This document shows positions 1-41,139 of a DNA stretch of 41,139 nt, one piece after another (within the stretch, counting starts at the first letter, position 1; each line of letters starts with the position of its first letter). Source of the DNA: Pseudomonadota bacterium (GTDB lineage Bacteria > Desulfobacterota > Syntrophorhabdia > Syntrophorhabdales > Syntrophorhabdaceae); the NCBI GenBank assembly GCA_026388255.1, contig JAPLKC010000101.1, forward strand, positions 1 to 41,139. The letters run 5' to 3'. A model generated the notes under the pieces. That model did not search any database and had not been told where the DNA came from. It worked only from the letters and a program-made list of their open reading frames with translations. Position numbers and translations under genes: made by a program.

Positions 1-54
1 CCGGGCGATCTCGAAAAAATAGAAGAGGGTCTGCGCCAAGTGCTATCGCTGTGA
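1..54 (+). CDS. C-terminal tail of a protein, possibly a MazF/PemK-type toxin (partial)
   Basis: The window opens inside an open frame of 17 codons ending at a TGA at 52-54. The visible residues read PGDLEKIEEGLRQVLSL. A C-terminus of the form 'L-x-K-I-E-x-x-L-x-x-V-L-x-L' is what many MazF/PemK family endoribonuclease toxins end with, so this may be the tail of such a toxin. The match is short and composition alone could produce it. An unrelated protein is quite possible; the upstream sequence would settle it. Confidence 0.35.
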   Translation, partial: PGDLEKIEEGLRQVLSL

Positions 55-439
55 TTCGGTACTCTCATTAAAATTATACAAAAGTATATATTTTGTCTAA
101 TGTGTTTTATAATCAGAATTCTGCGGTAACCCTCTGTTACATTAGGCCTTTCCATTAAACGTGGGGGCTATATTTATTGAAGTCGAGATTTGCTATTGGT
201 GTGTTTTTGTAGCAGCTTTTACTTGGTAATGCGCAGAAATGACCAGTGTGAAAGCTAAATTTGCAGGTTATTGGAGCCACCTACTTATCGAGCATATGGT
301 CTTTTGACTATGATCGTGAATTACGGAAAGAAATGTACGCTATGTGGGCCACAGCGCAACGAAAACAACAACCCCCCGCAACCCCTAAAAGCGATAATAT
401 CCAATCTTTATCTGTCAAATACCCAGAGCTTGTGTATTT
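55..439. other. Intergenic stretch, no gene recognised
   Basis: About 385 bases, AT-rich in its first half. The open frames at roughly 261-486 on the plus strand have no ribosome-binding site and low-complexity translations, so I do not accept them as genes. I see no clear terminator or promoter. Confidence 0.4.
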
Positions 440-988
440 CTAATCGGTTTTTATCCAGAAATGACCGGGCATATTATTCAACTTAACAAATTGCCGAATC
501 ATAGTTTTCGAAGGTTTGGCGTTAGTGAACGTTCTCCATACGACAGGCCGTTGGCACTCAGGGATACTTCTGATAATATTCTTGTATGTACTTGGTTCCC
601 AAAGTGCCGCATATTTTCGTCGTTTAAAAAAAGCATTGACTATTCTATGAAATTCCCTGTGTCCACCACAATTCATACCTGCTGCTCCAAAATCAGTTTC
701 TAATGGGTAAAGTCTACAAGGCTCAGGGCGCATTGGGTAAATTGAGCATTTTGTTCTATCATCCAAGAAGCTACAATCAATTGACGAATCCGTATACTTC
801 CCGTTGTAAGCTTCCTCGTGCAGTCTTTTAATCTCTTTCACACTTTTGCCAAGATGCATAGCGATGGCCGGTAAATCATTTACGTATATTTGCGGTGCAA
901 AGCCACGGCAACAAGAACCACACTTCTGGCATACGAATGGAACAAGAACATCATAATTTCTCAATTCTACGATTCTATATTTCTGCAT
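440..988 (-). CDS. YkgJ-family cysteine-cluster protein
   Basis: This is a 182-residue soluble protein. It shows the hallmark of the YkgJ/CxxCxxCC family (zinc- or iron-chelating): CQKCGSCC at about residues 20-27, then DC near residue 72, KC at about 81, YPMRPEPCRLYP at about 84-95, and a further Cys around 106. The function of the family is unknown; proposals include metal binding and a role linked to Fe-S or radical chemistry. The length is normal and no frameshift is visible. The start has only a weak purine-rich site upstream. It stands alone between a gene-free stretch and a divergently unrelated ATPase-like gene, so the neighbourhood adds nothing about its role. Confidence 0.75.
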   Translation of the reverse strand: MQKYRIVELRNYDVLVPFVCQKCGSCCRGFAPQIYVNDLPAIAMHLGKSVKEIKRLHEEAYNGKYTDSSIDCSFLDDRTKCSIYPMRPEPCRLYPLETDFGAAGMNCGGHREFHRIVNAFFKRRKYAALWEPSTYKNIIRSIPECQRPVVWRTFTNAKPSKTMIRQFVKLNNMPGHFWIKTD

Positions 989-1054
989 TTTTTACACCCA
1001 GGCTATAGTGAGGGATGTCCCATCATATCCGGCCATTGTTTGCCAGATCCTGCA

Positions 1055-1978
1055 TCAACGCACTGTGAGTAAATCTTGTGCTGGTATTGTCTCCACATCC
1101 TCGACCATTCTCATGTCTTCTGCTGCAATTTTGTAATTAATCACCAAATCAGGGATTTTAGTAGGTTCTTGCACACTTCCACGGATTAACTGTACTGCTG
1201 TTACATCATGCACTACACCAGGATGAATCACCCTACCTGATGCACCGTATTTATGAGAAGTTGAACCTAACGATGAAGGCAAAACAGCAAGACCAAACGA
1301 TCCATTTCCATCAAGACCATAATCAGCAATGTTGTAAGGGAAGTTAAGATTAATTTCGAGAAACGGTGATTTTGCTACTCCTCGTCCCATATTTTCTAAC
1401 GCTACTATAACCCTAAAATTAAGATCATCCCCTACACGTGCCAGAATCTTTGTCTTAAACACCAATTTAGGTTTTTTCCTTCTTCCAAACATGTCTTCGA
1501 TATCAAAGTGCTCCATAACATAGAAGCTGTCACCACTCCTCTTGAAATATCTGTTCTCTCCAAGTTTGGCCATATGAGGGCCAGAGTCACTCCATGGAAT
1601 CAAGGTAACTCCAAATCCCTTATCTCCTGAAGAAGGAATTTTTTTATGAAGCACACCCTCAACTAAAGGATCAGCAGCGTCACCCGTATATGTGTTGAGC
1701 TTTGACAAAAGGAGAGATAGGTTTTCAATTTCAATCTTGCCGCACGCAACGTCTACAGCACCTTTTTTCCTTGCATCAACACCCCAAACTATAATACCCC
1801 CTTCAGAATTGGCAAAACCAGAAAGTGCAATAGCAAGATTTTTTCGGTCATCTTTTTGAGCAAACTCTTCATTTGTGAGCAACTTAAAATCAAGAAACAA
1901 ATTCTCTTCTTGTCCTTCTCGTATGTAATTTTCTATTGTATTAAGGTTTATATCATTATATGTTCTGAAGATATCCAT
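1055..1978 (-). CDS. AlbA_2 (Schlafen-type) domain protein
   Basis: This is a 307-residue protein whose N-terminal half (about residues 12-150) fits the AlbA_2/Schlafen AlbA-like domain: an acidic FLDFKLL strand, then a GFANSEGGIIVWGV stretch at about 54-67, as in the conserved 'FANtxGGxlxxGV' motif. In this family that fold is usually described as putative nucleic-acid or ATP binding. The C-terminal half looks like a beta-rich domain I do not recognise. An AGGAG site lies 9 bases before the ATG. Such proteins occur as solitary accessory genes and in defence islands. Here it sits next to an IS element, so horizontal acquisition is plausible. No catalytic role can be assigned from the sequence. 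Confidence 0.7.
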   Translation of the reverse strand: MDIFRTYNDINLNTIENYIREGQEENLFLDFKLLTNEEFAQKDDRKNLAIALSGFANSEGGIIVWGVDARKKGAVDVACGKIEIENLSLLLSKLNTYTGDAADPLVEGVLHKKIPSSGDKGFGVTLIPWSDSGPHMAKLGENRYFKRSGDSFYVMEHFDIEDMFGRRKKPKLVFKTKILARVGDDLNFRVIVALENMGRGVAKSPFLEINLNFPYNIADYGLDGNGSFGLAVLPSSLGSTSHKYGASGRVIHPGVVHDVTAVQLIRGSVQEPTKIPDLVINYKIAAEDMRMVEDVETIPAQDLLTVR

Positions 1979-2114
1979 AGTTTATTACTCCTGTGATTTA
2001 TCCATTTTCCTGCAACACTGATTATTTTACAAGGAAAAAAATATACTTACTAAATTACCTAATACCAATCGAAATGTTGCACACTAAAAAAGAATAACAA
2101 AAACAACATTCCAG

Positions 2115-3299
2115 TCAACTATATTTAATTCCTCCTTCAACAAAATATGTTTTTCTGCTAAGCATGACAAACATGATGCGTATAAGTTTATGCGCTGTTG
2201 CAAGGACCGCTTTTTTATAAGGTAGACCTTCCTTTCTCCTTTTATAGAAGTAGGTCCTGAAGAGTTCATTATTGATAATAACTTTTGTTGCCATGAGCCA
2301 GATAACTCTTCTTAAGTGCCGGTTTCCTCTTTTACTGATCCTGCTTTTCCCTTCATACTTGCCTGATTGATAGGTTGAAGGATCAAGGCCTGAGGCAGCG
2401 ATCAGCTTCTTGTCATTCTCGAATATCTCTACTCTTCCTCCCATCTCAATGAGGAAGTTTACGGCGGTATTCTCTCCTATCCCCTTCATAGAGCATAGGA
2501 TCTCCATATCCTGCTTCATCCTTTCGTTTAAGAGGCTCATGAGCAGTTTTGTTACTTCTTTCGTCTGTTCCTGCACATGAATAAGGAGCGAGGTTTCCTG
2601 TCTCAAGGCAAGTTCTTTTGCGGGACTTTCTACGCCAACAGATGCTGCGGCTGCTTCCATAATTGTTTTTATGGAAGCATGGGATTTCTGACCACGCGAC
2701 CTGGTTATCAATATGTCGGCAACATCCGTATAGCCTGCCTTTCTTAAGGCATGGGCGGAAGGATACTCGGCCAACAAACGGAGGGCCGATTTTGTAAAGA
2801 CTCCGATGATTTGTTCAAGCTCGGGGAATATGACAGAGAGAAGTCTCTTCATATCTGCCTTCAGAGAGGTTACATGATCGGCAAGTTTTTCTCTCCTCCT
2901 GGCAAGGTCCTTAAGTTCTGTTGCCAGATAATCGGGTGTCTGTGCAGATAAGGTCTCTTGTTCTCGCATGAGAAACTGGGCAATAGTAAGGGCATCCTTC
3001 TTGTCTGTCTTTGTTTTCCTCAGAAACCGTTTTGAGAACCCATTGATAAGAAGAGGATTGATAACAACAACCCTGTAGCCGTTTGCGGTAAGATAAGAAA
3101 AAAGAGCAATGTGGTAAGAAGCGGTGGATTCCATGCCCAGAAGAAGTGATTCCTTATCTGTTGGCAAACAAAGGGTAAGTTTCTCAAATCCCTCACGGTC
3201 CATTATACAGGCCAGAGAGAATACTTTTTCTCCTTGCTCTCCTACGCCGCAGGCATCAAACTTTTCTTTCGATACATCGATTCCAACAAAGCAATTCAT
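2115..3299 (-). CDS. IS110-family transposase (DEDD recombinase)
   Basis: This 394-residue transposase acts on DNA of its own IS element, and in the family target choice is guided by an element-encoded RNA. The RuvC-like N-terminal domain starts with FVGIDVSKEKFDACG (first Asp), followed by MESTASYH (Glu) and KTDKKDALTIAQ (the paired Asp residues). The C-terminal Transposase_20 domain has GIGENTAVNFL and GLDPSTYQSGKYEGKSRIS, including the catalytic-serine region, then KRGNRHLRRVIW. The frame is open back to 3389, but the ATG at 3299 has an AGGAGGT site six bases upstream and begins exactly at the conserved motif, so I use it. The gene looks complete, hence the element may still be active. Confidence 0.93.
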   Translation of the reverse strand: MNCFVGIDVSKEKFDACGVGEQGEKVFSLACIMDREGFEKLTLCLPTDKESLLLGMESTASYHIALFSYLTANGYRVVVINPLLINGFSKRFLRKTKTDKKDALTIAQFLMREQETLSAQTPDYLATELKDLARRREKLADHVTSLKADMKRLLSVIFPELEQIIGVFTKSALRLLAEYPSAHALRKAGYTDVADILITRSRGQKSHASIKTIMEAAAASVGVESPAKELALRQETSLLIHVQEQTKEVTKLLMSLLNERMKQDMEILCSMKGIGENTAVNFLIEMGGRVEIFENDKKLIAASGLDPSTYQSGKYEGKSRISKRGNRHLRRVIWLMATKVIINNELFRTYFYKRRKEGLPYKKAVLATAHKLIRIMFVMLSRKTYFVEGGIKYS

Positions 3300-3399
3300 A
3301 TCACGTACCTCCTGTGGTAATATATGAAAAACAGGGTTGCCTCCGGCCAATCCTCCTGTAATGACAAGGGCTCTTAAAGGCCCAATCAACTTATCATGG

Positions 3400-3476
3400 C
3401 TCCAAGAGGCAGGGAACAGACTGAAAATAAGGGTTCGGCGACCCAGGAAGTTGTAAGTCCCCCTGCTTCTCTTGGG
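3400..3476 (-). ncRNA. Candidate bridge RNA (target-guide RNA) of the IS110 element
   Basis: Upstream of the transposase, a 13-base arm at 3402-3414 pairs with 3461-3475 (one extra base), enclosing a smaller hairpin with GGGT/ACCC arms at 3431-3434 and 3441-3444. A long stem with an internal hairpin or loop in the non-coding end of an IS110 element is what bridge RNAs look like. I see the pairing in the DNA; transcription and guide function are inferred from the family. The true RNA limits are probably wider than those given. Confidence 0.4.
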
Positions 3477-3700
3477 GCAAATCTTACCTGTTTACAAGAT
3501 ACTTATACAATAATTAATGGTAGGAGGGAGTTGTCAGTGTATTAGGCAAAAACCGCGCAGCGCGCATTTCCGGAAGTTATCGAGCGGTTATGGATGTCAT
3601 CTTCCCCCATTCCGTTTCGGGTACAGCCTTCCCTGCTACCCCTAAGGGCGTGGCCATGGATTGCCTATTTCGGATATCGGATTTATGATATCATTCACAA

Positions 3701-3865
3701 AAACCCGCATCTTTTAAAACCCGTACCTCGTATCTCGTATCTCGTAAAACCCGTATCTCGTTTTTCCCATTTTATGGTTTTTATCTTTTAACGCTTCACG
3801 AACGACGCTTCACGTCAGTTTCCTTTGCGCCTGTCCTCGCTTGCGGGGGCTTCACGCTTCACGGG
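3701..3865. repeat. Short word-like tandem repeats
   Basis: Two groups of near-tandem short words sit here: CGTATCT repeated around 3731-3760 with CGTAAAACC variants, and CGCTTCACG/GACGCTTCACG units around 3791-3865. The unit is about 7-9 bases and drifts. It is not a CRISPR: there are no spacers of constant length. They lie between the IS element and the parB gene and may mark slippage-prone decayed DNA. Confidence 0.6.
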
Positions 3866-3868
3866 TTT

Positions 3869-4822
3869 TTATACTTGTGGCAGCCTTTTCTTGCCGTATG
3901 GGATCATAGGCGCTTGCTGTTGAACATAATCACAGAAAACCTGTAACTCATAGAGGAGTTTTTCAACGTCTTCCCGTACATAAGTTCCAAGACCCTTCTC
4001 AAAGATTGTTTTTATGGATAAAATTTCTTTAACCTGTTTCTTCACGGGTATGGGCTTTGTGTTGACAGGGTCAGGCTTCACTTTTTTATATGCGGTGAGC
4101 ATTCTTTCCAGAGCGATATAAGTAACCGGCGTTTTCAAAATGTCGGTAAATATTTTCATACGATCAGGACATTCCATGTTAGCCGCAAAAAGATATCCCT
4201 GGGAAAGAGGGAGATTTCCTGACCTGATTTCGGCCTGAATCTCAGGAGGGAGTTTTAAAAGTGATAGCCCGTTAAACAGCGTCCGTATTGACTTTCCGGA
4301 GATTTCAAGAATTGCAGCAAATGTTGCTGCAATTTCCTCTGATACCGAGTCAGGTCTCCTCATGATATTCAAAAGCTCGTTCATAACTCCGTCCAAATCA
4401 TACCCATTGCCTGCCCTCGAGTGATCTTGTCGGGGGTCCGGATTTTTCGCCTGAATATAGGCAAGAATTCCTTTCGCCTGATCTATGGGATTTAAGTCTT
4501 CACGCTGCAAGTTTTCCACTAACTGGTACGCCAGGATTTCATCTTTTTGGGTGACTGTATTGATGATACGTGCCGGAATGGATTCTGAGCCCAGCTTTTG
4601 TGTTGCCAGATAGCGGCGTTCCCCGCAGAGGAGGAGATATTTACCGTCTTTCGGTGTTACAAGGACAGGCTCCAAGACACCACGGTCTTTAATAGATTCC
4701 ATAAGCGCTTTGAAAGAATCACTTTCCATATCAATGCCTGACCGAATCTGTTCTTCCACTGTAATGCTTTCTAAAGACAGGTACATGAATTCCGGACTTT
4801 CCATTGTTTTCTTTGTTGCCAT
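3869..4822 (-). CDS. ParB/Spo0J-family protein, solitary
   Basis: This 317-residue protein belongs to the ParB/RepB/Spo0J family, which binds centromere-like parS sites and hydrolyses CTP to slide on DNA. The N-terminal ParB nuclease-like domain is at about residues 14-110, with CGERRYLATQKLG (the GERR box, Arg69-Arg70) and the ENLQREDLNPIDQAKG box at about 103-118. A central helix-turn-helix-rich region follows, around 170-235. There is no parA next to it and no parS-like palindrome that I noticed, so it is more likely from a plasmid or integrative element, or a regulatory ParB-like protein, than the chromosomal ParB. A decayed second copy of part of this gene lies at 38291-38404. Confidence 0.85.
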   Translation of the reverse strand: MATKKTMESPEFMYLSLESITVEEQIRSGIDMESDSFKALMESIKDRGVLEPVLVTPKDGKYLLLCGERRYLATQKLGSESIPARIINTVTQKDEILAYQLVENLQREDLNPIDQAKGILAYIQAKNPDPRQDHSRAGNGYDLDGVMNELLNIMRRPDSVSEEIAATFAAILEISGKSIRTLFNGLSLLKLPPEIQAEIRSGNLPLSQGYLFAANMECPDRMKIFTDILKTPVTYIALERMLTAYKKVKPDPVNTKPIPVKKQVKEILSIKTIFEKGLGTYVREDVEKLLYELQVFCDYVQQQAPMIPYGKKRLPQV

Positions 4823-4953
4823 CGTATCCCCCTATATTTGAATTAGTGAAGCATAAACCCATAACCTATAACCCGTAACATTGTCTTTTGAATGCCCCTT
4901 GATGTTGTTCTTTATTGTAACCAATACTATAAATCTGTCAAGTTTATTTTATA

Positions 4954-5338
4954 TCAGGTCGCCCTCATGTTGATCAACGCTACCCTCGCGATTAAACCTT
5001 CGCGCACATCTTTGTTGTACCTGCCCTCGCTTGACAGGGGACTGCGTCCCTTGCTGGCGTCCTCCTCGCACTCAGTAAAAGCGATAATTTTTTCTTCAGC
5101 AGTGAGATGTACGGGTATTTCAGCGTATAAGGGGTTGCTTTTCTTCCTTAGGTTGCAGCACAGGTGGTAGTAGAGGGGTAAAAGAACCGGTAGGGGATAT
5201 GATAAAAGATTTGATGCCGCCTTCAATGTTCACTCTTGTCCCTTGCGGATCACGGGGGTTAAACAGATAGCCTTTACCTGTTTTATCTGTAAAAAACAGG
5301 GTTTCTGTTATGCCACCCCGGATTAAGGAAACAATCAT
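4954..5338 (-). pseudogene. Possible frameshifted hypothetical gene
   Basis: Two overlapping minus-strand frames share this stretch. One (5120-5338) encodes a sequence starting MIVSLIRGGITETLFFTDK; the other (4954-5226) ends with an acidic, well-behaved stretch containing HLTAEEKIIAFTECEEDA. Joining them by one frameshift inside 5120-5226 would give a single protein of about 120 residues. I recognise no family. It could equally be two unrelated chance frames, and no strong ribosome-binding site precedes 5338. It is reported because the combined reading looks more protein-like than either alone. Confidence 0.25.
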
Positions 5339-5436
5339 ATGCTTTACAACTTCGTTAGAAGTGAACCGGTACAGTCGAGGATAAAGACTTGAGCCCGTAT
5401 ATCACTTATAATAAATATTCATCCTGAGTTTTCGTT

Positions 5437-5982
5437 TTATTTCGAAGTAGGACTTTTGATTTCTTTTATCTTACCATTCATGGTGCATTCATAGTACTTT
5501 TCAAATGCTTCAGGATTATTGTCTCTTTGTCCCCAAGCTTTAAAATACAAATTATTCTGATTGCGCCATTCAAGAATTTCAAAATAAATCTGATTTTGTC
5601 TAATGAATTTGAATTTATTTGAGGAACGGGCAAATACTTCCTGTATGTGTATGGTTCCATTCGGTCGATCAGGGAAGTAGATTGCAATATCCGTGGTATT
5701 AATGCCATTCCAATCGGTAATAGCCACTGCATTACCGTCGGGAGCCCAGAAAACATCAGCCTTTTGGTCTAAAGCCTGTAATTCTCTCTTCTCCGCAGTG
5801 CGAAGATTTTTCAAAAATAGCCGATGTAACGTGTCTCCTGAAAATGGTTTTTGCAACTCAATTGAATAACGTCCGGTAGGGTCTGTTGAATATTCGGGTC
5901 CTGGAAAACTTACCTTGTCAGCCGAAAAAGCACCTGAGGCAAAAAAAACTAATACCACAATAAAAACTGACATTTTTTTCAT
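5437..5982 (-). CDS. Small exported protein of unknown function
   Basis: This 181-residue protein begins MKKMSVFIVVLVFFASGAFSADK: a short basic N-terminus, a hydrophobic core and an AFSA-type signal peptidase I site near residue 20, so it is probably periplasmic. The rest is beta-rich, with segments like DPTGRYSIELQKP, KADVFWAPDGNAVAITDWNG and NNLYFKAWGQRD that recall single blades of TolB/WD40-like beta-propeller repeats ('WSPDGxxIA'). It is too short to be a whole propeller. No partner genes are adjacent. The function is unknown. Confidence 0.6.
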   Translation of the reverse strand: MKKMSVFIVVLVFFASGAFSADKVSFPGPEYSTDPTGRYSIELQKPFSGDTLHRLFLKNLRTAEKRELQALDQKADVFWAPDGNAVAITDWNGINTTDIAIYFPDRPNGTIHIQEVFARSSNKFKFIRQNQIYFEILEWRNQNNLYFKAWGQRDNNPEAFEKYYECTMNGKIKEIKSPTSK

Positions 5983-6298
5983 ATCACTATCTCCTCAGTA
6001 GGGATTTAAAACTAAGCATCTGCAAGCGGATACCCGGCGGGGCCTCTGAAAGGGCAGTCGCAAGCTTTCCCGCCCTTCTCATAGTCCGATAACCGGGAGT
6101 CTGCGAACATATCCACCATTCATTCCCGCTCACAGAGCGACGCATTCCGGCGTTTTTCGTAAACCTTGTACCCGCTTGCAGGTCGCACCCATAGCTTCTT
6201 TTCAGCCAATCGAATTTGTTACTGAAAAAAACAAAAGGGGCTGGCTGCTATTACTATTTTATTGCCGTTATCGTTTTCTGCCGGCCTGTAACAGGATT
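5983..6298. other. Intergenic stretch with one separated inverted repeat
   Basis: No gene is recognised in these 316 bases. A perfect 10-base inverted repeat occurs at 6020-6029 and 6172-6181, about 140 bases apart. The spacing is large enough that this may be chance or a remnant of an insertion. Confidence 0.3.
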
Positions 6299-6871
6299 TT
6301 ACGGCAGCAGCCGGTAAGGCAGCGCACGCTTTGCCCATTCGCTCTCTTTGTAATCTGTGTTCAGTTTTTCATAAGCCTGCTTCAGCGGTTTTGGATCACG
6401 AGTATGTTTATAGCCGCAGACGCCTCGCAGAAAGACTGCTTCCGGGGCAGACCCGCTTTTTGCAAATCCGGAAATAATTTTTTCAAGATTGTCGAGCGCT
6501 TCAGGAAAACGGTCAAGCTCGTAGCAGGTCTTTGCAACACCAAGCAATACTGATGGAATCAATTCGTCGGAAGGCAAAAAACCGACATTTCTGTGATGTT
6601 CTTTTCCATTTTCATCGATAAAGACAAGCGTGGGCGTCCACTTTATGTTGAAATCGGTCGCATAAGGTTCTGAATCGAAGGGTATTCTAAGCGGAATAAC
6701 ATTCTTTGTAATACATTCTACAACATTGGCGTCAGGATACGTAACTGCATCCATTTGTTGACAGCCGATTCAGCCGGGATTAAAAAAGTCGATCAGGACA
6801 GGCTTTTTTTCGGCTTTTGCGCTTGTCAATGCCATTGAAAAATCGGTTTCCCATTGGATTGTTTTCGACAT
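6299..6871 (-). CDS. Thioredoxin-fold selenoprotein with UxxC motif plus TPR-like tail
   Basis: This is a 190-residue protein if the in-frame TGA at 6770-6772 is read as selenocysteine. The ATG at 6871 has an almost perfect AAAGGAGG site five bases away. Codons 1-33 lead into the thioredoxin strand VLIDFFNPG, then U34-I-G-C37 exactly where thioredoxins have CxxC, and the same frame continues with QQMDAVTYPD, the cis-Pro loop KWTPTLVFID and a helical TPR-like tail (about residues 110-190). A 6-base-pair hairpin follows the UGA at bSECIS distance. A conventional start at the Met codon 6754 would lack the active site and the ribosome-binding site. It is probably a cytoplasmic thiol/selenol oxidoreductase; no signal peptide is seen. 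The partner is unknown. Confidence 0.85.
6735..6772 (-). promoter_or_regulatory. Sec codon and candidate bacterial SECIS hairpin
   Basis: UGA is at 6772-6770. After 17 bases, GGATGC (6752-6747) and GTATCC (6740-6735) form a 6-pair stem around the loop AGTTAC, with a G at loop position 2. The loop starts 23 bases after the UGA, inside the 16-37 base range known for bacterial SECIS elements. I paired it by eye and did not compute an energy. Confidence 0.55.
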
Positions 6872-7009
6872 AATAACCTCCTTTAAGTTTTTTATATTAT
6901 AGGCATGATTTCCAGAAATAGGAAGATGCGTTTATTTACCATAGGAGCAGCGATAATTTTTTTAGGATGACGAAGCCAACGATGATAGCGCTTTGATTTG
7001 GGATTGGAA

Positions 7010-7915
7010 TTATTTCAGGAACAACGACAGCACTTCGGGCTTATCAAAAAGTCTGAGAAATGCCCAGGCCGGAGGAGAAAGGTCCTTGCGATTCCTGTAT
7101 CCGATCCCGAATCCCAATGTTGGAGATCCTTCAAGGATACGGACCGGTTTCAATGTGCCTTGCTTAAGCTCCTCCTCTACTGCATCTCTTTCAAAGAAGC
7201 TTACCCCGTTATCCTGTTGTACAAACTCCTTGAGAAGGACAAGGCTTGATGATTCCATTGCAACCAAGGGGATCACCTTAAATTTTCGCAGATATTCAAG
7301 CACGACTTCTCTCACAGCAGAACCTTCTCGTCTCAGAATTAAAGGGATTTCCGATAGTTGCATCACTGAAATTTCCGAGCCTGGCAGGTGGACACTATTC
7401 GGCGAGGCAACGAGAATTACCTCATATTTCCATATGATTTTAACTTTCAGCCTGCTATTATTCGGTTTATATCGGATAACTGCCAGTTCGTTTCGATGAT
7501 CCTCTATGCTTTTAACCATTTCTGCGTTGGATGCCTGGTCAATGATGATCCTGATACCCGGATAGGTTTTCTTAAAAGCTGCAATCAAGGGCATTAGTCG
7601 TTTCAACGGTGTTTCGGGGCACCCTATACGTAATTCTCCCGACTTGCCGGTGGACAAATCCTCGAGAAAACCTTCCAATTCGCGAATCTCTTGAAAAATC
7701 CTGCCTGCCCTTTTGAATACAATCTCTCCGGCATGTGTCAATTGAATAGAGTTTCCGTCCCGGACAAGAAGCCTTATGCCTATTGCTTCCTCAAGTTGTT
7801 TTACCTGCATGGTAATAGCAGGTGGTGTAACCATCAACTCATGGGCGGCCTTTGTAATACTTTTCAATTTTGCAGCAGTATAAAACGCCCTCAACTGGTT
7901 CATATTGAGAATCAT
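7010..7915 (-). CDS. LysR-family transcriptional regulator
   Basis: This is a 301-residue LysR-type regulator. The N-terminal winged helix-turn-helix (about residues 5-65) has LRAFYTAAKLKSITKAAHEL and ITMQVKQLEEAIGIRLLVRDG. The rest is the usual periplasmic-binding-protein-like effector domain (about 95-300). A GAGGGG site lies five bases before the ATG. It is divergent from the UPF0261 gene at 8064 with a 148-base shared control region, the typical LysR arrangement, so it probably controls that gene and its own expression. The effector is unknown, but the RIGCPETPL start of the effector domain is canonical. Similar regulators (CysB/CbbR-like) respond to small metabolites; nothing here picks one. 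Confidence 0.9.
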   Translation of the reverse strand: MILNMNQLRAFYTAAKLKSITKAAHELMVTPPAITMQVKQLEEAIGIRLLVRDGNSIQLTHAGEIVFKRAGRIFQEIRELEGFLEDLSTGKSGELRIGCPETPLKRLMPLIAAFKKTYPGIRIIIDQASNAEMVKSIEDHRNELAVIRYKPNNSRLKVKIIWKYEVILVASPNSVHLPGSEISVMQLSEIPLILRREGSAVREVVLEYLRKFKVIPLVAMESSSLVLLKEFVQQDNGVSFFERDAVEEELKQGTLKPVRILEGSPTLGFGIGYRNRKDLSPPAWAFLRLFDKPEVLSLFLK

Positions 7916-7971
7916 GATAGCCCCTCATATTCCTATTCAGTTATCCTTAATTGTTATTAAATCTTTTTTGC

Positions 7972-8000
7972 TTGAATTGTCAATACCTAAAGACTATAAG
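7972..8000 (+). promoter_or_regulatory. Predicted sigma70-type promoter of the UPF0261 gene
   Basis: TTGAAT at 7972-7977 and TATAAG at 7995-8000 are separated by 17 bases and point toward the gene at 8064. It lies in the shared region with the divergent LysR gene, whose product may bind here. Confidence 0.5.
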
Positions 8001-8063
8001 TTTTAATGAGGGAAGAGGGCTCTTAAGCAGTCTTTTGATTACCTCAAAAAGAGGAGAGTAAAG

Positions 8064-9287
8064 ATGAAAAAACAACTTCTCATCATCGCCACGCTTGATA
8101 CAAAAGGCAGGGAAGCCGGTTATGTAAAGGACTGTGTTCTGAAGCTTGGAGTAAACCCTGTTATTATGGATATCGGGGTGGTCGGTGAACCGCAAATCCA
8201 ACCTGACATAACAAATGCAGAAGTCACTGAAGCAGCAGGATATGATCTTAAAGAACTGATAAAGTTGCATGACCGACCCAGGGGCATAATGGCAATACAA
8301 GAGGGTGGCCGCATACTCGCAAACCGGCTGCTGCAGGAAGGAAAGTTGGACGGTGTCATCGGGTTGGGAGGCGGTACAGGCACCTCGGTTACATCCTTCA
8401 TTATGCGATCCCTGCCCTTCGGTCTTCCAAAGATTATTGTCTCTACTATGGCATCAAGGGACGTAAGAGAATATGTGGGAACCAAAGACATTGTTATGTT
8501 TCATTCCGTAGCAGATCTTCTCGGTTTTAATGAGTTCATACGTCTTGTGCTTGATCAGGCATCCCATGCCGTCTGCGGTATGATGAAAGTAGAAAGAAGT
8601 ATTGAACGGCTGAAACCGATTGTAGGGGTCACAGCATATGGACCTACTTCTCATTGTGCAGTTTTGGCCGAGAGTTTGCTGTATGAAAAAGGGTATCAAA
8701 TGATGGGATTTCACACAAACGGCTGCGGCGGTATGGCAATGGAGGAGATGATCGCCGAGGGACTCATAGCCGGGGTCATGGAAATTACCCCCCACGAAAT
8801 TGCCGATGAGATGATGTCAGGTTACTGCAAGGGAATCGGCCCGAGTCGCCTTGAAACGGCTGGAATCATGGGAATCCCCGTAGTGTTTGCCCCTGGTGGC
8901 CTTGATAATGTTGCCTTTGGTCCCTCCTGTCCAATGCCGGAAGAGCTTGCGGGGAGAAATATATACGGCCATGATCACAGGATATGTGTACGTCTGGATT
9001 CATCGGAGATGCAGAAGCTCGCCTCGACCATTGCAGAAAAACTTAATAAAGCGCCTGAATCAACCTATGTCCTTATACCAACAAAGGGCTGGTCGGAAGG
9101 AGACAGAGCAGGTATGCCGCTTTTTGACCTGGCAACCGACCGGATATTTACAGAGAAGCTAAAAAAGCTTTTGAATCCGCAAATCCCGGTCGAAGAGATG
9201 GACGTTCACATAAATGAGTTGTCTTTCGCTCAAAGGGCCGTAGATGTCCTGGATGGAATGATAAAAAAAAGAAGATCCTCAACTTAA
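8064..9287 (+). CDS. Tm-1-like ATP-binding / UPF0261 family protein
   Basis: This 407-residue protein matches the UPF0261 (COG5441) family, whose N-terminal part is the Tm-1-like ATP-binding domain known from the tomato virus-resistance protein and whose C-terminal part is a TIM-barrel-like or related domain. Visible anchors are LLIIATLDTKGREAGYVKD at the start, IGLGGGTGTSVTSFIM at about 93-108, VSTMASRDVREYVGTKDIVM at about 123-142, GVTAYGPTS at about 192-200, and PGGLDNVAFGP at about 277-287. The length is full. An AGGAG site precedes the ATG. The bacterial role is not established; members are found with catabolic genes. The divergent LysR gene suggests a substrate-inducible function. Confidence 0.88.
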   Translation: MKKQLLIIATLDTKGREAGYVKDCVLKLGVNPVIMDIGVVGEPQIQPDITNAEVTEAAGYDLKELIKLHDRPRGIMAIQEGGRILANRLLQEGKLDGVIGLGGGTGTSVTSFIMRSLPFGLPKIIVSTMASRDVREYVGTKDIVMFHSVADLLGFNEFIRLVLDQASHAVCGMMKVERSIERLKPIVGVTAYGPTSHCAVLAESLLYEKGYQMMGFHTNGCGGMAMEEMIAEGLIAGVMEITPHEIADEMMSGYCKGIGPSRLETAGIMGIPVVFAPGGLDNVAFGPSCPMPEELAGRNIYGHDHRICVRLDSSEMQKLASTIAEKLNKAPESTYVLIPTKGWSEGDRAGMPLFDLATDRIFTEKLKKLLNPQIPVEEMDVHINELSFAQRAVDVLDGMIKKRRSST

Positions 9288-9298
9288 ATACAGGTACA

Positions 9299-9409
9299 TG
9301 TCAATGATGGGAGCATCCTTCTGCGTTTCAGCCAAAAAAAGCTTCATCCTCCCCTCCCCCAGCATCACAAAAGATACTGAACAAACGAAGGATGTTCCCA
9401 TCATTGACA
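9299..9409. terminator. Long inverted repeat between convergent genes (likely bidirectional terminator)
   Basis: A 23-base arm at 9299-9321 is matched by the reverse complement at 9387-9409 with a single mismatch, around a 65-base loop. It lies in the 130-base gap between the ends of the UPF0261 gene and the efflux operon. The size is unusual for a simple Rho-independent hairpin and no clean T-run follows either arm; a small palindromic element is an alternative. Confidence 0.5.
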
Positions 9410-9417
9410 CACAGATA

Positions 9418-10854
9418 TTATTGACGCTTAACAGGGAGCGCTTCCCCTGTACCCCCGCCCAACACTTTGTAGAGCGTCACCAGATTGGCGAGCCTCGATA
9501 GGCGGATGGCAATGAGTCCCTGCTGCGCACTGTATAACGAACGTTGCGCATCCAAAACCGGCAGATAACTGTCAATTCCCTTTGTATAACGGGCATTGGA
9601 AAGGCGATAAGCGTCTGACGAAGCTCGAAAGAGGGATTCTTGCGCTGTTAATTGATCCTCCACGGTTCCACGCTGGGCAAGGGCATCGGCCACTTCCCTG
9701 AAGGCCGTCTGAATAACCTTCTCATATTGAGTCAGAACAATCTCTCTTTCAACTTTAATTGCATCTAAAGCCGACCATAGACGGGCATCAAATATCGGCA
9801 TAGTAATTTGCGGCACGAAGGTCCAAGTACCAGCACCGGCCCTGAACAGTCCGGATAAACCGTTACTTGTCGTTCCGATGTTGGTGGTCAGGGCAATACG
9901 GGGAAAGAGGGCTGCTCGAGCCGCTCCTATGTTGGCATAGGCAGCCTTAAGACCATGTTCTGCCTGAAGAATATCGGGTCGGCGCAACAACACTTCGGAG
10001 GGCAAACCCGGTGTAATATCTTTAGGCGGTTTAACTGCATCCAACTCGCCGGATAATAGTTCGGAAGGCACAGGTGAACCGACAAGAAGGTCCAGTGCAT
10101 TTCCATCCAGAGCCACCTGACGGGTGTATCGGGCAATATCCACGCGCGCCGCATCTAAACGGGTTTGTGCCTGGCGCAGATCCAATTCAGAGGATGTACC
10201 GACTTCATAGCGACGCAGTAATAGCTTGTAAGTAGCCTGTTGTGCTTCCAAGGTTGATTGAGCAAACTTCAGGTTCTCACGGTCGGCTGCAAGGGTCAGA
10301 TAAACGTTTGCAACCTCGGCCACCAGCGAGATCTGCGCGCTACGGCCAGCCTGCTCTGTAGCAAGGTATTGTTCCAGAGCACGATCTTTGAGGCTGCGGA
10401 TGCGGCCGAAAAAGTCCAGCTCCCAGGAGCTGACCCCCAGGTTGACACTGTATTGTTTGAAACTCATGGCTTCACCTGACTCGGTCGAGATGTCAGCCGG
10501 CACCCTCTGTTCGGTCCAAACACCTGAAGCATTTATTGCAGGATACAATTCGGCGCGTTGAATCCGGTAAAGCGCCCTTGCCTTTTCAATATTTAATGTT
10601 GCTACCCTGAGATCACGGTTGTTGTTAAGCGCAAGCTCGATAACGTTCTGTAACTTTTCATCAACGTAGAATTCACGCCACCCTACATCAACAGCAAGCG
10701 GGCCGGTTTTTGCAGCAATAGCCTCCTTGTAGGCAGGCCCTTTCGGCCATTCGGCAGGAACCGGTGATGCAGGGCGTTTATAATCCGGCGCCATAGTTGA
10801 ACACCCGGCCAGACATATGATTATAAGAATGATTGACAATACATTTCGTCTCAT
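9418..10854 (-). CDS. Outer-membrane efflux lipoprotein (OprM/NodT type)
   Basis: This 478-residue protein is the outer-membrane channel of a tripartite RND pump. The N-terminus has a lipoprotein signal with lipobox LAGC (Cys at about 18), followed by STMAPDYKRP, the standard start of NodT/OprM factors ('xP.Y.rP'). Two OEP repeats are visible, for example LNNNRDLRVATLNIEKARALYRI and LDLRQAQTRLDAARVD, and later GLPSEVLLRRPDILQAEHGLKAAYANIGAARAALFPRI is split between the repeats. It starts two bases after the pump gene stop, with a GGAGGG site in the pump's last codons. It is the third gene of the operon adaptor-pump-channel. Confidence 0.95.
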   Translation of the reverse strand: MRRNVLSIILIIICLAGCSTMAPDYKRPASPVPAEWPKGPAYKEAIAAKTGPLAVDVGWREFYVDEKLQNVIELALNNNRDLRVATLNIEKARALYRIQRAELYPAINASGVWTEQRVPADISTESGEAMSFKQYSVNLGVSSWELDFFGRIRSLKDRALEQYLATEQAGRSAQISLVAEVANVYLTLAADRENLKFAQSTLEAQQATYKLLLRRYEVGTSSELDLRQAQTRLDAARVDIARYTRQVALDGNALDLLVGSPVPSELLSGELDAVKPPKDITPGLPSEVLLRRPDILQAEHGLKAAYANIGAARAALFPRIALTTNIGTTSNGLSGLFRAGAGTWTFVPQITMPIFDARLWSALDAIKVEREIVLTQYEKVIQTAFREVADALAQRGTVEDQLTAQESLFRASSDAYRLSNARYTKGIDSYLPVLDAQRSLYSAQQGLIAIRLSRLANLVTLYKVLGGGTGEALPVKRQ

Positions 10855-10856
10855 AA

Positions 10857-13800
10857 TTAGTGTCCCTCCGAAGGAGTAATGGGGGCTGCGTGTTGTTCGG
10901 GTATCGGGTCCTGTTGCTTACTCTTGAACAGTCGAGATACGACGACAAAGAGCAATGGTATGTAAAAGAGGTCGATAAAAGTGGCGGAGAGCATCCCTCC
11001 GGTTACGGCAGTGCCGATGGCCTTCATGGCGCCTGCACCTGCGCCTGTTGCAATAGCAAGAGGCAGTACACCGAAGAAAAAAGCAAGCGAGGTCATAATG
11101 ACCGGCCGGAATCTCACCCTCACCGCCCCAAGGGTTGCTTCGACCAATCCTTCTCCCCGTGCCATACGCTCCTTTGCAAACTGGATAATAAGGATCGCAT
11201 TCTTTGTTGTAAGACCAAGGGTAGTGAGAAATCCGATCTGGAAATAGACATCATTGTGGAATCCCCGTGCCCAGGTAAATAAAGTTGCACCGAATACGCC
11301 CAGCGGCAGCATGAGCAAATTGGCGAGCGGGATCGGCCAGCTTTCATACAGAGCTGCTACACACAGGAAAATTACGATAATTGAAAATGCATACAGAAGC
11401 GGCGCCTGGGTACTTGACATCTTTTCCTGGTACGAAAGCCCGGTCCATTCAAAACCGATTCCCTGGGGCAGTTTCACAGCCATCTCTTCCATGGCCTTCA
11501 TTGCCTCACCGGAACTTCTCCCTGGTGCAGGTTCTCCTTGAATGTTCAGAGAAGGAAAACCGTTGAAACGCTCGAGCCTGGGAGAACCTGAAGTCCAGTG
11601 GGCAGAGGCAAGGGAAGCAAAGGGAACCATCTTGCCCGCGGTATTACGTACATAAAGCTTATCTATGTCCTTGGGCAACATCCGGTAAGGAGTGTCCGCC
11701 TGAAGGAAAACGCGCTTGACCCTGCCGCCCTGAATGAAGTTATTGACATAGGAACTTCCGAAGGCCGCTGAGATCGTGTTGTGGATTGAGGTAATGGGAA
11801 CCCCAAGGGCGCCTGCCTTTTCCCAGTCCACATCAATATAGTATTGGGGTACGTCTTCTATACCGTTGGGTCGGACTTTAGTCAGACGCTTGTCTTGAAA
11901 TGCCATACCGAGGAGCTGGTTCCGGGCCTCCATCAGTTTATGGTGACCGAGTCCGCCCCGGTCCAGCAACTGGAAGTCAAATCCGGTTGCCATACCCAAT
12001 TCGATCACCGAAGGCGGCGGAAAAGCAAACACCAGGCTGCTGCGCATTTTAGAAAAGGTCCTCATGGCACGTTCCGCAATGGCCTTTACCCTTAAGTCCG
12101 AGCGATTGCGAAGGTTCCAATCCTTGAGCTTGACAAATACCATACCACTGGTCTGTGCCCTCAAAGAAAACCCGGCGCCGGAAACCGTCATACAGGATTC
12201 CACCGCTTCTTTTTCGTTCTCCTGGAAATAGCGCTGTACTGCGTTCACGACTTTCTGGGTTTGCTCCAAGGTTGAACCCGTGGGCAGCATTATCTGGGCA
12301 AGCAATATCCCCTGGTCCTCATCAGGAACATAGGATGTAGGTGTGCGAAGGAAAAGAATCCCTACGGCCGCCACAATCACGACATAAATTACAGCATAGC
12401 GCATTTTTCTTGAGAAAGAACGTTCGACTGTTTTTACATACCGGCCTCTGATCAGGAAAAAGATGCTGTCAAATCTCTTAAAGAAAGGGCGCAGGAAAGA
12501 GATAGCATTTTCCGCAGATTGGTGCCCAGCCTTTACCGGCTTCAGGAGGGAAGCGCAAAGAACGGGCGTAAGAATTAAGGCTACAACCACTGACAGAAGC
12601 ATGGAAGCAATAATGGTGATAGAAAACTGACGATAGATGACCCCGGTAGATCCGCCAAAGAAAGCCATAGGACCAAAAACAGCCGATAGGACAAGACCGA
12701 TGCCGATCAAAGCGCTTGTGATCTGTTCCATGGACTTTCGTGTTGCTTCCTTAGGCGAAAGGCCTTCCTCGCTCATAATTCGTTCCACATTTTCCACCAC
12801 CACAATGGCATCGTCCACAAGAAGACCAATGGACAACACCATGGCAAACATGGTCAACATATTGATGGAGAATCCGAATAACCCCAGAACCGCGAAAGTG
12901 CCCAGGAGTACTACCGGTACCGCGATGGTCGGGATCAGGGTAGCCCGGATGTTCCCCATGAAAAGCCACATTATCAGGAAAACCAGCAGGATCGCCTCAA
13001 AGAGGGTTTTGACTACTTCGTCGATTGCTACCTTGACAAAAGGGGTGGTATCATAGGGATAGACAACCTTCATCCCCGTTGGGAAGTAACGGCTCATCTC
13101 TTTCATTTTCGCTTTCACTGCGTCGGCCGTATCAAGAGCATTGGCGCCTGCGGCTTGCCGGATGGCCATGCCGGCGGAAGGTTTACCGTCCATGAAGACC
13201 TCAATATCATAGTAGTCGGTTCCCAGTTCCGTTCGTCCTATATCCTTGATCCGCACTGTTGAACCATCAGGATTGATGCGGACAGGAATGGCAGCAAACT
13301 CTTCAGGGGTCTTAAGCATGCTCTGGACAATGATAGAAGCGTTCAGTCGCTGGCCTGCCACTGCCGGTGCCCCGCCAAACTGACCGGCAGAGATTTCTAC
13401 GTTGTAAGACTGAAGCGCTGTGATGACATCCGTGATTGTCAAACTGTAATCGGTAAGTTTGTCGGGGTTCAACCAGACACGCATGGCATACTGGGACCCG
13501 AAGTTTTCCACTTCACCCACACCGGGTACCCGTGCAAGAACCTTTTCCAGGTTGGATTGTGCATAGTCTCTCAAGTCGTTGCCGTCCATACTGCCGTCTT
13601 CCGAGATCAGGCCCACGATCATCAGGTAGTTCCTGGTGGCTTTGCCGACGGTGACACCCTGGCGCTGGACCACCTCGGGCAGGCTTGCCATTGCAAGCTG
13701 GAGTTTGTTTTGCACCTTGGCCCAGGCGAGGTCCGGATCGGTCCCGGGGGCAAATGTCAATTCAACACGGGAGGCCCCAGCCGCATCGCTGGTGGCGGAT

Positions 13801-14036
13801 AGATAGATCATTTTGTCAAGACCGGTCATTTTTTGCTCTATGATCTGAGTCACACTGTTTTCTACGGTCTCAGCGGAAGCCCCGGGATAAGAAGACTGAA
13901 TATAGATCGATGGGGGTGCAATGGGAGGGTACTGTGATATGGGCAGATTATAAATAGAGAGGGCACCTACAAGCATTATGATTATGGCAATAACCCAGGC
14001 AAATACCGGGCGCTCCAGAAAGAATTTCGATAGCAT
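10857..14036 (-). CDS. RND (HAE1/AcrB family) multidrug efflux pump
   Basis: This 1059-residue inner-membrane proton/drug antiporter has the normal AcrB/MexB length. Features are an N-terminal KFFLERPVFAWVIAI helix, two large periplasmic porter loops, and TM4 with GLLVDDAIVVVENVERIM carrying the paired Asp residues of the proton relay; a KNAILI motif lies in the C-terminal half. The open frame begins with TTG one codon earlier, but the ATG at 14036 with GGGAGGG four bases upstream is the better start. It sits between the adaptor and outer-membrane genes. The substrate range cannot be read from sequence; the gene order and TetR neighbour suggest an inducible pump for hydrophobic toxic compounds. 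Confidence 0.96.
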   Translation of the reverse strand: MLSKFFLERPVFAWVIAIIIMLVGALSIYNLPISQYPPIAPPSIYIQSSYPGASAETVENSVTQIIEQKMTGLDKMIYLSATSDAAGASRVELTFAPGTDPDLAWAKVQNKLQLAMASLPEVVQRQGVTVGKATRNYLMIVGLISEDGSMDGNDLRDYAQSNLEKVLARVPGVGEVENFGSQYAMRVWLNPDKLTDYSLTITDVITALQSYNVEISAGQFGGAPAVAGQRLNASIIVQSMLKTPEEFAAIPVRINPDGSTVRIKDIGRTELGTDYYDIEVFMDGKPSAGMAIRQAAGANALDTADAVKAKMKEMSRYFPTGMKVVYPYDTTPFVKVAIDEVVKTLFEAILLVFLIMWLFMGNIRATLIPTIAVPVVLLGTFAVLGLFGFSINMLTMFAMVLSIGLLVDDAIVVVENVERIMSEEGLSPKEATRKSMEQITSALIGIGLVLSAVFGPMAFFGGSTGVIYRQFSITIIASMLLSVVVALILTPVLCASLLKPVKAGHQSAENAISFLRPFFKRFDSIFFLIRGRYVKTVERSFSRKMRYAVIYVVIVAAVGILFLRTPTSYVPDEDQGILLAQIMLPTGSTLEQTQKVVNAVQRYFQENEKEAVESCMTVSGAGFSLRAQTSGMVFVKLKDWNLRNRSDLRVKAIAERAMRTFSKMRSSLVFAFPPPSVIELGMATGFDFQLLDRGGLGHHKLMEARNQLLGMAFQDKRLTKVRPNGIEDVPQYYIDVDWEKAGALGVPITSIHNTISAAFGSSYVNNFIQGGRVKRVFLQADTPYRMLPKDIDKLYVRNTAGKMVPFASLASAHWTSGSPRLERFNGFPSLNIQGEPAPGRSSGEAMKAMEEMAVKLPQGIGFEWTGLSYQEKMSSTQAPLLYAFSIIVIFLCVAALYESWPIPLANLLMLPLGVFGATLFTWARGFHNDVYFQIGFLTTLGLTTKNAILIIQFAKERMARGEGLVEATLGAVRVRFRPVIMTSLAFFFGVLPLAIATGAGAGAMKAIGTAVTGGMLSATFIDLFYIPLLFVVVSRLFKSKQQDPIPEQHAAPITPSEGH

Positions 14037-14048
14037 CAAGCCCTCCCT

Positions 14049-15248
14049 TTAATTCGCTTTTGCCGGCGTTTGGTTTGACTTCCCGGCCTCAGCACCATCC
14101 TTTGGGCCGGGATCAAAGGGAACAACCTTTACAGAGACTCCCGGGCGCACTTTTTGTATGCCCTCGACGATAACCCGATCGCCGGGCGCAAGGCCTGAGG
14201 GTACATTCCATCTGTCGCCGATAGCACGAGCAACAGTTATTATTCGCTGCTGAACCTTGCCTTCAGCGTCAACAATCAACACGACGGGATTTCCTTTTGG
14301 ATCGCGGGATACCCCTTGCTGCGGGACAAGAATTGCACGATCAACGACACCTTCCTGGATGAGAGCGCGCACATACATTCCCGGAAGAAGGATATGATTC
14401 GGGTTCGGAAAGACCGTCCGGAGGATATATGATCCGGTGCTTGGGTCAACGGTGACATCGGAAAATTTCAGGGTCCCTTCCAACGGATAGGGTTTGCCGT
14501 CTTCAAGCAGCAACTTCGCCGGTGCTTGTCCGGGACCGATGCCTTTGATCGTGCCCGCAGCTATGTGACCTTTGAGCTGTAGCAGGTTGACGCTTGATTT
14601 TGTCGCGTCAACATAGATCGGATCAAGCTGTTGAATAACAGCAAGAGCAGAAGGCTGGTTTGCCGTCACAAGGGCGCCTACAGTCACGTTGGATTTACCT
14701 ATACGACCCGATATTGGTGCTTTGACGTTAGTGTAAGCAAGATTGATGCGTGCCGTCTCCACTGCTGCTTTGTTTGCCTCAATCTCAGCCTCCGCTTGTT
14801 TTAGGGCAGCAACCGCATCGTCGCATTCCTGTTGGCTGACTGCGTTTATAGCAACCAGTTCATTATAACGCTGTGCCCTGTTCCTGATGGATATGACATT
14901 GGCTTCAACCCTGGCAAGGGCTGCCTTGGCACCGGCGTAAGCTGCCTCATAGGTAGCCGGGTCGATCTGGTAGAGTATGTCATCGGCTTTTACGTCGCTC
15001 CCTTCAGTAAACAGGCGTTTCTGAATGATGCCGCTTACCTGAGGCCTTACTTCTGCAACAAGAAAAGCAGAGGTTCGTCCAGGATTTTCCGTTATGATCG
15101 GAAAACGCTCTGTTTTCATTACCACTACAGCAACTTCCGGGGTGCCGCCCTGCGGCAATCCCTTCGGTTTTCCACAACAGGTCAGCATCAGGCAGAGGAT
15201 GATAATTCCCATGGTAGCGATGAGTCTGGCTCTGCAAATTACTTGCAT
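14049..15248 (-). CDS. RND efflux periplasmic adaptor (AcrA/MexA type)
   Basis: This 399-residue membrane-fusion protein links the inner-membrane pump to the outer-membrane channel. The N-terminal signal ends in a lipobox LTCC (Cys near residue 25-26), so it is probably a lipoprotein anchored in the inner membrane. A lipoyl/biotinyl hairpin region follows: EVRPQVSGIIQKRLFTEGSDV at about 66-86, coiled coil at about 108-170, and INLAYTNVKAPISGRIGKSNV at about 166-186. The C-terminal beta-barrel and membrane-proximal domains end near 380 with a low-complexity tail. It is the first gene of the operon. Confidence 0.94.
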   Translation of the reverse strand: MQVICRARLIATMGIIILCLMLTCCGKPKGLPQGGTPEVAVVVMKTERFPIITENPGRTSAFLVAEVRPQVSGIIQKRLFTEGSDVKADDILYQIDPATYEAAYAGAKAALARVEANVISIRNRAQRYNELVAINAVSQQECDDAVAALKQAEAEIEANKAAVETARINLAYTNVKAPISGRIGKSNVTVGALVTANQPSALAVIQQLDPIYVDATKSSVNLLQLKGHIAAGTIKGIGPGQAPAKLLLEDGKPYPLEGTLKFSDVTVDPSTGSYILRTVFPNPNHILLPGMYVRALIQEGVVDRAILVPQQGVSRDPKGNPVVLIVDAEGKVQQRIITVARAIGDRWNVPSGLAPGDRVIVEGIQKVRPGVSVKVVPFDPGPKDGAEAGKSNQTPAKAN

Positions 15249-15373
15249 ACAACACCTCTTTATTGATTGAATTTAAATAATCACTCTCAAAAGTATCAGG
15301 GGGATAAGGTTTTAAGTATGTCTATCAGCTTACTAATAACCCATATTTCTCCCTGTTTTTGTCCTCAAACGGT

Positions 15374-15922
15374 TTATTCCATTTTTTCGTCCGTGAGCCT
15401 CAGCAATTCTTCTACAATCTTGGTGCGCTGTTCTTCAGTAAAAGGCGATACGGACAAGATTTCCTGCAACAGGAGGCCGTCTGCTGAGAGGGCGAGTACA
15501 GCGGCCCTTTCGAATCTGACTCCCGGAGATACAATTTCAGTATAGACTTTTATAATGGCTTTGCGCACAGGTTCGGCAAGTTTGGGATCATGCGCAAGGG
15601 CCGCAAGAAGAGAAGCGCCCACACGGTCGGACTTTTTATCGCGAAGCAATGACGAGAGCATGAAGGCCTTCAGTTCCCGCGGCGGACTGTCGGGAAGCTC
15701 ACTCCATATTTTTTTTCGCGATACCTCCCGGGACTTAATCAATCGGTTGATCATCGCCTCAAGGAGGGCTACCTTTGTCGGAAAGTGATGTAGAAGTCCA
15801 CCTTTGCTTATACCTGCCCTGTCAGCTACTGCGCCGAGCGTCATGTGCACTGCGCCTGCCTCCATAACTACAGTCTCGGCAGCGTCAACAATGGCATCGT
15901 ATGAACTGTGTCGTGGACTCAT
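15374..15922 (-). CDS. TetR-family regulator of the efflux operon
   Basis: This 182-residue TetR repressor has an N-terminal helix-turn-helix at about residues 5-50, including MTLGAVADRAGISKGGLLHHF and PTKVALLEAMI. The C-terminal ligand-binding helices are variable. The frame can be extended to a GTG at 15931, but AAAAAGGG ends eight bases before the ATG at 15922, so I take this ATG. It lies on the same strand just upstream of the adaptor gene; a 125-base gap separates them. A perfect 8-base inverted repeat with a 6-base spacer (15949-15970) directly upstream is a likely operator, which suggests autoregulation and control of the pump. Confidence 0.9.
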   Translation of the reverse strand: MSPRHSSYDAIVDAAETVVMEAGAVHMTLGAVADRAGISKGGLLHHFPTKVALLEAMINRLIKSREVSRKKIWSELPDSPPRELKAFMLSSLLRDKKSDRVGASLLAALAHDPKLAEPVRKAIIKVYTEIVSPGVRFERAAVLALSADGLLLQEILSVSPFTEEQRTKIVEELLRLTDEKME

Positions 15923-15948
15923 AACCCACACCCTTTTTGTATTTTAAA

Positions 15949-15970
15949 CTATACCGGCTGGACGGTATAG
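15949..15970. promoter_or_regulatory. Likely TetR operator (inverted repeat)
   Basis: CTATACCG at 15949-15956 and CGGTATAG at 15963-15970 form a perfect palindrome around a 6-base spacer, about 27 bases before the tetR start. A partial AT-rich extension of the symmetry runs on each side. The arm style (TATACCG/CGGTATA) resembles operators of TetR proteins that control efflux genes. Confidence 0.6.
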
Positions 15971-16019
15971 CTAAAATACTATATGAGATTGTTTTTGTCA
16001 AAATGTTTTTTGATAATTA

Positions 16020-17834
16020 TCAGGCTGCGGCGGTTCTGGCCCTTTTTCGTTCAAGGCCGTCAAGGATCATTTTGCGGAGCCTTATTGATTCAGGCGTTAT
16101 CTCGACAAGTTCGTCATCATTGATATAAGAGATGTACTCCTCGAGGCTCATATTTGTATGGGGGATCAGCATCACAGCATCATCAGAGCCGGCAGCCCTC
16201 ATATTAGTTAGTTTCTTGCCTTTAGCAGGGTTGACAATAATGTCTGCCTCTCTGGAATGTTCTCCTATAATCTGACCTGCATAGACCTTTTCTCCAGGAC
16301 CAAGGAAGAGCCTTCCTCTTTCCTGCAGGTTAAAAAGGGCGTATGCCACAGTTGTGCATTGTTCCATGGCAATCAGTACGCCTCTTGTTCTGTTTTTGAT
16401 CTCTCCTGCATACACATCAAATCCGAGGAAGATATAATTCATCACGCCCATACCACGCGTTTCAGTGAGGAATTCCGAGCGGAACCCAAGGAGTCCCCTG
16501 GTGGGTATCTTGTACTTAAGCCTTGCCATCCCATTGTCCTGGTGCATTTCAAGGATGGTACCCTTTCTGCCGCCAAGGTTTTCGATGACTTTCCCCATGT
16601 AATTCTCATCTACATCAACTGTCAGTTCTTCATAAGGCTCGAATACTTTCCCGCCCTCTTCTTTAAATATTACCTGGGGTCTCGTGACCTGAAATTCGTA
16701 TCCCTCCCTTCTCATTTTTTCAATGAGGATGGAGAGGTGGAGTTCTCCCCTGCCTGAAACCTTATAGCCCTGTATATCATCAAGTTCCTCCACAACAAGG
16801 GCAACATCGGAGAGGGTTTCCCTGAAAAGTCTGTCCCTTAAATGCCTGGAGGTAACAAATCTGCCTTCTTTTCCATAGAATGGTGAGTCGTTTGGTACAA
16901 AACTCATGGATACCGTCGGCGGGTCCACCACAATGCCAACGAGGGGCACAGGGTTTAGCGGATCAGTAAGGGTTTCGCCAATGGCAATGGTTTCCATGCC
17001 TGCTACAGCCACTATCTCACCTACGCCTGCTTCTTCTGTCTCAACCATCTGCGTCCCTTTAAAACAGTAGACCTTTCTTATTCTGGCAGGACAGGGAAGT
17101 GTGCCCGGTGATGCTACTGCTACCTCTTTATCGATCCGCAACGCCCCTGAGGTGATCTTTCCTATGGCAAGCCTGCCAAGAAATGTGGAATAGCTCAGAG
17201 AGCTGACAAGCATCTGGAGTGGACCTTCCGGATCGCCGACAGGCGCCGGAATAGCATTAATGATCATGTCAAAGAGCGGGATCATGGTTACACTTTTTGT
17301 ATTGTGATCAAGGGTGGCATATCCATCCTTTGCTGAAGTAAAGATGACGGGGAAATCAAGGATATTGTCCGGCGCTTCAAGTTTTACGAACAAATCGAAA
17401 ACTTCGTCCACTACCCAGTCGCAACGTGCTGCCGGTTTGTCAACTTTGTTCACCACCACAATCACGGGCAAATCTAAAGCAAGTGCCTTTTTCAGTACAA
17501 AGTAGGTCTGCGGCATAGGTCCTTCGGCTGCATCTACGAGCAGAAGAACGCCGTCTGCCATTTTCAGGACACGTTCTACCTGGCCTCCGAAATCGGCATG
17601 ACCCGGGGTGTCTATAATATTGATGAGGTACCCCTTATAGAGGAAAGAACCATTTTTAGAAGCAATGGTAATACCCCTCTCTCGCTCAAGGTCCATTGAG
17701 TCCATAAGCCGTTCTTCCACTACCTGGTTGTCGCGGAAAAGTCCGCTCTGTCTGAACAACTGGTCGACAAGCGTGGTCTTGCCGTGGTCAACGTGCGCAA
17801 TAATCGCAATATTTCTTATCCTGCTCTGTTCCAT
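16020..17834 (-). CDS. typA: Ribosome-associated translational GTPase TypA/BipA
   Basis: This 604-residue GTPase of the elongation-factor family binds the ribosome and is linked to 50S assembly and stress adaptation. G1 is AHVDHGKTT at about residues 13-21, switch regions follow with RERGITIASKNG at about 51-62, G3 DTPGHADFG at about 75-83, and G4 NKVDKPAAR at about 129-137. The C-terminal BipA-specific parts include RGLLGFRSEFLTETRGMGVMN at about 443-463, here in two pieces on either side of domain V. The length is typical. No close operon partner; a short AT-rich hairpin region lies after the stop. Confidence 0.97.
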   Translation of the reverse strand: MEQSRIRNIAIIAHVDHGKTTLVDQLFRQSGLFRDNQVVEERLMDSMDLERERGITIASKNGSFLYKGYLINIIDTPGHADFGGQVERVLKMADGVLLLVDAAEGPMPQTYFVLKKALALDLPVIVVVNKVDKPAARCDWVVDEVFDLFVKLEAPDNILDFPVIFTSAKDGYATLDHNTKSVTMIPLFDMIINAIPAPVGDPEGPLQMLVSSLSYSTFLGRLAIGKITSGALRIDKEVAVASPGTLPCPARIRKVYCFKGTQMVETEEAGVGEIVAVAGMETIAIGETLTDPLNPVPLVGIVVDPPTVSMSFVPNDSPFYGKEGRFVTSRHLRDRLFRETLSDVALVVEELDDIQGYKVSGRGELHLSILIEKMRREGYEFQVTRPQVIFKEEGGKVFEPYEELTVDVDENYMGKVIENLGGRKGTILEMHQDNGMARLKYKIPTRGLLGFRSEFLTETRGMGVMNYIFLGFDVYAGEIKNRTRGVLIAMEQCTTVAYALFNLQERGRLFLGPGEKVYAGQIIGEHSREADIIVNPAKGKKLTNMRAAGSDDAVMLIPHTNMSLEEYISYINDDELVEITPESIRLRKMILDGLERKRARTAAA

Positions 17835-18384
17835 GCTCCCTCTAAATGTGCTGATTATACAGCGGCGATAGGGTTTGAAATGAAGTAGTAGTATACATCA
17901 AAAACGCCGTTAAATCAACAACAGTTTCCTGTTGAGTACCTTCAATAACAAAACGGTCCCGATTTTTAGACAATCAGTAATTGAGTACAACCGCTTGCAT
18001 CAGGCTTTTTAGCCCCCAAGAAACCGACTGTTTACCTGTCTGTACACTTTTTTATTGACTTTAGTATAGAAGAAAAGAAATAATAATCACTTAATACGTA
18101 TGAAATATATTTTTAAATGGTTATTAACAAATAAAGAAATGGTTTCCGTAAGCCACTTTTCTGCCACACTTCATATCGATTGTCTTGCAACACGTCAAAC
18201 ACAATTATTCTGCAAGGCTGTATAGGGGGGCATGGCAATCGCTGTGAAACAACCTTCCCGTTGGTCCCCCTGTCATGTATGACCCGATGTGGCAATAGCA
18301 GCAAGAAAGTTTTTATTATTTAAGCTACACACATTCAAGGTACAAAATACCTATTTACCTTGACACAATATAAGGAGGATTAAG
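17835..18384. other. Gene-free region between typA and pckG
   Basis: These 550 bases contain no convincing coding frame. The divergent promoters of typA (minus) and the PEPCK gene (plus) must lie here. A TTGACT hexamer near 18056 followed by AT-rich DNA and a TTGACA near 18361 are weak candidates for the plus strand. No tRNA or riboswitch fold was recognised by eye. Confidence 0.4.
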
Positions 18385-20157
18385 ATGAGTGAATTAGTTA
18401 AAAAGTGGGTTGAAGAACAGGCGGCTCTCACCAAACCTGATAAGGTTTATTGGGTCCAGGGCAATAAACAGGAATTGAGTGACCTTGTCAGAACAGGCAT
18501 AGAAAAAGAGAAAACATATATTCATCATACATTCCGGGAGCTTAACCATAATGTTTTTCCCAACTCATATCATCATATGAGTCACCCTAATGATGTAGCC
18601 AGGACAGAACAACTAACCTTTGTTTGTACACCAACGAAAGAAGAAGCAGGTCCGAACAACAACTGGATGGAACCTGCCGAAGCCAAGAAGACCGTTTCTG
18701 CAATCTTTGACGGATGTATGAAAGGCAGAACGCTCTATGTTATCCCTTATACGATGGGTCACCCTGATTCTCCTTATGCAAAATCGTGCATACAAATAAC
18801 CGATTCAATATATGTTGTAGTCAGTATGTGCATCATGACAAGGGTAGGACAAAGAGCAATCGACAGGATCGGCGCTTCAGGAAAGTTTGTAAAGGGCCTT
18901 CATTCAATAGCTGACCTTAACCCCGATAGACGATATATAATGCACTTTCCCCAGGAAGACCTTGTTATGAGCGTCGGTTCCGGTTATGGAGGGAACGCCC
19001 TTCTGGGCAAGAAATGCTTCTCCTTGAGAATAGCCTCTTATCAAGGCCATCAGGAAGGCTGGCTCGCCGAGCATATGATTGTCATGGGCGTAGAGGATAA
19101 AAAAACCGGAGAAACCATGTATGTTCTCGGTTCCTTTCCTTCTGCCTGTGGAAAAACAAACCTTGCCATGATCCAACCCTCCCTGGAAGGCTACAATGTA
19201 ACTACATTGGGCGACGATATTGCCTGGATCAATGTGGGGCCTGACGGCAGGCTCTATGCAATCAATCCTGAAGCAGGTTTTTTTGGTGTTGCCCCCGGCA
19301 CTTCTGATAAGACAAATCCTCAGATGATGAATACCTTGAGGGCAAGCAAGTTTTATCCTACCCTTTTTACAAACACCGGTATCGATACTGATACCAATTC
19401 ACCGTGGTGGGAAGGACTCACAGATGAACCACCGGCAAATCTTATGGACTGGCAGGGCAATCCCTGGGATAAGACTGCCGGAAAGGTTGTTGCCCACCCC
19501 AATTCCCGTTTCACTGTGTCGGCGCAAAACTGCCCTACCCTTTCACCTGAATTTGATAACCCGAAAGGCGTGCCCATCTCTGCCATCCTTTTCGGGGGAC
19601 GACGTTCGGATACCGTTCCTCTTGTATGCGAAAGTTTCAACTGGAATCACGGCGTTTTTAAAGCTTCCTCACTCGGTTCAGAAACCACCACAGCAGCAGC
19701 GGGTCAGGTAGGCGTGGTAAGACGCGATCCCATGGCAATGCTCCCATTCTGCGGGTATAATATGGCCGACTATTTTCAGCATTGGATGAATATAGGCGCA
19801 AAACTTACTAATCCACCGAAAATATTCTTTGTCAACTGGTTCAAGAAAAATGATCAGGGCAAGTTCATATGGCCGGGATTCGGAGATAATTTCCGTATAA
19901 TCAAATGGATGCTGGACAGGGCCAAAGGTAGAATTCAGGCAACTGAAACGCCTATCGGTTTTATACCGGAGAAAAAAGACATAGACCTCACCGGTCTTAA
20001 CATATCCAGGGAGACTCTTGAGAAACTTTTTGAAATAAATAAAGATGACTGGAAGAAAGAGATTGAAGGCATAGAAACATTCTACGGACAGTTTGGCGAA
20101 AAGCTCCCCAAGGAACTTACAGAACAATTGGCCCAACTGAAAAAGAGTTTTGCATAA
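18385..20157 (+). CDS. pckG: Phosphoenolpyruvate carboxykinase (GTP)
   Basis: This 590-residue enzyme interconverts oxaloacetate plus GTP and phosphoenolpyruvate plus CO2 plus GDP, a central C3/C4 step. The GTP-type signature is clear: the P-loop FPSACGKTNLAM at about residues 250-261, the metal/kinase-2 segment GDDIAWI at about 273-279, and NNxW-type and FGGRRSDTVPLV stretches. The last third carries NWNHGVFKASSLGSETT, and NWFKKNDQGKFIWPGFGDN is the nucleotide-binding part. A strong AAGGAGG site precedes the ATG. It is monocistronic, with a terminator at 20227. In an anaerobe it may work for gluconeogenesis or, in reverse, to conserve energy. Confidence 0.96.
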   Translation: MSELVKKWVEEQAALTKPDKVYWVQGNKQELSDLVRTGIEKEKTYIHHTFRELNHNVFPNSYHHMSHPNDVARTEQLTFVCTPTKEEAGPNNNWMEPAEAKKTVSAIFDGCMKGRTLYVIPYTMGHPDSPYAKSCIQITDSIYVVVSMCIMTRVGQRAIDRIGASGKFVKGLHSIADLNPDRRYIMHFPQEDLVMSVGSGYGGNALLGKKCFSLRIASYQGHQEGWLAEHMIVMGVEDKKTGETMYVLGSFPSACGKTNLAMIQPSLEGYNVTTLGDDIAWINVGPDGRLYAINPEAGFFGVAPGTSDKTNPQMMNTLRASKFYPTLFTNTGIDTDTNSPWWEGLTDEPPANLMDWQGNPWDKTAGKVVAHPNSRFTVSAQNCPTLSPEFDNPKGVPISAILFGGRRSDTVPLVCESFNWNHGVFKASSLGSETTTAAAGQVGVVRRDPMAMLPFCGYNMADYFQHWMNIGAKLTNPPKIFFVNWFKKNDQGKFIWPGFGDNFRIIKWMLDRAKGRIQATETPIGFIPEKKDIDLTGLNISRETLEKLFEINKDDWKKEIEGIETFYGQFGEKLPKELTEQLAQLKKSFA

Positions 20158-20226
20158 ATTAGCGACATACGCCCTCAACGGGGACGATTTGTTATGAAGC
20201 AAATCCCGTTTAAAGAATACGAATAA

Positions 20227-20266
20227 CATAACCTCCGGTTCTGCCGGAGGTTATGACAATTTTTTT
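20227..20266 (+). terminator. Rho-independent terminator after pckG
   Basis: A perfect 12-base stem (20227-20238 with 20244-20255), loop TTCTG, is followed by a T-run at 20260-20266. Confidence 0.85.
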
Positions 20267-20318
20267 CGTAATTACATTATATCTTCAATATAGTTTGTCT
20301 TTTTATTGATGGGGGTGT

Positions 20319-21491
20319 ATGCAGTCAAAGAGGATGATTTTCTTTTTTGTAGCCTGGATCGGAGGACTCCTCTACTTCGCTCAACGTTGGATATTCGGTC
20401 CCCTTATCCCTTCCCTTATGGAAGAGTTTCGCACTGACAGGACCGGTCTTGGCATTATAGGATCAGCTTCTCTCTGGGGCTATATGCTTACCCCTATTAT
20501 TGCCGGTTTAATATCCGATCGTTTTGGAAGAAAATATACCATCCTTTTTGGTATTTTCGGCTTCTCTACCCTCACAATAATATGCGGATTAGTAAACAGC
20601 CAGGGTCATATGCTGCTTGTCCGTTTTTTTACAGGCATGGTTGAACCTTTTTATTTTATTATACTTCTTGCTTTTACGCTCGAGCTCTTTCCCGAACGGC
20701 CGGGGTTCTTTTTGACTGCCATATCCTCCGGCTCTTCTTTGGGCTGGTTTGTAGGCCCGGCACTGGCAGGCTGGCTGCTGGATTTCACCGGAAGCTGGCG
20801 GGCGCCGTTTATATTAACCGGGGCCGCGGGACTCGTTGTTGCGGTTCTATTGATCCTTGTCTGGCCTCATGAGGGAAATAAGACCCGGGTTGGCGCTTTC
20901 TTCGACAAAAGTATCCTCAAACCTGCCAACCTGATTATGCTTTTTCTCCTGAGCCTGACTGCAATGTTCCAGATCTCTGCCGAGTTTGGTTTCACCATGT
21001 GGTATCCTGTCTTTCTTAAAACAGAGATAGGGACAAGTGCAACAGTTGCCGGTCTTATTGCCGGTTTATATGGAATAGGACAGTTCATTGGCCGGCCATT
21101 TCTGGGATGGGTATCCGATAAACTTGGCTACCGGCGGGTTGGGATAAGCGGCGGAATTCTTATGGGAATATCTCTCATACTTATACTCTGGGTAAGCAGC
21201 CCTCTCCTGAGGGGTATCTTCACCTTTCAGATGGGCTTTACCGGCGCTGCTGTTATGGGTGCGCTCTGGACATTTACCGGTCTTGTTTTTCCATCCTTTA
21301 AGGGTCTGGCTCTCGGGGTCATCACCACATTCGCTTATGCAACAGCATCTGCCGCACCTATATCAATAGGATACATCGGGGATCATTATTCGGTATTAAC
21401 AGGGCTTTTATCAATACCCGTGCCGTGCGCCTTCCTTGCAGTCCTTTCATTCCTGGCCACATATCTCCTTATACCCAAAATGAAACGATAG
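20319..21491 (+). CDS. Major facilitator superfamily transporter
   Basis: This 390-residue integral membrane protein shows about 12 hydrophobic segments. The MFS motif A appears in loop 2-3 as GLISDRFGRKYTI (about residues 63-75), with a degenerate repeat GWVSDKLGYRRVG in the second half (about 263-275), typical of the two six-helix bundles. The substrate is not deducible; the sequence is of the general sugar/organic-acid-porter type. A GGGGGTGT site precedes the ATG. It follows the pckG terminator and stands alone, with an 88-base gap to the DUF89 gene, so cotranscription is possible but not evident. Confidence 0.88.
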   Translation: MQSKRMIFFFVAWIGGLLYFAQRWIFGPLIPSLMEEFRTDRTGLGIIGSASLWGYMLTPIIAGLISDRFGRKYTILFGIFGFSTLTIICGLVNSQGHMLLVRFFTGMVEPFYFIILLAFTLELFPERPGFFLTAISSGSSLGWFVGPALAGWLLDFTGSWRAPFILTGAAGLVVAVLLILVWPHEGNKTRVGAFFDKSILKPANLIMLFLLSLTAMFQISAEFGFTMWYPVFLKTEIGTSATVAGLIAGLYGIGQFIGRPFLGWVSDKLGYRRVGISGGILMGISLILILWVSSPLLRGIFTFQMGFTGAAVMGALWTFTGLVFPSFKGLALGVITTFAYATASAAPISIGYIGDHYSVLTGLLSIPVPCAFLAVLSFLATYLLIPKMKR

Positions 21492-21599
21492 AAAATCTCA
21501 CGTTTTTCAAACATATTGCTTCAAACAAAAACAAATCATATAATATGATCACCTTGCACGTAATAAATCCTTTAGACACTAACTAAATAAGGAGCTATC

Positions 21600-22475
21600 A
21601 TGTTCATCCAGTCTGATTGCATTCCCTGCATTTTGAAGATGTCTCTGGAGATTAGCCGCCTTGCAATCAAAGAAGAACATCTAATGAAAGATTTCATGTA
21701 TAAAGTTTTGAAGTTAAAGCCTTTACGTGGAGAGAACTGGCATATATTCGCAGGTGAGATAATAAGAGATATCTGGTATTTACTGGAGGAAATTACAGCC
21801 GAGGCCGATCCCATGAAAGAAGCAAAGGCTGATCAAAACAAAAAGGCAATGCAAATATATCCTTTCGCAAAACAACTTGTCTCAAACAGTATCGACCCCT
21901 TCAGCACAGCCCTTAAGTTCTCAATTGCAGGCAATGCGCTCGACAATTTGGTGGGTGATCATCATGAGGTCATAGAACAGCTAATCCCGGAACTGGAGAA
22001 ATTCACAATAAACGAGGAGAATATTCTAAATTTCAGAAAGCGTATGCAAAAAGCGAAAAAACTTGTATATTTCATCGACAATTGTGGTGAAATCGTCTTT
22101 GACAAACTTTTCCTTGAAGCCATTCGCCAAATGCATAACATTGATATAGTGATTGTAACAAGAACACTCCCTGTCCTCAACGATGCCACATTACAGGACG
22201 CCCGCTCTGTGGGACTTGCAGAAATAGCAGAAGTCATAGAAAACGGCACTCAGGAACCACTTGCCGGCACCATGCTTGCAAAAGTCTCGCCCCAGGTAAA
22301 ATCGCTTGTTGAAAAAGCAGACTTGTTGATTTCTAAAGGAGGGGCGAACTATGATTGCCTCACCGAAGAACCCACAGTAGAAGGTAAAGTTACATACCTC
22401 CTTCACGGTAAATGTTATCCCTATTGCTCCGACAACAATGTTTCCTTGGGTTCGCTTATTATACGGAACAGCTAA
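21600..22475 (+). CDS. DUF89 (ARMT1-like) metal-dependent protein
   Basis: This 291-residue protein belongs to the DUF89 family, whose members are metal-dependent phosphatases acting on damaged metabolites or related activities. It begins with DCIPCILK (CxxC at about residues 7-10), as in the small archaeal/bacterial subgroup. Metal-site segments are FIDNCGEIVFDKL at about 157-169 (Asp/Asn), TRTLPVLNDAT at about 182-192, and LLISKGGANYDCL at about 243-255. The C-terminal HGKCYP follows. An AAGGAGC site precedes the ATG. The natural substrate is unknown. No partner gene is next to it. Confidence 0.85.
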   Translation: MFIQSDCIPCILKMSLEISRLAIKEEHLMKDFMYKVLKLKPLRGENWHIFAGEIIRDIWYLLEEITAEADPMKEAKADQNKKAMQIYPFAKQLVSNSIDPFSTALKFSIAGNALDNLVGDHHEVIEQLIPELEKFTINEENILNFRKRMQKAKKLVYFIDNCGEIVFDKLFLEAIRQMHNIDIVIVTRTLPVLNDATLQDARSVGLAEIAEVIENGTQEPLAGTMLAKVSPQVKSLVEKADLLISKGGANYDCLTEEPTVEGKVTYLLHGKCYPYCSDNNVSLGSLIIRNS

Positions 22476-22515
22476 AAGAAACCTGAACATCAACGTGTCT
22501 GTCCGAGTACGTGCT

Positions 22516-22722
22516 TTATGACTCATACCAGGTACGACCCAGTCTTATACCGTAATGCTTCTGATCAACTTGCGCCTGAATATGCCAACCCTTGTATAGC
22601 CGGGTAGCCCCGGCTAAGACATCCTGCACATAGTGCTCTTTTGACTCAACCCGACTGACAGCCACAAACGTTGCGGCAACATAGGCTGGTATACCGTATT
22701 TCCAACCATAACGTTTGCGCAT
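22516..22722 (-). pseudogene. C-terminal remnant of a PAP2-family phosphatase
   Basis: The 68-residue frame contains KYGIPAYVAATFVAVSRV followed by ESKEHYVQDVLAGA, which is the third PAP2 phosphatase motif (SRxxxxxHxxxD). The earlier motifs (KxxxxxxRP and PSGH) that make up the catalytic site are missing, and a stop codon lies just upstream in the same frame. The piece is therefore a 5'-truncated remnant of a membrane phosphatidic-acid-phosphatase-like gene, not a working enzyme. Confidence 0.6.
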
Positions 22723-22790
22723 AGCTTGCTTTTTTACTTTTCAGCACAAAAAAAAGGATGTTATAATTAATAAATAAGGAGGAAACAATT

Positions 22791-23096
22791 ATGATTCATG
22801 TAATTGCTTCAGTACGTGTGAAGGCGGGCAGGATTAACGAGTTTCTTGAAATATTTAAATCCAACGCACCGAAGGTCATAGAAGAGAAGGGATGTATCCA
22901 GTATCTGCCTGCAATAGATATAGACTCCGGTTTGCCTCCGCAGATATTCGATGAACATGTTGTCACAATTATAGAAAAGTGGGAGAATCTCGATGCGCTT
23001 CGAGATCATCTTGCCACCCCTCATATGCTGGCCTACAAGGAAAAGGTAAAAGACATAGTTGAGAACGTGTCCCTTAAGGTGTTTCAGGAAGCATAA
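22791..23096 (+). CDS. Antibiotic biosynthesis monooxygenase (ABM/YgiN-like) fold protein
   Basis: This 101-residue dimeric alpha-beta barrel protein of the ABM superfamily starts MIHVIASVRVKAGRINEF, then has KGCIQYLPAIDID and HVVTIIEKWENLDALRDHLATPHM, which match the conserved pattern 'E.W.d.eal..H..tpH'. Members include quinol monooxygenases and small cofactor-free oxygenases, and many have no known function. In an anaerobe an oxygenase role is doubtful; it might bind a quinone or aromatic ligand. The RBS AAGGAGG is good. It lies 155 bases before the aldehyde oxidoreductase gene and may share its promoter. Confidence 0.82.
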   Translation: MIHVIASVRVKAGRINEFLEIFKSNAPKVIEEKGCIQYLPAIDIDSGLPPQIFDEHVVTIIEKWENLDALRDHLATPHMLAYKEKVKDIVENVSLKVFQEA

Positions 23097-23251
23097 TGGG
23101 CTCTCTCAAATTTCATCTTGACACTCACAAGCCCTCATGATAATTGAGTTAGGTAAAATAGCCGGACAGGACACGTAAAATAATTTCAGTTTTATATTTC
23201 GTGATGGAGATGGTGCATAATCGCCGTAAGAAAAAAAGGAGAATACGATAA

Positions 23252-25390
23252 ATGACTGAGTTAAAGGTAAAAGAGATTAAAACACTGCGCTATAAGAGAC
23301 CTGTCGTTGAAAAAGGATATGCGAACCAAACCCTCTATGTAAACCTCTCCGATGCGGAAATCTCCACCAAACCCGTAAGCGAGAAGATGAAAGAAATTTT
23401 TGTCGGGGGAAAGGGTTTTGATCTCTGGCTCCTATGGAATGCGGTCAAAGGTACGACTAAATGGAACGATCCGGAGAATGCAATTTGCATTGCCTGCGGT
23501 CCATTAGGCGGGACGCCTGTATATCCCGGTTCAGGTAAAAGCATTGTCACCTCCATTTCCGCTACCACAGGCTCTGTTATGGATTCTAATGTCGGCGGTT
23601 ACTTTGGCCCTTACCTGAAATTTTCAGGCTTTGATGCCCTTGAGATACAGGGTAAGACCAATACGCCCACCATCGTTTTCATCGACGGCATCAGCCAACA
23701 GATTCAAATTCTTGAGGTAACAGGGCTCCCCGATGAAGCCCATGAAATATCAGAAATTCTAACTAACCACTTCGGGCAGGGAAAACCGAGAAATATCTCC
23801 GTGGTATCCACTGGCCCGGGCGCCAAACACAGCCTCATCGGCTGCCTTAACTTCTCATGGTATGATGCTAAAAGGTCAAGGACCAGACTCAAACAGGCAG
23901 GGCGTGGAGGTTTAGGAACCGTATTTGCGGATAAAGGTCTAAAGGCCATAGTGACTCGCTGTGATACGGTAACTGTGGCTATGAATAACCCGGCAGATGA
24001 GGCAGCATTAAGAGAAGTAGCCAAGCTACACTCCCAGGAAATCGTGGAACAGGACCCTAAACAGAATCAGATGTCCAGTGTCGGCACAGCCCATCTCGTG
24101 ACCATCATGAACGACTACGATCTTTTGCCAACCAATAACTTCCGGTACGGCCAACATACTGATGCGCCTAAAATGGGTATGGAAGTCTACCGTGGGCTTT
24201 TCGACAAGGGTTATGACGGTTGCTGGGTAGGCTGTACCCTTGCCTGTGCCCATGGGATAAAGGACTTTGTGCCCTCTACCGGTCCCTACAAGGGAGGGAA
24301 AGTTTTTGTAGATGGACCGGAGTATGAGACAATTGCGGGATGTGGCTCAAACATAGGGGTTTTTGATCCCCTCCATGTCGTTGAGATGAACTTTTACTGT
24401 GATACTTACGGCCTTGATTCCATCTCTGTCGGCACCAGCATTGCCTTTGCCATGGAGTGTTTTGAAATGGGCCTCATTAATGAGACACACACGGGCGGGA
24501 TGAACCTTTCTTTCGGCAACGGTCAAGCAGCTCTTGAACTGGTCCACCAGATGGCGAGAGGAAATGGGTTCGGTATAATAGTGGGCCAGGGAGTACGGAG
24601 AATGAAGCATATATTTTCTACAGAATACGGCGCAAACCGGGCTGTCATGGAAGATATCGGCATGGAAGCCAAGGGCCTAGAGTTCTCAGAGTATATGCCC
24701 AAGGAGTCCCTCGCGCAACAAGGTGGCTACGGCTTAGCCCTTAAAGGACCTCAGCACGACGAGGCGTGGCTCATCTTTCTGGACATGGTTCACAATTTTA
24801 TGCCTACATTCGAGCAAAAGGCAGAGGCCCTTCATTGGTTCCCCATGTTCCGTACCTGGTTCGGACTCTGTGGCCTATGTAAGCTCCCCTGGAATGATGT
24901 AGTGCCGGCAGACAATAAACAAACAAAAGAACCTGCCAAGGTGATGCAGCATGTAGGCTGGTATACCAGATACTTCAACGCAGTAACAGGAAGGAAGTTG
25001 GATCCTGAAGACTTAATCACAATGAGCGAGAGGGTCTATAACTTCCAGAAAATCTTCAACCTGAAGATGGGCTTCGGCAGGCGCGAGCATGACGCAATCC
25101 CCTATCGGGCAATGGGGCCGGTGACGGTGGAGGAATATGAATCGAGACAGGAGCGTTACGATGGTCAATTGAAAGACATATATCAAATTGACATTGATGG
25201 AAAAAAGACAGTAGATAAGGTAAAGATACTACGCAAACTGCGTGAGCAAAGGTACGAAGAACTTAAAGATGCAGTCTACAAACGGAGAGGCTGGACAAAA
25301 GACGGTATTCCTACCCTTGAAACAGCAAGAAAGCTTGGGATTGACTTCCCGGAGGTCATAGACGTGTTAAAGGCTAACGGGGTGGTTTAG
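23252..25390 (+). CDS. Aldehyde ferredoxin oxidoreductase-family enzyme (probable tungsten bis-pterin)
   Basis: This 712-residue protein belongs to the AOR family, in which a tungsten-bis-pyranopterin and one [4Fe-4S] cluster oxidise aldehydes to acids with ferredoxin, or perform related reductions. N-terminal signatures are FVGGKGFDLWLLWN, GPLGGTPVYPGSGKS and GGYFGPYLKFSGFDALEIQGK. The cluster ligands appear as C324-x3-C328-x3-C332 and a fourth pair around C540/C543. The usual AOR spacing is CxxCxxxC, so the first spacing is longer by one. It is followed without a gap by a MoaD/ThiS-like gene and then hypA. The AOR relative BamB (class II benzoyl-CoA reductase) is an alternative but its partners are absent. 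Confidence 0.9.
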   Translation: MTELKVKEIKTLRYKRPVVEKGYANQTLYVNLSDAEISTKPVSEKMKEIFVGGKGFDLWLLWNAVKGTTKWNDPENAICIACGPLGGTPVYPGSGKSIVTSISATTGSVMDSNVGGYFGPYLKFSGFDALEIQGKTNTPTIVFIDGISQQIQILEVTGLPDEAHEISEILTNHFGQGKPRNISVVSTGPGAKHSLIGCLNFSWYDAKRSRTRLKQAGRGGLGTVFADKGLKAIVTRCDTVTVAMNNPADEAALREVAKLHSQEIVEQDPKQNQMSSVGTAHLVTIMNDYDLLPTNNFRYGQHTDAPKMGMEVYRGLFDKGYDGCWVGCTLACAHGIKDFVPSTGPYKGGKVFVDGPEYETIAGCGSNIGVFDPLHVVEMNFYCDTYGLDSISVGTSIAFAMECFEMGLINETHTGGMNLSFGNGQAALELVHQMARGNGFGIIVGQGVRRMKHIFSTEYGANRAVMEDIGMEAKGLEFSEYMPKESLAQQGGYGLALKGPQHDEAWLIFLDMVHNFMPTFEQKAEALHWFPMFRTWFGLCGLCKLPWNDVVPADNKQTKEPAKVMQHVGWYTRYFNAVTGRKLDPEDLITMSERVYNFQKIFNLKMGFGRREHDAIPYRAMGPVTVEEYESRQERYDGQLKDIYQIDIDGKKTVDKVKILRKLREQRYEELKDAVYKRRGWTKDGIPTLETARKLGIDFPEVIDVLKANGVV

Positions 25391-25588
25391 ATGGTACGGG
25401 TATCCGATAGAGAATTCCCCTGGCATGAAGACATGACTATTACCGATCTCCTTAAAGAATTGGGTGATCCCTATCCCTATACAGTGGCACGCATTAATAA
25501 CAAGACCGTGCCCGGACACGACTTTTCAAGGGCCAGGATACCTGATAATTCGGAGGTTTTTCTGATCCCCCTGATTGCAGGGGGATAA
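25391..25588 (+). CDS. MoaD/ThiS-like small sulfur-carrier protein
   Basis: The 65-residue protein is a beta-grasp fold ending in the diagnostic di-glycine (LIAGG), which is adenylated and thiocarboxylated in MoaD and ThiS for sulfur transfer to molybdopterin or thiazole. Its ATG starts immediately after the stop of the AOR gene, so the two are cotranscribed. MoaD-like genes next to AOR genes are commonly seen, and this one may supply sulfur for the tungsten pterin cofactor. HDFSRARIPDNSEVFLIPL is a typical final part. Confidence 0.85.
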   Translation: MVRVSDREFPWHEDMTITDLLKELGDPYPYTVARINNKTVPGHDFSRARIPDNSEVFLIPLIAGG

Positions 25589-25629
25589 CTGTTTATCTGA
25601 TATACATTTAAAACTTTAAGGATTGAAAA

Positions 25630-26043
25630 ATGCATGAATGGGCACTTGCAGAATCAGTTATCTGTACTATTTCAGATGAAATAAATAAAAATAAACTCAA
25701 CCGAATATCACGTGTTATGATTAAAATAGGCGAGTTGCAGCAGATAGATATTGATATATTCAGATTTGCCCTTGAAAATGTGCTTGAATCATATGAGTTA
25801 GCTGTAGATAAAGCGTGTATTGCTCTTGAGACAGAACCAGGCACTCTGAAATGTAATGTCTGCGAAAACGAATGGAGCTTTGAAGAAAATATCAAAAGAA
25901 TGCAGGAAGATGAGTCAGAGGCTATTCACTTTATCCCGGAGATTGCCCACGCTTACATGAGGTGTCCTGCCTGTGGAAGTCCCGACTTCAAAATCAGAAA
26001 AGGCCGCGGTGTATGGATAGAGAGCATTGAAGGGGAAATATGA
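25630..26043 (+). CDS. hypA: HypA nickel-insertion protein, archaeal (Thermococcus) type
   Basis: This 137-residue HypA delivers Ni to [NiFe] hydrogenase large subunits. It starts MHEWALAE, with the nickel-binding Met1/His2, and Trp4 where many bacterial HypAs have Leu. The zinc domain has C75-x2-C78 and C112-x2-C115 with 33 residues between the pairs, against about 13 in E. coli-type HypA. As I recall, Thermococcus HypA has the same spacing (Cys73, 76, 110, 113) and the same IHFIPE-VHA segment between them. The next gene overlaps by four bases (ATGA type), which ties them in one operon. Confidence 0.92.
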   Translation: MHEWALAESVICTISDEINKNKLNRISRVMIKIGELQQIDIDIFRFALENVLESYELAVDKACIALETEPGTLKCNVCENEWSFEENIKRMQEDESEAIHFIPEIAHAYMRCPACGSPDFKIRKGRGVWIESIEGEI

Positions 26044-26777
26044 TAGACCCGCGGCTGCATGTTATCGGTAAAAGGCTTGATGGTATAAAAAGGATAATTG
26101 CCGTTTCTGGCGGCAAGGGAGGGATAGGTAAGAGTACCGTCGCTTCTGTCCTGGCATTGTGTATGGCAAAAAACGGTTACAAGACCGGCCTCTTAGACCT
26201 TGATCTGAGTGGCCCCTCTACACATGTTATACTTGGAATAGAAGGTGCATATCCGGAAGAAGACAAAGGGCTCATTCCTCCTGAAGTAAAGGGCATCAAA
26301 TATATGTCCATTATTTTTTTTGCAGGCAATAATCCGTCTCCGTTGAGAGGCAACGATATATCAAATATTATTATTGAATTACTCACAATCACAATTTGGG
26401 GTCAATTGGATGTGCTGATCCTTGATATGCCCCCGGGAATCAGCGATTCCATACTCGATGTCATCAGGCTGATTAAGAAAATGGAGTTTCTTGTCGTTAC
26501 CATACCTTCAAAGGTTGCAATCGGAGTTATGAAAAAAGAACTGAAAATGCTCATGGAGCTAAATATACCTGTCATGGGCGTTCTTGAAAACATGAGGACA
26601 AAGGAGTCTTCTATGCTCTCGGACGAGATAAAGGATCTTAACGTCCCTTTATTAGGCTCAATAAACCTTGATCAAACCGTTGAAGATGCAACGGGCGATG
26701 TGGATAAATTGATGGAAACCGCTTTCTTCAAGCAGTTGGATATATTATTTATTAAACGGATTAAAGATATATGGTAG
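26040..26777 (+). CDS. Mrp/MinD-type ATPase, probable HypB partner of HypA
   Basis: This 245-residue SIMIBI ATPase has a deviant Walker A, GGKGGIGKST (about residues 24-33), Asp-rich LLDLDLSGPSTHVILG at about 52-67 and MPPGISDSILDVI at about 130-142. It has no CxxC near the C-terminus, so it is unlikely to be an Fe-S carrier like ApbC/Nbp35. It starts MIDPRLHVIGKRLDGIKRII, which resembles the Thermococcus HypB (a Mrp/MinD-family ATPase that complexes HypA and helps Ni transfer). The gene overlaps hypA by four bases. I infer it is the HypB-equivalent ATPase; the GTPase-type HypB is absent from the window. Confidence 0.85.
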   Translation: MIDPRLHVIGKRLDGIKRIIAVSGGKGGIGKSTVASVLALCMAKNGYKTGLLDLDLSGPSTHVILGIEGAYPEEDKGLIPPEVKGIKYMSIIFFAGNNPSPLRGNDISNIIIELLTITIWGQLDVLILDMPPGISDSILDVIRLIKKMEFLVVTIPSKVAIGVMKKELKMLMELNIPVMGVLENMRTKESSMLSDEIKDLNVPLLGSINLDQTVEDATGDVDKLMETAFFKQLDILFIKRIKDIW

Positions 26778-26795
26778 AAGCAGGAGAGAAGTTAC

Positions 26796-26838
26796 AAATA
26801 GCCCCGAACCCGTCAAGGTCCGGGGCTATTTGTTTTTT
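26796..26838 (+). terminator. Rho-independent terminator after hypA-mrp genes
   Basis: An 11-base perfect stem (AAATAGCCCCG at 26796-26806 with its complement at 26821-26831) with a 14-base loop is followed by GTTTTTTTA. It ends exactly at the stop of the convergent formate-channel gene. Confidence 0.8.
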
Positions 26839-27665
26839 TATGTAGGAGATATTGTGGAAAGTTCTTTTTTGAAAGAATAAAAATACACTGCTCCGATAAA
26901 GATAAACCCGCCTACAATGTTTCCGATGGTAACAGGAATAAGATTCCATTGAATAAACTGACCCCAGGTAACATTTGCACCCAGCATTATTCCCACAGGG
27001 ATAAAATACATATTCGCTACACTGTGCTCAAATCCAGTTGAAACAAATGCCATGATCGGAAACCATATTCCGAAAAATTTACCAACCATATTTTTTGATG
27101 AAAGGGCAAGTAAAATGGCAGTATTAACCAACAGGTTACATGCTATGCCTTTCATAAATGCTGACCAATAACCGATTGCCCCTGCTGCTATATAAGGCAG
27201 CGTCTTTGCCTCTGCTATACCGATGGCATTTTGTCCGAAGACCGTCAATTCAGGTCCTCCTCCCTTGCTGAATGGGCCAACTGCCATCAGGTATGCCCAG
27301 AAAAGTGAGCCGACAAAATTCCCGATATAGACCCAGAACCAGGCGTTAAGAACCTTGCTCCATGTGCTTTTCTTCTGAAAAACAGCCATAGGAATAAGCA
27401 TGGTATCGCCGGTAAACAGAGACATGCCTGTGATCACAATCGCAATCAAACCTACCGGGAAGACTGACCCTGCAATGAGGGATTTGAAACCCGGTCCCAT
27501 CGTTTTTTCCAATCCTGTTCCGCATACTGTGCAAAGCGCTGCTCCGACAGCAATAAAAAGGCCTGCCATAAAACTCCTTACCAACCAATTTGGTATACCG
27601 AGATTGCCTTTGTATCTCCCGGCATCTCCAGCCAACTGAACAATTTCTACAGGTTTATTCGCCAT
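26838..27665 (-). CDS. focA: Formate/nitrite transporter-family channel (FocA/FdhC)
   Basis: This 275-residue membrane protein has six hydrophobic helices. The FNT signatures are LFTGDTMLIPMAVF at about residues 82-95 and GIACNLLVNTAILLA at about 173-187, then GFEHSVANMYFIPVGIMLG at about 212-230, which carries the central His of the conserved pore. It lies directly after the NuoEF gene on the same strand, 37 bases downstream, so formate or a related monocarboxylate is the natural substrate. It would pass formate across the cytoplasmic membrane for the FdhAB enzyme next door. The final Ser/Thr-rich tail is short. Confidence 0.9.
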   Translation of the reverse strand: MANKPVEIVQLAGDAGRYKGNLGIPNWLVRSFMAGLFIAVGAALCTVCGTGLEKTMGPGFKSLIAGSVFPVGLIAIVITGMSLFTGDTMLIPMAVFQKKSTWSKVLNAWFWVYIGNFVGSLFWAYLMAVGPFSKGGGPELTVFGQNAIGIAEAKTLPYIAAGAIGYWSAFMKGIACNLLVNTAILLALSSKNMVGKFFGIWFPIMAFVSTGFEHSVANMYFIPVGIMLGANVTWGQFIQWNLIPVTIGNIVGGFIFIGAVYFYSFKKELSTISPT

Positions 27666-27702
27666 TCATTCCTCCTTTTTTATAATTAAATTATATGTAT
27701 AT

Positions 27703-29526
27703 CTACCTGTAAAACCTCGCCAACGTCTTGTCACACTCAGGACAACCGTACCTTGGATTGCAGTGTTTTAAAAACTCATCCCTGAAATATTTCAATATCG
27801 TTGTTATAGGCAATACAGGGGATTGCCCAAGGGCACAGAGTGAAGCCTTCTTCATCAATGCAGCCTTTTCGATCATTGTGTCAATATCCTGCTCAACAGC
27901 AGTTCTTGTGGCGAACTTTCTTGCAAGATAGTGCAACTGCGATGTACCTACACGGCAAGGCACGCACTGACCACAGGATTCGTGCTCAAAAAAGCTGAGT
28001 ACGTTCAATAGAAAATCAACTGCGCAGGTATCCTCATCACATACAAGCACAACCCCTGATCCAAGCGTTACACCCGCACTTATTGTCTGATCTATATCAA
28101 GGGGAAGATTAAGCAGGTCTTCTCCGAGAATACCGCCCGCCGATCCGCCCACCTGGGCAAACTTAAAACGTTTCCCGTCTTTAATACCCTTCCCGTATAC
28201 ATCAATGATTTCATGAAGGGTCGCACCCATTGACAGTTCTACAAGGCCGACTCTATTCATCTTACCTGAAAGACAATACAATTTTGTTCCTGAACACTTT
28301 TCGGTGCCGACCGCTTTATACCAATCAGCGCCTCTTTTAATTATCATAGGCACAGATGCGTATGTTTCAACATTATTTACGTTTGACGGCATACCGGAAA
28401 AACCGGCGCCTGCTGGAAATGGAGGCCGGAATCTCGGATAACCGCGTTTTCCTTCCATAGAATTCATAAGCGATGATTCCTCGCCGCAGACATAAGCACC
28501 GCCGCCCTCTTTAATAAATATATCGAAGCTGAATGTCGAACCTGCAATAGGCCTCCCGAGAAAACCTTTTTCCCGCGCCTGGTCTATTGCACGTTGAAGT
28601 CTTTCAATAGCGCGCCTGAATTCACCTCTCACATATATATATCCGATAGATGAGCCTGTTGCATAACCGCATAACAGCATCCCCTCGATAAGCATATGAG
28701 GATTCCCTTCCATAAGAATACGGTCTTTGTATGTACCGGGTTCTCCCTCATCTGCATTACATATTACGTACTTCTGCATATCCCCTTTCGGCATAAATGA
28801 CCACTTGACACCGGCAGGGAATCCTGCTCCGCCCCTTCCCCTCAATCCTGAAATCTTCACAATGTTTATCACGTCGTCAGGAGAATATTCTTTGAGCGCC
28901 TTTTTGGTTGCTCGATATCCACCCTTATCAATATAACTGTCAATACTGAATGGATCAATCTTGCTGATCATTCTCAGGAGCCGCCTTGTCTGCCTGTCAT
29001 CTTCAATGATACATGACGTTGCTTCAACCTCAGGTCCGCATGATTCGATAAAGGACGGCTTTTTCTCTCTATAAGCATTAAAAATCTGCTCCATCCTCCC
29101 CTCGGTAAGATTACCGTGAATATCATAATTTATCATCATGGCGGGGGCTACAGAACAAACTCCGAGGCATTCACATTTCTCAAGATAGAACATTCCGTCA
29201 GACGTTGCCTCACCGGGTTTGATGCCCAGATATTTTTCAATATAATCAAAAATGCTCCTGGCTCCCATTACATGACATGGGCCGGACTTGCAAACCCTCA
29301 CAATAAAAGGCGCTCTGGGGTTCGTTTTGAACATACCGTAAAAACCCACAAAACCAGCCACAGCGCTTTTCGGGATATTCATCAAATCTGCAACCTCTTT
29401 CAATACGGTTACATCAAGCTGATTTTTGCCTGATAAATTCTCGAGGTCCCGCAATATATACATGAGATGCTCTCTTGCATTCCCTCTGCTATCTATTACA
29501 TTTTTAATTTCTGCTGTTGTTATCAT
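27703..29526 (-). CDS. fdhB: NAD-linked formate dehydrogenase beta subunit, NuoE-NuoF fusion
   Basis: The 607-residue protein joins a NuoE-like [2Fe-2S] part (about residues 10-150) with RVCKSGPCHVMGA and CECLGVCSVAP to a NuoF-like FMN/NADH part: GLRGRGGAGFPAGVKW for FMN, ADEGEPGTYKDR, and GGGAYVCGEESSLMNSMEG for NADH. ESCGQCVPCRVGTSQL supplies the [4Fe-4S] ligands. It lacks the C-terminal 2x[4Fe-4S] ferredoxin domain of hydrogenase HydB/HoxF relatives and ends in CNPRYGCPECDKTLARFYR, a small extra Cys pair. The ATG at 29526 follows the fdhA stop by 14 bases with AGGCGGTG; an upstream Met pair is possible. It would transfer electrons between FdhA and NAD. Confidence 0.92.
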   Translation of the reverse strand: MITTAEIKNVIDSRGNAREHLMYILRDLENLSGKNQLDVTVLKEVADLMNIPKSAVAGFVGFYGMFKTNPRAPFIVRVCKSGPCHVMGARSIFDYIEKYLGIKPGEATSDGMFYLEKCECLGVCSVAPAMMINYDIHGNLTEGRMEQIFNAYREKKPSFIESCGPEVEATSCIIEDDRQTRRLLRMISKIDPFSIDSYIDKGGYRATKKALKEYSPDDVINIVKISGLRGRGGAGFPAGVKWSFMPKGDMQKYVICNADEGEPGTYKDRILMEGNPHMLIEGMLLCGYATGSSIGYIYVRGEFRRAIERLQRAIDQAREKGFLGRPIAGSTFSFDIFIKEGGGAYVCGEESSLMNSMEGKRGYPRFRPPFPAGAGFSGMPSNVNNVETYASVPMIIKRGADWYKAVGTEKCSGTKLYCLSGKMNRVGLVELSMGATLHEIIDVYGKGIKDGKRFKFAQVGGSAGGILGEDLLNLPLDIDQTISAGVTLGSGVVLVCDEDTCAVDFLLNVLSFFEHESCGQCVPCRVGTSQLHYLARKFATRTAVEQDIDTMIEKAALMKKASLCALGQSPVLPITTILKYFRDEFLKHCNPRYGCPECDKTLARFYR

Positions 29527-29540
29527 TCTCATCACCGCCT

Positions 29541-32240
29541 TTACATGTATATTTTTTCGACCTTGCATGCACATACCTTATATTCAGGTATCTTACATGT
29601 CGGATCAAGGGCGTCTATGGTCAATTTATTCACACATGCTTCATAAAAGTGAAAGGGAATGAAAACAGTGCCCGGTTTTACTTTCTCAGTTACCTTTGCC
29701 TTTATCCTGATACTGCCGCGCCTTGAAGAGACTGATATAACTTCGGCGTCACTAATATTATAGTTTTCCGCATCGTTCGGGTTTATCTCAACAAACCCTT
29801 CCGGCACAATTTCATCAAGTATTCTTGAGTTCCTTGTCATTGTACCTGTATGAAAATGTTCAAGTATACGACCTGTAGTTAATATAACGGGATATTCGGG
29901 GTCAGTTTCTTCGGCAGGCGGTGTATAATCGATGGCGCTAAAAAGGCCCAGTCCACGTGAAAACGTATCTCTATGGAGAAACTGTGTACCGGGGTGTTCC
30001 GTATTCGGACAGGGCCATTGTATAAGCTCCTTTTCAATCCTTTCATAGGTGATTCCGGCATACGAGGGTGTTACTTTTCTGATCTCCTCAAAAATGTCTT
30101 CAGGTTTTGTATAGTTCCATTTTGCTCCCATCCGGTTTGCCAATTGCGTTGTAATCCACCAGTCATCCTTTGCATCACCTGGCGGCGGCAGCACTCTGTG
30201 CATAGGCTGAACCCTTCTTTCTGTGTTGCTTGCAGTACCCTCCTTTTCAATAAAAGCGCAGGCCGGTAATACCACATCAGCGTACTGAGCAGTCTCAGTA
30301 AGAAAAATATCCTGGACAACAAAGAATTCAAGTGATTCAATAGCTTCTATCACATGGTGCTGGTTCGGGTCAGACATAACAGGATTTTCACCCATGAGGT
30401 AAACAGCCTTCAGTTTACCTTCTATAGCCGCATTGAACATCTCCACGATTGTCAAGCCCGGTTTAACAGATAAGCCTGTCACACCCCAGAAATTTTCAAA
30501 CTTCGTCTTATTATCTTCATTGGCAACAGGTTGATATGCAGGGTATACGGCATTAAGCGCCCCCATATCGCATGCGCCCTGAACATTGTTCTGTCCTCGC
30601 AACGGATTAACTCCGCCGCCAGGAACACCCATGTTGCCAAGAAGCATCTGGAGGTTTGCCGTAGACTTTACACCGTTGACCCCTGAGACAAATTGTGTAA
30701 TTCCCATTGAGTAATAAAGTGCCATGGGTTTTAAATCCGCCATGAGATGTGCCGCTTTGACAATGTCTTCAGGGTTATCAATTCCACAAATTTCAGCAAC
30801 ATATTCAGGTGTATATTTTTCAAGAACATTTGCCATGGCATCAAAGCCTTCGCAACGTTTCTCCACATATTCTTTATTAAAAATTCCTTCCTTAATCAAC
30901 ACATGCATAAAACCGTTAAGAATAGCTATATTTGTACCGGGCTTGATTTGAAAATAATAATCAGCATACCGGGAAAGCTCAATCCTGCGCGGATCGGCTA
31001 CAATCAGTTTTTTACCTCGACTGATTACTTCCTTTTTTATCATAGACCCGAGAACAGGATGATTATCCGTTGTATTGGAACCTATTACCAGAAAACCTTC
31101 GGAAAGTGGTATTTCACGTATAGAGTTGGTCATTGCGCCTGAACCGAATACTGCCGCCAGACCGGCGACGGTTGAACTGTGTCAGAGTCGGGCACAGTGG
31201 TCTACGTTGTTCGTACCTATTACCGCCCTCATAAATTTTTGCATGAGATAGTTCTCTTCGTTTGTACATTTAGCTGAAGACAGGGCCGCAATGGAGTCCG
31301 GGCTGTTTTTTTCTTTTATCTCAGTAAATTTGTCTGCAATCAGGTCAAGAGCCTCATCCCAGCTTGCTTCCTCAAAAATACCGTCCTTTTTTATAAGTGG
31401 TTTGGTAAGCCGCTTGGGACTCTGGACAAAGTCAAATCCGAATCTACCCTTTACACACAAATGTCCTTTGTTCGGCCCGTCTTCGTGCCCCATGGCTTTC
31501 ACGAGCAGGCCTTCTTTGTTTTTATAAAAATCTATCTTACAGCCTACACCGCAATAGATGCAGATGCTTGACTCTTTTGTAAGCTCCCATGCATGGCCTC
31601 TGCCAAGCACTGTCTGGAAGGAAAGAGCCCCTGTAGGGCACAACTGGACACATGTTCCGCACTTCACGCACTCTGAGTCACCGATTCTTTCAAAAAGACC
31701 GGATGTCAGATGGGCATGACTCCCTCTGTCGGTAAAATCCCATACATTGGAAAGCTGGATTTCTGCACATGCTTTTACACATCTTCCGCATAAAACACAC
31801 CTGTTTTCATTTCTTTTCAGGCCTTCACTTGTTTCACAGTCAACTTCCCTTGTGCGCTGCGGATATTCGTAGACAGTCTGCCGTATATCATATTTATAAA
31901 CAAGCGCCTGAAGCTCGCACTCACCGTTTGCATCACAATAAAGGCAGTTGTGGTCTCCTTCTGCAAGAAGTAATTCAAGTATACCCTTTCTTATTTGTAT
32001 GATCTCCTCATCTTCAGTAACAATCTTCATGCCTTCCATGGCAGGTTCTGTACAGGCTGTTTTAAGCATCATATCGTTAACTTTAACTATGCATATTCGA
32101 CATGCGCCGGTTTTACTTACTCTCGGATGATAACAGAGAGAGGGGATATTTACTCCGTTTTTGAATGCTGCTTCAAGGATTGTCTGCCCCTTTATACCGG
32201 TTACCTCACGTCCGTTGAATGATAATTTTATTTCATCCAT
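29541..32240 (-). CDS. fdhA: Formate dehydrogenase alpha subunit, selenocysteine-containing
   Basis: This 899-residue catalytic subunit reads through an in-frame TGA at 31184-31182 as Sec353 in HCARL-U-HSSTVAG, the Sec/Cys that ligates Mo or W at the bis-pterin site of formate dehydrogenases. It has an N-terminal NuoG-like part: [2Fe-2S] Cys 36, 47, 50, 63; [4Fe-4S] near Cys 99/102/108; two ferredoxin-type clusters at Cys 148-158 and 191-201. The catalytic domain opens with Cys 227, 230, 234 and 262. The downstream frame is open for 546 codons, and a SECIS-type hairpin follows the UGA. It would be miscalled as two genes without Sec. It forms an operon with NuoEF and the formate channel. Confidence 0.96.
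31153..31184 (-). promoter_or_regulatory. Sec codon and SECIS hairpin of fdhA
   Basis: UGA is at 31184-31182. Twelve bases later, GTCGCC (31169-31164) and GGCGGC (31158-31153) pair around the loop GGTCT at 31163-31159, one pair being a G-U. The GGUCU loop and its distance (18 bases after the UGA) match the E. coli fdhF SECIS closely, a good sign that SelB recognises it. Confidence 0.85.
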
Positions 32241-32322
32241 ACAAGCACTCCTTTTTGCTTTTTATTGATCACATCAAATTCAACAAAAAAATAAACGATT
32301 AAGCTCTTTACAAGAAAACATC

Positions 32323-32350
32323 ATTATATTCAGGTATTTTTTGATGTCAA
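32323..32350 (-). promoter_or_regulatory. Predicted promoter of the formate dehydrogenase operon
   Basis: On the minus strand, TTGACA (32350-32345) and TATAAT (32328-32323) are perfect consensus with a 16-base spacer. The start would be near 32316, giving a leader of about 75 bases before the fdhA ATG with AGGAG at its end. It faces away from the hydrogenase promoter at 32519. Confidence 0.7.
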
Positions 32351-32518
32351 CTTTTTGCCATATATGACTAAAAATGTCAAATGAATTATTTCACATTCAC
32401 AATGGTGAACGTTTGGTAAATTGTCATAGATAATTTACTTTACAATATTAAATTCTATTAAATTTTTAATTTTAATGTTGGCATACTATATGTTCATTAT
32501 AGTGAATTATCATACATA

Positions 32519-32547
32519 TTGACACCATATAAAAAATAAAATAAAAT
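32519..32547 (+). promoter_or_regulatory. Predicted promoter of the hydrogenase operon
   Basis: TTGACA at 32519-32524 and TAAAAT at 32542-32547 are separated by 17 bases. The start would be near 32554, leaving a leader of about 148 bases before the ATG at 32702, which has an AAGGAGGT site. The leader is AT-rich; two copies of ATTATGAG occur in it. Confidence 0.65.
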
Positions 32548-32701
32548 CTTTTCTGCCAAACATATAACTATTATGAGAATCCCAACCTACTCTTATTTTT
32601 ATTATGAGTACAGTATTTCAGAGATATATCTTGTTTTGACTTCAGAAAATAATGACCCATTCCAGATTAAGCAATCAACACTATTAAGGAGGTAAATAAC
32701 C

Positions 32702-34885
32702 ATGTGGCAATTGAGAAATGATGAAGAAGCACGGGTTGAAGCCGCAGTAAAGCAGGTTCTCCCCCCTTGTCAGGTCAAATGTCCTATTAAAGAGGCCATA
32801 CAGAGGACAAATGTGATGATCTCGCTTCTGCCTGATGATCCTGAAAAGGCCCGCGAGGGTGTAATTCAGATCGGGGACTATTTGTATGAGAGAAACCCTT
32901 TATTCACCGTCTGCGGATACATCTGCGGCATCTGCGAACGGGAGTGCAATTACAAAACAAAGGGTGGATCTATTAAAAGGAGACTGTTGAAGAGATTCCT
33001 TTCCGATTATTACACCCCCTATCTCCCTGAAAAACCGTCGGTAAATATTGACAGCAAAAAAGCTAAGGTTGCCATCGTTGGAGGCGGTCCCGGAGGATTA
33101 CTCTGTGCCTGGGAATTAAGCAAGAAAGGCTACAATGTAACAATCTTCGACAATAATCCCAAATTGGGCGGTGCAGTCAGGTACATCCCGAAATATCGTC
33201 TCCCCGAAGATGTCCTTGATTCTGCAGTGAATAACTTAGTGCGGATCGGCGGGATAAAAGTTGAAACAATTAAAGTAAACGGAGGCGACCCGATTGCCGG
33301 ATTGAAAGAAAAGGGGTTCTCCGCTTTTTTCGTTGCCACAGGCACACCTTATCCGCGCGCCCTTACCCTCGGCATAAAGCCTGTGGATTGGCATGGACTG
33401 GAAAATGTGGAATACGGTCTCACCTTTCTTGATCAGGCAGGAAAAAATGAACTCCCTCTGGATTACTATAAAGATAAGAGGGTTATTGTAATAGGCGGAG
33501 GAAATGTCGCATTTGACGCTGCAAGAACAGCATACAGAATGGGTGGCAAGGTAACAATGGTATGCCTTGAGACCTGGGATAAGAAACACAAAGACGGTAT
33601 CCCCGCAGACACCGAAGAGTTAGAAGGCGCCCACCAGGAAGGCATCCGGATAGTATACTCAAGGGGCGTCAGGAAAGTTATAGGCGAAAACAATAAATTT
33701 ACAAAGGTCGATTGTCCGAAATGTACAAGCGTTTTCGATGAAAAAGGTTTTAATCCCAAATTTGATACATCCGATTGTATTGAAATTGAAGGTGATGTAC
33801 TTTTGATTACCATAGGACAAGCATGGGACAGATCATTCCTTCAGGCCTCCGGGCTCTTTGATGAAAACGGCAGACTTGCCGTTGACCCTGTAACCCACCA
33901 GAGCTTGCTGAAAAAAGAAGTGTTTCTCGGTGGCGATGTCAGAAGAGTAGGCTTCATGGTGGATGCCATGGCCGAAGGCAGGCAGGCGGCAGATTCTATC
34001 GATAAATACTTAAGAGGACTCGGGTTACAACGCTGGATAGTAAGATATGAAGGGAGCAACGCCCCCCTGCGGGAAGTCTATAAACCTGAACCAACAGCAA
34101 AATGGACCTCTCCGGATAAACGGATGAATTTTGATGTCTTTGAAAAGGGATTCACCATTGATGAGGCAATCAAAGAGGCGCGCAGATGTCTTGAATGCGG
34201 CCCCTGCATCTCATGCAAGGCCTGCGTATCGGCAGGCATACAGCCGGAACTGCCTGCCGTAAAGATAGAAGAAAACCTTTGCAGCGGTTGCGGTATCTGT
34301 GTGGCGGCATGCAACTACAACACGGCTCATCTGACGGAAACAGAACAACTTTTTGACGGCAGGGTAATCGGCACAAAGAGGATCTCCTATACCGACCCCG
34401 TTCTTTGCAAGGCCTGTGGCATGTGTGTGGCTGCATGTCCGTCCGGGGCAAGGAGCCTTGTGCCCGATTTTTCCATTGAAAAACAGAATGCCGATTATGA
34501 TCCCGGTATTGTCTGTTTTTACTGTAAGTTCGGTTGGGGATACACCTTTGACCAGGAAAAGTTGGATAAGATAAAGAAAATGATACCCGTTGTTTGCATC
34601 GGAAAGGTAGATGCAACCGATATACTCAAAGCGTTTAGCAAGGGCGCTGATGGTGTCCTGCTCCTCGGATGCGCTGATGGCGATTGTCATTTCCAGGACG
34701 GGAATCAGGAGGCAAGAAAGAGAATATATTTACTGCACTCAATACTGGAATCTTTCGGGATAGAAAAGGAAAGGCTGGAGGTGGTTACCGGCATTGATCC
34801 GCAGGCAGAGAAAGTATTGGGTATTATAAATGGTCTTGCTGATAGAATAAAAGGTCTTGGACCTAAAACAAGCGTAGGAGGATAA
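32702..34885 (+). CDS. NfnB/GltD-type flavoprotein fused to ferredoxin and MvhD domains
   Basis: The 727-residue subunit appears to be an electron-transfer hub. An N-terminal [4Fe-4S] part of the GltD/dihydropyrimidine dehydrogenase type has Cys23, Cys27, Cys71, Cys75, Cys78, Cys82. FAD binding follows at VAIVGGGPGG (123-132) and NAD(P)H binding at VIVIGGGNVAFD (261-272). Three Cys-rich segments start at 496, 527 (CSGCGICVAAC) and 569 (CKACGMCVAAC). The C-terminal MvhD/FlpD-like part (about 600-720) has Cys605, Cys608, and GC657ADGDC662H. It is the first gene of an operon with the hydrogenase small and large subunits. No HdrBC is present, so it probably links the hydrogenase to NAD(P)H. Confidence 0.9.
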   Translation: MWQLRNDEEARVEAAVKQVLPPCQVKCPIKEAIQRTNVMISLLPDDPEKAREGVIQIGDYLYERNPLFTVCGYICGICERECNYKTKGGSIKRRLLKRFLSDYYTPYLPEKPSVNIDSKKAKVAIVGGGPGGLLCAWELSKKGYNVTIFDNNPKLGGAVRYIPKYRLPEDVLDSAVNNLVRIGGIKVETIKVNGGDPIAGLKEKGFSAFFVATGTPYPRALTLGIKPVDWHGLENVEYGLTFLDQAGKNELPLDYYKDKRVIVIGGGNVAFDAARTAYRMGGKVTMVCLETWDKKHKDGIPADTEELEGAHQEGIRIVYSRGVRKVIGENNKFTKVDCPKCTSVFDEKGFNPKFDTSDCIEIEGDVLLITIGQAWDRSFLQASGLFDENGRLAVDPVTHQSLLKKEVFLGGDVRRVGFMVDAMAEGRQAADSIDKYLRGLGLQRWIVRYEGSNAPLREVYKPEPTAKWTSPDKRMNFDVFEKGFTIDEAIKEARRCLECGPCISCKACVSAGIQPELPAVKIEENLCSGCGICVAACNYNTAHLTETEQLFDGRVIGTKRISYTDPVLCKACGMCVAACPSGARSLVPDFSIEKQNADYDPGIVCFYCKFGWGYTFDQEKLDKIKKMIPVVCIGKVDATDILKAFSKGADGVLLLGCADGDCHFQDGNQEARKRIYLLHSILESFGIEKERLEVVTGIDPQAEKVLGIINGLADRIKGLGPKTSVGG

Positions 34886-34887
34886 AA

Positions 34888-35865
34888 ATGGCAGATAAAC
34901 CTAAATTAGCGATATGCTGGTTCGGCGGATGCGGAGGATGTGATGAGGCTATCGTTGACCTGAATGAAGATATCCTCAAGGTGACAAACGCCTTTGATCT
35001 GGTCCTCTGGCCTGTAGCACTCGATTTTAAATACCACCACATTGAAGCAATGGAAGACAAAGAAATTACACTCAGCATAATAAATGGCTCCGTGAGAAAT
35101 TCAGAACATGAGGAAATTGCCCATCTTTTGAGGAAAAAATCCCAGCTTGTGCTTGCCTTTGGCGCATGTGCATGTTTTGGAGGCACGCCCGGCATGGCAA
35201 ATATGAGAAGTAAGGAAGATATTTTCCAGTGGGTTTATGAAGATGCACCGACAATCGTGAACCCGAAACACAACGTTCCACAAACTGTTTCAAATACAAC
35301 CGGTTACGAATTGACGCTCCCGGAATTCTACGGACAGGTTTACCCGTTGAACCAGATAATAGATGTTGATTATTATCTGCCCGGATGTCCTCCACCGCCT
35401 AACCTGATATACAATGCGATAAGCGCTGCAATAGCAGGGGATCTGCCGCCAAAGGGCTCTACTCTTGCGCCTGAAAGGGCATTATGTGATGTTTGCGACA
35501 GGAATAAAACAAAACCGGAGCGTCTTGCCATATCCAATATTAAGAGGATACATGAAATTGAGGCTGATCCTGAAAAATGCTTTCTTGCACAGGGCGTGGT
35601 ATGTACAGGACCTGCAACACGGTCAGGGTGCGGAGAAACATGCATAAAGACAAATATACCTTGCAGAGGTTGTTTCGGACCTGTTGAGGGCATCGCAGAT
35701 ATGGGCGCAAAATATCTCTCGGCCTTTGCTTCGATAATTGAGGCAGATACTGAGGAAAACAGAAAAAAGCTGATTGAAAGCCTGGATGATCCTGCCGGCT
35801 ATTTCTATCGTTTCACAACCGCATCTTCTCTCCTGAAAAAGAGAAGAGATGCATCAAAGAAATAA
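34888..35865 (+). CDS. mvhG: [NiFe] hydrogenase small subunit, MvhG type (group 3)
   Basis: This 325-residue electron-transfer subunit has no twin-arginine signal, so the enzyme is cytoplasmic. Proximal [4Fe-4S] ligands are seen as GGCGGCDEA (Cys15, Cys18), GACACFGG (Cys94, Cys96 region) and LPGCPPPP (Cys167). A second Cys group follows: CDVCDR near 200, and CFLAQGVVCTGPATRSGCGETC plus PCRGCFGP in the last third, for the additional cluster seen in F420-non-reducing hydrogenases. It is spaced only two bases after the flavoprotein stop (GTAGGAGG site), so they are one operon. The assignment to the Mvh-like group rests on these motifs and on the neighbouring MvhD domain. Confidence 0.92.
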   Translation: MADKPKLAICWFGGCGGCDEAIVDLNEDILKVTNAFDLVLWPVALDFKYHHIEAMEDKEITLSIINGSVRNSEHEEIAHLLRKKSQLVLAFGACACFGGTPGMANMRSKEDIFQWVYEDAPTIVNPKHNVPQTVSNTTGYELTLPEFYGQVYPLNQIIDVDYYLPGCPPPPNLIYNAISAAIAGDLPPKGSTLAPERALCDVCDRNKTKPERLAISNIKRIHEIEADPEKCFLAQGVVCTGPATRSGCGETCIKTNIPCRGCFGPVEGIADMGAKYLSAFASIIEADTEENRKKLIESLDDPAGYFYRFTTASSLLKKRRDASKK

Positions 35866-35877
35866 TGAGGTGTAAAA

Positions 35878-37335
35878 ATGGCTAATAAGATAACGATAAA
35901 TCCGGTAACAAGATTAGAAGGACACGGTAAGATAGACATTTTTCTTAATGACAACGGGGATGTTGCAGATGCATATTTCCAGGTAACAGAGTTGAGGGGC
36001 TTTGAAAGGTTCTGTATCGGCAGACCTGCCGAGGAAATGCCGAGGATAGTGCCCAACATTTGTGGCGTCTGCCCGACTCCTCATAATATGGCATCCACAA
36101 AAGCCCTTGATTATATGTATGGCGTTGCCCCCACCCCTACAGCAAAGCTTGTGAGGAAATTGCAGTATAATGCAAATTTTATTGAAGACCATTACATTCA
36201 TTTCTTTTTCCTTGCCGGCCCTGATTTTGTAGTAGGACCGGACGCTAATCCCGCAGAGCGGAATATCCTGGGGGTCATTAATAAGGTTGGCCTGGATATA
36301 GGAAAAAAGGTCATAGAGATTAGAAAAAAGACGCGGGAAATTATAAAACTCATTGCCAGCAAACCTGCCCATCCTGAAGGTGGATTACCGGGTGGAGTTC
36401 CAAGGGGCATTACAGAGGAAGAGAGAAAAATAATACGGAGAACCGCAGACCAGTCCGTTGAATTTGCCCGGTTTGCCATGCAGCTTTTTAAAGATACTGT
36501 ACTTAAGAACAAGAGTTATCTCGACCTCGTCTTAAGCGATGCCTATAATCTGAAGACATCCTATATGGCGCTTGTAGATGAGACCAAGAAGGTCAACTTT
36601 TATGAAGGGAAGCTAAGAGTAATAGATCCATCAGGAAATGAAACAGCCTTTTTTCATCCTAACGACTATGTGGATTATATAGGTGAATGGGTAGAGCCAT
36701 GGACATATATAAGACTGACGCATCTTAAAAAGATCGGATGGAAGGGGCTTATCGAAGGCGCTGATACATCGCTTTACCGTGTCGGTCCCCTTGCGCGTTA
36801 CAATGTTTGCGAAGGCATGGCAACACCCCTTGCCCAGAAAGAATATGAAAAAATGGTAGAAACACTGGGTAAACCTTCTCATCACACGCTGGCATATCAC
36901 TGGATGAGATTGATTGAGGCCTTGCAGGCGGCTGAGGATTTGCAGAATATTGCAGACGACCCACTGCTTACCGGCAAAAATATCCGTAATATGAACTTTC
37001 AATATACCGGAAAAGGCGTCGGTTGTGTTGAGGCATGCAGAGGCGTATTGATCCACGACTATGAAGCTGACGACAAGGGATTGATAAAGAAAGTAAATCT
37101 TATCGTTGCCACCCAGCACAATGCAGCCCCGATTTCTCTGTCTGTAAAAAAAGCTGCCCAGGCCTTTATAAAGGGCGGCGAGGTAAAGGAAGGGATGCTT
37201 AATATGGCTGAGATGGCATTTAGGGCATACGATCCATGTCTTGGATGCGCAACACATACCCTGCCGGGTAAGATGCCTTTGGTGATTGATATCCGGGATC
37301 ATGAGGGTAACATTATCAAGACAATTTCAAGATAG
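35878..37335 (+). CDS. mvhA: [NiFe] hydrogenase large subunit, MvhA type (group 3)
   Basis: This 485-residue catalytic subunit binds the Ni-Fe centre. The N-terminal ligands are C62-G-V-C65-P-T-P-H69 and the C-terminal ligands C454-L-G-C457-A-T-H460. After His460, 25 residues remain; these would be removed by the endopeptidase, typically after nickel insertion. All four ligands are Cys; none is replaced by Sec, unlike the VhuU type. The start follows the small-subunit stop by 12 bases with a GAGGTG site. The two subunits and the flavoprotein fusion form a soluble hydrogenase. Confidence 0.94.
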   Translation: MANKITINPVTRLEGHGKIDIFLNDNGDVADAYFQVTELRGFERFCIGRPAEEMPRIVPNICGVCPTPHNMASTKALDYMYGVAPTPTAKLVRKLQYNANFIEDHYIHFFFLAGPDFVVGPDANPAERNILGVINKVGLDIGKKVIEIRKKTREIIKLIASKPAHPEGGLPGGVPRGITEEERKIIRRTADQSVEFARFAMQLFKDTVLKNKSYLDLVLSDAYNLKTSYMALVDETKKVNFYEGKLRVIDPSGNETAFFHPNDYVDYIGEWVEPWTYIRLTHLKKIGWKGLIEGADTSLYRVGPLARYNVCEGMATPLAQKEYEKMVETLGKPSHHTLAYHWMRLIEALQAAEDLQNIADDPLLTGKNIRNMNFQYTGKGVGCVEACRGVLIHDYEADDKGLIKKVNLIVATQHNAAPISLSVKKAAQAFIKGGEVKEGMLNMAEMAFRAYDPCLGCATHTLPGKMPLVIDIRDHEGNIIKTISR

Positions 37336-37346
37336 CATATTTAATC

Positions 37347-37402
37347 AACCTTTATCGCCGGGCGCTTCACTCCGGCGATAAAGGTTGCCACGCTTATTTT
37401 TT
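37347..37402 (+). terminator. Strong hairpin terminator between hydrogenase and protease genes
   Basis: A perfect 15-base stem (37347-37361 with 37372-37386) and a 10-base loop are followed within eight bases by a T-rich tract (37394-37402). It stands between the large subunit and its maturation protease, so the protease is probably expressed at a lower level through readthrough, or from its own promoter. Confidence 0.75.
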
Positions 37403-37428
37403 TATATTTCGGGGTATGATTAAGTCCA

Positions 37429-37899
37429 ATGAAAAAAAAGACGCTCATAATAGGATTAGGTAATACTATCCTCAGTGACGATGGCGCGGGTATACTGACG
37501 GCGCGGGAGATTGCAAAGAAATGCCATTTACTGCCGGACATAGAAGTAGTTGAAGCAAGCATAGGCGGCATCGGACTCCTTGATCTCATGGCAGGATACG
37601 AAAAGGTTATTATAGTTGATTCAATAAAAACCGCTGAGGGGCGGGCAGGTGAGATTTATAAGATTGACATTGAAGATCTGGGGGATATGTCATACCCTTG
37701 CGGCCCCCATTTCCTTGATGTAAGGACAGCCGTGGAACTGGGCAATAAATTCGGCTATGAAATGCCGGAAAATATCGAAATATATGCAATTGAAATAAAA
37801 GAAAACACAACCTTCAGCGAGACCTTGACGCCTGAAGTGGAAAAGGCAATCCCGCAACTCGCACGTCAAATAATTACAGATCACGGGTTAATGAAATAA
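37429..37899 (+). CDS. [NiFe] hydrogenase maturation endopeptidase
   Basis: This 156-residue protease of the HycI/HyaD/FrcD family cuts the C-terminal peptide of the large subunit after nickel insertion. The N-terminal IIGLGNTILSDDGAGI (about residues 6-21) with Asp/Glu for metal binding, and VVEASIGGIGLLDLMAGYEKVIIVDSI (residues about 38-64), are diagnostic, although the latter is written in parts here. CGPHFLDV near residue 88 carries the conserved His. It is separated from mvhA by a terminator. No strong ribosome-binding site precedes the start; the GGGGT lies about 15 bases away. Confidence 0.9.
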   Translation: MKKKTLIIGLGNTILSDDGAGILTAREIAKKCHLLPDIEVVEASIGGIGLLDLMAGYEKVIIVDSIKTAEGRAGEIYKIDIEDLGDMSYPCGPHFLDVRTAVELGNKFGYEMPENIEIYAIEIKENTTFSETLTPEVEKAIPQLARQIITDHGLMK

Positions 37900-37964
37900 C
37901 CATCCTTTCAGATGTACACCATGTCCCGAAACGCTCTCTATCTGAGGTCATTCCCGACCTTTAA

Positions 37965-38250
37965 TCAAATTTTAGTACGTCGGGAAGTGTGACGACGAGG
38001 TAATGAAGTTATATGATTGATGAATGATGCCTTGCGGGGATACTTAAAAGCACTGTCACAGTAGTTTTTAAGATGTCCCAGTGCCATGAGCCCCATCGTC
38101 AGCAGAATGTGAAGACAACTGTAAAACCCGTTTGGTAGTGTGAGATACTTCCCGATCCCGCTAAGGAGACCATTGGCGCATAACGCGGGCATCAGGATGA
38201 GGACTTGAACGAAAAAATGAACTGGAGCCTTTTTCCCGCCTGTTTTTTCC
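37965..38250 (-). pseudogene. Remnant of a transposase gene
   Basis: On the minus strand the reading LMPALCANGLLSGIGKYL, then LPNGFYSCLHILLTMGLMA and LGHLKN resembles the start region of transposases of the type 'PALLAxGL..A.xYF..PNGYYGLRSILLTLAFMALLRIKN'. The start of the reading and the catalytic parts are missing, and the sequence degenerates after LGHLKN. It is an inactive fragment of an insertion sequence. The family assignment is from memory and may be wrong. Confidence 0.35.
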
Positions 38251-38290
38251 TTCTGTGCGGTTTAATCCAGACAGCGGAGAGACAATTGCT

Positions 38291-38404
38291 TTCTGAATCT
38301 CGGGATGAAGTTTTAAAAGCTAAAACCCGTTAAACAGCGTCCTTACTGACTTTCAGAAAATTTCGGCAGTTGTAGACATTGTGTCTACAATTTCCTCGGA
38401 TAGG
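38291..38404 (-). pseudogene. Decayed fragment of a second parB gene
   Basis: This stretch is similar at the DNA level to 4231-4345 of the intact parB gene, with long runs of identity such as around CCCGTTAAACAGCGTCC, but it has many substitutions and no open frame of its own. It is a relic of a paralogous or duplicated partition gene, lying in the same orientation. Confidence 0.7.
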
Positions 38405-39102
38405 TCACTATGAGAGTAATGGGTTTAATGGGCACCGTTGCCGGACCTGCAAAGGCCTTGAAATTTTCTATGGTGTATTCTGTTATCATCTGATGCTCCT
38501 GTTGTGAGCCATGGTTTTGTCAAAATCTATATTTTGCCGCCCGCTTGCGCTTGACAAATGCGGACGAGAGCGGACGAATACCGATGAACAGTCTTTTTGA
38601 TAGCCGGCGACATTGCCGCCTATCAAATATTCAGCCCTAACAGGCGAATATACTAAATTTTCACTCTGCCCGAAGGGCATGGAGTATATCGGGTGCCAGG
38701 TCGGCAGCCGATATAAAATATTGTCCGGCTTTTGTCTGCGTGCGTCTGCGGCTGAATAAAAAAAGGTTTTCATGTATTTTTGCATTACCTGAGTCATGCT
38801 AATATATAAAGCAACAACCGTGCCAGAGCAAAAAGTCAGTCGTGATTCGTAACTCGTAATTGGTAATTGGCGTTTTTCAACTCAAAGCTTAACACTGTTT
38901 GTCCCTTTCTCCTTTTACCTTGTTCAACGTTCCCGTCTTTACACCATGCGCTATGTGCTCTGCAATTATTTAATCCACATTTTGCAATTCTAAATTCTAA
39001 ATTCTAAATTCGCAATTATTAATTATTGATACCCCCCCCCTTCGATATTTTCTTAAACTATGGTTTAACCAATTCCAACTCAGGTTGAAACGAGTAATAG
39101 CA
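38405..39102. other. Gene-poor, decayed stretch
   Basis: About 700 bases with no accepted gene. A 103-codon minus-strand frame (38486-38797) has no recognisable domain. Near-tandem GCGGACGA words occur around 38558, and a run of nine C occurs at 39032-39040. Confidence 0.4.
38986..39011. repeat. Tandem heptamer repeat AATTCTA
   Basis: About 3.5 near-perfect copies of a seven-base AT-rich word run from 38986 to 39011, followed by related words. It recalls the 3.7-kb repeats but with a different word. Confidence 0.7.
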
Positions 39103-39189
39103 TTATGACAGCCTGCGTCTCAAAATATCGTAAAAACTTTCACGTTTTCCTATCATCACAATGTAAACAATTTTATCTTTATAGGACAT
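39103..39189 (-). pseudogene. Internally deleted RelE/ParE-type toxin
   Basis: A 28-codon frame starts with ATG overlapping the end of the antitoxin gene, reads MSYK and then directly DKIVYIVMIGKRESFYDI and LRRRLS, which is the C-terminal part of RelE/ParE toxins (the 'RviY.i...GkRe.vY' segment). The middle, with most of the fold and catalytic residues, is missing. The frame is kept intact across the deletion. Confidence 0.6.
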
Positions 39190-39376
39190 CTTTTAAAACT
39201 TCTTCTCTTGTCAGGGTTCTTACCTTTTTTGTTTTTATTTCCTTGACCCTCTTTGCAATCTCTCTTCCTTCTCCAGATAATAACAGCAATAATGTTTCTG
39301 TATCTTCTTTGTCTAATTTTTTTATTGAGCTTGCTATATCTTCCACATTTAATTCAACTGCTACCGTTACACTCAT
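39179..39376 (-). CDS. Small antitoxin-like protein (orphan)
   Basis: This 65-residue, charged, helical protein starts MSVTVAVELNVEDIASSIKK and ends RTLTREEVLKDVL. Such short proteins precede RelE/ParE toxins. I use the second ATG (39376) because GGAGG lies a few bases before it, rather than the Met at 39388. The toxin that should follow, overlapping the stop by 11 bases, survives only as a deleted remnant. It may be a relic or still work in trans against a related toxin. Confidence 0.6.
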   Translation of the reverse strand: MSVTVAVELNVEDIASSIKKLDKEDTETLLLLLSGEGREIAKRVKEIKTKKVRTLTREEVLKDVL

Positions 39377-39554
39377 ATATTCCTCCACTTAAATTTTCTT
39401 AACTGCCTCATGACTGCCTCATAGTTAATGGACATGCTGACCGAGGCAAATCTCCACCAGATTAATGGTAATGGGGTCTAACTTTGTCATGTTCAATCAC
39501 TCCTCGCTCTACTATTATATGACAAGATTAACTGTTTTTCATATATGTTTTAGG

Positions 39555-39956
39555 CTATCTCTTTTCAATGCGCAGTCCCTCAATCTTTTCAAAGTCCCGT
39601 AAGTTGGAGGTCATCACAGAGAAATCGAGAGAGATGGCAGTGGCTGCAATTATCAGATCATGAGCGCCGACTGTTAAGCCTTTTTTTGCCAGAGATGCCC
39701 AAATCCTGGCGTAAATACGTACAGCAGACAGATCAAAAGGGTAGACGGGAAAAAGTTCGATTACCTTTTCCACAAAGGCCTGCCGCTTGACCATCCTCCC
39801 TTCAGAATCAGCGCGTTCCACACCATGGAGCAATTCTGCTACCGTTACAACGCTTATTCCAAAAGGCTCTTCTTCCCGTCCGGATATGATGTCCGTTATA
39901 TTGTTTTTGTTACGCTCAAGGGCAATTATTTCGCTGCTGTCAAAAATTATTCCCAC
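39555..39956 (-). CDS. vapC: VapC-family PIN-domain toxin
   Basis: This 133-residue PIN ribonuclease is the toxin of a type II system; VapC proteins cleave tRNA or rRNA. Acidic residues of the active site are seen at IFDSSEIIALE (Asp6), VAELLHGVE (Glu, about residue 41) and HDLIIAATA (Asp, about residue 99), with a fourth acidic region at SNLRDFEKI near 117-125. It starts 10 bases before the stop of the antitoxin gene, so the two are translationally coupled. All acidic positions are in place, so it is probably functional. Confidence 0.92.
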   Translation of the reverse strand: MGIIFDSSEIIALERNKNNITDIISGREEEPFGISVVTVAELLHGVERADSEGRMVKRQAFVEKVIELFPVYPFDLSAVRIYARIWASLAKKGLTVGAHDLIIAATAISLDFSVMTSNLRDFEKIEGLRIEKR

Positions 39957-40228
39957 AACGTTTTCTCCGGTAGAGATGGCTGGGTGCGAATAATTTCCCC
40001 AATGTCACGGGCAAAAATCTCATTATCATCGTTGAGGCTTGGCAGTTTTTTTAGAATATCGTTCAATTCTTTCAGCGACCTCCCGTGGGGCAACGACTCA
40101 ACCGGGATAATAGCGGCCGCAGGTTTCCCCCCTCTTATTATCGTAAAACTGTCGTGCCGGTATATGACGGCATTCATAAGCTCTGAAAATCTTCTGACAG
40201 CTTCTGTTGCACTGATTGGTATGGCCAT
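39947..40228 (-). CDS. Phd/YefM-family antitoxin of the VapC pair
   Basis: This 93-residue antitoxin starts MAIPISATEAVRRFSELMNAVIYRH and continues with FTIIRGGKPAAAIIPVE, the Phd/YefM DNA-binding N-terminal domain (about residues 3-45). The C-terminal part would wrap the toxin. A GGAGGA site precedes the ATG. The gene leads the pair and would repress its own promoter in the roughly 200-base gap upstream. Confidence 0.9.
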   Translation of the reverse strand: MAIPISATEAVRRFSELMNAVIYRHDSFTIIRGGKPAAAIIPVESLPHGRSLKELNDILKKLPSLNDDNEIFARDIGEIIRTQPSLPEKTLWE

Positions 40229-40426
40229 AAGCGTTCCTCCATAATAACATGTAAAATACGATAATCATATTTTACAATATTGTTCCAAAAACAACAATCA
40301 ATTTGTCGGATCATCAAGCAGCATTTCGTTGGTCTCGACGGTTAAAGCGGGTCGGAGAGATCGGTTTGATTTTAAGCCTGATTTGTTATACATTTAGTCG
40401 GATCAACATTGACAATACACCTTTAA

Positions 40427-41139
40427 TTGTCGGTAAAAAATACAGAATCACGGGGTGAAAGGATTAAAACGAATATCAAATCCAAAATCCATACGGTTAA
40501 ATCCAGCCAAAGGCAGGGCAATCCTGGATTCGGGATCAACAATATTTCCCGTTGCCATATTGTCATAAAAGGCACTGTCCAGGGGGTAGGTTTTCGTCCC
40601 TTTGTCTACCGGCTTGCCGGAACATACAAGGTCAAAGGGAGTGTTCTTAACTCAAGCCGGGGCGTGATTATTGAAGCAGAAGGCGAGGAAGGTAAAATTG
40701 AATCCTTCATTAATGCGATAAAAGGGCACCCCCCTGCCCTTTCTAAAATCAATAGTTTTGAGGTAACAAGGTTGCCACCTGCCGGGTTTACATCATTTCA
40801 AATACTGAAAAGCAGCCCGGATAAGTCAAATGAAGCCCTTATTCCACCGGACGTAGGGACATGCAAATCATGCGCTGAGGAGATACTCAACCCTCTGGAT
40901 CGCCATTATCAATACCCGTTCACCAATTGCACAAATTGCGGTCCAAGGTTCACCATAATAGAAGAAGTTCCCTATGACCGTCCCGGAACTTCCATGAAAA
41001 CATTCAACATGTGCAATGACTGTGCAAATGAATACAATAACCCACTCAACAGGCGGTTCCACGCCCAGCCTGTTGCATGTCCTGCATGCGGCCCAAGCAT
41101 ACGCAAAGCGGACAACAAAGGCAAAACGGCTGCCGATAA
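40427..41139 (+). CDS. hypF: Carbamoyltransferase HypF, N-terminal part (runs off the window)
   Basis: HypF makes the CN ligands of the [NiFe] centre from carbamoyl phosphate. The frame is open to the window end without a stop. Visible parts are the acylphosphatase domain with IKGTVQGVGFRPFVYRLAG, then the first zinc finger C-K-S-C and N-C-T-N-C-G-P-R-F-T, and the second with NMCNDC and PVACPACGPS. The frame is open from 40427 (TTG) just after a stop; no in-frame ATG is seen before the first domain. TTG at 40427 or ATT at 40463 would be the start, or an N-terminal change has occurred. It may begin a hyp cluster for the hydrogenase at 34.9-37.3 kb. Confidence 0.9.
   Translation, partial: MSVKNTESRGERIKTNIKSKIHTVKSSQRQGNPGFGINNISRCHIVIKGTVQGVGFRPFVYRLAGTYKVKGSVLNSSRGVIIEAEGEEGKIESFINAIKGHPPALSKINSFEVTRLPPAGFTSFQILKSSPDKSNEALIPPDVGTCKSCAEEILNPLDRHYQYPFTNCTNCGPRFTIIEEVPYDRPGTSMKTFNMCNDCANEYNNPLNRRFHAQPVACPACGPSIRKADNKGKTAAD

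Follow-up and report, generated by a model that had tools for sequence, protein, structure and literature searches.

Thioredoxin-fold proteins with UxxC or CxxC active sites carry out thiol/disulfide exchange, in which the first residue is the nucleophile and the second cysteine is the resolving one. One selenoprotein family of this kind, named 'thiol:disulfide interchange protein', is credited to Kryukov and Gladyshev (2004) and is characterized, in the accessible parts of two papers, by the domain PF13098, a UxxC motif and the accession WP_011366075.1 (PMC9312934, PMC13188914). In the accessible part of a further paper, the family is reported for S. aciditrophicus, G. metallireducens and G. 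uraniumreducens (PMC1794560). A thioredoxin domain combined with TPR repeats is known from the chaperedoxin CnoX, as the available text of two papers describes it (PMC6282202, PMC8129009).

Here we describe a gene from a member of the Syntrophorhabdaceae (assembly GCA_026388255.1). It lies in a stretch of 41,139 nucleotides of contig JAPLKC010000101.1, which was analyzed as a whole and is referred to below as the window. Three lines of evidence read from sequence, namely conservation, covariation and a decoding machinery in the genome, indicate that residue 34 of the predicted thioredoxin-fold product is very probably selenocysteine.

A Single In-Frame TGA at the Active Site

In the window, an ATG at 6871 on the minus strand, with AAAGGAGG directly 5' of it, opens a frame that contains a TGA at 6772-6770 and terminates with TAA at 6299 (Table 1). 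When TGA is translated as U, the product has 190 residues and reads MSKTIQWETDFSMALTSAKAEKKPVLIDFFNPG-U34-IG-C37-QQM..., with the active site in the context FFNPG-U34-IG-C37. The frame continues for 156 codons 3' of the TGA and includes the cis-Pro motif WTPT at residues 78-81. A standard ORF call yields a protein of 151 aa that starts at the ATG at 6754 and is missing the active site. A first-pass annotation of this DNA had proposed an in-frame TGA in place of the first redox cysteine, a strong ribosome-binding site ahead of the frame, a 156-codon continuation with a cis-Pro TPT motif, and loss of the active site in ordinary annotation from 6754. We recovered each of these features at the coordinates and in the frame proposed, and can add that the gene is on the minus strand, as the strand had not been given.

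Table 1. Features of the predicted selenoprotein gene, with positions in the window
Feature	Position	Strand	Basis
Predicted selenoprotein gene (thioredoxin domain and TPR-like tail), 190 aa, TAA included	6299..6871	minus	Translation with TGA as U; full-length orthologues
Shine-Dalgarno region, AAAGGAGGT then TATT-ATG	6876..6884	minus	Sequence and orthologue upstream regions
TGA, predicted selenocysteine 34, first residue of UxxC	6770..6772	minus	TGA in 129/130 aligned loci, TGC in one; Cys in Sec-losing lineages
TGT, Cys37, putative resolving cysteine of UIGC	6761..6763	minus	Invariant in 24/24 aligned orthologues
bSECIS-like hairpin GGATGC-AGTTAC-GTATCC, apical loop 23 nt past TGA	6735..6752	minus	RNAalifold; pair counts; 102 distinct sites with compensatory changes
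Thioredoxin-fold domain, residues 1-105	6557..6871	minus	PF13098, PF13899 and PF00085 over cut-off; AlphaFold pLDDT 96.4; DsbD-gamma and relatives at Z 12-13.6
TPR-type helical tail, residues about 101-190	6302..6571	minus	Model helices; PF13174 TPR_6; BamD/YbgF matches

Across 60 related genomes, we identified 22 full-length orthologues (42-71% identity), all of which contain a single in-frame TGA, and a further one that lacks the TGA. Given that the TGA recurs once per orthologue, always in the same alignment column and with conserved residues on either side, it is not a chance occurrence. Nearly all orthologues have an AGGAGG-type site shortly 5' of the start. Their starts precede the TGA, so that the possibility, raised beforehand, of homologues that all begin after the TGA falls away. 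In a wider search the gene was found in 84 of 395 genomes of the phylum, about a fifth. A search of GTDB contigs with the part of the protein downstream of the TGA returned 192 loci, 80 of which were kept; by the records' own names, these derive from Deltaproteobacteria, Geobacter, Nitrospirota, Brocadia/Jettenia (Brocadia-type Planctomycetota) and others. Overall, 129 of 130 extracted loci have TGA as the aligned codon and the remaining one has TGC, and, as some genes were fetched twice, the distinct TGA sites number 102.

Could the TGA be an ordinary stop codon or a sequencing error, the true protein starting at the ATG at 6754 and consisting of 151 aa without an active site? This is what the standard ORF caller returns. 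However, the same TGA occurs at 102 distinct sites in records of several phyla, a strong ribosome-binding site stands ahead of the 33 conserved residues 5' of it, and Cys stands in for it in lineages that lost Sec at this position. We thus regard a stop or error as extremely improbable and retain the reading of a selenocysteine codon.

A Conserved Hairpin 3' of the TGA

According to the accessible text of PMC13188914, the bSECIS rule calls for a stem of at least 4 pairs, a loop of 3-9 nt with G in one of its first two positions, a distance of 16-37 nt from the UGA and an MFE of at most -7.5 kcal/mol. The window hairpin (GGAUGC-AGUUAC-GUAUCC) has six pairs, begins 17 nt after the UGA, and has its loop at 23 nt with G in the second loop position. 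Its core stem alone reaches -6.4 kcal/mol against the -7.5 of the rule, with which it agrees in all remaining respects; folded with its flanks, the hairpin region reaches -15 kcal/mol.

Across the family, the rule is satisfied at 77 of the 102 distinct sites; when the same proteins were recoded synonymously, it was satisfied in 118 of 2040 recodings (5.8%). RNAalifold predicted a single hairpin from 23 sequences, with columns 24-29 paired with 36-41, and in a register test over the 102 sites 92% of cells were paired in register versus 22-71% when the register was slid. At stem position 22/35, A-U (88 sites) is replaced by G-C (10 sites), a change that keeps the pair. Position 23/34 is U-A in 95 sites and A-U in 5, which likewise preserves the pair and always accompanies a Tyr-to-Phe change. 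The Thr/Ser/Ala codon in the stem ends in G at 102/102 sites. An Rfam search of the window gave no match. The hairpin of bSECIS geometry that had been claimed 3' of the UGA is confirmed in its geometry and is backed by covariation in the family, with the qualification that the core stem in the window falls short of the energy threshold.

Selenocysteine Machinery and Natural Controls

The source genome encodes selB (a 640-aa open frame, 373 bits), selA (573 bits) and a tRNA-Sec with anticodon TCA (74 bits, in agreement with ARAGORN). It also encodes selD (contig C36, 16706-17620), which has its own in-frame TGA at the catalytic residue (GAG-U-ASK); thus, an independent gene implies use of selenocysteine in the source organism. 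A check for selA, selB, selC and selD had been suggested with the original proposal, and all four are present. As a separate observation, the selenoprotein gene and selA are on the same contig, ~3 to 7 kb apart, in several Geobacteraceae (G426, G319, G422, G456, G457).

A suppressor or an altered genetic code could instead insert a different amino acid (Trp or Cys) at the TGA; the frame would then be open, and nothing further speaks for this. Each gene has just one TGA, always in the same redox column, intact CxxC sites have Cys there instead, and a bSECIS hairpin, tRNA-Sec and SelB are all present. We give this possibility almost no weight and continue to read the codon as selenocysteine.

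Lineages without the TGA serve as natural controls, and it is in these that we found the homologues with Cys in the CxxC column for which a search had been recommended. In one genome (G320), which has neither selA nor selB, the codon is TGC and the hairpin is gone; the TGA, selA and selB are all found in its congener G391. No in-frame stops were found in any of the searched genomes of a Geomonas-like genus (Geobacteraceae), and in the four of these genomes that we read, as well as in one of a neighboring genus, TGC or TGT stands in place of the TGA, the hairpin sequence has been lost and selA is retained. Members of family f59 have decayed sites (CEGS, CQSS and others), and some of them are without selA and selB. 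Altogether, both genes are missing in four of the genomes with a Cys or decayed site. A strict coupling of the Cys form to the loss of selA was considered and ruled out, as selA is still present alongside a Cys or decayed site in G058, G159, G256, G353, G388 and the Geomonas-like genus. In a tree of 124 sequences (a quick tree with long branches), well-supported branches force at least four changes between Sec and non-Sec forms.

Three genomes are exceptions in the opposite direction. The draft genome G033 has the TGA, and neither selA nor a true selB was found in it; G027 and G466 have the TGA and selB, with no selA found. These gaps likely reflect incomplete, fragmented assemblies. With Sec, Cys and decayed sites in sister lineages, the family lends itself well to asking why selenium is kept at a thioredoxin-type site in some anaerobes.

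In f59, one or two copies are kept (L177-L184) that combine decayed active sites (CEGS, CQSS or none) with a conserved TPR-like tail. Conservation of the tail despite the decayed site hints at a role without redox chemistry.

Gene Neighborhood

Beyond lineage-specific neighbors, no conserved neighbor of the gene was detected, the largest cluster consisting of response regulators at scattered positions. Positions 5900-7200, when scanned for promoters and terminators, gave no more hits than shuffled sequences. Just upstream in the window, on the minus strand, is a LysR regulator (7010-7915). Of the NCBIfam models, the one for selenium-metabolism LysR proteins matches it best; we rejected this assignment, as the score is 153 bits against a cut-off of 250. 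A UPF0261 family protein (8064-9287, plus strand) is the divergent neighbor of the LysR gene.

Fold, Tail and Putative Function

The AlphaFold model of the protein has a mean pLDDT of 96.4. PF13098 matches with 51.8 bits against a cut-off of 27, PF13899 and PF00085 are likewise over their cut-offs, and the nearest structures to residues 1-105 are 3f9u, 2kuc and DsbD-gamma (Z 12-13.6). Residues 101-190 form TPR-type helices in the model and are structurally near BamD and YbgF; TPR_6 (PF13174) was found in 23 of 24 members, with E up to 0.1. No signal peptide was apparent when the N-terminus was read by eye, and the protein should thus be cytosolic. The first-pass annotation had described a TPR-like tail and taken it to suggest a specific partner. 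The tail is corroborated by the model and the profiles; the gene neighborhoods give no backing to a specific partner.

The hidden selenoprotein with a UxxC thioredoxin fold, as originally proposed, is thus supported: CxxC homologues and the sel genes were found, and the starts lie before the TGA. During synthesis, the hairpin would direct SelB and Sec-tRNA(Sec) to decode codon 34 (UGA). According to the profiles and the model, the product consists of a thioredoxin domain of DsbD-gamma type, with U-I-G-C as its active site, and a short TPR-type tail fused to it. We suggest a putative function as a Sec-dependent thiol/disulfide reductase, for which we consider the chances about even. In such an enzyme, Sec34 would attack a disulfide or related oxidized thiol, Cys37 would resolve the selenylsulfide, and a thioredoxin-reductase-type partner could then re-reduce the active site, while the helical tail might dock a client or carrier.

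An alternative function is suggested by CnoX/YbbN, in which a thioredoxin domain is likewise followed by TPR-type helices in the same two-domain order. The window protein could act as such a chaperedoxin, holding clients and passing them to a chaperone, with Sec in place of Cys. Consistent with this, YbbN structures (3qou, 3qdn) are the third and sixth Foldseek matches, with alignments covering both domains, and copies with decayed active sites retain the tail. However, the domain arrangement in the predicted model differs from that of YbbN (rmsd 11-12, TM 0.42-0.44), the tail is much shorter (~90 residues, the YbbN chain being 282 long), the active site is UIGC, and the thioredoxin part is closer to DsbD-gamma and the tail closer to BamD/YbgF. 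We thus consider CnoX-like action unlikely. The more specific proposal of a Sec-based CnoX counterpart, whose selenol site and TPR arm would rescue and hand over oxidized clients in anaerobes, seems quite improbable to us; if true, the role would be one that we did not find described for any bacterial selenoprotein in the accessible text of the literature searched. The reductase remains our working proposal.

Comparison with Described Families

The DsbD C-terminal (gamma) domain (1uc7, 2fwh) is one of the closest thioredoxin-fold structures, at Z 12-13, and the NCBIfam models of the DsbD and TsoB C-terminal domains match the window protein. Unlike DsbD-gamma, the window protein is not part of a membrane protein, has Sec for the first Cys and carries an extra helical tail. 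The selenoproteins TsoB (NF045694) and VPGUxxT (NF041382/NF041383) have a related thioredoxin-fold region, whereas their architecture and motif are different, and the window protein reaches 54.7 bits where the cut-off is 805 and 32.4 bits where it is 275, respectively. In NCBIfam release 20, no model is over cut-off for the window family.

A second thioredoxin-like UxxC protein with one in-frame TGA (YFYSRY-U-GY-C) was encountered in two of the related genomes (L173 in G016, contig C114; G007, contig C181, 3702-3989). It is apparently exported and is a selenoprotein candidate in its own right.

The closest described system is the 'thiol:disulfide interchange protein' family. Both families have PF13098, one Sec and a UxxC motif, and Syntrophus aciditrophicus, Geobacter metallireducens and G. 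uraniireducens belong to groups in or near the range of the window family. Compared by description, we know of no difference; the TPR-type tail is unmentioned in the accessible descriptions. One related genome is presumably that of G. uraniireducens Rf4 (Geotalea uraniireducens). In it, the window family alone gives a TGA-bearing PF13098 match over cut-off, and by this elimination the window family is very probably the published one. The published name could instead belong to another UxxC selenoprotein, which would leave the window family undescribed: the published tables, as far as accessible, give PF13098, UxxC and an accession only, further TGA-bearing thioredoxin-like proteins exist (L173, L168), and NCBIfam has no dedicated model over cut-off. 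Against this stands the sole match over cut-off in the presumed Geotalea uraniireducens genome. A second TGA-bearing PF13098 match there is below cut-off, with profile scores in the range seen for the UPHC thioredoxins that we read in related genomes, and the 2006 table, in its accessible part, gives both names for G. uraniireducens (PMC1794560). We thus hold a separate, undescribed family to be rather unlikely.

Whether this subfamily had been described was left open in the first-pass annotation; judging from the accessible parts of the literature, it very probably has been (PMC1794560, PMC9312934, PMC13188914). As NCBIfam has no dedicated model, records of the family may often be truncated. 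The window gene is thus very probably an added member of a predicted selenoprotein family that has been listed for two decades, occurs in about one fifth of the phylum's sampled genomes, and has its gene cut at the active site by a standard ORF call.
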